From assembly GCF_000970305.1 (NCBI RefSeq), contig NZ_CP009517.1, forward strand, positions 62,001 to 126,000: a stretch of DNA of 64,000 bases, given 5' to 3'. Shown one piece after another: positions 1-64,000 of the stretch. The DNA is from Methanosarcina barkeri 3. GTDB lineage: Archaea; Halobacteriota; Methanosarcinia; Methanosarcinales; Methanosarcinaceae. The translations under genes and the position numbers were made by a program. Below the pieces are notes generated by a model that ran no database searches, was not told the origin of the DNA, and saw only the letters and a program-made list of their open reading frames with translations. Numbering within the stretch: the first letter of the stretch is position 1; each line of letters opens with the position of its first letter.

Positions 1-513
1 ATCTCTGATAATTTGATGATTGACCATAAGTATTTTATTTGGCAGATTGCCCCAAGTAAATTCCCACAGCATCAATAAAAAGTGAATAATTCTTTTATTA
101 AAACGATACGCGTTAATTGTTTAACATCTATTCTAAAATTTTAACACGGTTCTAAAATTTAATGTGAAAATTTTTAAGACTTCAAAACTTCAGGGATTTT
201 AGAAGTCAAGGATGAAATTTCAAGACTCATTCTTCTCGACAGTTCCTCTCTTTTTACATAAGTAGCAACTCTTTACAAACCCGCCATTCAAAAATATCTT
301 CATTCTAATATGTTGTACGAAATCAACTATGAGCCTGCAAAGAAGTCCAAAAATAGCGCTATTCGATTTTTATAAACCAATAGCTGTTTAAATATCTAAT
401 TAACCCTTTTCAGCTTTGTTTGTTTTCTATAATATGTGCGCATGCGCTTATACGCATGTATTAATATACGCGAGTATGGACCTCTAAAGAAGCTACGCCT
501 CATGAGAAAAGTA
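1..513. other. AT-rich intergenic region
   Basis: No convincing gene or RNA was seen. The stretch is AT-rich with short alternating purine/pyrimidine runs near 435-475 (repeated gcgcatgcgc and acgcatg-like words). Nothing else could be supported. Confidence 0.4.
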
Positions 514-699
514 CTATGAGGTAGCCGCTCCTGTGAATCGTAAACTAACATATTTCATCCAAATTTTCCAAACATAATCAGACAACTCAGCATATATGAC
601 AGCGAAAATAAAAAAGAATGCTATAATCAGTAGTTCTTTACTATTTTCATTCCTCAGGATTTCCCAAAAAGTAGGATTAATATAATAAAATATATGCAA
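514..699 (-). CDS. Possible small membrane protein (doubtful)
   Basis: A 61-codon reading frame that would begin with TTG immediately after the stop of the upstream small ORF and in the same frame, so the two are separated by a single TAA. It holds one hydrophobic segment (about residues 22-40). No Shine-Dalgarno sequence is visible and no family is recognised. It may be a separate peptide, a decayed end of the upstream ORF, or not a gene. Confidence 0.25.
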   Translation of the reverse strand: MHIFYYINPTFWEILRNENSKELLIIAFFFIFAVIYAELSDYVWKIWMKYVSLRFTGAATS

Positions 700-927
700 T
701 TAGCCATATATTTCGAGTTGGTTTTTTTGAGAGTATCTGATCCCTGAAAAAAAACCAGCTACAGATAATACGACAAAACATGACATATAAAAAAGAAGAG
801 AGTCATGAGAAAACAGATTTTCTAGTCTATTTATATAATACAGAGTTATATACATAAAAATAAGGGAGGAAGCCAGCAGCAAACCTCCCCAAAATCCAAA
901 TACACTGCATAGTATTCTTTTGTTCAT
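700..927 (-). CDS. Small hypothetical membrane protein
   Basis: About 75 residues when started at the ATG at 927 (beginning MNKRILC); a TTG three codons upstream is less likely. Two hydrophobic segments are separated by a short polar loop containing NRLENLFSHD, suggesting two membrane passes. No recognised family. Reading through its TAA stop gives another hydrophobic frame (514-699), so it could be part of a larger decayed gene. It lies just downstream of the MITE at 969-1112. Confidence 0.4.
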   Translation of the reverse strand: MNKRILCSVFGFWGGLLLASSLIFMYITLYYINRLENLFSHDSLLFYMSCFVVLSVAGFFSGIRYSQKNQLEIYG

Positions 928-968
928 TGAAATCAAACACTTGTAGCTGATTTTACTAAATTGTAGAT

Positions 969-1112
969 CATTTGTATTCGGTTAAGATACGATCTATAAG
1001 AAATGTGTTATTTTTGTTGCCGCTTCTGTAAACCTAGAAATGTAAATCGAGATGTATAGATGATTTCAGTAGTCATTTTAACGTTAACAGGATCCTTAAC
1101 CGGATACAAATG
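969..1112. mobile_element. MITE, 144 bp, with 10-bp target duplication
   Basis: The element begins CATTTGTATTCGGTTAAG and ends with the inverted complement (CATTTGTATCCGGTTAAG read from the other side): 17 of 18 positions match. It is flanked by a perfect 10-bp direct repeat, AATTGTAGAT, at 959-968 and 1113-1122. No ORF is present, so it is non-autonomous. A second element with related ends and its own 10-bp duplication lies at 51888-52076. Confidence 0.8.
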
Positions 1113-1148
1113 AATTGTAGATATTTAGCGGTTATCTTGTGTTACTGT

Positions 1149-1436
1149 TCATTGAAAATCGATCTTAATAGAATCAATTCTTGTATATCCGCAGAACTGT
1201 AAATAACTAGCAAGGTCTCTGACGGTCAATGCATCTGCTGCTCCTTCACCAGTGCCTACAGCTGAAGCGCTTGTTTTTACTACAAGATATTGAATATAAG
1301 AATGTCCGGCTTCAAGATATACATTTTGTGTAGTACTATAGCTTTCATCTTTTGAATTATAATATGGTAAGGCACTAGAAGACCAATGGAATATTTCCTT
1401 TGAATTTTTTTCAGTCCCAGTTGTTGCATAAAAGTA
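1149..1436 (-). pseudogene. Orphan C-terminal gene fragment
   Basis: An open frame of 95 codons with no ATG, GTG or TTG near its 5' edge. It starts right after a TAA and ends at a TGA. The translation looks like genuine protein: FHWSSSALPYY near its start, then LEAGHSYIQYLVVKTSA, and a C-terminal SYLQFCGYTRIDSIKIDF. This suggests the 3' part of a gene that lost its 5' end. The family is not recognised; a secreted or surface protein is only a guess. Confidence 0.45.
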
Positions 1437-1513
1437 TTACAAAGAATTTTTAACAAGATTACAATGTTAAAATGGAATATATCCAATTAATTTATAGAGA
1501 AATAGGAACGTAG

Positions 1514-1621
1514 TTATAGCTTAGATGCATTTTCCAATTTACGTACAAAGATAGATGATACGCACGATAAGAAACCCGCATCAAAGCCACCAAAACTGGA
1601 ATAGGCAAATTCATCTGCACA
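1514..1621 (-). pseudogene. Short protein-like remnant
   Basis: A stop-to-stop frame of about 35 codons reading DEFAYSSFGGFDAGFLSC then VSSIFVRKLENASKL and TAA. Composition resembles real protein, but there is no start codon. It lies just upstream, on the same strand, of the fragment at 1149-1436 in a different frame, so both may be debris of one gene or of two neighbours. Function unknown. Confidence 0.25.
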
Positions 1622-1673
1622 TTACCAATATTTGTTAGCTATTTTTGGAATTTCAAAGAAAAATCCTCTGTGC

Positions 1674-2729
1674 TCACAATAAATACCGTCTTGAGCTTAA
1701 AACTGTCCTGAGAATCTCTTCACCGCCTGTTTTTTCGACCCTGATGTCAGACGGCTTTTCGATTACCTCAAGGTTAAGGGGCAAACGCTTCCGGATTTCC
1801 CCAATTAACTGAAAATCCCCGCTCAGAATAACGCAGTCAATAAACTTATTTTCTTCAAGAATCTTATCCAGGGCCTCGAGGACTTTATCCATGTGGTGCG
1901 CGATATCCTCTTCCCTCAGGCGTTCGAAGCGGCGCTGGCTAAAGCCTCCCTTACTGTGTTTTTCCTTCACGCTGCTGCGGATAATCTCCTCGGTATCGAA
2001 AACCTGCGCATCTGGAGCAAAACCTATGAATGACTCCCCTGCATGCAGGATAAGGACAAGCATGCTGTAGTCCCTGCTTAAACTCTCTTCAAGCAAAGAG
2101 ACCTCAAAACTGTCCCCAAGCTGCCAGGCTGGAGAAGTAATCGGAAAAGGAGGGGCTATAGCTTCGCAGACCATACGGTGAAGATCATAAAAAAGTACAA
2201 GGCCGGTCTCAGGTTCAAGCCTGTCAAGAAGGATAAGGGTTTCTTCTTCCACACGCTCAAGAACCTTTTCACTTATTACATCTGAGAGCCGGGTACCCGA
2301 GGGCAGGTAAGCGGTCAACAAGCCACCTGCAGGGGCGTGGAAGGACTTGAGTTTGGAGAGGTAAACCTGAATAGCCTGCAGGCTCAGATTTTCAGTTCCG
2401 CGAAGTTTCAATTTACCCTGAGATTCAGCCTGAATTGTTTCGAGCTCGTGGGAAAGAGTTCGGGTTCGAACACGTTCCTGGTTTAAAAGAGCCTCAACTT
2501 CCTGCCTGTCCGAAACTGCCTGCTTTGCGAGGATTTCTTTCTTTTCAAGCTGGTTTTTTGCATTCTGCAGGTCAAGTTCCAGTTTAACTACCTGCGAGTT
2601 GAGCCTGTTGATTTCAAGTTCGAGTTGCTCTTTTCCTGAAATCTTCCCTAGAAATGTGCTTAATCCTCTTGTAGTAACTCCAGTGGCTTCTTTTTTTGTT
2701 TTTCTGTCGCTGATTTGTCTTCCTCCCAC
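1674..2729 (-). CDS. Archaeal Vms1-like release factor (VLRF1 family)
   Basis: A 351-residue protein. Residues about 30-105 form a charged coiled coil. The rest is an eRF1-like fold with the motif KGGFSQRRFERLRE at about residues 260-273; Gln265 occupies the place of the catalytic glutamine of Vms1/VLRF1 proteins. Family members release nascent chains from tRNA on stalled or split ribosomes, so a ribosome quality-control role is inferred. The GTG start at 2729 is uncertain: a GGGAGGA lies just inside the ORF with no standard start codon after it. The gene is divergent from coaBC. Confidence 0.75.
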   Translation of the reverse strand: MGGRQISDRKTKKEATGVTTRGLSTFLGKISGKEQLELEINRLNSQVVKLELDLQNAKNQLEKKEILAKQAVSDRQEVEALLNQERVRTRTLSHELETIQAESQGKLKLRGTENLSLQAIQVYLSKLKSFHAPAGGLLTAYLPSGTRLSDVISEKVLERVEEETLILLDRLEPETGLVLFYDLHRMVCEAIAPPFPITSPAWQLGDSFEVSLLEESLSRDYSMLVLILHAGESFIGFAPDAQVFDTEEIIRSSVKEKHSKGGFSQRRFERLREEDIAHHMDKVLEALDKILEENKFIDCVILSGDFQLIGEIRKRLPLNLEVIEKPSDIRVEKTGGEEILRTVLSSRRYLL

Positions 2730-3037
2730 TCTGTTAGTTTTGACTTAGATACCGAATTAATAAAATAAAACTTTCGATAAAGTTTCCTTCTCAATTTCAT
2801 CCTTATTATTTCGAAAGTTTTAATAATATCGTATTGAATGTCACTTTGCTTTCAGGAGCATTTTCTGAAAAGCAAGCTGATTTAAGAGATTATTGTCCAG
2901 CTTATACCTTATAGATCACTCCGCTGCCTGAATGAGAATCCCATTGAGAACCCAATTGAAAGATTTTTAAACCCAGACAGGCAGAAGGACCCTAATCAGG
3001 AAAGCCCCGGTCAAAGGGACCGGATTGAGTAGATGAA
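2730..3037. promoter_or_regulatory. Divergent promoter region, VLRF1 / coaBC
   Basis: This 308-bp spacer separates two divergent genes and must hold both promoters. An A+T-rich box (agatttttaaac, about 2960-2971) lies some 70 bp before the coaBC ATG and is a plausible TATA element. A tataaa-poor but AT-rich tract at 2755-2835 would serve the VLRF1 side. No perfect operator was seen. Confidence 0.4.
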
Positions 3038-4297
3038 ATGGATAACGAAGAAAAGCAAAAGGCCCTCAGGTCCAGAGCCGAAAAGTTCCATCCCACACTT
3101 TGGATCCAGGGGCAAAAGAGCTCTTCCCTTGCCGGAAAAACCATAGTTCTTGGTGTTACGGGAAGTATTGGAGCAGTCAGGGTAGTTGAGCTTGCCAGAG
3201 AGCTGATAAGAAACGGGGCTGAAGTCCATGCTGTTATGACAGAGGCTGCTACACATATCCTGCACCCTGATGCCCTGCACTATGCTACGGGAAATCCAAC
3301 AATCACCGAACTTGGAGGCAGGGTTGAGCATGTGGAGTTCTGCGGGCTTAAGGGCAGAGCCGACCTTCTCCTTATAGCCCCTGCAACCGCAAACACCATA
3401 GGAAAAATCGCATACGGAATAGATGACACTCCTGTTACCTCGTTTACAACAACTGCCCTTGGCTCTGGTGTGCCTGTGATGATTGTTCCTGCAATGCATG
3501 AATCAATGTTCAGGCACCCTGCTGTATCTGAAAATCTGGTAAAATTGAAAAGCTGGGGAGTCTCTATTGTGGGCCCCAGGCTTGAAGAAGGCGTCGCAAA
3601 AATTGCGGCAAATGAAGAAATCGTGCTCGAGGTAGAAAGAGCTCTCGGAAGTAAAAACCTTGAAAACCGAAAGATAATTATTACGAGCGGTTCTACTGCC
3701 GAAAGTCTGGACCCCATCAGAATTCTCACGAACCGAGCCTCAGGCAAAACCGGTAGGGAACTTGCCCTTGAAGCTTACCGCAATGGATCTAATGTAACCC
3801 TGGTTCATAGGGACCGACTTGGGTTTGCAGGGATCGGTGAGATCTTTGCAGAGAGCGCCGCCGAAATGACCGATGCCGTGCTCTCGGAACTTGAGAAAGG
3901 GTACGATGTCCTTATCAGTTCGGCAGCAATTGCAGACTATACAGCCGAGCCTTCTCCCGAAAAGATAAAATCGGGAGGAGAACTCACCTTGAGACTGAAA
4001 CCCACCCGCAAATTGATTAAAGAATGCCGTCAAAGGTATCCCGACCTCGTGATTATAGGTTTCAAGGCTGAAACCGGAATTGAAAAAAACGAACTCCTCA
4101 GAAGGGCAGCTTCAACCCTTAAAACGTCAAAACTGGACCTGATTGCAGCAAATGACGTTGCTAGAGGTGGAATGGGCACTGAGGAGAATGAACTATACCT
4201 GCTTAAACGGGAAAAAAGTGAACCAAGGCACGTAAGCGGGAACAAACGCAAACTTGCAGCCTGTATCCTTGAAGAGGTAGCCAGTCTGTTAAAGTAA
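3038..4297 (+). CDS. coaBC: Bifunctional phosphopantothenoylcysteine decarboxylase / phosphopantothenate-cysteine ligase
   Basis: 419 residues with the CoaC flavoprotein half first and the CoaB ligase half second. CoaC signs are VTGSIGAVRVVELARELI (binding loop), APATANTIGKIAYGI, and PAMHESMF in place of the usual PAMNxxM. CoaB signs are ITSGSTAESLDPIRILTNRA, SSAAIADY, GFKAET and AANDVARGGMGTEENE. It joins cysteine to 4'-phosphopantothenate and decarboxylates the product to 4'-phosphopantetheine in the cytoplasm. It opens a run of CoA genes with pantoate kinase and phosphopantothenate synthetase downstream. Confidence 0.95.
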   Translation: MDNEEKQKALRSRAEKFHPTLWIQGQKSSSLAGKTIVLGVTGSIGAVRVVELARELIRNGAEVHAVMTEAATHILHPDALHYATGNPTITELGGRVEHVEFCGLKGRADLLLIAPATANTIGKIAYGIDDTPVTSFTTTALGSGVPVMIVPAMHESMFRHPAVSENLVKLKSWGVSIVGPRLEEGVAKIAANEEIVLEVERALGSKNLENRKIIITSGSTAESLDPIRILTNRASGKTGRELALEAYRNGSNVTLVHRDRLGFAGIGEIFAESAAEMTDAVLSELEKGYDVLISSAAIADYTAEPSPEKIKSGGELTLRLKPTRKLIKECRQRYPDLVIIGFKAETGIEKNELLRRAASTLKTSKLDLIAANDVARGGMGTEENELYLLKREKSEPRHVSGNKRKLAACILEEVASLLK

Positions 4298-4428
4298 AAA
4301 TCTGCCGCAAAGTATCCCAGAGTATTTTACAAAAATCCTTTACAAAAACCGGAAGCATTTTGCAAAGTATCCTGCAAAACATGAACGAACTTTGAAAAAA
4401 TGATTGAAGTAGCAAAAAGGCGTTTTCT

Positions 4429-5331
4429 ATGTATACATATGAGAGTGAAGGAGCAGACATTCAGGCAAAAGCCTATGCTCCGGGACACATAACAGGTTTT
4501 TTCCAGATCCACGAGCACGAAAATCCTCATCGTAAGGGTTCTACAGGCTGCGGAATTGTCCTGAACGGAGGCGTGACCACCGAAATAAAGATCGGTAAAT
4601 CTATAGAAGAAACCGAAATTTTCCTTAATGGAAAAAGAGTTGAAGGCAGAACTACTCGAACGGTCGCAGAGATGATGACCAAAGTGCCTGTAAGAATAAA
4701 AAGTTGGGCAGAAATCCCGATTGGATGCGGGTTTGGAGCTTCAGGTGCAGGAGCTCTCGGGGCCGCTTATGCCCTGAACAATGCGCTTTCCCTGGACCAG
4801 ACCGTAAAAAGCCTGACCGAATATGCCCACGTGGCTGAAGTTGTCAATTGCAGCGGACTTGGAGATATTGCTGCTCAGTCCAGCGGTGGAGTAGTGATCA
4901 GACTGCAGCCCGGCGGGCCCGAGTACGGGCTTGTGGATAGGATTCCGGCTCCCGAAGCCAGGGTTTTTTGTATTGTGCTTGGCGAAATTTCTACCGGTTC
5001 AGTCCTGAGGGATGAAGCTGCAGCCTTAAAAATTAATAGTGCAGGAAAAGAAGCTATGTCCGAGCTTCTTAAAAAACCTACTCTTGAGAACTTCATGTAT
5101 CAGGCGAAAACTTTTGCCAGTAAAACCGGTCTTATGAGCAGTAAGGCAAAAGATGTGATCGAAGCTGCAAACGCAAATGGTGGGCTTGCTTCCCAGGCTA
5201 TGCTCGGGGATACTGTTTTTGCAATTGCCCCTTACTCCCAGCAGTTCCGTCTCTACGAAGCCCTCCAGGAATTCGGAGAGGTATTGGAATACGGCATAAG
5301 CACCTGTGTGCCAAGGCTGATGAATGAATGA
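4429..5331 (+). CDS. Pantoate kinase (archaeal GHMP family)
   Basis: 300 residues. The N-terminal AYAPGHITGFF and the glycine-rich PIGCGFGASGAG loop at residues 97-108 are GHMP-kinase signatures in the archaeal pantoate kinase arrangement. The enzyme phosphorylates pantoate to 4-phosphopantoate, the archaeal replacement for bacterial PanK ordering. It sits 131 bp after coaBC and about 200 bp before the next pathway gene. Neighbourhood and motifs agree, so the assignment is firm. Confidence 0.92.
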   Translation: MYTYESEGADIQAKAYAPGHITGFFQIHEHENPHRKGSTGCGIVLNGGVTTEIKIGKSIEETEIFLNGKRVEGRTTRTVAEMMTKVPVRIKSWAEIPIGCGFGASGAGALGAAYALNNALSLDQTVKSLTEYAHVAEVVNCSGLGDIAAQSSGGVVIRLQPGGPEYGLVDRIPAPEARVFCIVLGEISTGSVLRDEAAALKINSAGKEAMSELLKKPTLENFMYQAKTFASKTGLMSSKAKDVIEAANANGGLASQAMLGDTVFAIAPYSQQFRLYEALQEFGEVLEYGISTCVPRLMNE

Positions 5332-5449
5332 GTGAATGAGTGAACAAATGAATGAATTCAGTAAATAAATTTTTTGAACAGATCAATGAAAGAAAAAAGT
5401 ACTTGTAGAAAATTGCTACGTAGCTAATCTCCCTATAGCTTAAAAAGGA

Positions 5450-5532
5450 AAGTAAATTAAAAAAGGTAAGTAAATTAAAAAAGGTAAGTAAATTAAAAAA
5501 AGTAAGTAAATTAAAAAAGGTAAGCGACCAAT
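5450..5532 (+). repeat. 18-bp tandem repeat carrying a Shine-Dalgarno-like word
   Basis: About four copies of an 18-bp unit (aggtaagtaaattaaaaa). Each copy contains AAAGGTAAG, and the last copy supplies the putative ribosome-binding site 10 bp before the next ATG at 5533. The rest of the 200-bp spacer (5332-5449) shows nothing else recognisable. Confidence 0.75.
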
Positions 5533-6294
5533 ATGACCGAGATACCCAAAGACCACCCGAGGTATGAGTCCCTGATAGCCCGTGAAAAGGTTACAGCCGG
5601 GGTAAAAATGGGAATTACTAGTATTCAGGGACTAATTTCTCAGGGAAGAGGCGAAAGCTTTGATTACCTTATAGGCGAACGAAGCACTAAGTCTGCCCTG
5701 TACGCTGAAAGAGCAGCAGTTGCTGCACTGCTTCTGGCAAAGAACCCTGTGATCTCCGTAAACGGCAATGTCGCAGCCCTGGCTCCTGAAAAAGTTGTTG
5801 CTCTTGCAGATGTTACAGGGGCAAAACTTGAAGTCAATCTCTTTCACAGAACCGAAACAAGGGTTCATCTTATAATAGAACAACTCAGAGCCAACGGAGC
5901 TTCTGAAGTGCTCGGGAAAAACCCGGATGCAAGCCTTGAGCTCTCTCACGCCAGGCGGCTGGTAGAAAGTCGTGGGATCTATTCTGCAGATGTCGTGCTT
6001 GTCCCACTGGAAGACGGAGATAGGTGTGAGAAACTTGTAGAAATGGGAAAGACTGTTATAACCATTGACCTCAATCCTCTTTCACGGACTTCAAGGATGG
6101 CTACAATCTCGATAGTTGACAATCTTACACGGGCACTCGAAAATATGATCAAGCTCGGCGTGGAACTAAAAAAAGAGAGAAAAGAAGAACTAGTAAAATT
6201 AATCACAACTTATGATAACAAAAGAGCTCTTTCCGAGGCCATTTCCGAAATCCAGGAATATCTTAAAACTATGACTGTTGAACTGGAATACTGA
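5533..6294 (+). CDS. 4-phosphopantoate-beta-alanine ligase (phosphopantothenate synthetase)
   Basis: 253 residues beginning MTEIPKDHPRYESLIAREK, the typical start of this archaea-specific family. It also has GLISQGRGESFDYLIGE, AERAAVAALLLAKNPVISVNGN and VLVPLEDGDRCEKLVEMGK. It condenses 4-phosphopantoate with beta-alanine using ATP, giving 4'-phosphopantothenate for CoaBC. With pantoate kinase upstream and coaBC before that, three consecutive steps of archaeal CoA synthesis are linked here. Its start lies directly after a tandem repeat that provides the ribosome-binding site. Confidence 0.93.
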   Translation: MTEIPKDHPRYESLIAREKVTAGVKMGITSIQGLISQGRGESFDYLIGERSTKSALYAERAAVAALLLAKNPVISVNGNVAALAPEKVVALADVTGAKLEVNLFHRTETRVHLIIEQLRANGASEVLGKNPDASLELSHARRLVESRGIYSADVVLVPLEDGDRCEKLVEMGKTVITIDLNPLSRTSRMATISIVDNLTRALENMIKLGVELKKERKEELVKLITTYDNKRALSEAISEIQEYLKTMTVELEY

Positions 6295-6455
6295 ATATTG
6301 TCTGAGAAAAAACAAGGGAATTTGTAGCTACCTTTGAATTGGGACACTGAGTATGTGTCCTGAGAAAAATAAGGTAGTTTATAACTACCTTTGAACTGGA
6401 ACACTGAGTATGGATCTGATAGAAAAAACAAGGGAATTTGTAGCTATCTTTCTTG
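6275..6455 (+). repeat. Three 57-60 bp imperfect repeats across a gene junction
   Basis: A unit with the core TTTGAAyTGGrACACTGAGTAT followed by an A-rich AAGGgAATTTgTAgCTAyCTTT tract occurs about three times. It runs from the last codons of the phosphopantothenate synthetase gene, through the spacer, into the first codons of the HD gene. The HD start codon (6410) is part of the last unit. Confidence 0.7.
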
Positions 6456-7063
6456 AAGGTGAGCCCAGTTCCCACGATATGTCTCATATAAATCGAGTAG
6501 AAGCCCTCTGCCTGAAAATCCAGAAAGAAGAAGGGGGGGATCCGTTCGTACTTCAGCTTGCAGCCCTCCTCCATGATGTAGGCGTTATTAAGGAGCATGA
6601 AGAAGGCGGAGATCATGCCATATATAGTGCCGACATCGCATCGGAATTCCTTTCAAAATCAGGACTCGGAAAAGAGGTTATTGAGGCTGTTACTGGTTGT
6701 ATCCGAGTGCACCGCTTCAGCGCAGGGGAAAGTCCGGAAACTCTCGAAGCCCGAATTTTACAGGACGCTGACAGGCTTGATGCCCTTGGAGCAGTAGGGA
6801 TTTTCAGGGCTGTTCTTTCCATGGGAGCTCTCAGAATGTTAAAGCATACAACAGGGATGGACAAAGGGAGTTCAAAAAGGACTGTGTACATTGAAGACCC
6901 TATTGAAGGCTTTAACGAATATATGCAGTACAAACCTTTCACAATTCCTGAAAAGTTGAATACCGATGCTGCAAAAAAGATTGCCGAAGAAAGGCTGAAA
7001 ATTATGCGCCTTTACCTTGAAGCCCTGAACCTGGAGGCAGAAATCAATGAGCAGGAACTCTAA
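6410..7063 (+). CDS. HD-domain phosphohydrolase
   Basis: 217 residues of the YedJ-like HD superfamily. Metal ligands are His26 (SSHDMSHINRV), the His55-Asp56 pair (LAALLHDVGV) and a later Asp in LQDADRLDALGAVG. Members hydrolyse phosphate esters or nucleotides, but the substrate here is unknown. It lies about 115 bp after the phosphopantothenate synthetase gene, on the same strand, and its translation start sits inside a repeated junction sequence. Co-transcription with the CoA genes is possible; a role in CoA metabolism is not shown. Confidence 0.85.
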   Translation: MDLIEKTREFVAIFLEGEPSSHDMSHINRVEALCLKIQKEEGGDPFVLQLAALLHDVGVIKEHEEGGDHAIYSADIASEFLSKSGLGKEVIEAVTGCIRVHRFSAGESPETLEARILQDADRLDALGAVGIFRAVLSMGALRMLKHTTGMDKGSSKRTVYIEDPIEGFNEYMQYKPFTIPEKLNTDAAKKIAEERLKIMRLYLEALNLEAEINEQEL

Positions 7064-7528
7064 GTAAGGAGCAGATTCGAGTAGACCTTAGCAGGCTTTA
7101 AGACTTTAATAAGTAAAATCCAGCAGTAAAGTGCAAATGCTGCAAAAAGCCTATTTTTCTCAAGAGTCTGAATTTCAAAAACTCTTGTTTTCTAAAGTAT
7201 TCTTGTTTTCTTAAGAATTCTTGTTTTCTAAAGTACCCTGTTTTCTGAAGGATTTTTATTTTCTAAGGAATTCTCATTTTCTTAAGAATTTTCGTTTCCT
7301 AAAGGATTCTTGTTTTCTTAAGAATTCTTATTTCTTCATAAATTTATAAACTTTTTTCTCAGGATTTTAACATAATTCTCAGGACAACTTTTTTTAGTAT
7401 AACCTCTTAATCCCAATACCTTTTAATCCCAGTTACCTGTTAAGTCCAGTACTTCTTTAATTTGGACAGCATTCTTAAATTCAGAATAGTCTAACAGCTT
7501 CAGTTCATTACCTGACGGATCTGATTAT
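7064..7528. repeat. Intergenic region with degenerate direct repeats
   Basis: Between about 7150 and 7345 there are roughly nine imperfect copies of a 20-bp word (AAGAATTCTTGTTTTCTaa and variants). A second A/T-rich family with tttaatcccagt-like words follows at 7400-7470. No ORF or RNA is visible. The dadD promoter must lie in the last 150 bp. Confidence 0.6.
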
Positions 7529-8827
7529 ATGGCTGACATAATTGTAAAAAATGCTTACGTTCTGACTATGGACCCTGATGCAGGAGACCTCAAAAACGGG
7601 ACTGTTGTCATTGAAGACGGAAAGATTACGGAAATCGGGGAAAAGACCAGTGAAAGTGCCGAGACCGTGATTGATGCAAAACATTCGGTGGTAATGCCAG
7701 GGCTTGTAAATACGCATACTCACGCCGCAATGACCTTTTTCCGGGGTTATGCCGATGATTTACAGCTTGCAGACTGGCTTGAGGGACATATCTGGCCTGC
7801 TGAGGCAAAGCTGACCGCAGAAGATGTCTATAAAGGCAGTCTGCTTGCCTGTCTGGAAATGATAAGGTCAGGCACCACCTCTTTTGCGGATATGTACTTT
7901 TATATGGACGAGACTGCAAAAGCAGTTGAGGCATCAGGGCTTCGGGCTTCACTCTGCCACGGGCTCATAGAACTCTGGAACGAAGAAAAAGGAGAAGTCG
8001 ACCTTAAGGAAGGGAAGCGCTTTGTTCGGGCATGGCAGGGAGCAGCCGATGGCAGGATAAAAACAATGTATGGGCCTCATGCTCCGAACACATGCTCTGA
8101 GGAGTTTCTTGCAAAGGTAAGGGAAGAGGCTAACAGGGACGGTGCCGGAATCCATATACATGTCCTTGAGACCGAAGCCGAACTTCTGGCTATGAAAGAG
8201 AGGTACGGAAAATGCTCGGTGCATCTCCTGGAAGATATAGGGTTTTTAGGGCCGGATGTGCTTGCTGCTCACTGTGTCTGGCTTTCCGACGGCGACATAG
8301 AAATTCTGAGGAAGAGAGGAGTGAACGTTTCCCATAATGTAATAAGTAACATGAAACTAGCTTCAGGAATTGCTCCTGTAAACAAGATGCTTGAAAAAGG
8401 AGTTAATGTGAGTCTTGGCACTGACGGCTGTGCCTCAAACAATAACCTTGACCTTTTTGAGGAGATGAAAACGGCTGCTCTTCTGCATAAAGTCAATACT
8501 TTCAACCCTACTGCCCTTCCTGCGCAGCAGGTGCTTCAAATGGGTACGGTAAACGGTGCAAAAGCCCTTGGCACGGAAACCGGCATGTTGAAAGTCGGAA
8601 TGAAAGCGGACCTTATTGTGGTAGATATGAAAAAACCGCATCTTACTCCATGTTTTGACGTTCCTTCTCACCTGGTGTACTCTGCAAAAGGAAGCGATGT
8701 CAGGACAACAATTGTAGATGGAAAAGTCCTTATGGACGATTACAGGGTTCTGGTCCTGGACGAGCAGAAGGTAATGGAAGAGGCTCAAAAAGCTGCAAAA
8801 GAGCTTGTTGCAAGGGTAAACGCTTGA
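7529..8827 (+). CDS. dadD: 5'-deoxyadenosine / S-adenosylhomocysteine deaminase
   Basis: 432-residue amidohydrolase. Zn ligands appear in NTHTHAAM (His63, His65), HVLETEAE, HCVWLSDGD and GTDGCASNN. The closest family is the MtaD/DadD deaminases; in methanogens DadD deaminates 5'-deoxyadenosine, S-adenosylhomocysteine and methylthioadenosine. The next gene is ahcY, fitting a route in which S-adenosylhomocysteine is first deaminated to S-inosylhomocysteine and then cleaved. The ribosome-binding site is weak (ggatctgat). Substrate preference is inferred from the family and neighbour. Confidence 0.88.
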   Translation: MADIIVKNAYVLTMDPDAGDLKNGTVVIEDGKITEIGEKTSESAETVIDAKHSVVMPGLVNTHTHAAMTFFRGYADDLQLADWLEGHIWPAEAKLTAEDVYKGSLLACLEMIRSGTTSFADMYFYMDETAKAVEASGLRASLCHGLIELWNEEKGEVDLKEGKRFVRAWQGAADGRIKTMYGPHAPNTCSEEFLAKVREEANRDGAGIHIHVLETEAELLAMKERYGKCSVHLLEDIGFLGPDVLAAHCVWLSDGDIEILRKRGVNVSHNVISNMKLASGIAPVNKMLEKGVNVSLGTDGCASNNNLDLFEEMKTAALLHKVNTFNPTALPAQQVLQMGTVNGAKALGTETGMLKVGMKADLIVVDMKKPHLTPCFDVPSHLVYSAKGSDVRTTIVDGKVLMDDYRVLVLDEQKVMEEAQKAAKELVARVNA

Positions 8828-9061
8828 AAATGCCATCTATAAAACAAACTAAAATAAAATCAAGCAAACTAAAATAAAATCAAACCAACTAAAATAAAAA
8901 ACAAACTAAAATAAAAAACAAACTAAAATAAAATAATTATGTCGGAAGTGTTTTGCTATATAGCCTGAATTAGTAACCTGAGTGAGTAAAAGATAAACAC
9001 TTATGTTTGAAGCTAGAATAAAGATCGAACTCAATTGTATATTTGATATTACGGGATCAAT
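8828..9061. repeat. A-rich tandem repeat in the dadD-ahcY spacer
   Basis: About five copies of a 15-20 bp unit based on CAAACTAAAATAAAAT lie at 8845-8935. The remaining 125 bp to the ahcY ATG holds no gene. A weak GGGATC lies before the start. Confidence 0.7.
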
Positions 9062-10297
9062 ATGACCGAAAAAGAACTCATAGAATCCGGAAACATGAAG
9101 ATGGACTGGGCAAGAAATCATATGCCTGTACTTGCCATAGTAAGGAAAAAATTCGAGGAGGAAAAACCCCTTAAAGGGCTGAAGGTAGGAATGGCCCTGC
9201 ACGTGGAAGCAAAAACCGCAGTCCTTGTAGAGACCCTCGCTGCAGGCGGTGCAGAGGTATCAATTACCGGCTGCAACCCTCTCAGTACACAGGATGACGT
9301 GTCCCTTGCCCTTGGTACCCGCAAGGATATAAGCTGCTTTGCAAGATACGGAGTCGAAAGCCAGGAATATTACGAGGCAATCGACCGGGTTCTTGACATA
9401 AAACCCGATATCACAATCGATGACGGGGCAGACCTTATATTTAAATTGCATACAGAAAGGACCGACCTGCTTCCGAATATTCTTGGCGGCTGCGAAGAGA
9501 CAACAACCGGTGTACACAGGCTTCATGCGATGGAAAAGGAAGGAGCCCTGAAAATGCCGGTAATTGCAGTAAACGATGCCATGACAAAATACCTCTTTGA
9601 CAACCGTTACGGGACAGGCCAGTCAGCCTGGGACGGGATTAACAGGACCACAAACCTCCTGGTAGCAGGCAAAAACGTTGTTGTTGCAGGCTACGGCTGG
9701 TGCGGTCGAGGAGTTGCAATGCGTGCTTCAGGCCTTGGGGCAAATGTAATTGTTACCGAAGTCGATCCTATAAGAGCTCTTGAAGCCAGGATGGACGGGT
9801 ACAGGGTCATGAAGATGGCAGATGCTGCAAAACTAGGTGAACTCTTTGTGACCACCACAGGAAACCGTGACATCCTCACAGCCGAACATTTCAATTCCAT
9901 GCCTGACGGAGCAATCCTTGCAAATTCCGGCCACTTCAATGTGGAAATCGATATGGAAGCCCTTGCCTCCCTTGCCAAATCCACCCGAACCGTAAGACAC
10001 AATATAAAAGAATACGATCTCGGCGACAGGCGTATCAATGTCATAGCTGAAGGCAGGCTTGTTAACCTTGCTGCTGGTGACGGCCATCCAGCCGAAGTTA
10101 TGGATATGAGTTTTGCAAACCAGGCCCTCTGTGTGCGTTATATTGCCGAAAATAAGCTTGCTAACGGAGTACATAAAGTACCTCTGGAACTTGATACTTT
10201 TGTGGCAAAAATGAAACTTCAGTCAATGGGCATAAGCATCGACGAACTAACGCCAACACAGGAATGTTACATGAGCGGCTGGGAATGCGGAACGTAA
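9062..10297 (+). CDS. ahcY: Adenosylhomocysteinase family (S-inosyl-L-homocysteine hydrolase)
   Basis: 411 residues, slightly shorter than the eukaryotic enzyme. It has the NAD-binding Rossmann loop VVVAGYGWCGRGVAM near residue 205, plus NDAMTKYLFDNRYGTGQS, LANSGHFNVEID and a C-terminus rich in family-conserved residues. The characterised methanogen homologue prefers S-inosylhomocysteine, giving inosine and homocysteine. Its position directly after a DadD-type deaminase supports that assignment here. It acts in the cytoplasm to recycle the product of SAM-dependent methylations. Confidence 0.92.
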   Translation: MTEKELIESGNMKMDWARNHMPVLAIVRKKFEEEKPLKGLKVGMALHVEAKTAVLVETLAAGGAEVSITGCNPLSTQDDVSLALGTRKDISCFARYGVESQEYYEAIDRVLDIKPDITIDDGADLIFKLHTERTDLLPNILGGCEETTTGVHRLHAMEKEGALKMPVIAVNDAMTKYLFDNRYGTGQSAWDGINRTTNLLVAGKNVVVAGYGWCGRGVAMRASGLGANVIVTEVDPIRALEARMDGYRVMKMADAAKLGELFVTTTGNRDILTAEHFNSMPDGAILANSGHFNVEIDMEALASLAKSTRTVRHNIKEYDLGDRRINVIAEGRLVNLAAGDGHPAEVMDMSFANQALCVRYIAENKLANGVHKVPLELDTFVAKMKLQSMGISIDELTPTQECYMSGWECGT

Positions 10298-10410
10298 TTT
10301 AGAAAAGTAGAAGAAATAATTTCCATAATCGGGAAACTATGGTGTTTTAAGGTGTGGTGAATTATTACCCTTTTTCATTTTCGAGTTATTTCACTTCACC
10401 TTTATTTAAA

Positions 10411-10553
10411 AGCTGATCCCAAAACTCAAAATTAAGTCCGAATCTAAATTCGATGGCCATTGATTTCTTATTACTGGAATGGTTCTAAATTTCTTATTAG
10501 TATGGAAATAGTATGGAAATAGTATGGAAATACAATTAGTTTTGGGATCAGCT
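10411..10553. mobile_element. MITE-like element with perfect 16-bp inverted ends
   Basis: AGCTGATCCCAAAACT at 10411-10426 is repeated exactly as its reverse complement at 10538-10553. The inside is non-coding and contains a triple agtatggaaat repeat near 10500-10530. Target duplications could not be defined because the ends fall in AT-rich sequence. A related word (catcccaaaact) occurs once at about 50569. The family differs from the MITEs at 969 and 51888. Confidence 0.55.
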
Positions 10554-10619
10554 CTAAAATTACTCAGTTATCATTTGATCGTATTTCAGCTAAATCTTCA
10601 AAGTTACTCATTTATTCAG

Positions 10620-10835
10620 TTATTTTCCATAATTACGCCTGGATAGGGAAACAAGACCTTTAGCAATCACCAGTGCGATAATTCCTATCAACGCTGCGGT
10701 TAAGAGAACCATAAACAGGTTTTCCTCATCAGCAAACTTGAACATGAAGTAAAATAAAATGATATCTATTATTGCTCCAATGCCCACCAAGGCTATTGCC
10801 GGGCCTCCTAAAGCTTTTCCAGTATCCCTGCTCAT
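10620..10835 (-). CDS. Small two-helix membrane protein
   Basis: 71 residues: a short polar start (MSRDTGKALG), two membrane helices (about residues 11-34 and 40-60), and a basic end SLSRRNYGK, so the C-terminus is probably cytoplasmic. GGATC lies before the ATG. No family is recognised and the gene stands alone between intergenic stretches. Composition and start context look like a real gene. Confidence 0.6.
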   Translation of the reverse strand: MSRDTGKALGGPAIALVGIGAIIDIILFYFMFKFADEENLFMVLLTAALIGIIALVIAKGLVSLSRRNYGK

Positions 10836-11225
10836 TTTCTAGATCCGTCCTGAAATAATTATCGTTAAATTGAGGTTTATCGTTAAATTGAGGTTTAAGG
10901 CTTATAAAACACCTGTATTAAATAATTAGATTAGTAGAGTTTTAATAAAGGAGAATTATTTTAGTAAAAACTTTTTTCGTAACAGGAACCAGAAGCGGGA
11001 ACTCATGGGTAAAGTAAGCTTGTAGCTAAGCATATTGGTTCCTGAGATTCATCAGAGAATTGAGGTAATTGCATATAAATCTTAGGAAATTACTACAGCC
11101 TTATCGGTAAACAGATAAATTTTTCAGCAAATCATTAATTTTCAGCAAATCCGTTACTGCTTCTCAACAGATGTGAATCTTCCGAAAGGTGCCCCAAAAA
11201 AACCAAATTCGTTAAAAGATTAATA
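10836..11225. other. Intergenic region
   Basis: No ORF of note. A direct repeat of atcgttaaattgaggttta occurs twice at about 10860-10900, and a gcaaatc-type repeat at 11125-11155. Nothing further could be supported. Confidence 0.4.
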
Positions 11226-11447
11226 TCAGAGAAATTCCAAACACAGAGATACGTAATACTCCCTTGCGATTTTCTTAAGCCAATCAGGAACAATTAAATA
11301 TCTATCAACTATAAGCTCATTCAGGTAGTATAGAGACTCTTCGGTTTTACAGTCACAGAGTCGCCTTACTGCCGTTCGTCTTCCCCACGCCGATCTTTCA
11401 TTGTCCAGGGCTTCAAGGTAAAGCTGATATTCTTTACTGTTTTCCAT
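11226..11447 (-). CDS. Small HEAT-like helical protein
   Basis: About 73 residues from the ATG at 11447 (MENSKEYQLYLEALD); a TTG seven codons upstream also exists. The pattern of paired amphipathic helices (RTAVRRLCDCKTEESLYYL, then IVPDWLKKIAREYY) resembles a single HEAT-type repeat. A TATA-like tttatatt lies only about 23 bp before the ATG, which would fit a leaderless message. No further function can be given. Confidence 0.5.
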   Translation of the reverse strand: MENSKEYQLYLEALDNERSAWGRRTAVRRLCDCKTEESLYYLNELIVDRYLIVPDWLKKIAREYYVSLCLEFL

Positions 11448-11468
11448 TACATTAAAAATATCTGCCAA

Positions 11469-12195
11469 TCAATATAAATATTTGTATTGAGATTCAGGAA
11501 TTAAAATATGTTACAGATACACTCTACATGACACCCTTTCCTGCACTTACTTTAGAGATTAAGAAAAGTAATAAATTAAAATAGCATAGTAAATTAAAAG
11601 GTAATTAACACACAACTGAAAAATTACCAGATGACAAAATAAATTTAGAATAAAATATTCTTTATATAAAATTTCATACAAATGTAACCTATTAAAAGAG
11701 CAAACGTTTAAAAAAGATCGTAATGTCCGAGTTGAAAATAAATAAAGATTACCTGGATATATAAAAAGTTGAAAAAAATAAGAAAATGGGATTCTCATAC
11801 AATGATCAGTTGATGAGAATTCCCGCACAAGGTTTTGTTCGCTATGCTTTGGTATGTAAACATCATCCAAAAACGATATATAATTAACTGGAGCTAATTT
11901 TTAAATTCAAAGAGATATTGGTTAACGTTGAAATGTTTAACGAGAAAGATAATTTTAATAGCATTGCCGTTTTTTACTGAATTAAATAATTTTGATTGAA
12001 AGTGCAAAAGGGGAAAAATAGAACAAAAAAATTACCTGTACTTTTTCATTATCTATAAATAGTATCTCGCTTTGTTTATCCTGACTGTGGAACTAACTGC
12101 TTAAGTAATTAGATAATAGTAATTACGTTATTGGGAGTACTCTCGATGCCAATCATTCAAAAAATTTTGGTGTTGATTTAGGTCAGCCTCTGGTT
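11469..12195. other. AT-rich intergenic region
   Basis: About 730 bp without a supportable gene. The longest reading frames on either strand are AT-driven and lack start signals. No inverted repeat of note was found. Confidence 0.4.
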
Positions 12196-12360
12196 TTATA
12201 GCCTTTTTTCTGTCTCAGCAGTGACCTCCCTATCTCCGTTAAAGCGCTCAAGTTCAGCTATGAGATCTGTACTAACTTTCCCTAGCTTGAGAACTATCTG
12301 CTGCAAATGATGGAGTGGGTGAAATAATAAGTAAAAGAAGTAAAAAATCGCAGTTTTCAT
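12196..12360 (-). CDS. Possible small hypothetical protein
   Basis: 54 residues from the ATG at 12360, which has GGGAAAA upstream; a longer frame from a GTG at 12387 is also open. The N-terminus is hydrophobic (AIFYFFYLLFHPLHHL), and the rest is an amphipathic charged helix ending AETEKRL. It may be a small membrane-associated peptide or a remnant. No family recognised. Confidence 0.35.
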   Translation of the reverse strand: MKTAIFYFFYLLFHPLHHLQQIVLKLGKVSTDLIAELERFNGDREVTAETEKRL

Positions 12361-12669
12361 TGTCTTTTTTCCCAATCTAATTGTCACGAAGGCTGTTTGT
12401 GATATTTAAATGAAATATAGCTGGAGAGAAAATGTTTCCAGGTTTGGCTAAAAAGGTAAAAGCCTGAAACTCAGCTAATTTTTAAAGTAAATAAACAAAA
12501 CCTGCAGTGAATCCGAAAGTATTTATTCTTTAGTTGAAGTATAAGAAAAGAAATATTAAAAATAAACAATTTTACTTGATTTTCATTCTCAGGAGAAAAA
12601 TAACAGCTAACGTACAACATTAGAAAAGTAAATTTAAAAATAGGTGTTCGAGCAGAAGGTGTGGTAAAA

Positions 12670-14127
12670 ATGGAAAAGAAAAGCGTCTTGATCCTGGGAA
12701 CTGCTTCCCATGTTGGGAAAAGTTCAGTTGTGACTGCCATATGCAGAATTCTTTCAAGAGAGTACAGGGTTGCCCCCTTCAAGGCTCAGAACATGAGCCT
12801 GAATTCCTGGATTACAAAAGACGGAAAGGAAATCGGAATTGCCCAGGCAATCCAGGCAAAAGCTGCAGGCACCGAGCCTACTGCCGATATGAATCCCGTC
12901 CTTTTAAAACCCAAAGGAGACTGTGTTTCCCAAATAATCCTGCTGGGAGAACCTTACGCTGACAGGAGTGCAGGCCAGTACTACGAGTCCATTGCAGAAA
13001 TGAACGAAGTCCTTGAAGGAGCTCTCGGAAGGCTCTGCAAGGAACATGATATTATTGTTATGGAAGGAGCTGGAGGGGCTGCTGAAATTAACCTCTACGA
13101 AAGGGATATTGTAAATATCGGCACTGCAAGGCTCACACAGGCTCCTATAATCCTTGTTGGAGATATCGAGAGAGGAGGCGTTTTTGCAAGCCTCTACGGC
13201 ACAATTGCACTTCTTCCAGAAGATGTACGGAAAAATGTCAAAGGATTTATTATAAACAAATTCAGAGGCGATCTGGAAATCCTGAAACCGGGCCTGAAGC
13301 AACTTGAAGAAAAAACCGGTATTCCGGTACTTGGAGTCCTTCCTTATTTCAAGCTTAACATTCCTTCTGAAGATTCGGTCTCACTTGAAGATAAAGAAGC
13401 CGAAAGAAATGAAAAAGAAATCGAGATCGCAGTTATTCGCCTGCCAAGAATTTCAAACTTTACGGACTTCGAGCCCCTGGAAGGATCTGCTAAAATTCGC
13501 TATGTGGAGCTTGATGAAGACCTCGGTACTCCAGATGCGATTATGATTCCGGGCACAAAGAATACGGTTAACGATCTGCTCGATCTTAAGGCAAGCGGTA
13601 TGGCCGAAAAAATCCAGGCCTTCAAGGGAAAAATCCCGGTTTTCGGAATCTGCGGTGGCTATCAGATGCTTGGCAGGACAATTTACGATTCCGGAGTTGA
13701 AAACGGAGTCGAAGCCGAATTTGAAGGTCTGGGACTTCTGGATATAGGGACAAAGTTCGGAGAATACAAAAAGAGAACAATCCAGGTCACGAAAAAGGTA
13801 AACGCTTACGGCCCGATACTTGCTCCAATAAACGGAGAAGAAATAAAAGGGTACGAAATCCATATGGGCATAACTGATTCTAACCGTAACATCTTCGGAA
13901 ATGATGGTGCAATCGATGAGACAGGTCTGGTAATCGGAACTTACCTGCATGGGCTCTTCGACAATAAAAATATAAGGGATGCCTTTATGCGGTATCTCTA
14001 CGAGAAAAAAGGACTTGAGTACAGCCCTGAAAACGTCATGACCGAAAATGATGCCTACGAAGAACTTGCAAATGTAGTTGAGCAGAACCTTGACATGGAA
14101 AAAGTTTACGAAATAATAGGAATCTGA
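12670..14127 (+). CDS. cobQ: Cobyric acid synthase
   Basis: 485 residues from the ATG at 12670, chosen because AAGGTG lies 8 bp upstream; a GTG three codons earlier is less well placed. The N-terminal half is a dethiobiotin-synthetase-like ATPase (LGTASHVGKSSVVTAI, FKAQNMSLNSW, VMEGAGGAAEINL). The C-terminal half is a class I glutamine amidotransferase with Cys328 (FGICGGYQM) and His427 (YLHGLFDN). It amidates four carboxylates of adenosyl-cobyrinic acid diamide, giving the corrinoid cofactors of methyltransferases. It has no cobalamin gene neighbour in this window. Confidence 0.95.
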   Translation: MEKKSVLILGTASHVGKSSVVTAICRILSREYRVAPFKAQNMSLNSWITKDGKEIGIAQAIQAKAAGTEPTADMNPVLLKPKGDCVSQIILLGEPYADRSAGQYYESIAEMNEVLEGALGRLCKEHDIIVMEGAGGAAEINLYERDIVNIGTARLTQAPIILVGDIERGGVFASLYGTIALLPEDVRKNVKGFIINKFRGDLEILKPGLKQLEEKTGIPVLGVLPYFKLNIPSEDSVSLEDKEAERNEKEIEIAVIRLPRISNFTDFEPLEGSAKIRYVELDEDLGTPDAIMIPGTKNTVNDLLDLKASGMAEKIQAFKGKIPVFGICGGYQMLGRTIYDSGVENGVEAEFEGLGLLDIGTKFGEYKKRTIQVTKKVNAYGPILAPINGEEIKGYEIHMGITDSNRNIFGNDGAIDETGLVIGTYLHGLFDNKNIRDAFMRYLYEKKGLEYSPENVMTENDAYEELANVVEQNLDMEKVYEIIGI

Positions 14128-14780
14128 AAAGAGATATGAAAATTGCAGGCGTCAGAACATTCAGGTGTACAGGGCAGAGAACCTGATTAAACTTTTTAGA
14201 AAAAGTATTGTGTGTAAAAAAGGTATTGTATGTAAAAATACTGAACGCAAAAAAAGTATTGAGTGGTTTCAGGAGAACATTGAGAATAGTCGGAAATAAA
14301 AACCTGGAATATTTGGGACAAAGTACAGTATTTGCTAGGGGTATAACCGGTCTCCAGAAACCACCAACTAATAAGTGGTTTATTGCCAGTTATGAATGGT
14401 TTATTGCCAGTTATTTATGTGTTGTGAATTTGTTCTATTGTAGTTTCGAGTTTGAAGATTTATGTTAAACTTCCCTTCCTCTAAACAGGAATGAATACCT
14501 GTGTTATTTTTTCCATATTCTCTATTTTCAGTGATTTTAACTAATTATACCAACTATCGTATTAGGGAATTTTCCGTTCGGATTTTAAAACTAGTAAAAA
14601 GATATAAATCACTGGAAAATAACCTTGCTTTTCCTATGTTCGCTACTTCTGGCCGGTGCAGTTCTAGTTTTAGTCCGTATGATCTTTATAGCTACCAAAG
14701 ACATTGAAACCGCGAACAGCCTTAACTCTAAAAATTAGTCCGCTTGCCGGACGAAAAGAAATATTTTACCTGAAATTGTC
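14128..14780. other. Intergenic region downstream of cobQ
   Basis: No supportable gene. Two direct repeats are seen: ggtttattgccagttat twice at 14375-14415, and an aaaagtattg word three times at 14200-14265. AAACCAC and GTGGTTT form a 7-bp inverted pair around 14360-14383. Confidence 0.4.
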
Positions 14781-15395
14781 TCCTCGCGCAACTATTGTGC
14801 CGCAATCGTTGACCCGCAACCGTTGCGCCGGTTGATCACGCTGATAGGGTTTAGGGATAAGGTCAGCAAATCCAAACGTTGGCCCTCAAGTGTTAAAACG
14901 CTTGACAATTCTGCCAAGTCGTTTTTGATTAAGTTTTTGTTAAAAAGCTTGCTGCCAAACATTTTCAAAATAGATCGCTTTGTGCCGTTTGACTACGTTG
15001 CTACGTAGCCCGAAATTAATTTCAGGTAAATCAGCTTTCTTGAGCGAATCGAAAATATAGCCTTTCTTGCCCTAATTAATCCCCTTGAGCGCCACTCATA
15101 ACTAAACCCGTAAATCAGTCCTCTTGGCTCAGCTTAGTATCTTCATTATAATTCAGACCTCTTGAGCGAAGCGAAAAGGTCCCCGTCCTCCCGAGACGGG
15201 ACTCGGCAAGTGAAACTTATTTATTCACAAATTAATCCGCTTGAGCGAGCGAAGTGAGCGAAACGGCCCCGTCCTCCCGAGACGGAACTCGGGTGACGGA
15301 ACTCGGCAAATGAAACTTATTTATTCACAAATTAATCCGCTTGAGCGAACTACGTGAGCGAAACGGCCCCGTCCTCCCGAGACGGGACTCGGGTT
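14781..15395 (+). repeat. Dispersed intergenic repeat, copy A
   Basis: A long composite repeat fills this convergent spacer. Modules in order are: GTTGCGCCGGTTGATCACG with gatagggtttagggataag; a variable middle; cctttcttgccct; ttagtatcttcattataa; then three copies of cttgagcgaa...gtgagcgaaacgg followed by the hairpin CCCGTCctcccgaGACGGG and ACTCGGG words. The same modules in the same order occur at 42610-43112. It ends 3 bp before the stop codon of the alanine dehydrogenase gene. Confidence 0.8.
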
Positions 15396-16376
15396 TCAGA
15401 ACATAAGAACTTGCTTGCCGAGCCCTTTACTGACAGCCCTCTCATAAACCAGGTGTGCGCTTGCAACATCCTGAATGGCAAGGCCTGTTGAATCGAAGAT
15501 CGTAATTTCTTCGTCATTTGTCCTGCCGGGTTTCAGGCCGACAATTACTTCACCGAGTTCGGCATGGATATCGTTTTCCGAAATGTAGTGCTTGGACAGA
15601 GGAACGTTTACTTCTCCGGAGTGAAGGGCCTGGACAATATCATCCACAATTATTTTGGATCGGAGTAAAAGTTCGGGGTCAAGCTCTTCTTTTCCTACTG
15701 CATCAGCCCCGATTGCGTTTATGTGGGTACCTTCTTTGATCCACTGGGCCTTTACGATTGGTTTTCTAGTAGGAGTGGTCGTAACAAGGATATCGCAGTC
15801 GCAGACCTTCTCAATGTTTTCTTCGTAACGGATTTCACAGGGAGTAATATCTGCCATTTCCCGGATAAACTGTTCAGAGCTTTCCTTTGTCCTGGAAGTG
15901 ACCCTTACCAGTTCAGGCTGGAAAACCTCGCAAAGAGCCTCAAGCTGGGTCTTTGCCTGGTTTCCGGTCCCAACAAGGCCTATGATCTTTGAGTCCTTCC
16001 TTGCAAGGTATTTTGCGGCAATTCCTCCTGCAGCTCCGGTCCTGACATCAGTCAGGTAGGTCCCGTCCATAATTGCTACAGGAGCACCTGTCTCCGGAGA
16101 AATAAGGACAATAAGTGCCATTACCGTGGGAAGCCCACGAGCTGGGTTTCCTGGGTGGACGTTTACGATTTTCACACCAGTAATGTTCTCCTCTTCAAGA
16201 TATGCAGGCATTGTCCGCAGGTCCCCGTTATACGCTGTATAGTAAAGATAGGACTTTGGAGGCATCTGGACCCTACCAAGACCATGCTGCCTGAAAGCCC
16301 TTTCTACTACCTGCATATCAGAACTCATATCCATAACACTTGTTACTTCTTCCTGAGCCAGCCATAATATTTCCAT
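15396..16376 (-). CDS. Alanine dehydrogenase / ornithine cyclodeaminase family
   Basis: 326 residues from the ATG at 16376, chosen because GGAGGG lies 7 bp upstream; a frame 12 codons longer is open. It has the family lysine region (MPPKSYLY), GLPTVMALIVLISPETG, MDGTYLTDVRTGAAGGIAAKYLA and the NAD-binding GLVGTGNQAKTQ. Archaeal members include an alanine dehydrogenase; others are cyclodeaminases, so the substrate is not certain. The gene converges on cobQ across a repeat-filled spacer and is divergent from the DUF434 gene. Confidence 0.85.
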   Translation of the reverse strand: MEILWLAQEEVTSVMDMSSDMQVVERAFRQHGLGRVQMPPKSYLYYTAYNGDLRTMPAYLEEENITGVKIVNVHPGNPARGLPTVMALIVLISPETGAPVAIMDGTYLTDVRTGAAGGIAAKYLARKDSKIIGLVGTGNQAKTQLEALCEVFQPELVRVTSRTKESSEQFIREMADITPCEIRYEENIEKVCDCDILVTTTPTRKPIVKAQWIKEGTHINAIGADAVGKEELDPELLLRSKIIVDDIVQALHSGEVNVPLSKHYISENDIHAELGEVIVGLKPGRTNDEEITIFDSTGLAIQDVASAHLVYERAVSKGLGKQVLMF

Positions 16377-16489
16377 AGTAAACCCTCCAGCCGGAACCGT
16401 AAGCTGGCTCACAGCTGAAAACTGAGATAAATTGAACAGAACCTAAGTAAAAATCAAAGAAGCTAACCGACAGTCTGAGATCACATTAG

Positions 16490-16573
16490 TATTTTTATTT
16501 CCGCAAACACGTATATATAACATATATATTCACTCATTTAAAGAACTCCCTTCCCAAAAGGAGAAAACCATCA
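16490..16573 (+). promoter_or_regulatory. Promoter of the DUF434 gene
   Basis: gtatatataa and catatatatt (16511-16530) are strong TATA-like boxes about 45-60 bp before the ATG at 16574. AGGAG at 16559-16563 is the ribosome-binding site, 10 bp from the ATG. The same AT block may also serve the divergent gene. Confidence 0.6.
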
Positions 16574-17299
16574 ATGAGAGATCTGCATGTAAGTTCAGCC
16601 GATCTTTCCGGTCCCTGCCTGAAAGATGAGTTACTCAAAGAAAAATTACTCAAACCTGCACGAGATATCCGGAGCATACTCCGGTGGGGCTATCCGAAAT
16701 TTGCGACCGTTCGTTTCGTGGCTGACCACTTCCAGCTCAGCCTGGAAGAACGACATATTCTCACAAGAGTAATTATGCCCCCGGACAGGATAGTTTCCAG
16801 AATAAACAAAAAAATGGAATGCACAGGCATAAAAGATAGAGATCTTCTCCTTGACGGATATAATGTCCTTCTTAGTGTGGATAGTCTACTAAAAAAAGAA
16901 CCCATGTGGTTCTGTGATGACGGGTACATAAGGGACACCCGCTACTATTTCAGCAAGGCAAAACAAGCCGAAGATATCGAGGAAGCCCTCAATGCAGTCC
17001 TCAAGTTTCTCTCCAAAACAGGTCCAAAATCAGTTATTTTTCTTCTTGACGCCCAGATCAGCAGAAGCGGGGAGCTTGCAGGCTTCATCCGTCACAAAAT
17101 GAAAGAATACGGAATTTCAGGCGAGGCAAGAACTTCAAAAGCCGCGGACTTCGAGCTGAAAACTGAAGGAGGAAGTTCGGAAAAAAAGATAGTTTTGGCA
17201 ACTTCCGATGGGATTATTATAGATTCGGCTCTCGAGGTACTCGATATCCCTGCCTGCCTGATGGAAAAAATGGGAATTGAACCGATCAGGCTGTACTAA
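16574..17299 (+). CDS. DUF434 domain protein
   Basis: 241 residues. The N-terminal DUF434 region (about residues 20-90) includes ARDIRSILRWGYPKFATVRFVADHF and IMPPDRI. The C-terminal part has LLLDGYNVLLSVDSLL, a DTRYYFSKAKQAEDIEEAL helix, then VIFLLDAQISRSGEL and VLATSDGIIIDSAL, acidic patches that recall PIN/NYN-type nucleases. That resemblance is inference; no activity is established. Shine-Dalgarno AGGAG is well placed. Confidence 0.75.
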   Translation: MRDLHVSSADLSGPCLKDELLKEKLLKPARDIRSILRWGYPKFATVRFVADHFQLSLEERHILTRVIMPPDRIVSRINKKMECTGIKDRDLLLDGYNVLLSVDSLLKKEPMWFCDDGYIRDTRYYFSKAKQAEDIEEALNAVLKFLSKTGPKSVIFLLDAQISRSGELAGFIRHKMKEYGISGEARTSKAADFELKTEGGSSEKKIVLATSDGIIIDSALEVLDIPACLMEKMGIEPIRLY

Positions 17300-17351
17300 T
17301 CGGTTTCCAAGCACTCCGGTATCAATCATTCTTTTATCAGTCATTCTTTTA

Positions 17352-18401
17352 TCAGGCACTCCGTTTAAAGAACTCGGCCTGCCTGTAAATCTCTTCGGCT
17401 GCTGCATACTTCCCTTTTTCTTTTAGTAAATCCGCATATCCGTTCAGGGTACTGAAATGTCCGGGGTCAAGCTCAAGGGCTTTTTTGTACTGTACCTCGG
17501 CTTCGTGCCTGTGCCCGAATCTGGCAAGCAGTCTGGCATACTCACAATGAACTTCAACATCCTCAGGGTTTACTTTAAGAGCACACCTGAAGTGCACTCT
17601 TGCCCCGTGAATAAAACCATGTTCTGCAAGCAAACGGGCATAGAAAATGTGCGGGCGTGGATCATCCGGATCGGCTTTGAGGGCTACTATATAATGTTTC
17701 TCAGCATCAAGCGGTTCTCCTTTTTCTTCAAGGAGACGAGCATAGCGAAAATTGGATTCCACATGGCCAGGCTCAAGCTCAAGTGCCCTGGTATAATGAT
17801 AACTTGCTTCGGTAAATTGCCCGCGTTTGGAAAGTAGAGTCCCGTACCCACAGTGGGCATTCACATTTTCCTGGTCAAGAATCAAAGCTCGGCTATATAC
17901 TTCTTCGGCCTCATCCAGTTTTTCGAGCTTCTGAAGCAGGCAGCCATATTTGCAAAGCGTATCTACGTGGAAAGGATTGATTTCCAGGACCTTTTCATAT
18001 TGAACACGTGCTGCATCGTTTTTGCCTTCCTTCACCAGAACTGCTCCATACTCGCAAAGCGCGTCGACATTTCTGGAATTCTGCTGGAGAATTTCTTTGA
18101 ATTCCCGTACAGCAAGTCCATCTTGTCCTAATAAAAAAGCTGTTTTTCCTGCCTCCATAAGGGCATCTTCCCGAGCTTTTCCAGAGAATAGCAAAGCACA
18201 GGCTCTGGTAACTACATACTTCTCCCTGTACATTGAATCTTTATCAAAAATAGATGAAAGTTTCAGCAGGATTTCCTGGGAAAGCGAATGCTCATCTGAG
18301 AAGGAAACGACAAACTCAATGACCTTATCAAAGTCACAGTTATCAGCCGCAACTTGTTCGATTACACGAAAAACCAGCTCGTTTACAGCATCAATCTCCA
18401 T
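17352..18401 (-). CDS. TPR-repeat protein (paralogue 1)
   Basis: 349 residues with AGGAGG before the ATG. An N-terminal helical cap of about 100 residues (MEIDAVNELVFRVIEQ) is followed by about seven tetratricopeptide repeats (for example YGAVLVKEGKNDAARVQYEK and YGTLLSKRGQFTEASYHYTR). It ends in a partial repeat. The cap matches that of the TPR protein at 20723-21910 (MDFDAIDDFVYKVIG), so the two are paralogues. It is a cytoplasmic scaffold or adaptor by family; partners are unknown. Confidence 0.85.
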   Translation of the reverse strand: MEIDAVNELVFRVIEQVAADNCDFDKVIEFVVSFSDEHSLSQEILLKLSSIFDKDSMYREKYVVTRACALLFSGKAREDALMEAGKTAFLLGQDGLAVREFKEILQQNSRNVDALCEYGAVLVKEGKNDAARVQYEKVLEINPFHVDTLCKYGCLLQKLEKLDEAEEVYSRALILDQENVNAHCGYGTLLSKRGQFTEASYHYTRALELEPGHVESNFRYARLLEEKGEPLDAEKHYIVALKADPDDPRPHIFYARLLAEHGFIHGARVHFRCALKVNPEDVEVHCEYARLLARFGHRHEAEVQYKKALELDPGHFSTLNGYADLLKEKGKYAAAEEIYRQAEFFKRSA

Positions 18402-18552
18402 GTCTAAAAACCTCCTGAAATTTACCTATAAAGAGATTCTATTCGGCTGAACATAAATAGTTGGCCGTCTTACTGCCATACTAACACGAGAGGATGAGCT
18501 TTAAAAATGTAATAGTATAAAATATTGGAAAAGTGATCAATACTTGAAATTC

Positions 18553-18730
18553 AGAAAAGTGAGAATGAAAAAGAGAGAATGAAAAAGAGAGAATGAAAAA
18601 GAGAGAATGAAAAAGAGAGAATGAAAAAAAGAAGATGAAAAAAAGAAGATGAAAAAGAGAAGATGAAAAAGAGAAGATGAAAAAGAGAAGATGAAAAAGA
18701 GAAAATGAAAAAGAGAGAATGAAAAAGATT
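18553..18730. repeat. 14-bp tandem repeat
   Basis: About twelve copies of gagagaatgaaaaa and its variant gagaagatgaaaaa. It is open on the minus strand as a Phe/Ser-rich frame, but this is a by-product of the repeat, not a gene. Confidence 0.85.
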
Positions 18731-18825
18731 ATTCCCTCTGGAGTCTTCACCTGAAGGATTTCCAGTTCATTCAGATTTTACTATATCGCAGTTCAATTTC
18801 TATGAACTCACTTCTCACTTGTTAC

Positions 18826-19215
18826 TCAAGCCCTTTTTACGTGTAAACTGTATCGAGTTTCTACGTCATATGTACCCTGCAGTTCTTCTTCGGTCAGGAT
18901 TCCTTTTTCTATTAATCTGCTGAGAGTCTTTCGATCAACTGATTCGACTATATCCCAGAGATCTTTCTTCATAAGATATGGTTTTAACCTGTTGATACGC
19001 CAGAGTTTCCATTCAACCTTCTGCCGCTTGAGTTCCACATCTCCGACTCTCAATAAATCGATATCTTTTTCTGTCAGGGTACTAAGGATATGAGTTCTCA
19101 ACTCCTCTCTGCGTTTTTCCAGAATTGAGATTGCAGAGACAATATCATCATACTCAAGCACAGCGTCTGTAAGATCCATGTCTTCAGGGTCCTGTTCATT
19201 GATATCAAGTTCCAT
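18826..19215 (-). CDS. Hypothetical acidic helical protein
   Basis: 129 residues with an acidic N-terminus (MELDINEQDPEDMDLTDAV). A probable coiled coil follows at about residues 22-50 (ISILEKRREELRTHI). Then comes a segment with LRVGDVELKRQKVEWKLWRI and an end resembling a small helix-turn-helix (KTLSRLIEKGILTEEEL). A GGAGG-type site (ggaggcag) precedes the ATG. No family is recognised. It lies between a TPR gene and a protein phosphatase gene. Confidence 0.6.
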   Translation of the reverse strand: MELDINEQDPEDMDLTDAVLEYDDIVSAISILEKRREELRTHILSTLTEKDIDLLRVGDVELKRQKVEWKLWRINRLKPYLMKKDLWDIVESVDRKTLSRLIEKGILTEEELQGTYDVETRYSLHVKRA

Positions 19216-19683
19216 ACATCTGCCTCCTGTCGAGATAATGATTCGTTTTTTAAAGTAGGCATAATTTATAATTTTAAATTGCCTAAACTTTCTGTTATCT
19301 GGACTTTTTGTACTCTGACTTTTAGTTGCCTGAATTTTTTGTTCTCTGAACTCCAGTTGTCTGAATTTTTAATTGCCTGAACTTTAACTACTTAAAATAT
19401 TAATTTTATTATACTCGATTTTAGACTTTAACACTATACAGCTGCTACACTATACGCCTGCTACATTAATACAGCTACTACAACTATACAGCTACTACAC
19501 TATAAGCCTGCTATCACAAACAAAAACTGGGAATTTGACATTATAAGGGTACATGAAAGATTTATTGTTGAGGCCTGGAAATATTTATCGCACAAAAATT
19601 CCCTGTATATACAGAAAGTTTTCAGATCAGCTTCCATAAGAAAGCCATATGAAAGTTTCGGATCGGATCCTTAAGAGGATCTA
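19216..19683. repeat. Intergenic region with degenerate repeats
   Basis: ctgaa(c/t)ttt-type words recur about seven times at 19280-19390, and a ctatacagctgctac unit recurs about five times at 19430-19515. No gene. The phosphatase promoter is expected in 19560-19670. Confidence 0.55.
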
Positions 19684-20505
19684 TTGGACAGAGGTGAGCC
19701 GGTGGTGTCAGGAAAGATCTCCAGAAAAATTGCCGCAAAAGAAGAACTGCTTCTTCTTCTTCCTGGAATAGACCGTGTTTTGGAGTCGGAACCTGCCGTG
19801 CTTCGAATTGATGCCGAGCCAGTAATGGTAATAGGGGATATTCACGGGGACCTTGAGGCTCTTGAGTTCATACTAGGAAAAAGACAAGAAATGAACTGTG
19901 AGAACATTCTTTTCCTCGGGGATTATGTGGACAGAGGACCCCAGGGTACCGAAGTCCTGATAAACCTTTTCAGGTTGAAGCTTGAAGATCCCGAGCATAT
20001 TTTCCTGCTCAGGGGAAATCACGAAACTGTAGATATGAACCTCTATTACGGTTATTTTGAAGAAATCGGTTTTGATCGGAATTTTCTTTCAAGTGTCAGC
20101 CGGACATATGATAAAATGCCGATAGCAGCTGTACTTTCGGGAAATACATTTTGCGTGCACGGTGGGATTAACGGAACAGGCAGCATTGAGGATATCAGAA
20201 AGGAAGAAGACTTTGCTTTTCCCTATTTATGGAACGATCCTTCCAAGCGTCCCGGACTCACTGCTTCAACCCGAGGTTCGACTGTAAAAGAATTCGGGCC
20301 AGATATTGTAGATGGCTTTCTACATACAAATAACCTGAAAAGAATTATAAGAGGTCACACAGCCCTTGAGGATGGATACAGGTGGTGGTTTGACGGAAAA
20401 CTGCTCTCCCTTTTTTCCTGTCCTGACTATGTTGGACTAGGAAATGCGGCGGCTTTTGTACTATTTGAAAAAGAAGAGATTAAACTTTTCGTCTTTGGAA
20501 AGTAG
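19684..20505 (+). CDS. PPP-family serine/threonine protein phosphatase
   Basis: 273 residues with all PPP metal motifs: GDIHGD at 51-56, GDYVDRG at 79-85, GNHE at 111-114, then a VHGG and a late RGHTALEDGY. It is a metal-dependent protein phosphatase of the PP1/PP2A-like archaeal type. The start is the TTG at 19684 with AGAGGA upstream; GTG codons at positions 7-8 are alternatives. It sits between two paralogous TPR genes, an arrangement reminiscent of TPR-regulated phosphatases, though a physical link is only inferred. Confidence 0.9.
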   Translation: MDRGEPVVSGKISRKIAAKEELLLLLPGIDRVLESEPAVLRIDAEPVMVIGDIHGDLEALEFILGKRQEMNCENILFLGDYVDRGPQGTEVLINLFRLKLEDPEHIFLLRGNHETVDMNLYYGYFEEIGFDRNFLSSVSRTYDKMPIAAVLSGNTFCVHGGINGTGSIEDIRKEEDFAFPYLWNDPSKRPGLTASTRGSTVKEFGPDIVDGFLHTNNLKRIIRGHTALEDGYRWWFDGKLLSLFSCPDYVGLGNAAAFVLFEKEEIKLFVFGK

Positions 20506-20722
20506 TAAGAACAAAAGAGAGTCTACCCGAAAAGAAACTACCTGAAGAGAAAGTTTACTCCTTGTTAACAATTAATTTTCCCTGAAAACTCATATAGTTT
20601 ATTTTGATATGTCAGTCAATGTTCAGGGAATCAATGAGAAATAGAAAAGAAAATGCCGGGGTTGGATGTTGTTTTATTAGAAACAAGTTAGGGAAACATT
20701 GATAAGTTCCGAACTTTTTCTT

Positions 20723-21910
20723 TTAGTCCAGAATAATCCAGGTTTCGGTCATTTTGCTTCCTATATCCGGATCTAGCTGCATGGCCTTCGTATATTCCTT
20801 TTTGGCTTCGTCAAAACGTCCCATCTTTCTCATAAGAAGACCGTAACTGTAGTGAATAGGGGGATAATAGGGGTTCAGGGCAAGAGCCTTCTCATACTGG
20901 TTCTGAGCCTCTTCAAAGCGCCCGATTTCCGAAAGAAGGTTTCCGTAACTGTAGTGTCCTTCTGCACTCTCTGGATCCAGACTGAGCGCTTTCTTGTATT
21001 CCATTTCAGCTTCATACCTTCTCCCGAAGCGGGCTAAAAGATTTGCGTAATTTGAATGGACTTTTGCATCGTTCTGATCGAGGGCAAGAGCTTCCATATA
21101 GTTCGCTTCGGCTTCTGAAACCCTGCCTTCTCTTGCAAGGAGATTTCCGTAGTTAAAAAGGGTCCGTCTATGCCTCGGATTAAGAGAAAGAGTTTTTCTG
21201 TACTCAATCTCGGCTTCTGAAGAGCGCCCCAGGAAAGAAAGTAAAACTCCGAAGTTATGGTGAAGACTCGGATCTTCAGGGTCCAGTTCTATTGCAAGCT
21301 TGTACTCCTTTTCCGCGTCCCTGAGCCTTCCCAACTCAAATAACAGATTTGCATATCCACCTCTGGCAGGAACATAGTCAGGATTCGCCTTAAGTGCTTT
21401 TGAGTAGTGCTCTTCGGCTTCCCTTACGTATCCATACTCAGTCAGAAGGTAAGCATATCCTGCATTCGCTTTTGCATGTTCTGGAGAAGCTTCAAGTACC
21501 TTTTTATATTCCTTGTCAGCAGCTCCTATCCTTCCAAGCTCTAAAAGAAGTTCGGCATAGGCACACCTCACATCTTCATTCTCTGGACTTTCTTTTAGAG
21601 CCTCCAGATAGCTTGCCTCAGCTTCAAGGGAAAAACCCAGAATATGCGCTGCAGTGCCCAGCACAAAACAGGCTTCTTCACGGAGCTTTCCGGAAGCTTT
21701 TATGTAACAGGCCTTTGCGAAAACATATTCTTCCATGGCCATCTTCTGCTGCTTACAGGCATTTGAAAGGTCAAGCAAATCATTGGGGGACAATGACTTT
21801 TTTTCCGCAAGATCCAGGGTAAAATCAACTGCAGAACACAGATTCTTCTGATCGGATCCTATAGTCCCAATAACTTTATATACAAAGTCATCAATTGCAT
21901 CGAAGTCCAT
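20723..21910 (-). CDS. TPR-repeat protein (paralogue 2)
   Basis: 395 residues with GAGGTG before the ATG. The N-terminal cap of about 100 residues is shared with the protein at 17352-18401, followed by eight to nine near-perfect TPRs (for example YGNLLAREGRVSEAEANYMEAL and YANLLARFGRRYEAEMEYKKAL). Repeats are regular 34-mers. It converges on the phosphatase gene (stop to stop, about 215 bp). Probably a cytoplasmic protein-interaction scaffold. Confidence 0.87.
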   Translation of the reverse strand: MDFDAIDDFVYKVIGTIGSDQKNLCSAVDFTLDLAEKKSLSPNDLLDLSNACKQQKMAMEEYVFAKACYIKASGKLREEACFVLGTAAHILGFSLEAEASYLEALKESPENEDVRCAYAELLLELGRIGAADKEYKKVLEASPEHAKANAGYAYLLTEYGYVREAEEHYSKALKANPDYVPARGGYANLLFELGRLRDAEKEYKLAIELDPEDPSLHHNFGVLLSFLGRSSEAEIEYRKTLSLNPRHRRTLFNYGNLLAREGRVSEAEANYMEALALDQNDAKVHSNYANLLARFGRRYEAEMEYKKALSLDPESAEGHYSYGNLLSEIGRFEEAQNQYEKALALNPYYPPIHYSYGLLMRKMGRFDEAKKEYTKAMQLDPDIGSKMTETWIILD

Positions 21911-22557
21911 ATATCCGGCACCTCAGAAAAACAAACACTCTTTTAGGGGATAGTGTAACTATCTTTGTAACATCCGGAGTATATTTTGCGTTTTATAGAA
22001 TATATTAGTGCGCTAGTATTGCGCACAATCTTCGGTATAATATTATTTCATTCAACAGTGCGTTATATCACGAACATAATATTATAGCAATCATATAACA
22101 GACTATCCCTTATTATCGTTAAATAAAATGGTTCCCTCTCAAAGTAACAGCACTTCTCTGACATAAACAAACTTTGCAGGACAGAAATAATTTTGTTAAG
22201 GCAGGAAAAATCAAAAAAATAAGCAGTCATTTATAAAAACAAAATAATTATTGTTTTCAAATGAAAAGAAAGATTTAGCAGAAAAATTGAGAGGAGATGG
22301 AAATAAATAGACCTTAGAGAAAATAGTTTTTAAATTAGGTAAATCCGATTTCAAAAAGGTAAAAGTAAGAAAATGTGATCTCAATAAGGTAGGTAGATCA
22401 AAATAATGTAGATCAAAATAATGTAGATCAAAATAATGTAGATCAAAATAATGTAGATCAAAATTTAAAAGCTTACTTTAACTATTACTAACGTGTACTA
22501 AAGTGTTAATAAGTACTATTAGCAACAACAAAGATATAAAGATTTAAAATCCCGAAA
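21911..22557. other. Intergenic region before fxsA
   Basis: No gene. A 15-bp unit (gtagatcaaaataat) is repeated five times at 22393-22465. A gtgcg...cgcac-like palindromic patch near 22008-22075 flanks the start of the TPR gene. A TATA-like gatataaagatttaaaat lies 15-35 bp before the fxsA ATG. Confidence 0.5.
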
Positions 22558-22971
22558 ATGATTAGCATGTTTTTTAAACTCTTCTCGATTTTCCTCCTCA
22601 TCCCCATTATCGAGCTTTATCTGCTCATTAAGATCGGTGGAATGATTGGGGCCTTAAACACCGTACTCATTATCCTGATAACCGCAAGCCTGGGTGCTTA
22701 CCTTGCAAAATCCCAGGGTTTCCGCGTGCTCCGCGAGATTCAGGAAGCAACAAGCAGGGGATATATGCCCGGAAACGAACTTCTGCATGGGTTTTTTGTG
22801 TTAGTTGGAAGTTTTGCTCTTCTAACTCCGGGTTTTCTGTCTGATATAATAGGGCTTTCCATGCTCATACCACAGATAAGAGGAATCTATGTGGAAATGG
22901 CAAAAGGAATTATAAGAAAAAAGATACAAAATGGCCAGTGGCAGATGAGAATGTACACTAATTTTCGATGA
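22558..22971 (+). CDS. fxsA: FxsA family membrane protein
   Basis: 137 residues. It opens with a hydrophobic LFSIFLLIPIIELYLLIKIGG, then TASLGAYLAKSQGFRVLREIQ, and has the typical third helix in LVGSFALLTPGFLSDIIGL. This is the FxsA signature, a cytoplasmic-membrane protein known in E. coli to affect F exclusion of phage T7; its archaeal role is unknown. No Shine-Dalgarno is visible and a TATA-like box is close to the ATG, so the transcript may be leaderless. Confidence 0.88.
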   Translation: MISMFFKLFSIFLLIPIIELYLLIKIGGMIGALNTVLIILITASLGAYLAKSQGFRVLREIQEATSRGYMPGNELLHGFFVLVGSFALLTPGFLSDIIGLSMLIPQIRGIYVEMAKGIIRKKIQNGQWQMRMYTNFR

Positions 22972-23149
22972 CCTGGAAAAACCCATTTAAATCGGGTAAA
23001 GTGTAATATTTATAGGTAACACTTTGCCCCAAACTTGAATTTTTATTTAATATTTGCATCTGAAATAGAAATTTCATTTAAGTAGAAATTTTTTATCTAA
23101 TATCTGAGCTGAAACAAAAGTTTTTTACCTATTTGAAATTGGTCATTTG

Positions 23150-23240
23150 TCATTCAAGCTTTTATCATCAAGCTTTTATCATCAAGCTTTTATCATCAAG
23201 CTTTTATCATCAAGCTTTTATCATCAAGCTTTTGTCATAA
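23150..23240. repeat. 14-bp tandem repeat, six copies
   Basis: catcaagcttttat units downstream of both fxsA (plus strand) and lrgB (minus strand). They lie in a convergent spacer, and each contains a HindIII-like AAGCTT core. Confidence 0.85.
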
Positions 23241-23266
23241 GCGTTTGTTCGTCAGTCATTTGTCAT

Positions 23267-23983
23267 TCAAGTCACAAGCCCGAAGACATAAAGCAGCATG
23301 GGAGCCAGAAAAACCGTAATCAAGCCTGCTATCCCTATTGCAAGTCCACTCATTGCCCCTTCGGTTTCTCCAAGTTCTATTGCTCTTGTTGTTCCAAGTG
23401 CATGAGATGCCGTGCCTATTGCGACACCGACTGCAACTTTATCTTTTATTCTAAAGCATCGGCAGATAAACGGACCCAAAATAGCACCTATTATTCCGGT
23501 AAATACGATTGCAGCCACTGTTATTGCAGGCAGGCCGCCTATCTGTCTTGAAATTTCAATTCCTATAGGAGTAGTTACGGATTTGGGAGCAAGAGACCTG
23601 CTTATGGTATCGTCAAGTCCTAATAGGCTGGAAAGAGCAAGAATACTTGAGATTCCGGCTATGCAACCTGCAGTTATTCCTGCAAGGATAGGAAGAGCAT
23701 TACTTTTCAAGAGCCGGATTTTTTTGTAGAGAGGAACTGCAAGAACTACAGTTGCAGGTCCGAGGAAGAAAGAAATATAGTTTCCTCCAAGGTTGTAAGT
23801 CTCATAATTGATTCCAAAGATGAGAAGGAATACCATTACAAGTACAGAAGCTACAAGCAGTGGGTTAAAAATCGAGAGCTGAGTCTTCTTATATAATAGT
23901 GTGCCTGCCTGGAAAGCTATTAAAGAGAGTAAAATTCCAAACAGGGGCATATTGATAAAACCACTCAAAAAATCGGTCTGCAA
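23267..23983 (-). CDS. lrgB: LrgB/CidB-like membrane protein
   Basis: 238 residues with six or seven hydrophobic helices and the family motifs FLGPATVVLAVPLYKK, SVTTPIGIEISRQIGG and GTASHALGTTRAIELGE. The start is TTG with GAGGTGA upstream. LrgB pairs with LrgA in bacterial holin-like systems or as a transporter of small metabolites such as glycolate or pyruvate; which applies here is unknown. It begins 2 bp after the lrgA stop, so the two are translationally linked. Confidence 0.88.
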   Translation of the reverse strand: MQTDFLSGFINMPLFGILLSLIAFQAGTLLYKKTQLSIFNPLLVASVLVMVFLLIFGINYETYNLGGNYISFFLGPATVVLAVPLYKKIRLLKSNALPILAGITAGCIAGISSILALSSLLGLDDTISRSLAPKSVTTPIGIEISRQIGGLPAITVAAIVFTGIIGAILGPFICRCFRIKDKVAVGVAIGTASHALGTTRAIELGETEGAMSGLAIGIAGLITVFLAPMLLYVFGLVT

Positions 23984-23985
23984 CT

Positions 23986-24447
23986 TCAGCTCACCTCTTT
24001 TGTTCCGTTCTCGTGGGCGTATGCTTTTTTTGTTTTTGTCCCAGATCCGTTTTTATTACTTTTATCGTCTTCATTTTCTATGCTTCGAGCTTCTTTTGAC
24101 GATTTTTTCCCCAGGAACCTTTGAACAAGTTCCACAGTAAGCCCTGTTACAGCTAGTATAATAAAAGTAGAAATAAGGGAAACTGCAAGAATAGCAGTTA
24201 ATTTTCCTTCAAGCAGGGCAAAACAGGTTATAAGGCTAGCGCCTGCGGGAAGAAAGAAAAAAGCCATATTCTCTAGCAAAAAATCACTTATTTTGTCTAT
24301 CATATTGAGTTTAATTACGCCTGTACACAGGCTAAAGAAAAGAATGAGCATTCCAAGGACATTGCCCGGAACTGGTAGCCCTAAAGCTTTTTGTATCAGT
24401 TCGCCCAGGAAATAAATGCTCAGAATAATTGAGAATTGTTTTAGCAA
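23986..24447 (-). CDS. lrgA: LrgA/CidA-like membrane protein
   Basis: 153 residues. Four hydrophobic helices include LPVPGNVLGMLILFF and FFFLPAGASLI, the family hallmarks, then a polar lysine/serine-rich tail of about 35 residues that is longer than in most members. The start is TTG at 24447 with GGGAGGG 10 bp before it. It is the first gene of a two-gene lrgAB operon. Confidence 0.87.
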   Translation of the reverse strand: MLKQFSIILSIYFLGELIQKALGLPVPGNVLGMLILFFSLCTGVIKLNMIDKISDFLLENMAFFFLPAGASLITCFALLEGKLTAILAVSLISTFIILAVTGLTVELVQRFLGKKSSKEARSIENEDDKSNKNGSGTKTKKAYAHENGTKEVS

Positions 24448-24698
24448 AGTTGTTTTTCCCTCCCTTATTGGAATGGGACTACAAAACTCGTATATATATA
24501 ATTTTTTCTTTAAAAAGAAAGAAACATAGCAAAAACAGGGTTATTTGCAAGTCTGCTAACTGCATTGATTAGGCTCATAGCTACTTCCTGCCGGTCTTAT
24601 GAAACCGTTTTAAAAGCCTTGCGAGGAAGAACTCCATAAAGTCCAATTGTGCAATAAATTCATATTGCGTAAGTCCCTATCTTAATAACGGGGTTCTA

Positions 24699-25889
24699 AT
24701 GGGAGAAAAGCGCTTTGTTTACATGGACCACGCAGCCACTACCTCCACAAAACCTGAAGTGGTTGAAGCTATGCTGCCTTTTTTGAAAGAACATTTTGGA
24801 AACCCTTCTTCCCTGTATTCAATAGGAAGAGAAAGTAAAGAGGCAGTAGAAACTGCCCGTGAGCAGCTTGCAAAGGCTCTGGGAGCTAATCCTGAGGAAA
24901 TATATTTTACCTCCGGAGGAACTGAGTCCGATAACTGGGCTATCAAGGGAACGGCTTTTGCCAGGAGAAAGAAAGGAAAACATATCATTACCACACCAAT
25001 TGAACATCATGCAGTGCTCTATCCCTGTAAGTACATGGAGACTCTGGGTTTTGATGTGACTTACATGCCTGTAGACAGTTATGGGCTTGTAGACCCTGCA
25101 GAGGTTGAGGCCGCAATTAGAGATGATACTATCCTGATCTCGGTGATGTATGCAAATAATGAGATCGGGACAATAGAACCTATTCATGAGATAGGTGAGA
25201 TTGCAAGAGAGTATGAGATTCCTTTCCATACCGATGCTGTTCAGGTAATTGGTAAAATTCCCATTGAGATGGAAAAGAAAGAAAGGAACGTTGACATGCT
25301 TTCTCTTTCTTCTCACAAGTTCTATGGACCCAAAGGAATAGGAGCTCTTTATCTGCGAGAAGGGACAGAAATCGACAATTATATGCATGGGGGCGGCCAG
25401 GAGCGCAAAAAGCGAGCAGGAACCGAAAATGTCGCAGGTATTGTAGGATTGGGAAAAGCAATAGAACTTGCAACAGGAAATCTTGAGAGGCATAATGAGA
25501 AAATGAAGAGACTGAGAGACCGTCTCCTTGCAGGAGTCCTGAAAATTCCGGACTGCAGGCTTAACGGACACCCGGAAAAGCGCCTTTTGGACAACCTGAA
25601 TTTCAGTTTTGAATACATAGAAGGCGAATCTCTGCTTCTCATGCTTGACGAAATGGGGATCTGCAGTTCCACAGGAAGTGCATGTTCTTCAGGTTCTCCT
25701 GATCCCTCACATGTGCTCAGATCAATAGGGCTGACTCCGGAAATAGCTCAGGGTTCCCTTCGACTGACCCTTGGGGACGATAATTCTGAAGAAGATATTG
25801 ATTATGTACTTGAGGTCTTGCCTGAGACCGTTGAAAAGCTCAGGACTATGTCTCCTTTCTATAAATCCGAAAACGCCTGTAAGAAGTGA
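24699..25889 (+). CDS. iscS: Cysteine desulfurase
   Basis: 396-residue class V aminotransferase-fold protein. Residues seen are the PLP lysine Lys207 in SSHKFYGPKG, the conserved IEHHAVL, and the active-site Cys329 in SSTGSACSSGSPDPSHVL. It moves sulfur from cysteine to a scaffold for Fe-S assembly. The scaffold gene iscU follows after 95 bp. It is closest to archaeal IscS/NifS enzymes that work directly with IscU. Confidence 0.94.
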   Translation: MGEKRFVYMDHAATTSTKPEVVEAMLPFLKEHFGNPSSLYSIGRESKEAVETAREQLAKALGANPEEIYFTSGGTESDNWAIKGTAFARRKKGKHIITTPIEHHAVLYPCKYMETLGFDVTYMPVDSYGLVDPAEVEAAIRDDTILISVMYANNEIGTIEPIHEIGEIAREYEIPFHTDAVQVIGKIPIEMEKKERNVDMLSLSSHKFYGPKGIGALYLREGTEIDNYMHGGGQERKKRAGTENVAGIVGLGKAIELATGNLERHNEKMKRLRDRLLAGVLKIPDCRLNGHPEKRLLDNLNFSFEYIEGESLLLMLDEMGICSSTGSACSSGSPDPSHVLRSIGLTPEIAQGSLRLTLGDDNSEEDIDYVLEVLPETVEKLRTMSPFYKSENACKK

Positions 25890-25899
25890 ATCGAAAGTG

Positions 25900-25984
25900 T
25901 ATAGGAATGGAAAACAGGGTAGGAATGTGAAAACAGGGTAGGAATGTGAAAACAGGGTAGGAATGTGAAAACAGGGGGAGTTTT
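25900..25984 (+). repeat. 19-bp tandem repeat in the iscS-iscU spacer
   Basis: About four copies of gtaggaatgtgaaaacagg. The final copy runs into AGGGGGAG, which is the apparent ribosome-binding site for the GTG start of iscU. Confidence 0.85.
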
Positions 25985-26374
25985 GTGTACAATAAAAAAG
26001 TAATGGATCATTTCATGAACCCGAGAAACGTAGGCGAAATTGAGGACGCTGACGGAATAGGAGAAGCAGGAAATCCACATGGAGACCACATGAAAATTTT
26101 CCTGAAAATTCAGGACGATCGAGTTGAAGATGCGAAATTTAAGACCTTCGGGTGTGCGGCAGCAATTGCGTCCAGCAGCATGGCAACCGAACTGATAAAA
26201 GGTAAAACTCTAAAGGAAGCCTGGGAACTTACAAACGAGGCTGTCGCTGAGGCTCTCGAAGGCCTACCTCCAGGAAAGCTAGAGTGTTCGGTTCTTTCAA
26301 GGGAAGCAATCCACAGCGCAATAAACGAATATCGAAAAAGACAGGGGCTTGAGACCCTTCCTGAGCAGACCTGA
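25985..26374 (+). CDS. iscU: IscU/NifU-type Fe-S scaffold lacking one cysteine
   Basis: 129 residues from a GTG start with AGGGGGAG upstream. The family start MYNKKVMDHFMNPRNVGEI is clear. Two of the three usual ligand cysteines are present: Cys57 (KTFGCAAAIASS) and Cys101 (KLECSVLS). The first, normally in GxPxCGD, is missing: the sequence reads GNPHGDHM, one residue short and with no Cys. The conserved Asp34 remains. It still appears to be an intact gene downstream of iscS, but cluster binding must differ from the standard scaffold. Confidence 0.9.
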   Translation: MYNKKVMDHFMNPRNVGEIEDADGIGEAGNPHGDHMKIFLKIQDDRVEDAKFKTFGCAAAIASSSMATELIKGKTLKEAWELTNEAVAEALEGLPPGKLECSVLSREAIHSAINEYRKRQGLETLPEQT

Positions 26375-26394
26375 TAGAAGGAAAATAGAAAACA

Positions 26395-26596
26395 AGTTTA
26401 GATAACATAATTTAGAGATAACATATTTTTAAAATATTATATTTTAAATGTAAGATATTTTATATGTAAATCATTTTATATATACTTTAAATGTAAATTA
26501 TATTTTATAATATATTTATAAAATATTTTATAAATATATTATATATCATTCATACTGTGTCGTAAACTTGATCTTTTATTCTCTCAATGAGGGTCT
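26395..26596. promoter_or_regulatory. Very AT-rich spacer before mptN
   Basis: Nearly pure A/T from 26400 to 26560, with many overlapping tatattttata words. TATA boxes are plentiful but cannot be assigned individually. No gene. Confidence 0.5.
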
Positions 26597-27613
26597 ATGA
26601 AAAAAATAGGGATTGTCATCACTGATCCGGAAGACTGGACAGCCAGGGCGCTTACCGACGCAGCGAGAAAAAAAGGTTTTTCTCCTTTTGTTCTGGATTT
26701 CAAGGCTGCAGAGGTCAGCATAAACTCGGCAGCGTGGAAACCGAGAGCTGAAGAATCAAACGTGGTCTTCAAAGTGGGAGATCTAAAACTCTCTGATTTT
26801 GACGCGATAATTGTAAGGGATGCTGGTGCAGGAGCTTTCGAAGGTGTGTCTTTCAGGTTTGATATCCTGCGTGAACTGGAAGACGAAGGGGTCCCTGTTG
26901 TCAATTCCCCTGAAGCTATCCGGAATGCCGCAAATAAATACCATTCTTCTTATCTTCTGGCAAAAGCAGGACTGCCAGTACCCAAAACCGTAGCTGTACA
27001 GGACATGGAAGCAGCCCTGAAGGTAATATCAAGATTTGGAGATGCTGTCATTAAGCCTGTTTTTGGATATAAAGGAAAGGATATTGCAAGAGTAAGGAAT
27101 GGCGAAGTCCAATTTTCGGATAGAAAAATGGAATCCTCATACCTGGAATCAGTTCTCAAGCAGTTACTTCAAGAAAGAGGTATGCTGTATATCCAGGAAT
27201 TCATAGAGAATCCGAGAAGAGATATCAGAGCTTTTATTGTTGACGGTAAGGCTATTGGAGCAATTTACCGTAAAGCGGCATCTGGCTCCTGGGTCAACAA
27301 TCTGAGCCAGGGAGGAAGCGCAGATCGGTGTGTGCTCACGGAAAAACAAAAAGAAATTGCTGAGAAGGCTGCTCTGGCAGTGAGCACGACTTTTGCTGGT
27401 GTTGATATCATAGAGGGGCTAACTGATGATAATCTTGGTGAAGGGCTGACCGAGGATAGTCTTAATAAAAAACTTGAGGTTCATTCCACCCGAACTGAGG
27501 GAAACCCTAAAGTTCTTGAAGTCAATGGAACACCGTCCGGAAAAGGTATTTTTGATGCATGGGGAATAAATCCTGCAGAATATATTCTAGAATACATTGA
27601 AAAAACTTTATGA
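26597..27613 (+). CDS. mptN: Tetrahydromethanopterin:alpha-L-glutamate ligase (RimK/MptN family)
   Basis: 338-residue ATP-grasp enzyme: N-terminal [51 protein letters not shown], the glycine/serine loop [14 protein letters not shown], and the metal-binding [12 protein letters not shown]. In Methanosarcina this family adds glutamate to tetrahydromethanopterin, making tetrahydrosarcinapterin. Between GVDII (residue 268) and PKVLEVNG it carries a charged insertion of about 28 residues with the internal repeat [18 protein letters not shown], not usual in RimK relatives. RimK-type relatives are the main alternative. Confidence 0.82.
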
Positions 27614-27828
27614 AATAGTTATAAATGATGCCGTTCATAATATCAGCAATATATCGATTTGAATTTCGTAGATTTTTAGAAATTTTTTGATTTAACACTC
27701 CGGGTCCAGGTCGATCAGACTATAGATGATCAAAAATAAACATGAAGACCGGGATATAAACCGTTCCGGATTCCCCCATCGAAAACATTTAAGAAACAGA
27801 CGGACCTTCAATAAACCCGAGGCAAAAG

Positions 27829-28176
27829 ATGAGTGAATATAAACAGTGTATAGTAACCCGGGAGGACCTGAAGCTTTCCAAAGGCAAGTTTGCAGTACAG
27901 GTAGCTCATGCTGCCATTTCTGCTTCCGAATGGGCAAGCAAAAGTGACCTTGAAAAATGGAAGGAAGGCGGACAGAAAAAAATTGTCCTTAAAGTGCCTG
28001 CCCTTAAGGACCTGTATGAACTTAAGGAAAAAGCAAGAAGGGAAGGACTGCCTACAGCTCTGATACAGGATGCAGGACTTACGGAAATTCCGCCGGGAAC
28101 GGTTACAGTCCTTGGAATAGGGCCGGCAAAAGAAGAGCTTATAGATAAAGTTACGCGGGACCTTAAACTTGTTTAA
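27829..28176 (+). CDS. pth2: Peptidyl-tRNA hydrolase, archaeal/eukaryotic type (Pth2)
   Basis: 115 residues, the normal Pth2 size. Family marks are [25 protein letters not shown] (interrupted here to keep the quote short), then [38 protein letters not shown] and [13 protein letters not shown]. It hydrolyses peptidyl-tRNA dropped from ribosomes. GAGG lies 8 bp before the ATG. It complements the VLRF1 protein at 1674-2729, which acts on ribosome-bound chains. Confidence 0.95.
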
Positions 28177-28302
28177 GTATCAAGAACCTGAAAGCCAGAT
28201 TTGGGAAAACGGTACTAAAATCAAACTGAGCCGAAGCTATCAATGTGATAGCTCTTCCAATCCGGATAGAAGGCCTGCCTGTGTTCGATTCAGGAGGAGA
28301 TC

Positions 28303-29547
28303 ATGAGGGGTTCAGGGGTTTCAAGAGAAAAAAAGGCAGTCTCAACAATTGCTATTTTATTTGTGTTCCTTGTGTTCGTTGCACTCACGGGGGTGTTGTC
28401 TTCTGATTCGATTGAGAATTTAAGAGAAGAGGTAACAGATTATATAGTCTCAGGACTGGATTCCGGAAGCCAGGAGAGTGCTTTTACACCTCAACCGGCT
28501 TTATTTACTTTTCCGGCAATCCCAACATACTCTCCTAAAAAAAGCGAACTCACTCCCATTCTGAGGACTCCATTGCAACCTGGTTTCTCCCTGAGCAGCA
28601 ACTACCAGACCTCGGATTTTTTCCAGGGAGGAACTGGCTATGTTAGAATCAGCATTAAAAACCAAGGCCGAAACCCAATTTTTATAGAAAGGTACGGGGT
28701 TTCGGTTAATGCTTCCGAAAGCCGGATTTATTCCGAGGAACGTGGATTTTTAATCGATCCAGGTCAAGAGCAGAACCTCGGAGTGATTGCAGTTGAGATA
28801 CCTGAGGAAGAAAAAGCCGATTTCAGTATTGTCCTTTGGTTGCTTGCCTCGACTTCGGAAGGAAAATGGCATGACTATGGGCCCTATCCTCTGAAAAACT
28901 TTACTGTAAATCTTAAGCCAATGTCAGAAAAATCGAGTCCAACATACCGATACAACCCTTCACCTTACTTTGAAACCATAAACCACCTTGTGGAACCAGC
29001 CGAGCCTGATATAAGGGGCAAGGCAGCCCAGGTGGCTCGCACATATCCGGGAGCATATAATATCTATCAGGTCTGTGCCCTTTTTGACATGGTAAAAGAG
29101 AAGGTAGAATACGTAAGTGACCCAAGAGGTAACGACATATGGGAACCAGCCAACGTTACCCTGAAAATAGGAGCCGGAGATTGTGAGGACCAGGCAATTC
29201 TCCTTTCATCCATGCTTGAGGCCGTAGGGGGTACAACCCGGGTCTACCTGACCAATACTCATGCTTTTGCAGCAGTATATATAGGCAATGGGACCGATGC
29301 GACAAATGCTGCAGTTGAGGGTGTAAGGGCTTATTACGGAAACGTTGATGTGAATTACCTGACCGATGAATACGGTTCCTGGTTGATGCTTGACCCGACC
29401 TCGAGCCTTTATGCAGGCGGGCTACCAGGGAAAACGGCCCAGGCGGAAGTTAAGGTCACCGGAGGAAACGAAACATATAGAAGCTGGACCTTTGTAAGCA
29501 CGAACGAAGTAAAAGCTATTGATATTAATCCCAGATGGCCTTTATAA
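28303..29547 (+). CDS. Membrane-anchored transglutaminase-like protein
   Basis: 414 residues. An N-terminal hydrophobic anchor (TIAILFVFLVFVALTGV, about residues 15-34) suggests export with most of the protein outside. Residues about 90-200 form a beta-rich region. The C-terminal transglutaminase-like core has Cys294 in GAGDCEDQAILLSSML, a His in TNTHAFAAVYIG, and an Asp in LMLDPTSS. Such domains act as thiol proteases or crosslinkers; the substrate is unknown. A strong AGGAGGAGA ribosome-binding site precedes the ATG. Confidence 0.82.
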   Translation: MRGSGVSREKKAVSTIAILFVFLVFVALTGVLSSDSIENLREEVTDYIVSGLDSGSQESAFTPQPALFTFPAIPTYSPKKSELTPILRTPLQPGFSLSSNYQTSDFFQGGTGYVRISIKNQGRNPIFIERYGVSVNASESRIYSEERGFLIDPGQEQNLGVIAVEIPEEEKADFSIVLWLLASTSEGKWHDYGPYPLKNFTVNLKPMSEKSSPTYRYNPSPYFETINHLVEPAEPDIRGKAAQVARTYPGAYNIYQVCALFDMVKEKVEYVSDPRGNDIWEPANVTLKIGAGDCEDQAILLSSMLEAVGGTTRVYLTNTHAFAAVYIGNGTDATNAAVEGVRAYYGNVDVNYLTDEYGSWLMLDPTSSLYAGGLPGKTAQAEVKVTGGNETYRSWTFVSTNEVKAIDINPRWPL

Positions 29548-29585
29548 TTTTCACTAAATATGTAATAGAGGAGTGTTTTTAACCC

Positions 29586-30902
29586 ATGGAAGTGCCGAAA
29601 ATTGAAAAACAAATCGGAATAGATCTTTACTCCACAGATACTGATGGCCTTGGAGGGCAGCTTCGGCAGGAAGTTGAGGATTTTATTGTTAAAGAAATTA
29701 CGAACAGAGAGGAAGAACAGGAAGGAAAATATCTAATTCTTGAACTAGTAAAGCGCGATTGGGACACACATCACCTGACCCGAACTCTTGCAAAAATCCT
29801 CCAGATAAGTCAGAAGAGAATTAGCGTTGCAGGTACAAAGGACAAACGTGCACTTACCACTCAGAAAATTAGCGTTTTTGATATCGACGCCCAGGAAATT
29901 GAGAAAATCCACTTAAAAGACATAGAGCTGAAAGTCCTTGGCCGTTCACGGAAATCCGTTGAACTCGGAGACCTGTGGGGAAACAATTTCAGAATAACTA
30001 TTCGGAATATAACCCACTCGAGTGAGGAGACACACAAATTACTCGAAAAAACCACAAACGAAATCCTTGCTCAGGGCGGAGTCCCGAACTTCTTCGGAAT
30101 CCAGCGTTTCGGCTCTGTACGCCCTGTTACGCACCTGGTAGGAAAAGCAATTGTTGAGGGAGATTTTGAGAAAGCTGCTCTGTTTTACATTGCCGAACCC
30201 TTCCCTGATGAACCTGAGGAAACAAAGGAAGCCCGCCAGTTCGTTAAAGAGACACGCGATTTTAAAGAAGGCCTGAAAACCTACCCTCTTCATCTTGGGC
30301 ACGAAAGAGCGATGATGAACCATCTAATAGCCAATCCAGATGATTTTGCAGGAGCTTTTCTCGTTCTCCCGAAAAATCTCTACAGGATGTTCGTGCACGG
30401 TTACCAGTCCTATATTTATAACACAGTCCTGTGCAGACGAATTGAAAAAGGTCTTCCTTTAAATGAAGCTGTAGAAGGCGATATTGTTTGTTTTAAGAAT
30501 GAGTTTGGACTACCGGATTCTTCAAAAACCGAACAGGTCACATCGGAAACCGTAATTGCCATGAACCGCCTTATTAAGAGAAACCGGGCTTTCATAACCG
30601 CTCCTCTTCCGGGCTATACTACGGAATTTGCGTCAGGTATTCCGGGAGAGATCGAACAGGCAGTTCTCAAGGAACTCAAAGTCCCTCTACAGGGTTTCAA
30701 TATAGAAAAAGTTCCTGAAATGAGTTCGAAAGGCACCCGTAGAGAAGTTCTTCTGCAGGTTGAACCGAAGTTTGAGGTCGGAGAGGATGAACTGAATCCT
30801 GGAAAGTCAAAAGCTGTGCTTGAATTCATGTTACCGAAGGGAAGCTACGCAACAACCGTGCTGCGAGAGTATATGAAGGTAGATCCTTTGCAAATGAGTT
30901 AA
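29586..30902 (+). CDS. truD: tRNA pseudouridine(13) synthase
   Basis: 438 residues, the archaeal TruD size. The catalytic Asp86 lies in AGTKDKRALTTQ. Other marks are LVKRDWDTHHLTRTLA, GVPNFFGIQRFGS and LPGYTTEFASG. It isomerises U13 in tRNA-Glu and some other tRNAs. GAGGAGTG provides a strong ribosome-binding site. It starts 38 bp after the transglutaminase-like gene, so the two are probably co-transcribed. Confidence 0.95.
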   Translation: MEVPKIEKQIGIDLYSTDTDGLGGQLRQEVEDFIVKEITNREEEQEGKYLILELVKRDWDTHHLTRTLAKILQISQKRISVAGTKDKRALTTQKISVFDIDAQEIEKIHLKDIELKVLGRSRKSVELGDLWGNNFRITIRNITHSSEETHKLLEKTTNEILAQGGVPNFFGIQRFGSVRPVTHLVGKAIVEGDFEKAALFYIAEPFPDEPEETKEARQFVKETRDFKEGLKTYPLHLGHERAMMNHLIANPDDFAGAFLVLPKNLYRMFVHGYQSYIYNTVLCRRIEKGLPLNEAVEGDIVCFKNEFGLPDSSKTEQVTSETVIAMNRLIKRNRAFITAPLPGYTTEFASGIPGEIEQAVLKELKVPLQGFNIEKVPEMSSKGTRREVLLQVEPKFEVGEDELNPGKSKAVLEFMLPKGSYATTVLREYMKVDPLQMS

Positions 30903-31175
30903 GAGCCAGTAACTCAAACAAGCTGGATTGGAGAAATCAGTCCTCAGGAAAAAGGGCTGCTAAATAATGCAGCTCTCTACTTTTTCTAACTCGAGCATTC
31001 GCTTGTATTCCAAGAGTTGTGTCACTAATCTGTGCTTGTAATGTTTACAAGAGAACTGGCGAGTTATGATTGACCTTGGAAAAAGTGGTGAGATTTTTGC
31101 TTCTTAACATCATGGTCTTAAGTTCCATATACAGAGGTTCTAACGGCAATGTTCTCAGGGGGCATGAATCTCCGG
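30903..31175. other. Convergent spacer truD / MATE gene
   Basis: No gene. It contains no clear hairpin terminator; a pyrimidine-rich ctttttctaact tract near 30980 could end truD transcription. Nothing further seen. Confidence 0.35.
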
Positions 31176-32579
31176 TTAATCTTCATTGGAAGTTAATATA
31201 GTCTCAGAAACAGAGAAGTGGCGCTCCTCACTTACAGTTAATCCATTCTTGAGAAAACCGAACTCTTTCCAGAGCAAGCCTATTACGACCAGGAACATCA
31301 GGAATTCCGCAGCCGGGGTTGCAAGCCAGACTCCGTTAAGGTCAAGTAAGGAAGGTAAAATCCATAGTAGGGGAAGGACAAAAAGAAAAACTGTTCCCAG
31401 CTGGATGAAAAGAGAGTATCTGATTTTGTTTATCGACTGGAAATATACTGAACCCAGCATAACTATTCCATGAGTAAGGAGGGCAAACACGAAAATCTTC
31501 ATGCCGTTAAGAGTAATTTCCATGAGTTCTGGGCTGTCGCGGTTAAAGATAAGGATAAACTGTTCCGGATACATGGAAAGAAGCACGAAACCAATCAACC
31601 CGGTTACGAGGCAAGAAATAACAGCTATCTTTAAGGTCCCTGCAACTCGGGAATAACAACGGGCTCCATAATTAAAACCGATGATTGGCTGGGTGCCAAC
31701 TGCTATTCCTTCAAAAATCAAAGAGAAAATCGAGAAAACGTAACCTATAATTCCATAGCCTGAAACTGCGAGTTCCGAACCGTAACTGAGCAGCATGTAC
31801 TCGTTTGCAATGAGCAGGACGAAAGTTGAAAACTGCATTGCAAAAGAAGGAAAGCCTGCTTTCATAATTCTGATAATTATTCTCGATTCCAGGGAGAGGG
31901 AACCGGGTTTTAGCCTCAGTCCTGCCCATCTGCTGAAAAAGTACAGAGCGAGCAGAATTCCGGAAAGAGAAAAAGCAATAACAGTGGCTATGGCAGCTCC
32001 CTTAACCCCCATTCCCATTCGCATGACAAAGAGATAGTCAAGAATCATATTTACGAAAACACTCGCAACCACACATATCATAGCAAGTCTGGGTTTTCCG
32101 TCATTTCGTACTAGAGGTTCGAGACCAATGGACATAGTTAGAAGTACCGACCCTGAAAATAGGACTCTGAGATAACTATTTGCCATGTCAAAAACCGGGC
32201 CAGAGGCTCCCAGAAAGCGGAGATAAGAATCCGAAAAAGTCAGTCCGATAACGGTGAGTCCTATTCCCGCAAGCAAGAGAAGAGGGAAAGCGTTGTGTAT
32301 TAGTCTGATGGCTTTCTGTCGATCAGTTCTGCCAAGGGCCAGGGCTACAAGGCTTGAAGTTCCTATCCCTATCATCTGTCCTACAGCAATTATGGCTAAA
32401 AGTGCAGGAAATGCAAGAGTTATTCCTGCAAGCCCCTGGCTTCCCACAGTATTCCCGACAAAGAAACCGTCAATGACTCCCTGGATTCCGGCAACTATCA
32501 ACCCTATAGTTGCCGGGAGAACAAATTTCAGGAAAAGCTTTCCGATGCTTGCAGACCTCATTTCCCGTTCATCTGTCAT
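31176..32579 (-). CDS. MATE family efflux transporter
   Basis: 467 residues with about twelve hydrophobic helices in two halves. Typical features are FVLPATIGLIVAGIQGVIDGFFVGN, PLVRNDGKPRLAMICVVAS and QPIIGFNYGAR. MATE carriers exchange drugs or metabolites for Na+ or H+; this one resembles the MepA/DinF-like subgroup often seen in archaea. GAGGAAAA lies before the ATG. It is alone in its transcription unit as far as the sequence shows. Confidence 0.9.
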   Translation of the reverse strand: MTDEREMRSASIGKLFLKFVLPATIGLIVAGIQGVIDGFFVGNTVGSQGLAGITLAFPALLAIIAVGQMIGIGTSSLVALALGRTDRQKAIRLIHNAFPLLLLAGIGLTVIGLTFSDSYLRFLGASGPVFDMANSYLRVLFSGSVLLTMSIGLEPLVRNDGKPRLAMICVVASVFVNMILDYLFVMRMGMGVKGAAIATVIAFSLSGILLALYFFSRWAGLRLKPGSLSLESRIIIRIMKAGFPSFAMQFSTFVLLIANEYMLLSYGSELAVSGYGIIGYVFSIFSLIFEGIAVGTQPIIGFNYGARCYSRVAGTLKIAVISCLVTGLIGFVLLSMYPEQFILIFNRDSPELMEITLNGMKIFVFALLTHGIVMLGSVYFQSINKIRYSLFIQLGTVFLFVLPLLWILPSLLDLNGVWLATPAAEFLMFLVVIGLLWKEFGFLKNGLTVSEERHFSVSETILTSNED

Positions 32580-33290
32580 ACTTTTTCCTCGTTAAGCCAG
32601 GTAGTGAGTTTCTCAAAGATTCTCTCCAGAAATCTAAGTTTTCGTTCATCCAAAATTTTCGGATCATTTCAAAAAACCTTATATCTATCAATGTTCGATA
32701 TCAAATGCTTTTTTCCATTTATCGGTGAGTTCGAGCAGGCAGATCCCTCCGTCCTTCGGAAAAGTTTTTGTTTTCAGCAGGCCTTTTTCGCAGTTTTAAA
32801 AATCAAGTTGTTAGCGTAGCTTTGCTGATTTCCATGGCCTTCGCCATTGGAGATAGTGGGATTGCCCAGGAAATTAGTTTTCCTGAGGTAGAGGAAGACA
32901 TGTAGCCGATATTTCTGTATTCCTCTGAGAATTCATACTTTCTCAGATTTTTTGAAACAATATTCCATCTTTTCAAGAAACCTAGAAATTTCCGTTTTTA
33001 CTCTCCATAAATGAAAAAAGGAGTACATAATTAGTCTAACTACTATTAAAGATTTTCCTTCGGCTAATAAATATAATATAATTTAACTCTACCTCTGCAT
33101 TCCAGGACAAACTCTTCGAAAATTTGATCTGGATATCATAACTATGGAAAGCCAGATTTTTCCTATCCTTATGCTTATGACAGGTTTTCAGTTTCAATTT
33201 CCATGGTTTTAGAGAAACACTCTAGCATTGTTCATATCAGTAGCAACTTCATTTTTGTTTTCCGGTTCTATATTTTTTCCATTTTTCTTT
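32580..33290. other. Intergenic region with a possible leader-peptide remnant
   Basis: About 700 bp without an intact gene. At 32834-32905 a 23-codon frame (MAFAIGDSGIAQEISFPEVE then EDM and TAG) follows an open hydrophobic stretch and looks like the start of a secreted protein, but it stops at once. The rest is AT-rich and non-coding. Confidence 0.35.
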
Positions 33291-35204
33291 TTACTTCTTT
33301 CTCTTCCGAACTCCGTAAACAAGAAACGCAATGCCGGTCATAAGGATTACAAACATAGTCATAAAGCCTAGAGCAGCCATGAAACCGAATACAAACCCTG
33401 CGGTATAAGGTTCTAAGGCTTTTAGAGATAGAAAAATAACCCCTGTTAGAGCTATTAGCCAGGAACCAAAGACAAGGGCCCTGTTTTTTACCTTGGCCAG
33501 AAGTATTATCAGTAGAACTAACATTAAAGCAATGGAAATTTGGGGGAAATAATATAATGCAGAACTCTCCAGGCCCTTTGTAAAGAACATACCTTCTTCC
33601 CCATGCTCAAATGCATACAGCGTCCCCTCTGTTGAAATCAGGTATAATTTGTTTTTGTGAAGTACGGGCTTCGACACATCATATCCTTTTATTTTGCTAC
33701 TGCCCCATATGGTTTCTCCGGTACTGGAATTAAAAATATATATGTTGTTCAGGTCAGTTGAATATACGAATTTATTACTGATAACAGATGAAGCAAAACT
33801 CATTTTTGAACCGGGATACTCATTCAAGATTTCGCCAGTTTCTGCCTGTAAGATACCGGGATTTGGAAAATCAACAAATAATTTACCATTTATTGCTGCA
33901 ACAACATTTGACCATTTACCGTTATGTGTTTTCCAGACTTCCTCTCCGGATTCAACAGATAATGCGATAATATCTCTCTCGCTCAGAGTAGTATAAACCA
34001 GGTCTCTGTAAAGGAAAGATTCGAAATATAAAACCTCACCCGGATATATATATTCCCAGATTACCTCTCCAGTATGTGCATTGAGTGCAATTAAACCTTC
34101 TTTTACTATGGGCTTTTCCAGTTCCGGCTCGAACTCTTGATCTTCAGGTATTTCGATGGGTTCAGTATAGATGGAATGAGAAGCATGGTATCTGAATATC
34201 ACCAAATTTCCATTCACTACAGGTCCTGATAAGCTGTAATAATTACTTCCTTCAGCTCCAAAGTCGGTTCTGTTGAGTTCATATTTCCACTTCAAAGTCC
34301 CGTTTTCCACATCAATAGCAGCAACATATCTGTCATAAGGTGTGCTGACAAATAATGTATTTCCAAAAATAACAGGGTTTTCCCACGCGAAACTCTGATA
34401 TTCTTTCTTCCACAACAGTTTTCCGGTTTTTGCGTCCAGTGCATCAATATTTGAAGAGTGTACGGCAAACAAAACCCCGTCCTTATACCCCAGACTAACA
34501 CTCTGTCCATCATTCCATTCTTTACTCCAAAGTAAGTCACCTGTTTCCGCACTCAATGCTATAATAATAGTCTTTCCAAAGTCTTCTCTAGCAAGGTAGA
34601 GGACACCATCCGCAGCAAGTGTTATCTCTGGAGGTGTCTCATACCCAAGTTCCCAGGGTAGTTTATAGGTCCAGGCAACTTTCAAAGGCGGTTTCAGGGT
34701 TACAGGTTCAGCTTCACTTAGATGAAGTGAAACGTTATAAAACTCGAAGTCGTCGTAGTTACTGCCATTAGCATCACTTCCGGCACTGATTTTCAGGGTA
34801 TTGTTTCCTGGATTGAAAAGAGAAGGATGAACCGGAACTGTAATATTCACTGCAACAGAATCCGGAGTTTCTGCCGGAATATAATCATTAAGGGACCCTA
34901 TTTCTATCCCATTGAGATTTACTTTATCTGAAAACTCATCCGTCGACCCGGGAACAACGCTTCTGCCTGTCAATTTGAACTCTGCACTTTCTATATCTAC
35001 TGAAGGGTCCAGAATAAAATTTGCTGTGTAAATCAGCCCTTCAGGGTTCTTTGGATTCAATTCATCTTTAAAATTGTCACCAAGATGGTGGTGCTCGTTG
35101 TCAATAACAATTTCAGACGCTGAAGCCGTTGAAAAGGAAGTAAACGGAAAAATAAGTAGTAATGACGTGAGAAATAGCGCAAGAGTTAATGAAGTCTTTA
35201 TCAC
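33291..35204 (-). CDS. Secreted PQQ-like beta-propeller protein with C-terminal membrane helices
   Basis: 637 residues from a GTG start with GAGGTGGG upstream. A signal peptide (about residues 1-28, ending STASASE) and a domain of about 150 residues precede PQQ/BamB-like blades. The blades carry repeated ALSAETGDLLWSKEW, ALDAKTGKLLWKKEY and ALNAHTGEVIWEY motifs. Four hydrophobic helices close the protein (from about residue 540). It probably sits on the outer face of the membrane. Function unknown. It may be co-transcribed after the HEAT gene 50 bp upstream. Confidence 0.82.
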   Translation of the reverse strand: MIKTSLTLALFLTSLLLIFPFTSFSTASASEIVIDNEHHHLGDNFKDELNPKNPEGLIYTANFILDPSVDIESAEFKLTGRSVVPGSTDEFSDKVNLNGIEIGSLNDYIPAETPDSVAVNITVPVHPSLFNPGNNTLKISAGSDANGSNYDDFEFYNVSLHLSEAEPVTLKPPLKVAWTYKLPWELGYETPPEITLAADGVLYLAREDFGKTIIIALSAETGDLLWSKEWNDGQSVSLGYKDGVLFAVHSSNIDALDAKTGKLLWKKEYQSFAWENPVIFGNTLFVSTPYDRYVAAIDVENGTLKWKYELNRTDFGAEGSNYYSLSGPVVNGNLVIFRYHASHSIYTEPIEIPEDQEFEPELEKPIVKEGLIALNAHTGEVIWEYIYPGEVLYFESFLYRDLVYTTLSERDIIALSVESGEEVWKTHNGKWSNVVAAINGKLFVDFPNPGILQAETGEILNEYPGSKMSFASSVISNKFVYSTDLNNIYIFNSSTGETIWGSSKIKGYDVSKPVLHKNKLYLISTEGTLYAFEHGEEGMFFTKGLESSALYYFPQISIALMLVLLIILLAKVKNRALVFGSWLIALTGVIFLSLKALEPYTAGFVFGFMAALGFMTMFVILMTGIAFLVYGVRKRKK

Positions 35205-35253
35205 AGGCCACCCACCTCAATCCACACAAGAAGATTTATAAATCACATTCAAG

Positions 35254-36546
35254 TCAACGCTTGTTTACTATAAAGGCTGAAATCAATAAATCTGACAAAA
35301 CAAACATTGCTCTGGGTCCCGGGACACTAACTGGTGACTGCAAATCTCCTGCCTCTTCTTCAGTTTCGCTAGCTTCTTTAGTTCCGTTAACTTTTTCACT
35401 TTCCTCTAATTCTTCAATTTTTCCATTTTTTTTGGCTTCTTCTGTCTCTTCTACCGCATTCCGTTCAGTCATTATATCATTTTTAAAAGGTTCTGCGCAG
35501 AAGAATACAACAGGTATGTCATCAACTTCATTCACTTTCCCCAGACTGTCAAATACAGTGTAAATATCATTAAGGGTGGAATTATTAACTTCCGAGCCTT
35601 CCAGAATTCCTACTTCTATGCGATTTTCAATGCTCCATCCATAGCTGATAACTGGCCCCTCTGGATATGTATAGGGTTTCATGTAATTCCCTGAAAGTTT
35701 GTAGACTGTATCAAGTTTACTTAACCATTCTCGCCTCTGGTCCTCGATATAAAACTCACGTTCCTTTCCATAAGTGGCGATTAACGTATTTTTCTTTTGA
35801 GTTTCAATGCTTTCAAGCCCCATTTTTGCAAATACTCGAACAGTCTCGTCCTTATCATTCAGGGCGTCCGTAAGCGCTCCAATTGCACGGCCATCTCCTA
35901 TTCTACCGAGAGCTTCGGCTGCGCGTACCCTGACTTCAGGATCGTCGTCATCAAGAAGCTGGATTAAAGGCTCTACAGCAGGCTCGCCCATCAGGCCCAG
36001 ACGATAACCGAGATCTGCTTGAAGTTCTGGTTCTTCTTTCAAGACCCGAATCATAGGTTGAATTGCCCTTTCGTCTTTTATTCCAGCAAGGACTGCAATA
36101 ACTTTCATCCGTAGAAAAACATCCTCGTTTTTATCCTGCAGGATAAAAACGAGGGGCTCGACAACAGGTTCTCCGATTTCAACAAGAGCACTGGTTGCAG
36201 CACTTTCAACTTCCCACTCTTCGTCCGTCAACAATTTGATGAGTGGATCTATAGCTCTTTCATCTTTGATCTTTCCAAGGGTAATAGCCGCGTTTTCACG
36301 AATTTCCGGGTCTTTGGAATTCAGTACTTTGATTAAAGGTTCTACTGCGGGCTCTCCGGCTTCAACCAGAGCTTTTACGGAGGTAGCTTTGACATTTACA
36401 TCCTGTGCATTCAGATCTTCAATTAAAGTCTCGATATCAGGCTCATCTGAAGCGGCACTAGCTACATTAATATTAGAAAATACAGATAACTGGAAGATAA
36501 TTAATGAAAAAAATACGAAATGAATTTTCAGCTTTTCAATCTCCAT
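35254..36546 (-). CDS. Secreted HEAT-repeat protein
   Basis: 430 residues. A signal-like helix at about residues 8-31 (ends VASAAS) is followed by at least six HEAT/PBS-lyase repeats (for example EPLIKVLNSKDPEIRENAAI and QLLDDDDPEVRVRAAEALG) to about residue 245. A domain of unknown fold follows, then a Glu/Lys-rich linker. The end VPGPRAMFVLSDLLISAF plus NKR resembles a degenerate PGF/PEF-type C-terminal membrane sorting signal. Adjacent to the propeller gene on the same strand, so the two may act together outside the cell. Confidence 0.8.
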   Translation of the reverse strand: MEIEKLKIHFVFFSLIIFQLSVFSNINVASAASDEPDIETLIEDLNAQDVNVKATSVKALVEAGEPAVEPLIKVLNSKDPEIRENAAITLGKIKDERAIDPLIKLLTDEEWEVESAATSALVEIGEPVVEPLVFILQDKNEDVFLRMKVIAVLAGIKDERAIQPMIRVLKEEPELQADLGYRLGLMGEPAVEPLIQLLDDDDPEVRVRAAEALGRIGDGRAIGALTDALNDKDETVRVFAKMGLESIETQKKNTLIATYGKEREFYIEDQRREWLSKLDTVYKLSGNYMKPYTYPEGPVISYGWSIENRIEVGILEGSEVNNSTLNDIYTVFDSLGKVNEVDDIPVVFFCAEPFKNDIMTERNAVEETEEAKKNGKIEELEESEKVNGTKEASETEEEAGDLQSPVSVPGPRAMFVLSDLLISAFIVNKR

Positions 36547-36917
36547 TTGATCACTCGATCCATTTTCATGTCAGAAATACCTAGTTCTGGTATTCATATA
36601 GCAAGTAGTTAGTATTCAGTAGGACACACAATAATAACAACCACGATTAACCACGACTATCTTCAATATATTTATTGGATAGTCAAGAATCAATAAAAGT
36701 ATTTTAAAAGTCAACTTTAACTATTCTTTTACTCTTAAAACATATAAATTTTCCTTACTTTTTGAAAGATTTAGTTATTTTAGTATAAGAATAAATAAAA
36801 TGAAAATGTAATTTTGTCCAGGGAGATCTGACGTGATTGAATCTGAATGTAGCTGGAATCTGTCGAGTAGATTATTGCACGATTATTTGACTGATGTTTT
36901 AAGGTAAGAATGACCCG
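36547..36917. other. AT-rich spacer
   Basis: About 370 bp between the HEAT gene promoter side and the small membrane gene. It contains ccacgattaaccacgac (a short direct repeat of accacga) near 36640, and AT-rich boxes. No gene supported. Confidence 0.4.
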
Positions 36918-37085
36918 CTATTCAGCAAATTTTTCGTGAAGGTACGTAGTGAAGCACTCCCTTTGTAATAAAAACGCAAATGGGCTAGCCATGTAAAAGA
37001 ACTCAAAGGCTATCAGCATATAAAATAATACCACAGTCCAGAAGGTTCTCTTTGTAGTTGCACTTCCTTGAATTTGATCCGACAT
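36918..37085 (-). CDS. Small membrane protein, possibly truncated
   Basis: 55 residues from the ATG at 37085, chosen because GGAGG lies 9 bp upstream; an ATG five codons earlier overlaps that site. One membrane segment (TVVLFYMLIAFEFFYMASPF) is followed by a short unrelated-looking tail. The abrupt end after the SPFAF segment suggests a truncated or frameshifted longer protein. It is the last gene of the PadR/RDD/DUF4405 run. Confidence 0.55.
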   Translation of the reverse strand: MSDQIQGSATTKRTFWTVVLFYMLIAFEFFYMASPFAFLLQRECFTTYLHEKFAE

Positions 37086-37148
37086 TTTGAAATCCTCCAT
37101 ATTTTACTACAATCGAGATTGGAATAATTAAGTATCAGTCTCCTGATT

Positions 37149-37781
37149 CTATTTTCTCCCATATGTCCTACCGGGATGCAAGGCACGAATGCTCATTCGA
37201 GCTATCCATCGATGGTACCTTACTATGTGTATAACAGCAAAGACCACAAAGATCCAGCCTATAAGATTATGGAGATGTGCCCATTCATAGCCTGGCAGAC
37301 CCCAGAATAGTTCACCATTCAATGAACCTGTTACTGTGCCGTACTTGCTGTTACTGATAAGCATAAGGGCCGCTCCCGAAACTGTGCATATCAAAAAGTT
37401 CAGAAAAACCACGGCATAGCCTGCTCTGAGGGTTCGCCGCCAATGCATAGCAATATGTACGATAATGAGAGCTACAAGAATCAAGCCGGTCAGATTGTGG
37501 AGATGTGCCCACTCATATCCCTGCAATCCCCAGAACAGTTCATCATTTAGCAACCCTGCTCTCGTATAACCACTACTATGAAAAGCACCATGCTCGATCC
37601 GCATTAGAGCTGCACCTGAGACTGTACATATAAAGAAGGAAAGGAAGGCCATGAGATCAATCCAAAAATTGAGATAAGCCTTACCTGGCACGAATCTATT
37701 CTTAACAGGAGAGTTTTTTAACACTTTACTGCCCTTAATTGGGGTGAAAGCCGTCAAATTTGTGTTTTCTTCTCTCTCCAT
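37149..37781 (-). CDS. DUF4405 membrane protein with internal duplication
   Basis: 210 residues with four to five hydrophobic helices. The block FxICTVSGAALM ... GELFWGLxGYEWAHLHNLxG occurs twice (about residues 55-105 and 131-182), each with paired histidines in helices (HLHN, then HIAMHW or HIVRYH). That is the arrangement expected of a cytochrome b-like haem-binding four-helix core. GAGGGA upstream and a TGATGAATG junction tie it to the RDD gene. The haem role is inferred. Confidence 0.75.
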   Translation of the reverse strand: MEREENTNLTAFTPIKGSKVLKNSPVKNRFVPGKAYLNFWIDLMAFLSFFICTVSGAALMRIEHGAFHSSGYTRAGLLNDELFWGLQGYEWAHLHNLTGLILVALIIVHIAMHWRRTLRAGYAVVFLNFLICTVSGAALMLISNSKYGTVTGSLNGELFWGLPGYEWAHLHNLIGWIFVVFAVIHIVRYHRWIARMSIRALHPGRTYGRK

Positions 37782-37784
37782 TCA

Positions 37785-38564
37785 TCAATCCCTCGATTCT
37801 TCAAACCCTCTATTTTTCTTTCCGTACACGACGATGGTATCTGCCATCCTGTCGAGGCCCCGCTGCCTTTCTTTGTAGAAGAAGATCAGCATGATGAGCG
37901 TGTCTATCACGATCAGGTTGTTGATGTACTTCGATAGGTTCCTGAGTATGGCTTCCTTGTACCCGATCTTTGTACCGTCGGACCGAAGCACCCACAGGCC
38001 CATTATTTTTTTGCCGGCGGTGTAGCCGAAGTGTCCCTCGAGGAAAACATAGTAGCCGAGGATGACGACCAAGGCCGATAGTGCCGTTACCACTCCGACG
38101 ATCAATATTCCGATGACATAAAGCGGGCTCTGAGATTCAAACCATACATCAGTAGCCGGGGAGTCTTCCATTGGCATGCCCGAGAGTGCCAGTATCATTA
38201 AGAGAGGCGATACGATCGCTACAAGCAGAGTACATAATACTGCGCAGTCGATGACGAATGCCACCAGCCGAGACCAGAACCCCGCCCTTCTCAGCATTGG
38301 TGCGTATGATTTCATGAAGCTATCCGCAGTCTCTCGGGGAGGACTAACGTTCACATTCGCTGCGCGGACGTCGTCCACCGATACCATATTCACTCCGCGT
38401 GCACGTGCTTCGTTTTCCGCCCGCTCGTAATATGTCGACCGTAGTTCTTTAACCATCTCCAGGCGTTCCTTATTGTCCAGGTTGATGTTCCTGACGAACT
38501 CGTCCAGGTTCTTCTCTATCTCTCGTTTTGCATCTTCAGAAAAATCCATGATAAGTCCCTTCAT
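37785..38564 (-). CDS. HAAS-like plus RDD membrane protein
   Basis: 259 residues (254 from the ATG at 38549, which has AAGGGA upstream; the ATG at 38564 overlaps the padR stop as ATGA). Residues about 5-75 are a charged helical domain like the HAAS domains that accompany PadR regulators. After it comes an RDD domain: RRAGFWSRLVAFVIDCAVL, a long helix pair, GYTAGKKIMGLWVLRSDG and RQRGLDRMADTIVVYGKK. The coding sequence is clearly GC-richer than most neighbours, suggesting transfer. Confidence 0.78.
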   Translation of the reverse strand: MKGLIMDFSEDAKREIEKNLDEFVRNINLDNKERLEMVKELRSTYYERAENEARARGVNMVSVDDVRAANVNVSPPRETADSFMKSYAPMLRRAGFWSRLVAFVIDCAVLCTLLVAIVSPLLMILALSGMPMEDSPATDVWFESQSPLYVIGILIVGVVTALSALVVILGYYVFLEGHFGYTAGKKIMGLWVLRSDGTKIGYKEAILRNLSKYINNLIVIDTLIMLIFFYKERQRGLDRMADTIVVYGKKNRGFEESRD

Positions 38565-38920
38565 CCGTTATAATTCCATATCCGGTCCATTACCTCATTA
38601 TGTTTCAACCATTCATTTTTCATCTCATCGAAGAAGGCTCGGCCCCTTGGGGTAATGCCATAATACTTACGGGGAGGCATGCCCGGTTCCGTCTCCTTCC
38701 AGTAGCTTGTAATCAGCCCCTCCCCTTCCATCATGTGGAGGGCCGGGTAAGCGTTGCTCTCCGTCAACACGAAAACACCGTCGGTGACTGAGATCAGCTC
38801 CTTTATGATCTCGTAACCGTACATGTCACGGCAGCGGAGCAGTGAAAGCAGCGCTACTTTTGTGCTACCCTTCCTCAATTCTTTTTGCCATTTTTCCATA
38901 TCTGATTGCATCATTACCAC
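38561..38920 (-). CDS. PadR-family transcriptional regulator
   Basis: 119 residues, the usual PadR size. The winged helix is plain: KVALLSLLRCRDMYGYEIIKEL, then ESNAYPALHMMEGEGLITSYW and PPRKYYGITPRGRAFF. It probably represses its own operon (RDD and DUF4405 genes downstream, with an ATGA overlap). GC content is high for this genome. The start may be any of several Met codons at the N-terminus (MVMMQSDM). Confidence 0.88.
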   Translation of the reverse strand: MVMMQSDMEKWQKELRKGSTKVALLSLLRCRDMYGYEIIKELISVTDGVFVLTESNAYPALHMMEGEGLITSYWKETEPGMPPRKYYGITPRGRAFFDEMKNEWLKHNEVMDRIWNYNG

Positions 38921-39285
38921 ATACTATGCGGTACATAATAGAGTTAAGTACCTAATAGTTATATGTACATCAAACTATTATATAGGTTTTTTCATTTGTA
39001 AGTGTGATCGATTAATAACAGGCCTTTTTAAAAAAGACATAGACCTATACTTATTTCAAAAAAACAGTTGAGGGAATATGAGAAAATCGAAAGGTGAACG
39101 ACCATTTGAGGGCTCATTAATTTAGAACTAGTTAAACCGTATGTGTTCACTATAATGGGTAAAAACTTGTGATATAAAGGTCAAAACTTAAATCTCAATT
39201 TGTAAAAGCACCCAAAGACTTATACTTGAAAAGTTGAGGTACAGAGAGCGGAGTAAAGAGAAACTCTTATATGGTCCTTTTTTTC
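38921..39285. other. Spacer with padR promoter and possible IS edge
   Basis: About 365 bp. AT-rich boxes near 38940-38990 (tatatgtacatcaaactattatatagg) lie upstream of padR and contain a TATA element. The part from 39070 on probably belongs to the transposase element, but no inverted ends could be defined. Confidence 0.4.
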
Positions 39286-40182
39286 CTAGCTCTCAGCTAA
39301 GCGTTGTAATGCCTTTTTATCGCTAACGCAGAAAGCAATAACTGCCCCTGCTAAAAATACAGCTAAAGAGCAGTATTTTTTAACAGAACGCATTGTATAT
39401 CGGTGTAAAGTCTCCATATTACACGCTTTTTTGGCTAATTTAAACGTGTCCTCTATTAGAGATCTAATTGGTCTAAGTTCTTTCCAATTTTTGATCAAAG
39501 ATTTAAATTTAATAACTAATCTTTTGTAAAGCTTCTTCTCGTTTTCCGTATTTCTTTTTGAATCAAATATATTCAGAGGATAGCTCAACATGTCGAAAAG
39601 TTTGTTGAATTTGCAATTTACCCTAGGAAAAATAACAGGAACTATTTTGTATTTTGCTATTCCTATTACATAATTCTCGTATGAATAATAACCTCTATCT
39701 AAGAAAAGAGTGTCTCCTGCTCTTATTTTCTTTCTTCTTTTAAGCTCTTCTAGAGTCTGAGGATAAACAGTGTATTCACTGACATTTGCTTCATTAACAA
39801 TGAAAGCAATCGGCTTTAAACTGGGATATTCAAGAGCAAGAGTTAACTTCATTCCAATAAAATAACCTCTATGCGTAGAATAGCCCCATTTAAATTCTCG
39901 GTTTTCCAACATCTTTTTGGTAATCTTCTTTTTAAACCAGTTAAAGTCAAGATCGATGTCTGTGCTATCGATAATAATTTGACTTAAACCTCTTTTCCGA
40001 CGAGAGCAAACGTTATTAAGTAATACAACAACGAAATCGATAAATCGGTCTGGATCAAAGCTACTCATAATGCAATAAACTTCATCTTCAGAAGGTACTG
40101 ACTTGATTTTCATAAATTTTCGTAGCTTTTTCTTATCTTGTAGTTCACTGACAACATAAGATATTTCGAGGCAAAAATACAT
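39286..40182 (-). CDS. IS4/IS5-like DDE transposase
   Basis: 298 residues with DDE-type features: IIIDSTDIDLD (first Asp), GDTLFLDRGYYSY (second Asp) and IRSLIEDTFKLAKKA (Glu), plus the HRYTMRSVKKY end. AAAGGA precedes the ATG at 40182. A 22-codon frame in another phase (MHIYCPKQAFHILSFD) ends in TGATG over this start, so the original reading frame may have begun upstream and be frameshifted. The protein is somewhat short for the group. Activity uncertain. Confidence 0.8.
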   Translation of the reverse strand: MYFCLEISYVVSELQDKKKLRKFMKIKSVPSEDEVYCIMSSFDPDRFIDFVVVLLNNVCSRRKRGLSQIIIDSTDIDLDFNWFKKKITKKMLENREFKWGYSTHRGYFIGMKLTLALEYPSLKPIAFIVNEANVSEYTVYPQTLEELKRRKKIRAGDTLFLDRGYYSYENYVIGIAKYKIVPVIFPRVNCKFNKLFDMLSYPLNIFDSKRNTENEKKLYKRLVIKFKSLIKNWKELRPIRSLIEDTFKLAKKACNMETLHRYTMRSVKKYCSLAVFLAGAVIAFCVSDKKALQRLAES

Positions 40183-40577
40183 CAGGATCCTTTCAAATCA
40201 ATGTCAAAACTAAGGATATGGAACGCTTGTTTTGGGCAATAGATATGCATTTAGAACTCTCCCAATAAAAGTACACTTTAAAAACCAATATTTTAGATAA
40301 ATAATCTGCAAAAATCTTTAAAATCTGTAAATGATCAAGATAAAAACTTTGTTTGTTCACAATTTATATTTATTTATGACTAAGGCACTTGATATCATTT
40401 TCATCCACACGAAATTCAATGCTGAAAGCAAAGAAGAAAAGACGTTTAATACACTAATTGAAGCATATAAGGTTTCTAAATTGCAAATAAATCATTTAAC
40501 ACATATACTTTAAATGGGGGAGGTTCAACACCAGGTTTAATTGGGTAATTGAGGCTTAATAACTCTTAAAGAACTGA
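40183..40577. other. Spacer upstream of the transposase gene
   Basis: About 400 bp without a supportable gene. It contains the 22-codon frame that overlaps the transposase start (about 40181-40247). No inverted repeat ends were found. Confidence 0.35.
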
Positions 40578-40802
40578 TTATCTTTTGAGGGGTCTAAAAT
40601 ACATACTTGTAAGGACGATTTTCAGATTAGGGATTGATTTTTCAAGAGGCAATATTTCGTACTGTGAAAGTATTTGTTTTGTGGATCGCAAATCAAAAAC
40701 GTTTAATATTTCTGAAAGCAATCTCCATTTGAAATCTTCGTATATTGGTATAAGCGGAGGTTTCACAATAGACACCAGAGGAGGATTAGACGTCCTCCTC
40801 AA
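40578..40802 (-). CDS. Possible short hypothetical protein or remnant
   Basis: 74 codons. The middle reads like real protein (IPIYEDFKWRLLSEILNVFD and then QILSQYEILPLEKSIPNL), with GAGGAGG upstream. There is no recognised family. The surrounding 1.5 kb is decayed, so it may be a piece of a transposase or other lost gene. Confidence 0.3.
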   Translation of the reverse strand: MRRTSNPPLVSIVKPPLIPIYEDFKWRLLSEILNVFDLRSTKQILSQYEILPLEKSIPNLKIVLTSMYFRPLKR

Positions 40803-41246
40803 TAAATTCTACGGTTTTAAACTAAATAAATTCAAAATTTAGACAAAAATTAGATGTATTTTTTGAAGGGTAGATATTTTAAAGATTTTTTTCAGAAATA
40901 AAGCATTAATGCTTGTCTTATTTTCATGCAATTTTTTTAGGTCCCTCTAGTGAATGTCGAGTTTGTAGTGAAAATAGTTTATATTCTTATGAGTAGAACT
41001 TAGAGAATGATACTTTTCAATCTTTACTTTAATTAATTTGAGTAATAATTCTGTAGATTGTAACTCTAACACTTATTTTAGTCAAGAAAAAACTATAATA
41101 TTCAAGCTTCAGAACTTCATCTCTAATCAGAAGTCGAAAGGTTAACCATGGAAAACTCGAAATAAAGGAAATCGGGGTCGAGTCTTCTATGCTGTTTTCT
41201 TTATCTTCTGTGGTTATAAAATAAGTACAAGTACATACATCAGGAA

Positions 41247-41408
41247 CTATGATACTGATTTTAATGCTCCGGAAAATTTGATTTTACGCTGTTGGTTGAT
41301 GTTATTCCAAAAACACTCTGTAAGATGCTTCATGTCTTTTTGCAATTCGGTGATGTTATAATAATCGGATATTGAGCACAAAATGTGAGTACATCTGGCA
41401 CTGAAAAA
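41247..41408 (-). pseudogene. C-terminal fragment of an unknown protein
   Basis: 53 codons between two stops with no start codon. It contains ISDYYNITELQKDMKHLTE, an amphipathic segment typical of coding sequence, then WNNINQQRKIKF. No homologue can be named. It lies about 1 kb from the transposase gene in a region without intact genes. Confidence 0.25.
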
Positions 41409-41936
41409 TTAATCATTAAAGTATTCAACTGTGTAACAATGGATGGTCATTGAACTGGATATATAAGTATTCAGTTTTTTCTTATTCCATGTCATCCTGA
41501 AATCTGGGTCCAAATTATTAATCAGTAAAATTATAATATTTTCAATATGATACCTGAAATTTTTTATATAAAATATTATTATATAATATGTTTCAAATAC
41601 CAAAAATCTTATGCAGTTTCTTGTGCCAAGGCCAGTTGAAAGTTTTTCAACTCCTTTTTAATATATACAACTTTAAATAGTATGAGTACATTATTAATTG
41701 TTAGAGATGAATAACCTTCTAATTATATACCTATACAGGTTTAATTAATCAGCCTGTAAGGCCCTTCCCATCAATCTCACAAAACGGACAAAACGGGGCT
41801 CTAGTAACTGGTTATAAACATAAAATATTTATTTTTAATGACCGGTTGTTGGACTTAAAACAGAAACAATCCGCTACATCACGTAAAAACGTTTTTTATT
41901 GTATTTATAATTTCAAAACGAAATAGGTTACCCTAT

Positions 41937-41961
41937 AAATATATACACAGTGTATATATTT
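41937..41961. promoter_or_regulatory. Perfect 25-bp palindrome upstream of the winged-helix gene
   Basis: Arms AAATATATACAC and GTGTATATATTT are exact reverse complements around a single central A. The arms contain TATA-like sequence. The site is about 125 bp before the regulator ATG at 42086. A dimeric regulator binding here would block or reshape TBP access, so an autoregulatory operator is plausible. Confidence 0.6.
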
Positions 41962-42085
41962 CGTGATTGTCGTCAGTTTTAAATGATAATTATAAAAGTC
42001 TTCACTGAAGACCTAAACATAATCATCTTTATATTATTTTAACTGACAAACTTATCAGTAAAATTTTAAGACAGAAGGGGTTATC

Positions 42086-42484
42086 ATGAAAGACTATGAA
42101 GTTAAAGTGCTGGACGAAAACGACCACATTTTTATTGAAACGTTAAGAAACCTTGGGATGTCCAGAAATGTCGCTACAACTATGGCATATCTTATGAATG
42201 TTGACGAGGCTTCATCACGTGAAATAGAAATCAGTACAGGATTAAGACAACCAGAAGTAAGTCTTGCAATGAGGCTGATGCGCAACCAGTCCTGGGTTAG
42301 CGTTCGTTCGGAAAAGAAACCCGGTAAAGGACGCCCAATAAAGATCTACGCTCTTGCAGCTCCGGTTGACGAAATCATCAGTTATTACGAAGACAAAATT
42401 TACAAAGAATCTCAGGCCACCATATCAGCAATTAAGAAGCTGAAGGTTATGAGTAAAAAGGTACCTCTTACTCCCACAAAGTAA
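42086..42484 (+). CDS. Winged-helix transcriptional regulator
   Basis: 132 residues. A helix-turn-helix of ArsR/TrmB-like type: NVATTMAYLMNVDEASSREI, then STGLRQPEVSLAMRLMRNQ as recognition helix, and a wing with KKPGKGRPIKIYAL. A C-terminal helix (about residues 95-125) could dimerise. AGAAGGGG lies before the ATG. Its target is unknown. A perfect palindrome upstream suggests it controls itself. Confidence 0.8.
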   Translation: MKDYEVKVLDENDHIFIETLRNLGMSRNVATTMAYLMNVDEASSREIEISTGLRQPEVSLAMRLMRNQSWVSVRSEKKPGKGRPIKIYALAAPVDEIISYYEDKIYKESQATISAIKKLKVMSKKVPLTPTK

Positions 42485-42609
42485 AGACCCTCAAAACGAA
42501 CTTGCTCCATAATGGCTGATAATTCTTCTATGGAATTTGACCATTATGGAAACAAAAATCTTAATTCTTCGAGCTATTTTTCATTCTTGCTCTGTATTCT
42601 CTCTACTTT

Positions 42610-43112
42610 TCTAGATCAACCGTTGCGCCGTTTGATCAAAACCGTTGCGCCGGTTTATCACGCCGATAGGGTTAGGGGATAAGTTTCTCAAATCCAATGT
42701 TTCTCGTGTTTTCGATAAAACCTTTTCTCAAAAGGTTTTCGAGCAAGCTGTTTTTGAAAAAAGGTATAACCATGTCTGCTGAGTAATGAAAAAAGAAACT
42801 TGAGTAGATCAGTTTTTCTTAACGCATTGAGAATCTAACCTTTCTTGCCCTTAAATTCGCAGTTCTAGCTCAGTTCAGTATCTTCATTATAACTCAGCCC
42901 TCTTGAGCGAACGAAGTGAGCGAAACGGACCCGTCCTCCCGAGACGGTACTCGGGTGACGGTACTCGGGTGACGGAACTCGGGTGACGGAACTCGGGTGA
43001 CGGAACTCGGGAAGTGAAACTTATTTATTCATAAGTTAATCCTCTTGAGCGAACGAAGTGAGCGAAACGGACCCGTCCTCCCGAGACGGGACTCGGGTGA
43101 CGGAACTCGGGC
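42610..43112 (+). repeat. Dispersed intergenic repeat, copy B
   Basis: The same modules as 14781-15395 in the same order: accgttgcgccggtttatcacgccgatagggtt, a variable middle, cctttcttgcccttaa, cagtatcttcattataac, and two cttgagcgaacgaagtgagcgaaacgg blocks, each followed by a CCCGTC/GACGG hairpin. After the first block a 14-bp unit (tgacggaactcggg or tgacggtactcggg) is repeated four to five times (42945-43013). Like copy A it lies between converging genes. Confidence 0.8.
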
Positions 43113-43212
43113 AGCGATACGAACTAAGTGATAAAAACGCTACATAATAACTTTCAAAAAAAGTGGAAAAAAGAGTTGTAATAAATGAGAGGTTCTGCCT
43201 TTTGCTGGGAAG

Positions 43213-43425
43213 TCAGCCTCCTGTGACAACTCGGAGGATTGTAAGAGTATCAGAACTGACTGTCCCATCAAGGGGAACAGCATTCCCTTCATTTAATACA
43301 AGTACTGTTTCCTGATTTATTTCCAAAGTATCAAGCAGATCTTCATAGGTAGTGCTCTCGTCTACTTCTACAGTCTGCTCAGAAATCTCTCCAGCCTGGA
43401 TTGTTATGTGTACTCTTCTACTCAC
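43213..43425 (-). CDS. Ubiquitin-like MoaD/ThiS/SAMP-type protein
   Basis: 70 residues starting MSRRVHITIQAGEISEQTVEV, with a beta-grasp pattern and the diagnostic C-terminal diglycine (ILRVVTGG). Such proteins carry sulfur as a thiocarboxylate or modify proteins as SAMPs; which applies here cannot be decided. Its GTG start overlaps the stop of a 42-codon gene (GTGA), so the two are translationally coupled. No MoaE or E1-like gene is in the window. Confidence 0.85.
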   Translation of the reverse strand: MSRRVHITIQAGEISEQTVEVDESTTYEDLLDTLEINQETVLVLNEGNAVPLDGTVSSDTLTILRVVTGG

Positions 43426-43550
43426 TCTATTGATCCACCGCCGCTTACCTGAATTTCGCCTACGATTTCCTTTATAAACTTCTGCTCCAGTTCATATTCT
43501 TTCCTGATGCCTTTCCTTTCTGCATTTCTCTTCTGGAACTTTCCTGTCAT
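43422..43550 (-). CDS. 42-residue basic protein coupled to the ubiquitin-like gene
   Basis: An ATG at 43550 with GGAG 8 bp upstream opens a 42-codon frame: MTGKFQKRNAERKGIRKEYE, a charged helix continuing LEQKFIKEIVGEI, and the end QVSGGGSIE. It ends in TGA overlapping the GTG start of the MoaD-like gene. The strong Shine-Dalgarno and overlap argue that it is real. No family is known to me; a partner or substrate of the ubiquitin-like protein is a guess. Confidence 0.65.
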   Translation of the reverse strand: MTGKFQKRNAERKGIRKEYELEQKFIKEIVGEIQVSGGGSIE

Positions 43551-43551
43551 T

Positions 43552-43641
43552 TTAGATCTCCTTACGATTTTTCAGGTTTGCAACATAGTTGGTATAGATC
43601 TCTTCAAGCAGACTTATATTTTTGTCTTCTAGAGATGTATA
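43552..43641 (-). pseudogene. Possible C-terminal remnant upstream of the 42-codon gene
   Basis: A start-less frame of about 29 codons (YTSLEDKNISLLEEIYTNYV, then ANLKNRKEI) ends in TAA one base before the ATG of the 42-codon gene. It reads like a protein end and shares the following gene's Shine-Dalgarno. Either a lost gene's tail or a peptide with an unusual start. Confidence 0.3.
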
Positions 43642-44133
43642 TCCATATTATAATGATTTTGTGTTTTAATTAATTTTTTGGTTGACAATAAGTTGGTTAA
43701 CATATCTAATATTCAAACTTCATGGATACCACATATTCTGAACTTAAACTTCAACTAAGGTTAACATTGAATCTGATATCATTCAAAAATTTGACAATAT
43801 AAAATTTATATTTAAATTTTAAGGCAAAGATAAAAGATATTTATTCAGAAACTAAAATTTATTGGATTATTGGCTAATACAATAAATCTTTCAAACTCAA
43901 AGCAAAAAATATTAATACTGAATCTTTCCGAAAAATGTCGCAAGTAAAGACAGGTAAGGGAAAGAGACTGATGAAAAAAGAACAGATGAAGGAAAAATGA
44001 TAGCTAAAAAAGAATATATGAAGGAAAGAGGCTGATGAAGGAAATATCAAACGAAAGAGAAAAGGAAACAACTTACCTTATTCTTAAACTCAATCTTATA
44101 CGAAAGTAACTCAAAAAGTCGAAAAAATAATAT
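43642..44133. other. AT-rich intergenic region
   Basis: No gene. A direct-repeat tract of gatgaaggaaag/gatgaaaaaag words lies at 43965-44050. It contains whatever promoter serves the small coupled genes at 43213-43550, but no single box stands out. Confidence 0.4.
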
Positions 44134-44204
44134 ACATCAGCCGGGATTCGAACCCGGGTTCGAGCGTTGGCAACGCCCGGTGATGACCGCTACACTACTG
44201 ATGT
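44134..44204 (-). tRNA. tRNA-Gly (GCC), copy 1
   Basis: 71-nt cloverleaf. Acceptor ACATCAG pairs with CTGATGT, the anticodon loop is TTGCCAA (anticodon GCC), and the T-arm is CCGGG TTCGAAT CCCGG. CCA is not encoded. Identical to copy 2 except for one acceptor base. Confidence 0.95.
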
Positions 44205-44214
44205 TCTATTATGG

Positions 44215-44287
44215 TGCCCAGACCCGGATTCGAACCGGGGACAACTGCCTCTTCAGGGCAGCGCTCTCCCACTGAGCTACCTGGGCA
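44215..44287 (-). tRNA. tRNA-Phe (GAA), copy 1
   Basis: 73 nt. Acceptor TGCCCAG/CTGGGCA, anticodon stem CTGCC/GGCAG with loop CTGAAGA (anticodon GAA), T-arm CCCGG TTCGAAT CCGGG. It lies 10 bp upstream, in transcription order, of tRNA-Gly. Confidence 0.96.
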
Positions 44288-44350
44288 GGCAGGTTAATTT
44301 AAAGTATACTTAGAGTGAATGATAACTTATTTTTTATTTTCGTTTTAACA

Positions 44351-44370
44351 TTCCGGAAAACTCTCCGGAA
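44351..44370. terminator. Hairpin in the Val-Phe tRNA spacer, copy 1
   Basis: TTCCGGA and TCCGGAA form a 7-bp stem with a 6-nt loop. On the plus strand it is followed by attttttaa; on the transcribed minus strand it lies between tRNA-Val and tRNA-Phe. It may be a processing or pausing signal rather than a terminator. The identical hairpin is at 44734-44753. Confidence 0.35.
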
Positions 44371-44381
44371 ATTTTTTAAGT

Positions 44382-44454
44382 GGGCCCGCTGAGATTCGAA
44401 CTCAGGACCTCCGCCATGTCAAGGCGACGTCATAACCGTCTAGACCACGAGCCC
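44382..44454 (-). tRNA. tRNA-Val (GAC), copy 1
   Basis: 73 nt. Acceptor GGGCTCG/CGGGCCC, anticodon loop TTGACAT (anticodon GAC), T-arm CTGAG TTCGAAT CTCAG. First tRNA of the downstream trio. Confidence 0.95.
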
Positions 44455-44516
44455 ATATTGTTTTTGTTTTTTGCATCTGGAAATACTTATCCGAAGCACT
44501 ACATTAAAAAAGTTAT

Positions 44517-44587
44517 ACACCAGCCGGGATTCGAACCCGGGTTCGAGCGTTGGCAACGCCCGGTGATGACCGCTACACTACTGATGT
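44517..44587 (-). tRNA. tRNA-Gly (GCC), copy 2
   Basis: As copy 1, offset by exactly 383 bp. The 3' acceptor strand is CTGGTGT instead of CTGATGT, turning one A-U pair into a G-U pair. Confidence 0.94.
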
Positions 44588-44597
44588 TCTATTATGG

Positions 44598-44670
44598 TGC
44601 CCAGACCCGGATTCGAACCGGGGACAACTGCCTCTTCAGGGCAGCGCTCTCCCACTGAGCTACCTGGGCA
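44598..44670 (-). tRNA. tRNA-Phe (GAA), copy 2
   Basis: Identical to the tRNA-Phe at 44215-44287, offset 383 bp. Confidence 0.96.
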
Positions 44671-44764
44671 GGCAGGTTAATTTAAAGTATACTTAGAGTG
44701 AATGATAACTTATTTTTTATTTTCGTTTTAACATTCCGGAAAACTCTCCGGAAATTTTTTAAGT

Positions 44765-44837
44765 GGGCCCGCTGAGATTCGAACTCAGGACCTCCGCCAT
44801 GTCAAGGCGACGTCATAACCGTCTAGACCACGAGCCC
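44765..44837 (-). tRNA. tRNA-Val (GAC), copy 2
   Basis: Identical to the tRNA-Val at 44382-44454, offset 383 bp. It is the first gene after the promoter at about 44900. Confidence 0.95.
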
Positions 44838-44889
44838 AGTAGTTTGTTGCTTCCGCTTTTAGCACAAAAGTGCAACTCCATAGTACGCA

Positions 44890-44912
44890 TCATCATTTAT
44901 ATAAGTTTTGGG
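44890..44912 (-). promoter_or_regulatory. Promoter of the tRNA cluster
   Basis: On the minus strand AAAACTTATATAAATGATG is a textbook BRE/TATA combination about 60 bp before the first tRNA-Val. No comparably strong box precedes the second trio (44455-44516), so all six tRNAs may form one transcript. Confidence 0.65.
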
Positions 44913-45409
44913 TGGTATGGACCTTTTCTAATCGAATCAATCTTTAAAAACATTAAATTTTTATATAGTTTGCATCCGGTTTTCTTCTCAGGGTTCTAAT
45001 GATAAATCTTTTTAGATACTTTGTTTTCCAACCAGTATTGCAAAATCCTTTACCTGTAACTCTTCAAACTTAATCTTCTGATTTTTTTATGGAATATAGT
45101 TCTTTAGTAAGTCGATAATTCTTCAGTAAATCGATATTTCTTTAGTAAATTGATATTTCTTTGGTAAGTCGGAATACTTTATCTCAATCTCTGGAGAGCA
45201 TAAAATCTGTTATAGGAAATATCGAAATGTAGCTCAAAGTAAAAGCAGCTCAACAAGTAAAAAGTGGCTCAAGGTAAAAGCAGCTTAATAAGTAAAAAGA
45301 GGCTCAAAGTAAAAGCTGCTCAATAAGCAAAAAAGGCTCAACGTAAGGCAGCACAATGTAAAGCACGTAACGATAACGAAACTCTTCCCAGTTTTGAGGA
45401 GAAACATGA
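44913..45409. repeat. Repeat-rich intergenic region
   Basis: No gene. A unit aatcgatatttctttagta recurs four times at 45105-45175, and a ~50-bp unit built of ggctcaaagtaaaagcagctcaataagtaaaa recurs about three times at 45230-45345. It leads into GAGGAG before the MBL gene. Confidence 0.6.
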
Positions 45410-46177
45410 ATGATATCCAGTGAAGACAACCGGCTAAGCCGTAAGAGCTTGAAAAGTAAGAGACCAGAGTGCGAGAAGTCTTACACTATTATTAGTATCC
45501 CAATGGGGCATTCTAACTCTTATCTAATAGTTTCATCTGGGAGGGGTGTTCTTGTGGATGCAGGATGTCCGGGAAAAATCAAAAACATTCAAATCGCCCT
45601 CGAGCAAAACAACCTTGTGTTTCAGAATATAGTTCTGATCATTCTCACTCATACTCATTATGATCATACGGGCTGCCTTGCGGAAACAAAAAAACGAAGT
45701 AGAGCAAAGGTTCTGGTTCATGCGTCCGAAAAAAGATGTCTTGAAAAGGGCATAACCTCCTTTCCAAGAGGTACTACGTGGTTCTCAGATCTGATTTCGA
45801 AAGTTGGGAACTCCTTGATGGTTTCTAAATTAAAACATCAGCCTATCGATCCTGATATCGTGGTAGAAAACGAATATGACCTTGGAAAATATATCCCTGG
45901 TGCAAAAGTCATTTCCACACCTGGCCATACTTCGGGTTCAATAAGCCTTGTGATCGGAAATGAGGCTGCGTTCGTTGGAGACACACTTTTTAATATCATG
46001 CCCTGGAATGTCTTTCCTCCTTTTGCAAATGACATCTGCGAACTTCTGGAAAGCTGGCAGAGGTTGATTGATGCAAGTTGCAGGATATATTTTCCAGGTC
46101 ACGGCAGACCCATACCTCTCCGGAAACTAAAACTCTCATATGAAAAAAGAATAAAAAGAAATAATGAAGAACTTTGA
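45410..46177 (+). CDS. MBL-fold metallohydrolase next to coenzyme M genes
   Basis: 255 residues. Metal ligands are in LTHTHYDHTGC, a mid-protein STPGHTSGSISLV, an FVGDTLFN aspartate and the late FPGHGRP. GAGGAG lies 8 bp before the ATG. It is 118 bp upstream of the DUF39 gene and on the same strand, in front of the cysteate synthase/ComDE pair. The substrate is unknown; a thioester or persulfide intermediate in coenzyme M synthesis is a possibility suggested only by position. Confidence 0.82.
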   Translation: MISSEDNRLSRKSLKSKRPECEKSYTIISIPMGHSNSYLIVSSGRGVLVDAGCPGKIKNIQIALEQNNLVFQNIVLIILTHTHYDHTGCLAETKKRSRAKVLVHASEKRCLEKGITSFPRGTTWFSDLISKVGNSLMVSKLKHQPIDPDIVVENEYDLGKYIPGAKVISTPGHTSGSISLVIGNEAAFVGDTLFNIMPWNVFPPFANDICELLESWQRLIDASCRIYFPGHGRPIPLRKLKLSYEKRIKRNNEEL

Positions 46178-46295
46178 GTTAATCTCACTTTTTAAAACAG
46201 CCAGTTCCAAGCTTATTCTTTCCTCAAGAGTAATTGATTCTCAGGAATCCCTACTCCTAAAATAGGATGAACTCAATATCCCGGTTGAGGGAAAC

Positions 46296-47612
46296 ATGAA
46301 CGGAGAATTAGATAACACAGGAACGTCCCGGACAATCCCCGAAATTCAGGATAAAATCGATGCCGGAGACGCCATCGTCCTTACGGCTGCGGAAATTAGT
46401 GCAAGAATTCGGGCAGGGGAGGATATAAAGCTCGAAGATGTGGATGTTGTAACAACCGCAACTCGCGGCATTATGAGTGGAACCTATGCCGTACTTTCGT
46501 TCAAAGTATCAGAGCCCGATTCATTTGTTAAGGCATCTGAAGTCTTGTTGAATGGCGTGCCTGCAGTTGTTGGTCCCTGCCCTAACGAAAGGCTCGGAAT
46601 TTTGGACCTGATCGTACTCGGAACCGCTCACAGTAAACTGGATCCCAACTACGGAGGCGGACACCTTTTCAGGGAGATGGTAGAAGGAAAAAACGTTAAA
46701 GTTGACGTGACTACAAATGAAGGAAGCCGTTTTTCGGTAGAAACACGGCTATCTGAGATTCCCTATGCGAAACTCAACGCAACAAGACATGCCTTTAAGA
46801 ATTATCGGGCATTTGTAAATCCCGGAAAAGAGCCTATCAAAACCATTTTCCATTCCCTTCCGTTTGAAGGCGAGTTTAAGGAAATGACTTTTTGTGGTTG
46901 CGGTGAGTTAAATCCTATCGAAAACGATCCCAGGCTTGAAACTATAGGAATCGGGACAAGGGTACTTCTCAATGGAGCGGACGGATTTGTAACTGGGGCC
47001 GGTACTCGAAGCGCTCCGGACAATCCTAACCTTACGGGTTTTGCTGATATGCATGATATGACTCCTGAATACATGGGAGGGTTTGTAACGTCTGCAGGCC
47101 CTGAAATTATCAATACCTGGGCTGTTCCGATCCCAATTCTTCATGAAGGAATGCTGGAAAATATCCTGAAACTGGATAAGGAAATCCCTCTTAAGCTGGT
47201 AGATCTCGCAGGACGGATTCCTCTCTGTGAAATCACCTATGGGGATGTATGGGATAACGTGGACCTGAATATTGAGTACAAGCCCGAAAAATGCCTTAAC
47301 TGTAAGGACTGCCTTGTAATCGAAGCTTGCCCCATGAATGCGGTAAGCCGGGGAGAAAATGGAGCTGTACACAATCCGGAATTTTGCTTTAACTGCGGAC
47401 TCTGCATCTCAAGGTGCAGGGGAGAAGCTTTCAGTGCAAACCTGGGTTCTGTCAGGTGTGCAACCGGTGGCTGCCTCAGGGACATTAAGGTAACCCTGCG
47501 TCAATCCGATCGTGCAAGGGCAATTATAGCAGCAGAAGAACTTAAAGAGAAAATTCTCACAGGAAGATTCAGGCTTAGTGAGCCTGTAGAAAAAATAAGC
47601 TGGAGAGAGTAA
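46296..47612 (+). CDS. DUF39/COG1900 sulfur-incorporation protein with ferredoxin domain
   Basis: 438 residues. The DUF39 domain covers about residues 15-340 (TRGIMSGTYAVLSF, NGVPAVVGPCPNERLG, HDMTPEYMGGFVTSAGPEII). A two-cluster ferredoxin module follows: CLNCKDCLVIEACPMNAV and CFNCGLCISRCRGEAF. Relatives make homocysteine from aspartate semialdehyde; another subgroup is implicated in turning sulfoacetaldehyde into coenzyme M. Position next to comDE and cysteate synthase favours the latter. GAGGG precedes the ATG. Confidence 0.83.
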   Translation: MNGELDNTGTSRTIPEIQDKIDAGDAIVLTAAEISARIRAGEDIKLEDVDVVTTATRGIMSGTYAVLSFKVSEPDSFVKASEVLLNGVPAVVGPCPNERLGILDLIVLGTAHSKLDPNYGGGHLFREMVEGKNVKVDVTTNEGSRFSVETRLSEIPYAKLNATRHAFKNYRAFVNPGKEPIKTIFHSLPFEGEFKEMTFCGCGELNPIENDPRLETIGIGTRVLLNGADGFVTGAGTRSAPDNPNLTGFADMHDMTPEYMGGFVTSAGPEIINTWAVPIPILHEGMLENILKLDKEIPLKLVDLAGRIPLCEITYGDVWDNVDLNIEYKPEKCLNCKDCLVIEACPMNAVSRGENGAVHNPEFCFNCGLCISRCRGEAFSANLGSVRCATGGCLRDIKVTLRQSDRARAIIAAEELKEKILTGRFRLSEPVEKISWRE

Positions 47613-47831
47613 GACAATATTCTTCTCTCTTTTAGTGCACCTTAACCTGTGATTTTTATTTTTAAAAACTTAACTTCTAATTCTTATTTTTAAAAACTTA
47701 ACTTCTAATTCTTGTTTTTAAAAACTTAACTTCTAATTCTTCTCTTTTTGGAAACGTAACTTCAGGTTCTTATTTTATAGAGGTTTGTTTTCAGATTTTC
47801 AGAAGTTCTTTACTTCAAAGTTCTTCAAACC
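47613..47831. repeat. Convergent spacer with 25-bp repeats
   Basis: Four copies of a roughly 25-30 bp unit, taatTCTTatttTTAAAAACTTAACTTC, at 47645-47760. Both flanking genes end here. T-rich runs could stop transcription in either direction. Confidence 0.65.
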
Positions 47832-48980
47832 TCAAACTATTAAAGCCTTCATAAAGCGTTTTGTAACCTCTTCAGGGCTCAGGGGAATATTGGGAGCTTT
47901 TGTATTTCCAGGCTTCAGGATTACATGGATAAAGGAGAGTTCCTGCATGGCCCGAAACTTCCTGAAAGCTTCTATTAACCCCTCTGGGCTGTTTACTTTA
48001 ACCGTATTTTGAATTCCACAGGCGGTTGCAAAAATTTCCAGGTCTATATAGCGTAAAGCACAGGTTTCCTGTGAGCCTGTAGAACCGTAGGCACCGTTGT
48101 CAAGGCAGATAATTATCAGATTCTTCGGAGCTTCTCTGGCGATTTCGAGCAGGGCGTTAGGGTTCATAAGCAGGCTACCGTCCCCGTCAAAGGCCACGAC
48201 CGTCTTTTCGGTTCGAAGAGCAAGGCCAAGCCCTATTGACGAGACGAGCCCCATTGAACCGAACATGTAAAAGTTGAGTTCTCTGTCTCTGCAAGCATAC
48301 AATTCCTTGCAGGGAACTCCCAGATTTGTCACCGTAATTTCGTCATCGAGTTGAGAAGCAATTGCACACATCGCATCGTTTCTGAGCATTACAGGCCTGA
48401 GGGTTTCCCTTGTAAGATTAAAACTACATGTTCTTTCCATGAGTTCAGGTTTTTGGGGCAGTCCTGCTGCTTCCCAGGCACAACAATCCGAACCTTCCCA
48501 AACTTTCGGGGAGATCAGGGCTATATGCGGCCTGAGGTTCTCAAAAGCGTCTGTTATCACGGTTTCAAGGAGAGGGAGTTTTTTGGCTTCATCAATTATT
48601 GTGTATTTCAGCCCTGCTCCTTCAAGGATTGTCGGAAGACGCGTGCCAAGCGGAACCTGGGCTTCGATTCCTTCAGCGTAAACCCCCCTCCAGCTTGCCA
48701 GAATAGGTAAGGGGATCCTGCAGATTATGTTCAGGGATTCCAGAGCATTAATCATATTTCCAAGCCCTGTGCTCTGGATAAGCATCATTGGCTTTCCTCC
48801 TGCAAGATAAAACCCGGCACAAATACCCACGCCGTTTTCTTCTCTTGTTAACTGGATTTCAGGAAAATTCTCAGAAATGAGGGGAAGTAGGTTTTTGATC
48901 CTGTCACAGGGCAGAGTTGCGGCAAGGTCGATACCTGCCTTTTTCATTATTGCTATGACTTCTTCTTCCGGACTTGCCAT
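47832..48980 (-). CDS. comDE: Sulfopyruvate decarboxylase, ComD-ComE fusion
   Basis: 382 residues from the ATG at 48980, chosen because AGAGG lies 7 bp upstream; the ATG two codons earlier overlaps that site. The N-terminal ComD part has LTREENGVGICAGFYLAGGK and QSTGLGNMINAL. The C-terminal ComE part has the TPP motif FDGDGSLLMNPNALLEIA and DNGAYGSTGSQ. It decarboxylates sulfopyruvate to sulfoacetaldehyde. It starts 55 bp after cysteate synthase, so the two form an operon. Confidence 0.93.
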   Translation of the reverse strand: MASPEEEVIAIMKKAGIDLAATLPCDRIKNLLPLISENFPEIQLTREENGVGICAGFYLAGGKPMMLIQSTGLGNMINALESLNIICRIPLPILASWRGVYAEGIEAQVPLGTRLPTILEGAGLKYTIIDEAKKLPLLETVITDAFENLRPHIALISPKVWEGSDCCAWEAAGLPQKPELMERTCSFNLTRETLRPVMLRNDAMCAIASQLDDEITVTNLGVPCKELYACRDRELNFYMFGSMGLVSSIGLGLALRTEKTVVAFDGDGSLLMNPNALLEIAREAPKNLIIICLDNGAYGSTGSQETCALRYIDLEIFATACGIQNTVKVNSPEGLIEAFRKFRAMQELSFIHVILKPGNTKAPNIPLSPEEVTKRFMKALIV

Positions 48981-49035
48981 GCACATGCCTCTTCAACTTT
49001 CTTTTTTTACCGTAGTTTTTGGAGTTGTTTCGGAC

Positions 49036-50286
49036 TCAGATCTTCAGCTCTTCTAAAGGAATATCAGGATTTTTGGCAGTATCTACCGGCTTGATCTGGT
49101 AAAGTGTGTAGTCCTCTTTCAGACGTTTATATCCTCCGCCTGCAAGATTAAGGAGAATAGTTTCGTCTTTTCCGACATTTCCTGCTTCCACTGCTTTTAA
49201 TAGAGAAGCTGTCGCAACTGCTGACGGGGGCAGAATGTCAATTCCTTCGAGTGATTCGAAAAGGGTCTTAGCCTCAAGGGCTTCCTCTCTTGTAATTGCG
49301 TACATTATTCCGTCAGTATCGACGAGTGCGTCGTATAACCCTCCGGTAACTCCATATGGAGGAGTCCGGTTGGTAAGCACGGTCGCATAGGTTTCTTTTA
49401 CCTGTTTTTTTGCATTCTTCATGTCAAGTTCGGGAATAATTTCTCTTCTTTTGTCCTTCCAGGCGTTGTACATGGGAACGAAAGGAAGGTTCTGGGCAAG
49501 CTGAAGTTTCGGGAGTTTTTGCCCGAATCGCCCGTCTGTCCTTAGGCGTAATGAAGCTTCCCATGCTGAAATCCCACCTGTTCCGCTTCCTACTGCCTGG
49601 AAATAGTGGTCAGGCATTTTTCCTATGGTTACTGCTGCGTCCAGCATCACAGTGCCCATTCCGTCTCTTCTGGCAACATTTCTTGCCCCGCCTTCGGGAA
49701 CCATGCCAGGAAGCTTTGCAATCCTGCCTGCGAGATTGATAGCATCAGTGTAGTCATTTCCTGGACTCATACTTATGAGGTGAATGGATTCGGTGGGCTC
49801 TTCAGGCAGCCATAGATTCGAAGCTCCTGATTCCGGTATAACGATGTAAACATCAGTTCCTGTCAAAGCAGAGACATGCGCAAAGGCCCGGCCGGTATTT
49901 CCGGCAGAGGCGAGGACTATGGCTTTCCCTCCGGTTTCTTTCAAGAGTTCCATGGTTGGGTGAGCTTCAAGTTCTTTAAAACTGCAGGTTTTAATAAAAG
50001 CCCCTCTTTCAGGCCAGTACCCACTGAACCCTATATAAAGGTTTGAAAGCCCGAGTTCTCTGGCAAAAGCTTCACTTTTGTAAGTTATGGGTCCCGCATC
50101 CGTAGTAAGTTCTTCCTGAACCGGGAGCCAGGAATGGAACCTTCCGATACCTGGCTGATTTCTTAATTCCAGTTTTTTATCGGAGTACTCCGCCCGTAAA
50201 AAAGCGTCATCATTCTCGCAGGTGAGCCTGTATTCCTGGCCGTACTCTCTTCCGCACTTAAGGCATTTCAATTTGAATTTTCCCAT
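49036..50286 (-). CDS. Cysteate synthase (threonine synthase-like)
   Basis: 416 residues from the ATG at 50286 (MGKFKLKCLKC). An N-terminal zinc-ribbon-like KCLKCGREY precedes a fold II PLP enzyme: the lysine in GAFIKTCSFKEL, the ASAGNTGRAFAHVS phosphate loop and AVGSGTGG. In Methanosarcinales this threonine synthase paralogue makes cysteate from phosphoserine and sulfite, the first step of coenzyme M synthesis. An ATATATTTTTA box about 30 bp before the ATG and no Shine-Dalgarno suggest a leaderless transcript. Confidence 0.9.
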   Translation of the reverse strand: MGKFKLKCLKCGREYGQEYRLTCENDDAFLRAEYSDKKLELRNQPGIGRFHSWLPVQEELTTDAGPITYKSEAFARELGLSNLYIGFSGYWPERGAFIKTCSFKELEAHPTMELLKETGGKAIVLASAGNTGRAFAHVSALTGTDVYIVIPESGASNLWLPEEPTESIHLISMSPGNDYTDAINLAGRIAKLPGMVPEGGARNVARRDGMGTVMLDAAVTIGKMPDHYFQAVGSGTGGISAWEASLRLRTDGRFGQKLPKLQLAQNLPFVPMYNAWKDKRREIIPELDMKNAKKQVKETYATVLTNRTPPYGVTGGLYDALVDTDGIMYAITREEALEAKTLFESLEGIDILPPSAVATASLLKAVEAGNVGKDETILLNLAGGGYKRLKEDYTLYQIKPVDTAKNPDIPLEELKI

Positions 50287-50743
50287 CGCAATCAAAGAAA
50301 ATTGGGTTTCTTATTAAAAATATATTCCTGAAATATGTAAAAAAATACCTTTTTGTGCTATATTTTTAAATTAGTTTCCTTATTGGGACATTCAATCCTA
50401 CTAATGAGAAGAGATACTAATGAGAAGAGAATCACTTTGTCGGATTAACAAATGAGTAAAATAAAATAAGGCAGTTGATAAAGAAAAAGTTGAGGAGGCA
50501 GAAGAAAAAAGAGTAAATGGGTAATTAAGCTAAGAAGGTAATTACTATCACATACTTAACGAACTCATCCCAAAACTTGAAATTTACTTCTTGAACCTTG
50601 TATTTCGAATTCGAATAATCGATCCAGATCCAGACTAAATCCAGATCCAGACTAAATCCAGATCCAGACTAAATCCAGATCCAGATCCTGAAAACAACTT
50701 GAAAATTCCCAAAGATTATGGATAAATGGCTATTGGAATAGAC
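50287..50743. repeat. Intergenic region
   Basis: No gene. agaagagatactaatg is partly duplicated near 50400-50425, and an 18-bp unit (taaatccagatccagac) is repeated about four times at 50625-50690. catcccaaaact at about 50569 matches the ends of the element at 10411. Confidence 0.55.
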
Positions 50744-51211
50744 TCAATCATAATAATAAACGACCGGCGGAGTAACTTTTAAATTTTCATAACTTCTCGT
50801 TTTGCCTTTAGGAGGATAAACAAAGGTGACAACATCAGACTGCACCCCTAATTCATAGGGATCACACAGGTAATTTACGCCTTCTTTTCTGGAAATGTTT
50901 AGTATCTGGAGTGAGGCACTTGATCTTCCTATCTTTTGAATTTTCACTTCCTTAAATTCTGAAAAAACATCTTTAATCTTGGGCTCCAGGTTTTTGCTGC
51001 CAAAAAGTGATATATATGCCTGAGCAAAGGGGCTGAGATGATAGTCTATATTGACGGTCGCATCAGTCTTTTTAAACTGAATCACTATATTGTCAACGTG
51101 AATATATTTTCCTTCTTTGAATTGATCTGCGGTGTTTGCAGGAACTACTCTAGCAGTTAGTAGGACGATTGAGATGAGAAGGGCAATTGCAATTATCGGT
51201 TTTGTTTTCAT
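50744..51211 (-). CDS. Secreted hypothetical protein
   Basis: 155 residues. A signal peptide (MKTKPIIAIALLISIVLLTA, cleavage probably near residue 27) is followed by a soluble, beta-rich domain with DNIVIQFKKTDATVNIDYHL and FVYPPKGKTRSYENLKV. No membrane helix after the signal. No recognised family; it is probably exported and released or lipid-free at the surface. Confidence 0.65.
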   Translation of the reverse strand: MKTKPIIAIALLISIVLLTARVVPANTADQFKEGKYIHVDNIVIQFKKTDATVNIDYHLSPFAQAYISLFGSKNLEPKIKDVFSEFKEVKIQKIGRSSASLQILNISRKEGVNYLCDPYELGVQSDVVTFVYPPKGKTRSYENLKVTPPVVYYYD

Positions 51212-51441
51212 GGTTCTTATTCAGTAATAATCTTCTTTTCTAATATCTCTTTCCTGCAAGTACTCTAATATCTTTTCCTGCAAATATTTTTTGATCAGGC
51301 TTGCTTTCCTTCAAAGCTGAAACCAGGTTTTTTTCTTACAATGATGACGATTTTTATACACATTGCAATACAATTAAATATCGCAACAATAAAGGTATCC
51401 CACCTTTTAGATTGTCTAAAAGAGAATAAAGAGGCCATAAA

Positions 51442-51654
51442 ATGAGTACAGATATTCATTTCATCTGCCCCAAATGCGGAAACACTACCTACGAAACAGG
51501 CGAGATCCGCACCACAGGCGGCTTTCTCAGCAAACTCTTCGATGTCCAGAACAAAAGGTTTACTCATGTCACCTGCAAGCGCTGTAAATACACCGAGTTT
51601 TACCAGGCCGACAGCAGCATGCTTGGGAACATTTTCGACCTGTTCACATCGTAA
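51442..51654 (+). CDS. Small Zn-ribbon protein
   Basis: 70 residues with two CxxC knuckles (FICPKCGN and VTCKRCKY), the Zn-ribbon pattern of COG3478-type predicted nucleic-acid-binding proteins. Also TTGGFLSKLFDVQNKRFTHV between the knuckles and LGNIFDLFTS at the end. Its start has only an aagaggcc-like site. The role is unknown. Confidence 0.8.
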   Translation: MSTDIHFICPKCGNTTYETGEIRTTGGFLSKLFDVQNKRFTHVTCKRCKYTEFYQADSSMLGNIFDLFTS

Positions 51655-51689
51655 TGAGCTGACAAAAAACTTTTTTTCGTGAATTTCTT

Positions 51690-51797
51690 TTTACTCCTTT
51701 TTTTGCTTTTTTTGATTGCTTGTTTCAGGGACTGGAGAGCAGCAGTGCTGGTAAGTAACGTTTTTACGGGAGCTTTTCATACTTGACGAAGGAAAAC
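51690..51797. repeat. Dispersed repeat (TTTTTACGGGAGCTTTTCA family), copy 1
   Basis: ttttttgattgctt, a variable actggagag segment, then TTTTTACGGGAGCTTTTCA and ttGACGAAGGA. The same order recurs at 56066-56205 with a partial internal duplication. Both copies lie just after the 3' end of a plus-strand gene. Confidence 0.6.
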
Positions 51798-51887
51798 ATG
51801 TTTTCATAATTGTAAAAACAGGTGGTCTAAAAAATCAAATAATTTAACCAATGTGCTATATCTTGTTCATAACTTATGAAAACTTAT

Positions 51888-52076
51888 CATTGGTCATCGG
51901 TTAAGGAATTTTCTTGCCTGAAAGCTATCGATTTTACATTAAAAACCAGCCTTAAACTTTGGCCTATTTACGTGAAATCGATACATGGTTCCAGTTCACA
52001 ATTAATAAAAATGTTAGCTAAATGCTGAGTAAATTATGCAATTTATTACGATTCATCACTTAACCGAATACGCATG
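51888..52076. mobile_element. MITE, 189 bp, with 10-bp target duplication
   Basis: Left end CATTGGTCATCGGTTAAG; right end, read inward, CATGCGTATTCGGTTAAG. A perfect 10-bp direct repeat GAAAACTTAT flanks it (51878-51887 and 52077-52086). There is no ORF inside. Ends and duplication length match the element at 969-1112, so they form one family moved by a transposase not present in this window. Confidence 0.8.
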
Positions 52077-52086
52077 GAAAACTTAT

Positions 52087-52774
52087 TTATTTTATGCCAT
52101 ATAATACATTATAAATTATTTCTTGCATATTATCTTTCAAATTTAACAATAATTGTCTTATCAATGAGCACTTAACTAATATTCATACAAATATGTAAAT
52201 ATTTATATAAATACAGTATAAATATAGACATAGATACAAATATAAATATAAATTTTATATTCCATTCATTGATCGAAACAATGTATAAAAAATAATAAGT
52301 TATGTGCAATAACCCGTACTTAAAGTATGGAGTATACTTCAGGTCGCCTGCCTGAGTTTTGGAACTAAGTTAGTATCCTTTTAAAATTTCTTAGTGCAAA
52401 ATTTCACTTCCAACCTCTGTAATCTGGTATCAAGAAGCCTTATTTTTACAAAGAAGCAACGATACCATATCTGTACAAAATAAAAAAGAGACAATAAGTC
52501 ACTTACCACAGACCTGAAGATCAGGGTATTCATTCTGTCAGCGCTCCACAGCAATAGTGTATATTGTCGCATCGTAGTGTCGTCATAAAGAAAAGCTCGA
52601 AAGAATAAAGACAGAAAGAATAAACGAAAAAAAATGAGTAATTTCAGGTAGTGAATCTAAGTTTGATGCTTAATGTAAAAACGACAAGATTGTTAAAAAT
52701 CACAATAGTAAAAAATTCTTGAGAAAAACCACTTGGCAAGATGAAACCGATTATTAAAAGGACGATACAAAAGT
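52087..52774. other. AT-rich spacer before the sensor kinase gene
   Basis: About 690 bp with no supportable gene. Repeated aatata/aatataaat words at 52190-52260. gtacttaaagtatggagtatacttcagg near 52315-52345 holds a short imperfect inverted repeat. Kinase Shine-Dalgarno aaaagga lies before 52775. Confidence 0.4.
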
Positions 52775-54994
52775 ATGAGTCCTAAAAATATTAAAGATCA
52801 GGATTCCATACCCTATCAGGCACTAGTAGATGAAAACCGTGCTTTAAAAGATGAGATACAGAGCCTGAAAGCACGCTTAGAGAAAGCTGAAGAACTTGAG
52901 TGCACTATAGAAAAAGTGAATATGAAATGCAAGTTGAGTGAGACTTTTCGCAAGTCGCTTAACTCCATAAATCTGACAATTCATTCAATCCTTGACTTCG
53001 ACGAGATGATGAAAGAAATTGTTTCGGAAGCAGCAAAAGCAATTGGAAGTGAAACTGCCGCTATTTCTCTTAGAAAGGGTTACCATTGGGTCCTCAGTTA
53101 TTCATATGGTTTTCCGGAGAATATAATCGGATCGGTAATGAATGACAAGGAAGAAACTCACGCTGTACTTGCAATAAAAACTAAAAAACCGGTCGCTATA
53201 AACGATGCCTTTAACGATGAACGAGTAAATCGCATTCACATGAGAAAATGGAACGTTCGTTCCGTACTGGTTGTACCTCTTATAACCAGAGATGAAGTTA
53301 TCGGTGTGATTTTTTTTAACTTTCACAAATCTACTTTTGCATTTAGTAACGTCCATATTAGTTTTGGGACGCAACTTGCTTCATTGGTATCGTTAGCCCT
53401 GGAAAACTCCCGCCTTATAGAGAATCTAAAAATAGAACTTACTAAACACAAAAAAGTAGAAGAAGCATTACTTAAGAGTGAGACAAGGTATCGTCAAATT
53501 GTGGAAACTTCGCAGGAAGGGATATGGCTAACTGATCACAGCAATCGAACCGTCTTTGTCAATCAGAAAGTATCTGAAATGCTGGGATATAGCATAGAGG
53601 AGATCCTTAAACAATCACCTCAAAAGTTCATATCTTCAGAGTTTAACGCAGGGTCAGACAATAAACTGCGTGAATATCTGCCTGAAGTTAACCACTTGAT
53701 CGACTACCGGTTTACCCGGAAGGATGGATCGGACCTGTGGTGCATTCTTTCCTCCAGTCCGTTACTCGATGACCAGGGAAAATATGCTGGGTCACTGACC
53801 ATGATTATGGACATTACCGACCGCAAGCGAGCAGAAGAAGCCCTTAAAAAAGCCTGCAATAGCTTAGAAGGAAAAATTAAAAAACGCACAGAAGAGCTGG
53901 AAATTGCTTACAATTCATTAAAAGAAAGCGAGAGAAGTCTTGCAGAAGCTCAAGAGATTGCTCATATTGGAAATTGGTGCCGCAATATTGAAACCGAGGA
54001 AGTACGCTGGTCTGATGAGGTTTATCGTATTTTTGGGTTTGAGCCTCAAGAATTCGGAGTCGACTACAATGTATTTTTGAGCTGTGTACATCCGGATGAA
54101 CGTGAATATCTAATTGAAGCAGTCAAACAAGCTTTAAATGAAAAGTTCTTTGACGCCGAATATAGAATAATCCGACCTAATGGAGTAGAGCGTATCCTTC
54201 ATGAAGATATCAAAGTTATTTGTAATAATGAGAATGTTCCGATTCGACTGAGCGGAACAGTTCAGGACATTACTGAACGTAAAAAAGCAGAAGAAGCTCT
54301 AATAAAACTCGAAAAAACCCGGATAAAGGAAATTCATCATAGAATCAAAAACAACTTACAGGTAATCTCTTCCCTGCTGGACCTCCAGGCTGAGACGTTC
54401 AAGGATGAAACGGTTAGACAAGCTTTCAATGAAAGCCAGAATCGTGTATTCTCAATGTCCCTTATCCATGAAGAACTTTACAAAGGAAGTGAAGCCTATA
54501 CACTGGACTTTTCTTCCTATCTCGAAAAGTTAGCTGAAAATCTGCTCAAAACTTACAGTACTAGCAGCAAAAATATACGCCTGAAAATGGATCTGGAAGA
54601 AAATACATTTCTTGATATGGATACTGCCGTCCCACTGGGTATAATCGTTAATGAACTCATTTCTAACTCCCTAAAGCATGCATTTACTGAAAAGAGAGAA
54701 GGGGAAATTCAAGTCCGTTTTTGCAGGAATGAAGAAGAAAAATGTGACGAAATGCATAGTTTAATGTTCAGTCTGACAATTTCGGATAACGGAAAAGGAA
54801 TTCCTGAAGATCTGGATTTAGAAAATATAGAATCACTTGGCCTGCAGTTAGTAAGCACTCTTGTTGACCAGTTAGACGGAGAATTTCAACTGAAAAGGGA
54901 CAATGGTACTAATTTCAAATTGAGTTTCTCAGTAAAAGAAAAAGAAAATCAGGCATATCAACAGCCCTACATCAATTCGTTGAATATAGAGTAA
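52775..54994 (+). CDS. Cytosolic sensor histidine kinase (GAF-PAS-PAS-HisKA_2)
   Basis: 739 residues with no membrane helix. A coiled coil (about 15-50) leads to a GAF domain (about 65-215), PAS 1 (about 230-355), a coiled linker, PAS 2 (about 385-505), a HisKA_2 dimerisation helix with His521/His522 in EIHHRIKNNLQVISSLLDLQ, and an HATPase with VNELISNSLKHAF and ISDNGKGIPEDL. It senses an unknown cytoplasmic signal. No response regulator is nearby. Methanosarcina has many such orphan kinases. Confidence 0.92.
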   Translation: MSPKNIKDQDSIPYQALVDENRALKDEIQSLKARLEKAEELECTIEKVNMKCKLSETFRKSLNSINLTIHSILDFDEMMKEIVSEAAKAIGSETAAISLRKGYHWVLSYSYGFPENIIGSVMNDKEETHAVLAIKTKKPVAINDAFNDERVNRIHMRKWNVRSVLVVPLITRDEVIGVIFFNFHKSTFAFSNVHISFGTQLASLVSLALENSRLIENLKIELTKHKKVEEALLKSETRYRQIVETSQEGIWLTDHSNRTVFVNQKVSEMLGYSIEEILKQSPQKFISSEFNAGSDNKLREYLPEVNHLIDYRFTRKDGSDLWCILSSSPLLDDQGKYAGSLTMIMDITDRKRAEEALKKACNSLEGKIKKRTEELEIAYNSLKESERSLAEAQEIAHIGNWCRNIETEEVRWSDEVYRIFGFEPQEFGVDYNVFLSCVHPDEREYLIEAVKQALNEKFFDAEYRIIRPNGVERILHEDIKVICNNENVPIRLSGTVQDITERKKAEEALIKLEKTRIKEIHHRIKNNLQVISSLLDLQAETFKDETVRQAFNESQNRVFSMSLIHEELYKGSEAYTLDFSSYLEKLAENLLKTYSTSSKNIRLKMDLEENTFLDMDTAVPLGIIVNELISNSLKHAFTEKREGEIQVRFCRNEEEKCDEMHSLMFSLTISDNGKGIPEDLDLENIESLGLQLVSTLVDQLDGEFQLKRDNGTNFKLSFSVKEKENQAYQQPYINSLNIE

Positions 54995-55010
54995 CTTAAA
55001 GTTTGTGTCA

Positions 55011-55120
55011 TAGTTTGTATTATAGTTTGTATTATAGTTTGTATTATAGTTTGTATTATAGTTTGTATTATAGTTTGTATTATAGTTTGTATTATAGTTT
55101 GTATTTATAGTTTGTATTCC
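55011..55120. repeat. 12-bp tandem repeat, nine copies
   Basis: tagtttgtatta units start 17 bp after the kinase stop codon. The following 230 bp to the PAS gene is AT-rich, without a gene. Confidence 0.85.
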
Positions 55121-55351
55121 ACTTCAAAATTGGATTGGTTTTTTCTTCTTATTTAAGCGGAGAATTTTTTATAACAGATATGTACAAACTTACTCTTTAT
55201 TTCCTATTTTTATTAGATTCATATAATATTACAATTAATATTAATATTAATTTTTAAATTTGACTATATGTAATAAAATTTTATTTTTTTATATCAGAAT
55301 TTTAAGAATTTATTAGAAAAGTATTTATTTTTTTACATTATAAATATATGC

Positions 55352-55849
55352 ATGAGTTCCAAAGGTACTATTGTTCAAGAGTCCATACCCTATCAGGCAT
55401 TAGCAGATGAAAATCGAGCCTTAAAAGACGAGATAGAAAGTCTGAGAGTACGCTTAAAGGATGCTGAAGAAAGGGAAAGAAGTCTTACTGAAGCTCAAGA
55501 AATTTCTCACATTGGAAACTGGTGCCGCAATATTGAAACCGGGGAAGTACACTGGTCTGATGAGGTTTATCGTATTTTTGGATTTGAACCTCAGGAATTT
55601 GGCGTCACCTATGATAAGTTCTTGAGCCGTGTACATCCGGATGAACGTGAATATTTAATTGAAGCAGTCAAACAAGCTTTGAATCAAAAGTTCTTTGACG
55701 CTGAATATAGAATAATCCGACCTGATGGAGAAGAGCGTATAATGCACGAGGATATCAGGGTTATCTGTAATAATGAGAATGTTCCGATTCGACTGAGCGG
55801 AACAGTTCAGGACATTACTGAACGTAAAAAGACTAAAGCTTTGATATGA
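55352..55849 (+). CDS. Stand-alone PAS protein, partial duplicate of the upstream kinase
   Basis: 165 residues. The first ~45 residues match the kinase N-terminus (SIPYQALADENRALKDEI), then the protein jumps to the second PAS domain, nearly identical (HIGNWCRNIET and VRVHPDEREYLIEAVKQ-type stretches, ending IRLSGTVQDITERKK). The GAF and first PAS are missing and the transmitter is absent: it stops right where HisKA_2 would begin. Either a decayed copy or a sensor-only partner or decoy. Confidence 0.8.
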   Translation: MSSKGTIVQESIPYQALADENRALKDEIESLRVRLKDAEERERSLTEAQEISHIGNWCRNIETGEVHWSDEVYRIFGFEPQEFGVTYDKFLSRVHPDEREYLIEAVKQALNQKFFDAEYRIIRPDGEERIMHEDIRVICNNENVPIRLSGTVQDITERKKTKALI

Positions 55850-55928
55850 CTCTAAACGACCCTACGACTCTAATATATTACTATAAGAAACATTCCAAAA
55901 TCAATTTTAGTCTCAAATCCATAGATTT

Positions 55929-56021
55929 TTAGTTTTTTCTTACGAGCCCAACTTGATCTGCCGGAATAAGAATTGACCGGCATTTTTCCATTATTTTTTC
56001 CATTATTTCCTTGAAATCCAT
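55929..56021 (-). pseudogene. Fragment duplicating the end of the pseudogene at 56282
   Basis: MDFKEIMEKIMEKCRSILIP then ADQVGLVRKN and TAA. The first part closely parallels LDFEEIKEKCQCILIPAS at the end of the pseudogene about 260 bp away. The open frame continues upstream for about 30 codons without a start codon. Confidence 0.4.
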
Positions 56022-56065
56022 ACTATCCGGAATTAATGTAGACTCATTCGATGAAAGTCGGCTTT

Positions 56066-56205
56066 TTCGCCTTTTTGATTGCTTATTAGCCAGTACTGGA
56101 AAGTAGTGTTTTTACGGGAGCTTTTTGTTTTTGGTTTCTTATTAGCCAGTCTGGAGAGTAGCGTCTTTACGGGAGCTTTTCACGCTCGACGAAGGAGAGC
56201 GGCCT
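56066..56205. repeat. Dispersed repeat (TTTTTACGGGAGCTTTTCA family), copy 2
   Basis: gattgcttattagccagtactgga, GTGTTTTTACGGGAGCTTTT, then a second round ttattagccagtctggagagtagcgtcTTTACGGGAGCTTTTCAcgctcGACGAAGGA. Compare copy 1 at 51690-51797. Confidence 0.6.
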
Positions 56206-56281
56206 GTACAAAAATGAATTTAAAATCGCAGAATGAGAATTGAAATGAACCAAAATAGAATTTTTGAGAATTTTGTATATT

Positions 56282-56559
56282 TTAGCTAGCCGGAATAAGG
56301 ATGCACTGGCATTTTTCCTTTATTTCCTCAAAATCCAGATTATTCAAGCTCTTGGCATTTTCATGCATAAGCGGTGAGTATTTCTCAATTAGAGAGCTGC
56401 TTTTTTCTATTAAATTTTTAAGTTCTTTTCGGTCTGTATCTGACGGCTGACTACAGCTGTAGTGGGGTAGATTTCAAACTTTTGATTTTTCCACTTGAAA
56501 CGGAGTTCTATTAGTTTTTCGTACTCAAGGTCTTTTTGTTCAGAAATCAGGAACCTCGC
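56282..56559 (-). pseudogene. Frameshifted gene remnant
   Basis: Two overlapping minus-strand frames both read like protein. The upstream one has FLISEQKDLEYEKLIELRFK then KWKNQKFEIYPTTAVV; the downstream one has SDTDRKELKNLIEKSSSLIE, KYSPLMHENAKSLNNLDFEE and ends KCQCILIPAS. The total length (278 bp) is not a multiple of three and there is no start codon, so a frameshift and a 5' loss are both likely. The C-terminus is repeated at 55929-56021. Family not recognised. Confidence 0.5.
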
Positions 56560-56728
56560 TTAATTCACATTTAAAAATTTTGATGCTTACTGATTTCTCA
56601 AGAAAGTCCCTGGAAAAAGGTAAATAATGTGAACAGATAAATAAAATAAAAACAAGATTGAGATTAGGGGGAAGGGTAGAATCGAGATTTCAGAGCTTAG
56701 AAAAAAAGAGAAAATATACCTCCTGCTT

Positions 56729-57067
56729 GTGAGTATCTTTCTCGCAGCTATCCTCTTTTATACCTTTTATATCAGCCAGCTTCTTTGGGGAATAGTTATT
56801 GATGTTCTTATTCTGAGGCTTTATTTCCTCATGAAAAGGGAGAAGAGTTACTTCAGAGAATGTTACCTGGATGAAAAAGAAGCAGGAACTACGCTAGATC
56901 CCCAAATAAAAAAGAAAGTCCGGCTTGCAAACATTCTTATTACTCTCTTCGTGCTTGGACTGGTTGTTTATTCATACTTTACTTTCCAGTTCCTCTCAGG
57001 GGTTGTTGCAGGCTTGCTGATTTTGCTTTATGTACACATGCTGCTGTTTTCGAAGGACAATCTTTGA
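56729..57067 (+). CDS. Small membrane protein made of two LonB-like transmembrane hairpins
   Basis: 112 residues from a GTG at 56729; the frame stays open about 25 codons further without a standard start, and GGGGGAAGGG lies in that extension, so the true start is unclear. Four hydrophobic segments form two similar hairpins. The second (NILITLFVLGLVVYSYF then GVVAGLLILLY) closely resembles the membrane insert of LonB at 58796 (NMLMMLFVVGIIIYSYF, GIIAGIMILML). The first (LLWGIVIDVLIL) resembles its second helix. Function unknown; interaction with LonB is conjecture. Confidence 0.6.
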   Translation: MSIFLAAILFYTFYISQLLWGIVIDVLILRLYFLMKREKSYFRECYLDEKEAGTTLDPQIKKKVRLANILITLFVLGLVVYSYFTFQFLSGVVAGLLILLYVHMLLFSKDNL

Positions 57068-57210
57068 AAAATTAAAATGTCGGACTGTTTTGAGATAAAA
57101 CTCTTGAAGCTTTTCTTACTTTTCTTGCTTTTCTTGCTTTTCCTGTTTTTCCAGGTTTCAGAGTTTTTCTGTTCTTCCGGGATTTTCATTTTTCTGTTCT
57201 GCCTGGATTT

Positions 57211-58071
57211 TCATTTTTCCTGTTCTTCCGGAATTTCTTGCTTTTCCAGGTTTTCCTGATTCTCAGGTTTTTCCAGGCTTTCAGGATTTTCCTGTTTTTT
57301 CAGGGTTTCAAGTTTTTCAAGCCTTTTCCGGGTTAAAGCAATAGCATCTTTAATAGCTGTATTTTCGGACTGCTGGGCAAAGATGTTTTCCTGCATGGCA
57401 AGAGCTTTTTCAAGGTTCTGTTTTGCAGTATCGCTTTTTTCCGGGTCCTGCTGGATTTGGCAGTTTCCAAGCTGGCTGAGCGCAACTGCAAGTTCGGCCT
57501 GATAGCCAGGGTTGTCGGGCTTTTCTTCAAGAAGTTTTTCGTAGAGTTCAATTGCCTGGTTGAGGATTTCGCATGCTTCTTCAAAATAACCCATATCCGT
57601 AAGGAGAGCTGCATAATTGTTCAGGTTCTCGCCGGCAGCAGACCGAAAAACTGCATTTTCAGGCTCTTTTGCCAGGAGATTTACATAGGTCTCACGGGCG
57701 CGGATATAATATTCGGCAGCTTGCGGCTTTTCACCTTTATTTTTTAGAAGGTTTCCGGTATTGCTCAGGGTTGTGCCCATGTAGTGACGGTAATTAGTAT
57801 TTTCAGGATCGTTTTTAAGGAGTTCTGAACCTGCATTAATCGCCATTTCGTAGGTTTCGAGGGCTTCGTTATATTTTGACTCAGTATAATAGATGCCTCC
57901 ACGCATAAAAAGAACATAATATACTGCGTCAGTGGCTTTTGCTTTCTTTGCCGAGTCTTCGGCTTTATCAAGAGTTTCAAGAGCTTTATCAAGATTACCT
58001 TTTCGGATTTGGGCTACGGCACTGTGAATTTGCTTCAGAAGGAGAAGATTTCTGACCTTGCTTCTGGACAT
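57211..58071 (-). CDS. TPR-repeat protein with acidic low-complexity tail
   Basis: 286 residues with about five tetratricopeptide repeats (ALETLDKAEDSAKKAKATDA, YTESKYNEALETYEMAINAG, LTDMGYFEEACEILNQAIEL). The last ~30 residues are a Glu/Pro/Gln/Lys-rich tail (ESLEKPENQENLEKQEIPEE). The start follows cttatgtcc with a weak aagagg site. It converges on the LonB-hairpin gene. It is not closely like the two TPR paralogues at 17352 and 20723. Confidence 0.85.
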   Translation of the reverse strand: MSRSKVRNLLLLKQIHSAVAQIRKGNLDKALETLDKAEDSAKKAKATDAVYYVLFMRGGIYYTESKYNEALETYEMAINAGSELLKNDPENTNYRHYMGTTLSNTGNLLKNKGEKPQAAEYYIRARETYVNLLAKEPENAVFRSAAGENLNNYAALLTDMGYFEEACEILNQAIELYEKLLEEKPDNPGYQAELAVALSQLGNCQIQQDPEKSDTAKQNLEKALAMQENIFAQQSENTAIKDAIALTRKRLEKLETLKKQENPESLEKPENQENLEKQEIPEEQEK

Positions 58072-58740
58072 AAGAGGAAAATGCCCCTTGTTTTATTAAA
58101 TAACTATCGATATCGGTTTATGGACAGCAGGCAGAATGTGGCTTAAAGTTAGGTTCTCGATTACCTTTAAGTTAGCTCTGAACTGGTTTGAGCTGATTTT
58201 AATTGGTTTGAACTAATTTTAACCGGTTTATTGTGGCCTAAATTGAATTAAAATAGTCTAAATTGGTCTAAATTAGTCTAAGCTGGTCTAAAAAGGCCTG
58301 AATACATCTTAGTTTGTCCGTATTGACCTTAAACCAGTCCAAACTGGTTTGAACTAACTCTGAATCAGCTTTTAAGCAGTTGTGGTCTTAATCAGCTTTT
58401 GTATGAATTCGTGAATAATGCTCAATGTATATATAGGGGAGATAGCATAAAAGAGTTGAAATTATCTAAACGATTTGAAAATTCATTTTCTATTGCATTT
58501 GGGAACCAAATGTACAATCTAGCAAATAGTATGATAACAAAAAGTTTCTATAGATCATATATAATAGAATATTTCTATAAATTATATATACGTTGGCAGG
58601 TTAATTATATATACAGTAAGTTAATATAATTAGCAGAAGTATGGATGGGGTCACAGTAACTTGAGGAACTCGTTATTGTGGCATCCTCTTTTTGCCAATC
58701 ATTTTATCACTAAAAATATTATTTTTTCGATAACGTCAAG
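58072..58740. repeat. Intergenic region with degenerate repeats
   Basis: tggtctaaattagtctaa-type words recur about ten times at 58180-58350. Beyond this the stretch is AT-rich. The reading frame at 58399-58629 is AT-driven and not credible. No gene supported. Confidence 0.5.
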
Positions 58741-58750
58741 TATATATATT
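58741..58750 (+). promoter_or_regulatory. TATA box of lonB
   Basis: tatatatatt about 46-55 bp before the lonB ATG, flanked by two copies of the word taacgtc/taacgtt (58731-58775) that could be a regulatory element. Confidence 0.5.
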
Positions 58751-58795
58751 GATCAGTAACGTCTATTGAATAACGTTCAAATATGTGAGCTAACC

Positions 58796-60892
58796 ATGGT
58801 GTATAATAAAAATCAGAACATAGACGAGTCTTCAGAAAATATGGATGAGCTCGCTCAAAATATCGGCGAGCCCGTCCAGAATGTAGACACGTCTACGGCC
58901 GATCAGAAGACGGAGGAGTCCGGTGGGGGTATGACCGGGCCAGAATCCAATCAAGTTAAGGCCGAGTCTGAGTCCGATCAGGATGATTATGAAGATGTTG
59001 ACATCGGCTTTTCTTTTGAAAATACTTCTAATATAGATGTACCCAAACTTCTTATCGACCAGGTACTGGGTCAGGAACATGCCGTAGAAGTCGTAAAAAA
59101 AGCGGCTGGCCAGAGACGGCATATTATGATGATAGGAACCCCAGGAACAGGGAAATCCCTGCTTGCAAAAGCAATGGCAGAGCTTCTTCCTAAAGAAGAA
59201 CTTAAGGATATCCTTGTATATCCTAACATGGAAGATCTTAACAACCCTAAAATAAGGGAGGTTCCCGCTGGAAAGGGCAGAGAAATCGTCATGGCCCATA
59301 AAATGGAGGCTAGAAAGAAAGTCCAGGCCAGAAATATGCTCATGATGCTTTTTGTTGTGGGTATTATCATCTATTCTTACTTTGTTTACGAATTGATATG
59401 GGGCATTATTGCAGGCATTATGATTCTCATGCTAACCCGCCAGTTCTTGCCTAAAGAAGAAATGATGATCCCCAAATTGGCGGTTTCAAATTATGACAAA
59501 GAGCACGCACCTTATATCGATGCAACCGGAGCTCACGCAGGAGCTTTGCTTGGTGATGTAAGGCACGACCCATTCCAGTCCGGTGGGCTTGAAACCCCTG
59601 CTCACGACAGAGTAGAGGCCGGAGATATCCACAAGGCCCATAAAGGTGTGCTTTTTATTGACGAAATCAACACTCTCAGGCTGGAATCCCAACAGAGTCT
59701 TCTGACTGCGCTTCAGGAAAAAGAATACCCGATTACCGGGCAGTCCGAAAGAAGTTCGGGCGCTCTTGTCAAGACCGAGCCTGTACCATGTGACTTTATT
59801 ATGGTATCTGCAGGAAACCTTGATGCTGTACAGAAAATGCATCCTGCGCTCAGGTCAAGAATAAAAGGTTACGGTTACGAAGTCTACATGCAGGATTCCA
59901 TGGAAGACACTCCTGAAAACCGGAAGAAAATGGTTCGTTTCGTTGCTCAGGAAGTCGTTAGGGACGGACATATTCCTCACTTCAATGAAGGTGCAGTGGA
60001 AGAAGTAATAAGGGAAGCCAGAAGACGGGCAGGTAGGAAAGGGCACCTTACCCTGAAGCTCCGTGATCTTGGCGGACTTGTACGCGTAGCAGGAGACATT
60101 GCCCATTCCGAGGGCGCTCCATTAACAACTGCAGAGCACGTGCTTGCAGCAAAGAGAATCGCAAGGTCGATTGAGCAGCAGCTTGCAGATAGCTATCTGG
60201 AACACCGCAAAGAATACGAATCTTTCCTCAGAAAAGGTTCTGCGGTGGGCAGGGTTAACGGGCTTGCAGTCATGGGTGGAGATTCCGGAATTGTGCTTCC
60301 CATCGTGTCTGAAGTCACACCTGCAATTTCAGGAGCTGAAGGGCGAATTGTAGCAACAGGAAAACTCAAGACTATTGCAAAGGAAGCAGTGCAAAACGTC
60401 TCTGCTGTAATTAAAAACATGACCGGTACGGATATATCCAGACACGACGTCCATATCCAGTTTGTAGGAACTTACGAAGGTGTGGAAGGAGACAGTGCAT
60501 CGGTTTCCATTGCAACAGCTGTTATATCGGCCATCGAAAAGATTCCAGTCGACCAGACTGTAGCTATGACAGGTTCCCTTTCAGTCAGGGGAGATGTCCT
60601 GCCTGTAGGCGGAGTTACATATAAGATTGAAGCTGCAGCTCAGGCCGGCATGAAGAAAGTCATTATCCCGAAATCAAACGAGGCAGATGTTCTCATCGAA
60701 AAGGCGTATAAGGAAAAAATCCAGATCATCCCTGTCTCCTCTATTGCGGAGGTAATGGAACACAGCCTTGTAGGTCCGAAAAAGAACTCAATTATCGAAA
60801 AACTTCGAAACATTACAAGGCTCAACTTCGATATTCCTGAGGTTTCACCCGCTTCCGTACAGGCTAAGAATCTTTTTGGATGCAGGAACTGA
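58796..60892 (+). CDS. lonB: Archaeal membrane-bound Lon protease
   Basis: 698 residues from the ATG at 58796 (a TTG ten codons earlier also exists). After an acidic N-terminal region of about 70 residues (rich in D/E/N/Q/S) comes the AAA+ module: Walker A GTPGTGKS from Gly114, a two-helix membrane insert at about 180-212, and Walker B VLFIDEIN near 285. The C-terminal protease has the dyad Ser567 (GDSASVS) and Lys610 (TYKIEAA). It degrades misfolded proteins at the inner membrane face. tldD follows with a TGATG overlap. Confidence 0.96.
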   Translation: MVYNKNQNIDESSENMDELAQNIGEPVQNVDTSTADQKTEESGGGMTGPESNQVKAESESDQDDYEDVDIGFSFENTSNIDVPKLLIDQVLGQEHAVEVVKKAAGQRRHIMMIGTPGTGKSLLAKAMAELLPKEELKDILVYPNMEDLNNPKIREVPAGKGREIVMAHKMEARKKVQARNMLMMLFVVGIIIYSYFVYELIWGIIAGIMILMLTRQFLPKEEMMIPKLAVSNYDKEHAPYIDATGAHAGALLGDVRHDPFQSGGLETPAHDRVEAGDIHKAHKGVLFIDEINTLRLESQQSLLTALQEKEYPITGQSERSSGALVKTEPVPCDFIMVSAGNLDAVQKMHPALRSRIKGYGYEVYMQDSMEDTPENRKKMVRFVAQEVVRDGHIPHFNEGAVEEVIREARRRAGRKGHLTLKLRDLGGLVRVAGDIAHSEGAPLTTAEHVLAAKRIARSIEQQLADSYLEHRKEYESFLRKGSAVGRVNGLAVMGGDSGIVLPIVSEVTPAISGAEGRIVATGKLKTIAKEAVQNVSAVIKNMTGTDISRHDVHIQFVGTYEGVEGDSASVSIATAVISAIEKIPVDQTVAMTGSLSVRGDVLPVGGVTYKIEAAAQAGMKKVIIPKSNEADVLIEKAYKEKIQIIPVSSIAEVMEHSLVGPKKNSIIEKLRNITRLNFDIPEVSPASVQAKNLFGCRN

Positions 60893-62229
60893 TGACCATT
60901 ATGCAGGATATTAAATTTTATGACTGCAGGGTAATTGAGGGCAGTTCCACCTCAATTATTCTGGATAACGGAAAGATCGAAGAAATATCCAGAAACTTTA
61001 CACGGGGGGCCGGAGTAAGGGCTCTTTCTGGAGGTTCCTGGGGTTATACATCTGTGGAAGGGGAAATTGACCTCAAACAGGGTGTCGAGGCGGCCTCAAA
61101 ACTTGCTTTTTCTATGAATGCCAGTACCCCTAAGGAAGACGTGGAACTTGCAGCCTTGAATCCTCCGGAAGTAAAGAATCTCCCAGAGGTCAGAATTGAC
61201 CCAAGGGATGTTTCTATTGAGGAAAAAGTTGATCTTTTAAAAAACATAGAAACCAATGCGAAAGTAAAGGGCATTAACAGTACCAAAGTTATGTACCTGG
61301 AATCTGAGTTTAAAGTCGAATACAGGAGTTCCGATGGTATTGAATGTGCCTATGAGCTTATGAATGTCGGTTTTGCGGTTTCGGCAGTTGCTTCGGAAAA
61401 CGGAGTATATCAGGCAGGCAGAGAAAGTCGGTTTGGGTACGGATATGAGCTTTTCAAGAAAGAAAACGTGCTGGAACTCGCCAGAAAGGCAGGAAATACT
61501 GCAATAGAGCTTCTCAAAGCGAAAACTCCTAAAGGCGGAGAAATGCCTGTAATTCTTGACCAGGAACTGGCTGGTGTCTTTGCCCACGAAGCCGTTGGAC
61601 ACGCATCTGAAGCTGATCTTGTTCTTGAAGGGGACTCCATCCTTGAAAACCGGATTGGAGAACAGATTGCCTCTCCTCTCATTACAATCATCGATGACCC
61701 TACCCTGCACGAGTTCGGATACTATCCTTTTGATGCCGAAGGGGCAAAATCAAAAAGAACAGAAATAATCAAGAACGGGGTTTTTAATTCCTATCTTCAT
61801 TCCCGGGAAACTGCAGCGAAACTTGGGGGAACTCCAGGGAACTGCAGGGCTCAGGGTTACTCAATGCCCGTTGTAAGGATGAGCAACACCTTCATAGATA
61901 ACGGGGATGCCAGATTTGAAGAAATGCTTGAAGAGATAAAAGATGGGATGTATCTTATAGGCTCAAGAGGAGGACAGGTAAATACCGGAGAAGGAATTTT
62001 CCAGTTCAATGCCGAAAAAGGATACCTGATAAAGAACGGAGAACTCACCGAACTTGTACGGGACGTTTCTCTCTCAGGCAAAACTCTTGAGATTCTCAAC
62101 CATGTGGCCCTTGTGGGCAACGACCTTAAAATGACTGCAGGCAGATGCGGAAAAGCCGGACAGCTTGTACCCGTATCAGATGGTTCTCCTCACCTGTCTA
62201 TCTCAAAAGCCCTGGTGGGAGGTGCCTGA
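60892..62229 (+). CDS. tldD: TldD metalloprotease family protein
   Basis: 445 residues from the ATG at 60892, which overlaps the lonB stop (TGATG) and has AGGA upstream; ATGs at 60880 and 60901 are alternatives. The zinc site is HEAVGHASEAD. Other marks are GRESRFGYG, SYLHSRETAAKLGG and RMSNTFIDNG. TldD forms a complex with TldE that degrades unfolded peptides and, in bacteria, processes microcins. Tight linkage to lonB suggests a joint protein-turnover operon. Confidence 0.93.
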   Translation: MTIMQDIKFYDCRVIEGSSTSIILDNGKIEEISRNFTRGAGVRALSGGSWGYTSVEGEIDLKQGVEAASKLAFSMNASTPKEDVELAALNPPEVKNLPEVRIDPRDVSIEEKVDLLKNIETNAKVKGINSTKVMYLESEFKVEYRSSDGIECAYELMNVGFAVSAVASENGVYQAGRESRFGYGYELFKKENVLELARKAGNTAIELLKAKTPKGGEMPVILDQELAGVFAHEAVGHASEADLVLEGDSILENRIGEQIASPLITIIDDPTLHEFGYYPFDAEGAKSKRTEIIKNGVFNSYLHSRETAAKLGGTPGNCRAQGYSMPVVRMSNTFIDNGDARFEEMLEEIKDGMYLIGSRGGQVNTGEGIFQFNAEKGYLIKNGELTELVRDVSLSGKTLEILNHVALVGNDLKMTAGRCGKAGQLVPVSDGSPHLSISKALVGGA

Positions 62230-62231
62230 AG

Positions 62232-63542
62232 ATGTACGAGCTTGCAAGAAAAGCTCTAAGGCTTGCAGAAAAGGCAGGAGCTGAAGAAGCTGAAATCTAT
62301 TATGCTGCAAACCACTCAACAAGTGTGAATTTTAGAAAAGATGCACTTGAGAATGCTAAAGACCGTTTCTCGGAAGGTATAGGAGTCAGGGCTATAGTAA
62401 ACGGAGCTGTGGGCTTTGCCAGCACGAATTCGGCAGCACAAATAGAGGATGCTGTTGAGGTTGCGGTTTCCGAAGCCAGGATAAGGGAAAGTGATCCTGA
62501 TTGGGTGGGTCTTCCTTCGAACGAAAAATATCCCACGGTATCGGGCATCTTCGATAAAAAAGTCGAGACCCTGGAACTTGAAGCCTGTATTGAGCATGCC
62601 CTGGCACTTATTGAAGGCACAAAAGAAGTCCCAGGTACACTTCCAACATCAGGAGGCTTTACTCGGGCAAAGAGCAAGCAACTTATCCTGAACACAAATG
62701 GCATAGAAATAGAAGAGGAATCAACAGCAGTTTCCGGTTTTGTTGATGTCATTACTGTAAACGGGCAGACTTCAACAGCCTATGACTTTGGAATTTCCCG
62801 TTCTCTGGATATTGATTTCTTCGCCCTTGGAAAGAATGCAGCCGAGCTTGCACTGAAATCCAGTGACGGAATAAAGATCGAACCGCAAAAAACTGATGTG
62901 GTTTTCCATCCGTTTGCTTTTTCAGACATTATTGAGGAGGCGCTTGCTCCTTCGTTTGATGCGGACAATGTCCAGAAGGGAAGGTCGGGCCTGATAGACA
63001 AACTCGGCGAGGAACTTGCAGTGCCGGAACTCAGCATCTATGATGACGGACTCATTGAGGCAGGAATCGAGACATCTACTTCGGATGATGAGGGAGTTCC
63101 TTCGCAGCGTACTACCTTGATTGGAAAAGGCGTACTTGAAACTTACCTCTATGACAGTTATACCGCAGGAAAATCAGGCGTCAAGAGTACCGGAAACAGC
63201 TCAAGGTCTTCTTATACAAGTCCTCCTGCAGTAGGGCTCAGAAACGTTATAGTTGATTATCCTCAGACGGATGTTATTGCTGATACTCATTCCGGGATCT
63301 TCGTAAACACGATAATCGGTGCTCACACGGCAAACTCGATTTCTGGAGACTTCTCAGTAGAAGCCAGAAATGCCTTCACAATTAAAGACGGAGCACTTGA
63401 TAAGCCTATAAAATCCCTCATGATTTCAGGCAATGCTTTCGAGATTTTAAAACAGATCACAGGAGCAGGCTTTGATGTCAGGAAAGTCGGAGGAATAATT
63501 ACACCTTCTATCCGGGTTTCGGATATGAGTGTTATAGGTTAA
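62232..63542 (+). CDS. tldE: TldE/PmbA family protein
   Basis: 436 residues from the ATG at 62232, chosen because GGAGGTG lies 8 bp upstream and the tldD stop is 2 bp away; a longer open frame exists but would overlap tldD. It has YYAANHSTSVNFRKDALENA, GVRAIVNGAVGFASTNS and the C-terminal SISGDFSVEARNAF. It lacks the HExxxH zinc motif, as expected for the non-catalytic partner. The pair acts as a heterodimeric peptidase. Confidence 0.92.
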   Translation: MYELARKALRLAEKAGAEEAEIYYAANHSTSVNFRKDALENAKDRFSEGIGVRAIVNGAVGFASTNSAAQIEDAVEVAVSEARIRESDPDWVGLPSNEKYPTVSGIFDKKVETLELEACIEHALALIEGTKEVPGTLPTSGGFTRAKSKQLILNTNGIEIEEESTAVSGFVDVITVNGQTSTAYDFGISRSLDIDFFALGKNAAELALKSSDGIKIEPQKTDVVFHPFAFSDIIEEALAPSFDADNVQKGRSGLIDKLGEELAVPELSIYDDGLIEAGIETSTSDDEGVPSQRTTLIGKGVLETYLYDSYTAGKSGVKSTGNSSRSSYTSPPAVGLRNVIVDYPQTDVIADTHSGIFVNTIIGAHTANSISGDFSVEARNAFTIKDGALDKPIKSLMISGNAFEILKQITGAGFDVRKVGGIITPSIRVSDMSVIG

Positions 63543-63613
63543 GGCTCATAAAGAGCCTTCTTTTTAATCAGTAACAGTTACTGATTAATAATTTTAATAT
63601 TCTCCTATTCTAA

Positions 63614-63855
63614 TGAATATTTTGTATTCCTTACTTCAGATTTTCAGTATTCCTCATTTCTAGACATTTTGTATTCCTTATTTCAGATCTTCAGTGTTTC
63701 TCATTTCTAGACATTTTGTATTCCTTATTTCAGATCTTCAGTGTTTCTCATTTCTAGATAATTTGTATTCCTTATTTCAGATCTTCAGTGTTTCTCATTT
63801 CTAGATAATTTGTATTCCTTATTTCAGATCTTCAATATTCCTTATTTCTAGATAT
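63614..63855. repeat. 47-bp tandem repeat, about five copies
   Basis: The unit attttgtattccttatttcagatcttcagtgtttctcatttctagac recurs with an exact 47-bp period (TAG words at 63661, 63708, 63755, 63802 and 63849). The copies differ at a few positions. It lies between two converging genes. Confidence 0.85.
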
Positions 63856-63928
63856 TTGATACTTTCTTGTTACAATAAATAATAATTTTTAAGGTTTAAT
63901 ATTTCTGTTTTTAGAAAAAGAATTTACT

Positions 63929-64000
63929 TTAAACTACTGGTTCTTCGTTTGCTGTCTCGCCCTTTACGACCATCACCGGTGTTTTTGAATGCCTTACTAT
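63929..64000 (-). CDS. Universal stress protein family, 3' end only
   Basis: The last 23 codons of a minus-strand gene that continues beyond the window: IVRHSKTPVMVVKGETANEE and then PVV and TAA. The VxxHxxxPVxVVK pattern is the usual UspA-family C-terminus. Too little is visible for subgroup or start. Confidence 0.6.
   Translation of the reverse strand: MVRHSKTPVMVVKGETANEEPVV

Follow-up and report, generated by a model that had tools for sequence, protein, structure and literature searches.

The question raised by positions 51888–52076 of the window (the whole stretch of 64,000 nucleotides of Methanosarcina barkeri 3 that was analysed) is whether two inverted ends and a short flanking repeat mark a genuine transposable element and, if so, what moved it. 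The element measures 189 bp between its outer ends. The left terminal inverted repeat, CATTGGTCATCGGTTAAG (51888–51905, plus strand), and the right one, CATGCGTATTCGGTTAAG (52059–52076, minus strand), form imperfect 18-bp inverted repeats that agree at 14 of 18 positions. The 10-bp sequence GAAAACTTAT adjoins the element on both sides (51878–51887 and 52077–52086) and is an exact repeat. The element is short, contains no ORF of 60 aa or longer, and lacks a transposase gene. Its interior carries a palindrome, TATCGATTTTAC ... GTGAAATCGATA (51926–51984, plus strand). The first-pass annotation had reported a MITE with a 10-bp duplication here, and its coordinates, end sequences and flanking repeats were exact. 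The end pattern it described, CAT followed by 12–14 nt, needs correction, as the actual spacing is CAT, 7 nt and then CGGTTAAG. The window contains five occurrences of CGGTTAAG against 1.3 expected, a number reached in none of 100 shuffles. The fifth of these, at 10697, was considered as an element end and rejected; it has neither a correctly spaced CAT nor a partner end and is attributed to chance. The window also holds a tandemly duplicated tRNA-Gly/Phe/Val cluster (44133–44837, minus strand), with three tRNA genes at 383-bp spacing.

The element is a member of a dispersed family. A search of its own genome (a single contig of 4,560,446 bp), with the 189-bp element as query, returned 20 matches. 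Thirteen of these span at least two thirds of the element at 73–100% identity, the best full-length matches elsewhere reaching E 1e-22, and the others are either fragments or the end held in common with a partner insertion sequence (IS) described below. Matches are also present in 27 of 31 Methanosarcina genomes. The per-genome counts from this genus-wide similarity search are lower bounds, and copy numbers were taken from counts of the leftmost 29 bp, allowing three mismatches at most, which reach 52 in a single genome (G002); the reversed-pattern control gives zero in every genome. The mean identity among copies is 78% in the M. barkeri 3 genome, and some other genomes contain near-identical copies (mean 97% in G001). 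For 42% of copies the nearest neighbour belongs to the same genome, where 8% would be expected. Because identity differs by genome and same-genome neighbours exceed expectation, the data suggest bursts that occurred independently in different species, and an old, decaying population in this genome. The copies are intergenic: when the element is removed, no ORF of 100 aa or longer runs across the site of any of the eight own-genome copies examined. At two loci in G002 (L186, C2:61336–62050, and L187, C16:367343–368050) two copies stand in direct tandem and share the intervening 10 bp, for example AAAGTCAATT-MITE-AAAGTCAATT-MITE, with a period of 199 bp. Repeated insertion into one target or unequal exchange could each account for this arrangement.

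Flanking duplications of a fixed length accompany many of these copies. From this genome and related ones, 67 copies that include both ends were collected together with their flanks. An exact 10-bp direct repeat is found in 36 of them, and a further 5 match at 9 of 10 positions. None of the 67 shows an exact flanking repeat of 5, 6, 7, 11, 12, 13, 14 or 15 bp. Mismatched pairs of left and right flanks, used as a control, match at all 10 positions in only 1 of 1973 cases. This control and the full-length matches elsewhere in the genome both bear out the earlier judgement that a chance arrangement is very unlikely. The duplicated decamers show a symmetric preference, with a purine, A and A/T at the start and A/T, T and T/C at the end (RAW....WTY); position 2 is A in 36 of 41 and position 9 is T in 36 of 41.

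The history of the window copy can be followed in two related genomes. At the corresponding locus of G004 (L123), the target continues directly into the right flank as an unbroken TTGAAAACTTATTTATTTTATGCC, with a single GAAAACTTAT and no element; the sequence further left of this empty site is diverged. The uninterrupted target indicates a real insertion rather than a coincidence. In G026, a closer relative than G004, the element occupies the same locus with the same GAAAACTTAT duplication, and the flanks are 91% (left) and 80% (right) identical. Since the same duplication is found within diverged flanks, the insertion is older than the split from G026, and the window copy is an old one that a sister species also carries. 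Taken together, the dispersed copies, the duplications and the empty site strongly support the earlier claim of a MITE with a 10-bp target duplication.

A candidate for the mobilising element is found in the same genome. A genome-wide search for the end pattern, of the kind suggested in the first-pass annotation, identified two loci at which the ends enclose 1453 bp (2538229–2539681 and 3787007–3788459); the 10-bp duplications on either side, AAACAGTCTC and CTAATGTTCC, are exact. These two IS copies do not differ in sequence, and each encodes a 435-aa protein that matches Pfam DDE_Tnp_1 (9e-21) and the IS4-family model transpos_IS4_1 of NCBIfam (1.3e-74). The YREK signature Y-(2)-R-(3)-E-(6)-K is present in the translation as LYGARWDIELLFKEMKSKY (Y-GA-R-WDI-E-LLFKEM-K). 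The closest relatives of the protein, up to 95% identical, are from Methanosarcina, and no sequence relative was found in PDB. The closest named matches, by best-match comparison with a plasmid collection, are the haloarchaeal ISH8A and ISH8C, at ~33% identity. Exact 10-bp duplications flank 16 of the 20 IS copies examined across the genus, and the duplications mostly start with purine-A and end with T-pyrimidine, like those of the MITE.

The ends of the MITE and the IS correspond closely and have the same left/right polarity. On the left, the MITE matches one IS end at each of its first 23 bp (23/23), and the consensus of its right end across the family, CATGCGTCTTCGGTTAAG, agrees with the other IS end, CATGCGTCATCGGTTAAG, at 17 of 18 positions. 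No similarity between the two elements was found beyond 23 bp on the left and 18 bp on the right. Derivation of the MITE from the 1453-bp IS by simple internal deletion was rejected, since the likeness stops at these points and sharing is limited to the ends. The present IS copies also appear to be younger than most of the MITEs, because they are identical while the MITE copies of the same genome have diverged.

The ISH8 subgroup of the IS4 family is defined by a length of 1400–1800 bp, ends that begin with CAT and carry T at position 15, direct repeats of 10 bp and the YREK signature (PMC2266710). The partner IS, at 1453 bp, lies within this range, and its ends, CATTGGTCATCGGTTAAG and CATGCGTCATCGGTTAAG, show CAT with T at position 15 as in the published consensus; the 10-bp duplications and YREK are likewise shared. 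Judged from these sequence features, the partner IS fits the ISH8 subgroup at every point of the definition tested. However, ISH8 is described as having no apparent target specificity (PMC2266710), whereas the Methanosarcina insertions show the clear RAW....WTY preference.

Cross-mobilisation of the MITE in trans by the ISH8-type transposase of an IS with matching ends is, with a probability of about 0.92, the reading adopted here for what was observed: a family with its ends and duplications, an empty site, and a partner IS that agrees with it in ends and duplication length. The DDE transposase from the two identical 1453-bp IS copies (ISH8 subgroup, IS4 family) would recognise the common ends of ~18–23 bp in trans and move the 189-bp unit. 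Insertion would take place at AT-rich, mostly intergenic sites with the loose consensus RAW....WTY, and a 10-bp staggered cut at the target would give rise to the 10-bp direct repeats. The window copy was presumably moved by the 1453-bp IS or by a past relative of it, and the movement may have been by cut-and-paste, by analogy with studied IS4 elements. In G030, 40 MITE ends are accompanied only by broken transposase remnants, with no intact ISH8-type match. The partner may therefore differ in this genome or have been lost, and its MITEs are possibly stranded. In the draft assembly of M. spelaei, many contigs (L052–L059, L064, L066) break off at a common position within the ISH8-type transposase gene. 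These ends are probably assembly breaks induced by a repeat, which suggests that the IS is multicopy in this species.

The identity between MITE and IS is confined to the ends, and several end variants are present in the M. barkeri 3 genome, so that an IS group other than the ISH8-type element found here might have moved the MITE. This is very unlikely, as the ends, their polarity, the duplication length and the target preference all agree with the 1453-bp IS.

Mobilisation by an ISH8-type transposase may extend to other elements with similar ends. A 144-bp MITE in the window (969–1112) likewise has ends of CAT, 7 nt and CGGTTAAG and a 10-bp duplication, in this case AATTGTAGAT. The first-pass annotation had placed both elements in one family. 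The common end design and duplication length stand, but the single family is rejected: the 144-bp element differs in length, has its own set of copies, and has an unrelated interior, the best interior match between the two being insignificant (E 0.25). Because the terminal design and duplication length are common, these are most likely two MITE families that rely on one ISH8-type transposase or on close relatives of it. A third type (L037, 1001–1186; G000:C1:2174202–2174387) has one CATTGGTCATCGGTTGAG end, one CATTTGTATTCGGTTAAG end and an exact AAAATAACTT duplication, its two ends being of the two different kinds. Read in the opposite orientation, part of its interior resembles the 189-bp family (~70% similarity), and a MITE similar to it is present in M. 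spelaei (L056). The overall picture is best described as several MITE families served by one common mobilisation system.

It is highly improbable that the element is instead a multicopy structured RNA gene, or a regulatory RNA element, whose ends are complementary by chance. The plus strand does fold better than shuffled sequences (z −3.2) and the internal palindrome is conserved in the family. However, inverted ends together with an internal palindrome would be expected to give such folding above the level of shuffles. In the consensus fold of 49 aligned copies, covariation contributes −0.16 of −18.6 kcal/mol, and only 2 of 28 pairs show a compensatory change in any sequence; the palindrome is thus conserved without covariation. 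There is no Rfam match at the locus, and the folding, the covariation among the 49 copies and Rfam, taken together, yield no evidence that the 189-bp element functions as an RNA. Copies also occur at unrelated loci with 10-bp duplications, and these, together with the empty site, refute a structured RNA as the primary nature of the element. The least credible reading is an intergenic repeat that spread through recombination or slippage during replication, with no transposase involved. The intergenic placement of the eight copies would suit it, but the duplications are fixed at 10 bp, an empty site exists, and an IS shares both the ends and the duplication length.

Positions 51888–52076 are thus a genuine MITE of the ISH8 group, of a kind already known. 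The MITE ISH2 of Halobacterium has ISH8-related termini and is mobilised in trans by the ISH8 transposase, and a 10-bp target duplication is given for the ISH2/ISH8A cassette (PMC10264941). The ISH2/ISH8 pair of Halobacterium salinarum resembles the MITE and 1453-bp IS in combining a gene-less element with termini related to those of an IS, and differs in host genus and in interior, ISH2 being known here by description rather than sequence. The ends of ISH8A from pNRC100, CATCCGTCTTTAGTTAAG, are identical to the right-end consensus of the MITE at 15 of 18 positions, although its transposase shares only ~33% identity with the 435-aa partner protein. No paper describing the 189-bp family was found in the open-access literature searched, and an earlier description in ISfinder or in the main review of archaeal IS diversity (10.1128/MMBR.00031-06) is possible.

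The locus represents an unannotated, genus-wide Methanosarcina repeat family that is tied to a named transposase group. It is conceptually not new, and offers a parallel to ISH2/ISH8 of Halobacterium in a distant archaeal lineage. There is a slim chance that the family goes beyond a parasite and has been recruited at some loci as a regulatory or RNA-processing signal, a suggestion prompted by its conservation across much of the genus, the retained palindrome and the mostly intergenic position. The defined pairing of MITE and transposase could also be put to use in methanogens, as a tool for transposition or as a marker.

What the first reader, a model, noticed from the sequence alone, without database searches (positions are those of the whole stretch)
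56729..57067. Protein made of two LonB-type membrane hairpins
Its second hairpin shares about 16 of 38 positions with the membrane insert of the LonB encoded 2 kb away, including the YSYF and G--AG--IL motifs. The first hairpin also matches LLWGI. A membrane-only paralogue of the Lon anchor could regulate or recruit the protease.
Basis: partly seen in the sequence, partly recalled or inferred. Interest (0 to 1): 0.6.

Follow-up and report, generated by a model that had tools for sequence, protein, structure and literature searches.

The report
Double copy of LonB membrane anchor
Next to the gene for a membrane-bound protein-shredding machine (LonB), Methanosarcina archaea keep a small gene that encodes two copies of that machine's membrane anchor and nothing else, which makes it a candidate, untested partner of the protease.

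Summary
The small protein at 56729-57067 is two LonB-type membrane hairpins joined by a polar linker. A profile of LonB inserts alone scores its hairpins at 35.5 and 24.4 bits; none of 3 x 20,000 composition- or pattern-preserving shuffles exceeds 19.6. Conversely, a profile of this protein alone picks out LonB across the class. It is under purifying selection, was found only in Methanosarcina and two sister genera, and in 29 of 29 carriers lies beside a convergent TPR gene and lonB. The proposed role, regulating or recruiting LonB, is plausible but untested. Against it: one close relative has lost the gene, its turn residues do not co-vary with LonB, and LonB-type hairpins also occur in proteins not linked to lonB, so the hairpin alone does not prove LonB binding. 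An unexpected wider pattern emerged: separate small proteins in related families carry LonB-type hairpins whose 12-residue turn resembles the LonB of the same lineage. The gene also seems to lack a usual start codon for a conserved N-terminal stretch.

The parts
56729..57067 (+). Double-hairpin membrane protein (called HAIR here), ORF from the GTG
56681..56728 (+). In-frame extension (16 codons) conserved as protein; no ATG/GTG/TTG upstream in this frame
   Evidence: pooled pN/pS 0.335 over 12 sequences
56717..56830 (+). Hairpin 1 (two hydrophobic segments, turn YTFYISQLLWGI)
   Evidence: 24.4 bits to the LonB-only profile
56831..56929 (+). Charged linker, inferred cytosolic
   Evidence: sequence; KKV--AN at its end aligns with KKV--RN before the LonB insert
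56930..57046 (+). Hairpin 2 (turn YSYFTFQFLSGV)
   Evidence: 35.5 bits; hhalign E 8.8e-13 with the LonB alignment
57211..58071 (-). TPR-repeat protein, convergent with HAIR and divergent from lonB
   Evidence: TPR_12 E 7.6e-14; next to HAIR in 29 of 29 carriers
58766..60892 (+). lonB, membrane-anchored ATP-dependent protease
   Evidence: TIGR00764 946 bits, cut-off 516.6
59330..59449 (+). LonB membrane-anchoring insert (residues 189-228)
   Evidence: absent from the aligned part of PDB 3k1j
60880..62229 (+). tldD, overlaps the end of lonB
62208..63542 (+). pmbA (start uncertain)

Best explanation
HAIR is a small integral membrane protein built from two copies of the archaeal LonB membrane-anchoring hairpin, most likely derived from the lonB insert of its own lineage, duplicated, and kept beside lonB together with a TPR gene. 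Most likely mechanism (inferred): it inserts with both ends and the linker in the cytosol, its hairpins pack against LonB hairpins in the membrane, and it thereby tunes LonB (oligomer stability, access of membrane substrates, or docking of the TPR protein as a cytosolic adaptor). Shown: homology, conservation, neighbourhood, selection. Inferred: topology, packing with LonB, any effect on proteolysis.
For: Homology. The similarity extends into the non-hydrophobic KKV--(A/R)N flank. Neighbourhood: HAIR(+)-TPR(-)-lonB(+) in 29 of 29 carriers from 3 genera (24 of 30 Methanosarcina, one of them frameshifted; 4 of 4 g7; 1 of 2 g26). HAIR and TPR are both absent in G015 and G016 and at all 16 lonB loci fetched from other genera. 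Purifying selection: median dN/dS 0.13 over 220 pairs. Precedent: E. coli LapB uses its transmembrane helix to bind the membrane AAA+ protease FtsH, with YejM as anti-adaptor (PMC9356133, passages read); that LapB carries TPR motifs I saw only as a reference title there.
Against: G027 (LonB 99% identical) has lost HAIR, replaced by about 5.8 kb of other DNA. HAIR is not expected to be co-transcribed with lonB. HAIR turns do not match the own LonB better than permuted LonBs: for H1 13,325 and for H2 20,000 of 20,000 permutations reach the observed value. LonB-type hairpins also occur in YIP1-domain, PLDc_N and uncharacterised proteins away from lonB. AlphaFold2 did not show the hairpin breaks (two long helices, pLDDT 73, pTM 0.47), with a shallow alignment.
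Confidence: 0.42

Rival explanations
1. The LonB-type hairpin is a lineage-specific general membrane anchor, used by many proteins; HAIR uses it for an unrelated job and its place beside lonB reflects where the duplication happened.
For: The hairpin occurs in YIP1 (35.0 bits to the LonB-only profile), PLDc_N (23.9) and hairpin-plus-beta-domain (26-29) proteins, found away from lonB. H1 is no closer to LonB (35.4%) than to the YIP1-type hairpin (38.3%). No turn co-variation.
Against: HAIR has no other domain that would need an anchor. It stays with lonB and the TPR gene in all 29 carriers, through divergence to about 52% identity. H2 is closest to LonB (39.9% against 19.5-30.5% for the others).
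Confidence: 0.38
2. HAIR serves the TPR gene rather than LonB: a membrane dock for the TPR protein, with lonB only a neighbour.
For: HAIR always lies beside the TPR gene; both are absent together in G015 and G016 and at the lonB loci of other genera.
Against: The TPR gene persists without HAIR in G027 (its end is lost with HAIR). It does not explain the LonB-type sequence.
Confidence: 0.12
3. Convergence: generic hydrophobic hairpins look alike.
For: Short, hydrophobic segments. In G001 the two hairpins score only 19.6 and 17.0 bits, close to the best apparently unrelated ORF of the 30 genomes (17.4 bits, 42 codons).
Against: 0 of 60,000 shuffles reach either hairpin of the window protein; reciprocal profile searches find each other genome-wide; the polar flank is shared.
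Confidence: 0.03
4. A decaying duplicate without function.
For: Not found in G027, G015 and G016; frameshifted in G014.
Against: dN/dS 0.13 across 27 intact sequences.
Confidence: 0.05

Closest known systems
Membrane-anchoring (MA) insert of archaeal LonB (TIGR00764, MEROPS S16.005)
   Same: Hairpin sequence, turn motif, preceding KKV--N flank
   Different: HAIR has two hairpins and no AAA+ or protease domain
LapB/YejM regulators of E. coli FtsH
   Same: Idea only: membrane proteins that act on a membrane AAA+ protease through transmembrane helices
   Different: No sequence relation tested; HAIR has no TPR domain of its own; function untested
Abi/CPBP gene beside haloarchaeal lonB (HVO_0784)
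   Same: A membrane-protein gene next to lonB
   Different: A predicted protease with no known relation to HAIR; co-transcribed with lonB (PMC9263693, passage), which HAIR is not expected to be
Double-hairpin proteins of family f2 (L110, L111, L112, L113, L114, L119)
   Same: Two LonB-type hairpins, small; about 4.4 kb downstream of lonB in G039 and G054
   Different: Longer linker, no neighbouring TPR gene seen, full-length similarity low (27% over 98 columns)

Membership tests
Archaeal LonB protease | AAA+ ATPase domain | tested here: not met
   No AAA+ family reported by Pfam for HAIR
Archaeal LonB protease | Lon protease domain with Ser-Lys dyad | tested here: not met
   112-128 aa; no such domain
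Archaeal LonB protease | Membrane-anchoring hairpin | tested here: met
Regulatory partner of a membrane AAA+ protease (LapB/YejM-like role) | Binds the protease through transmembrane helices | not testable with these tools
   Only single-chain structure prediction was available
Regulatory partner of a membrane AAA+ protease (LapB/YejM-like role) | Co-occurrence with the protease gene | tested here: met
   29 of 29 carriers; lonB itself is far more widespread
Regulatory partner of a membrane AAA+ protease (LapB/YejM-like role) | Contact residues co-vary with the protease | tested here: not met
   turn residues only, 14 genomes, 4 LonB turn types
PLDc_N or YIP1 families | Family profile match | tested here: not met
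   Neither family reported for HAIR at E up to 1

The most novel reading that the evidence does not exclude
LonB is the hub of a lineage-specific set of small membrane proteins that carry matching copies of its anchor hairpin. They join or cap the LonB membrane ring, and the 12-residue turn is the recognition element: it changes in step in LonB and partner (for example LonB YSFYTGMLLWGI with partner YSFYTGMLLWGL in G116, LonB YSFYLGALLLGI with the orthologous partner YSFYIGALLLGL in G110, with 8 of 9 and 9 of 10 shared residues coded by different codons). HAIR would be the Methanosarcina member, though its own turns do not show the matching.
Probability: 0.2. Interest if true: 0.85.

Novelty: new variant of a known kind. 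Interest (0 to 1): 0.52.

Why it matters
The passages I read name no membrane partner for archaeal LonB, an essential protease in Haloferax volcanii (PMC9263693, passages). A conserved gene beside lonB that is made of two LonB anchors, in a genus with genetically tractable species (recalled), gives a direct test of whether the anchor hairpin is more than a passive tether.

Tried and rejected
Structure: AlphaFold2 of HAIR (17 sequences) gave two long helices, pTM 0.47, no hairpin break; Foldseek found nothing at E <= 0.001 in the PDB; LonB (15 sequences) failed, mean pLDDT 36, with its insert also drawn as one helix, so these models neither support nor refute hairpins. No PDB chain matches the HAIR profile, and the aligned parts of 3k1j skip the LonB insert.

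Turn co-variation HAIR-LonB: tested and negative. The first version mislabelled hairpin 1 of G106 as hairpin 2 and used only 6 HAIR loci, one without its own LonB; one search corrects this with 14 genomes. One search left out three g5 beta-domain proteins that the profile missed; one search includes them. Within Methanosarcina and its sister genera the beta-domain proteins do not match their own LonB beyond chance (4,327 of 20,000). G049 and G059 are one genus, and G110 and G116 are genomes with 6-7% contamination, so the f2 and f5 counts overstate independence.

An apparent tandem duplication of the lonB insert in G025 is an assembly join with NN. Weak Pfam hits to HAIR (DUF7103, Coa3_cc, RAMP, VirB3) are below their cut-offs.

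Papers: six searches (listings only) showed no title or abstract on a LonB-anchor relative in Methanosarcina; no wider claim of absence is made.

Full report
What is there. The ORF at 56729-57067 (112 aa from a GTG) lies 1.7 kb upstream of lonB (58766-60892; TIGR00764, 946 bits), in a single-contig 4.56 Mb genome; named relatives of the locus are mostly Methanosarcina. Between them, on the opposite strand, is a TPR gene (57211-58071); lonB is followed by tldD and pmbA. I call the small protein HAIR. It has no Pfam or NCBIfam family above cut-off.

Is the resemblance real? BLASTP pairs both hairpins with the same LonB insert: 19/48 and 19/52 identities. In six-frame searches of 30 genus genomes the LonB insert is found in all 30 at E about 1e-9 to 2e-8 and is nearly the only match besides HAIR. 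A profile of 14 LonB inserts only (A1) gives LonB about 100 bits, HAIR hairpin 2 mostly 27-47 bits and hairpin 1 15-28 bits; the highest apparently unrelated ORF is 17.4 bits (42 codons, G005), and in G001 the hairpins (19.6, 17.0) are not clear of that. A profile of HAIR only (A3) finds a match in 201 of 237 class genomes; in the listed rows of genomes without HAIR the matched frame is nearly always a LonB-sized one (the listing was cut). Profile-profile comparison of 17 HAIR with 15 LonB sequences gives E 8.8e-13 over 52 columns, including a polar flank, KKV--AN against KKV--RN. Against the LonB-only profile the window protein scores 35.5 and 24.4 bits; the best of 20,000 segment shuffles, 20,000 hydrophobic-class-preserving shuffles and 20,000 ten-residue-block shuffles are 14.6, 19.2 and 19.6.

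Distribution and neighbourhood. HAIR is present in 24 of 30 Methanosarcina genomes (in G014 broken by a frameshift), cut by a contig end in G018, in 4 of 4 genomes of g7 and 1 of 2 of g26, where the other contig ends about 0.3 kb upstream of lonB. G011 and G023 end 0.1-0.4 kb beyond the TPR gene and cannot be judged. G015 and G016 lack both HAIR and TPR. G027 keeps the TPR gene without its end but has about 5.8 kb of other DNA in place of HAIR. At the 16 lonB loci fetched from other genera neither HAIR nor TPR is found. In all 29 carriers the order is HAIR, TPR (opposite strand), lonB; in G029 a 553-aa frame lies between HAIR and TPR.

Selection and start. Over 27 intact sequences, median dN/dS is 0.13 (220 usable pairs, residues 17-128). 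Residues 1-16, upstream of the GTG, are also under constraint (pooled pN/pS 0.335 in 12 sequences), yet the frame of the window has no ATG, GTG or TTG there; relatives of another clade begin at an ATG further upstream, and the GTG position is GTG or ATG in the 12 sequences of the window's clade. The true start is unresolved.

Origin. Over 40 ungapped columns, H2 is 39.9% identical to LonB inserts on average, H1 35.4%, H1 to H2 25.8%. H2 is nearest to LonB of Methanosarcina and its sister genera (45.4% against 34.2% for other genera of the family), H1 nearer to the other genera (38.7% against 33.9%). I infer derivation from a lonB insert before or around the split of these genera.

The hairpin is not private to LonB and HAIR. 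Hairpins of this type also occur in proteins of about 160-185 aa with a C-terminal domain unknown to Pfam (26-29 bits in three of four tested; the fourth, G053, 8.8 bits, is at background), in a YIP1-domain protein of G179 (35.0 bits; Yip1 E 2.2e-13) and in PLDc_N proteins (23.9 and 17.8 bits; a third, 12.2 bits, is at background). So the hairpin alone is not evidence of LonB binding; H1 in particular is not LonB-specific.

A second double-hairpin protein. Family f2 of the same order has a separate protein with two such hairpins in five genomes (G039 with two copies, G054, G083, G059, G049). In G039 and G054 one copy lies about 4.4 kb downstream of lonB; in the 9 kb read around the G083 gene and the 4.5 kb around the G059 gene no lonB was seen. 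Its profile matches 104 of 148 genomes, nearly always through a LonB-sized frame. A third family (92 and 130 aa, G116 and G110, 61% identical) finds, in 30 of 36 genomes matched, only itself and LonB-sized frames.

Lineage matching of the turn. G059 and G049: LonB YAFFSGMLIWGI, partners YGFFSGMLIWSI or YGLFSGMLIWSI, and YSFFSGMLIWGI. G054: LonB YSLYTGTLIWGI, partner YSFYTGTLIWGI twice. G116: YSFYTGMLLWGI and YSFYTGMLLWGL. G110: YSFYLGALLLGI and YSFYIGALLLGL. In G116 and G110, 8 of 9 and 9 of 10 shared residues with a codon choice use different codons, so this is likeness of protein, not copied DNA; in G054 the 36 nt are 33-35 of 36 identical between LonB and both partner hairpins while flanks are 33-38 of 84, which looks like local gene conversion. 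Random LonB types of the same family reach the observed likeness in 211 of 20,000 draws for f2 (13 hairpins, 6 genomes), 302 of 20,000 for f5 (2 hairpins, 2 genomes) and 0 of 20,000 for f1 proteins other than HAIR (25 hairpins, 17 genomes). These counts ignore relatedness; the f2 flanks also match (113 of 20,000); G083 and G044 do not match well. HAIR itself shows no matching, which weighs against the most novel reading for this very gene.

How it may work. In LonB both sides of the insert belong to the AAA+ module, so the insert must leave and re-enter the cytosolic face (inference). HAIR then has its ends and linker in the cytosol and four membrane crossings. Packing of these helices with LonB hairpins is the simplest use of a copied anchor, and E. 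coli LapB shows that a transmembrane helix can recruit a membrane AAA+ protease (PMC9356133, passages). All of this is inferred; I put it at 0.42, with a general-anchor reading close behind at 0.38.

Known work. Archaeal LonB is described as anchored through a transmembrane segment in the AAA+ module and essential in Haloferax (PMC9263693, passages); PMC9569914 (passages) calls the insert the MA domain. LonB was recovered from M. mazei in a Con A eluate (PMC4350412, one passage). PMC2605481 (passages) surveys Lon families; a word search of PMC5898192 found nothing on Lon.

Noticed in passing
56645-56728: Conserved in-frame codons upstream of the GTG without a usual start codon; possible non-canonical start or a recently moved start.
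   Followed up: partly
L078:4077-4598 (-), L089:4300-4830 (+), L053:3334-3930 (-): Uncharacterised 160-200 aa proteins with an N-terminal LonB-type hairpin and a conserved C-terminal domain not in Pfam.
   Followed up: partly
L083:74-844 (-): YIP1-domain protein with an N-terminal hairpin that scores 35.0 bits against the LonB-insert profile.
   Followed up: partly
L084:10443-10733 (+) and copies: Several PLDc_N-type small membrane proteins per genome in genus g5 with the GQLLWGI turn.
   Followed up: partly
L111:8365-8850 (-) and 2098-4029 (+): 36 nt of lonB nearly identical to two places in the double-hairpin gene, with unrelated flanks; looks like short gene conversion.
   Followed up: partly
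L130:604-879, L131:474-863: Single-hairpin proteins whose turn differs between two genomes at the same three positions as LonB (T, M, W).
   Followed up: partly
58766-63542: lonB-tldD-pmbA order is kept at most lonB loci fetched from other genera, which suggests a shared proteolysis unit.
   Followed up: no
52775-54994 and 55352-55849: A PAS/GAF histidine kinase followed by a short PAS protein 79% identical to one of its PAS stretches: a truncated duplicate.
   Followed up: no
L042, L046: Additional TPR genes lie in tandem upstream of HAIR in some species.
   Followed up: no
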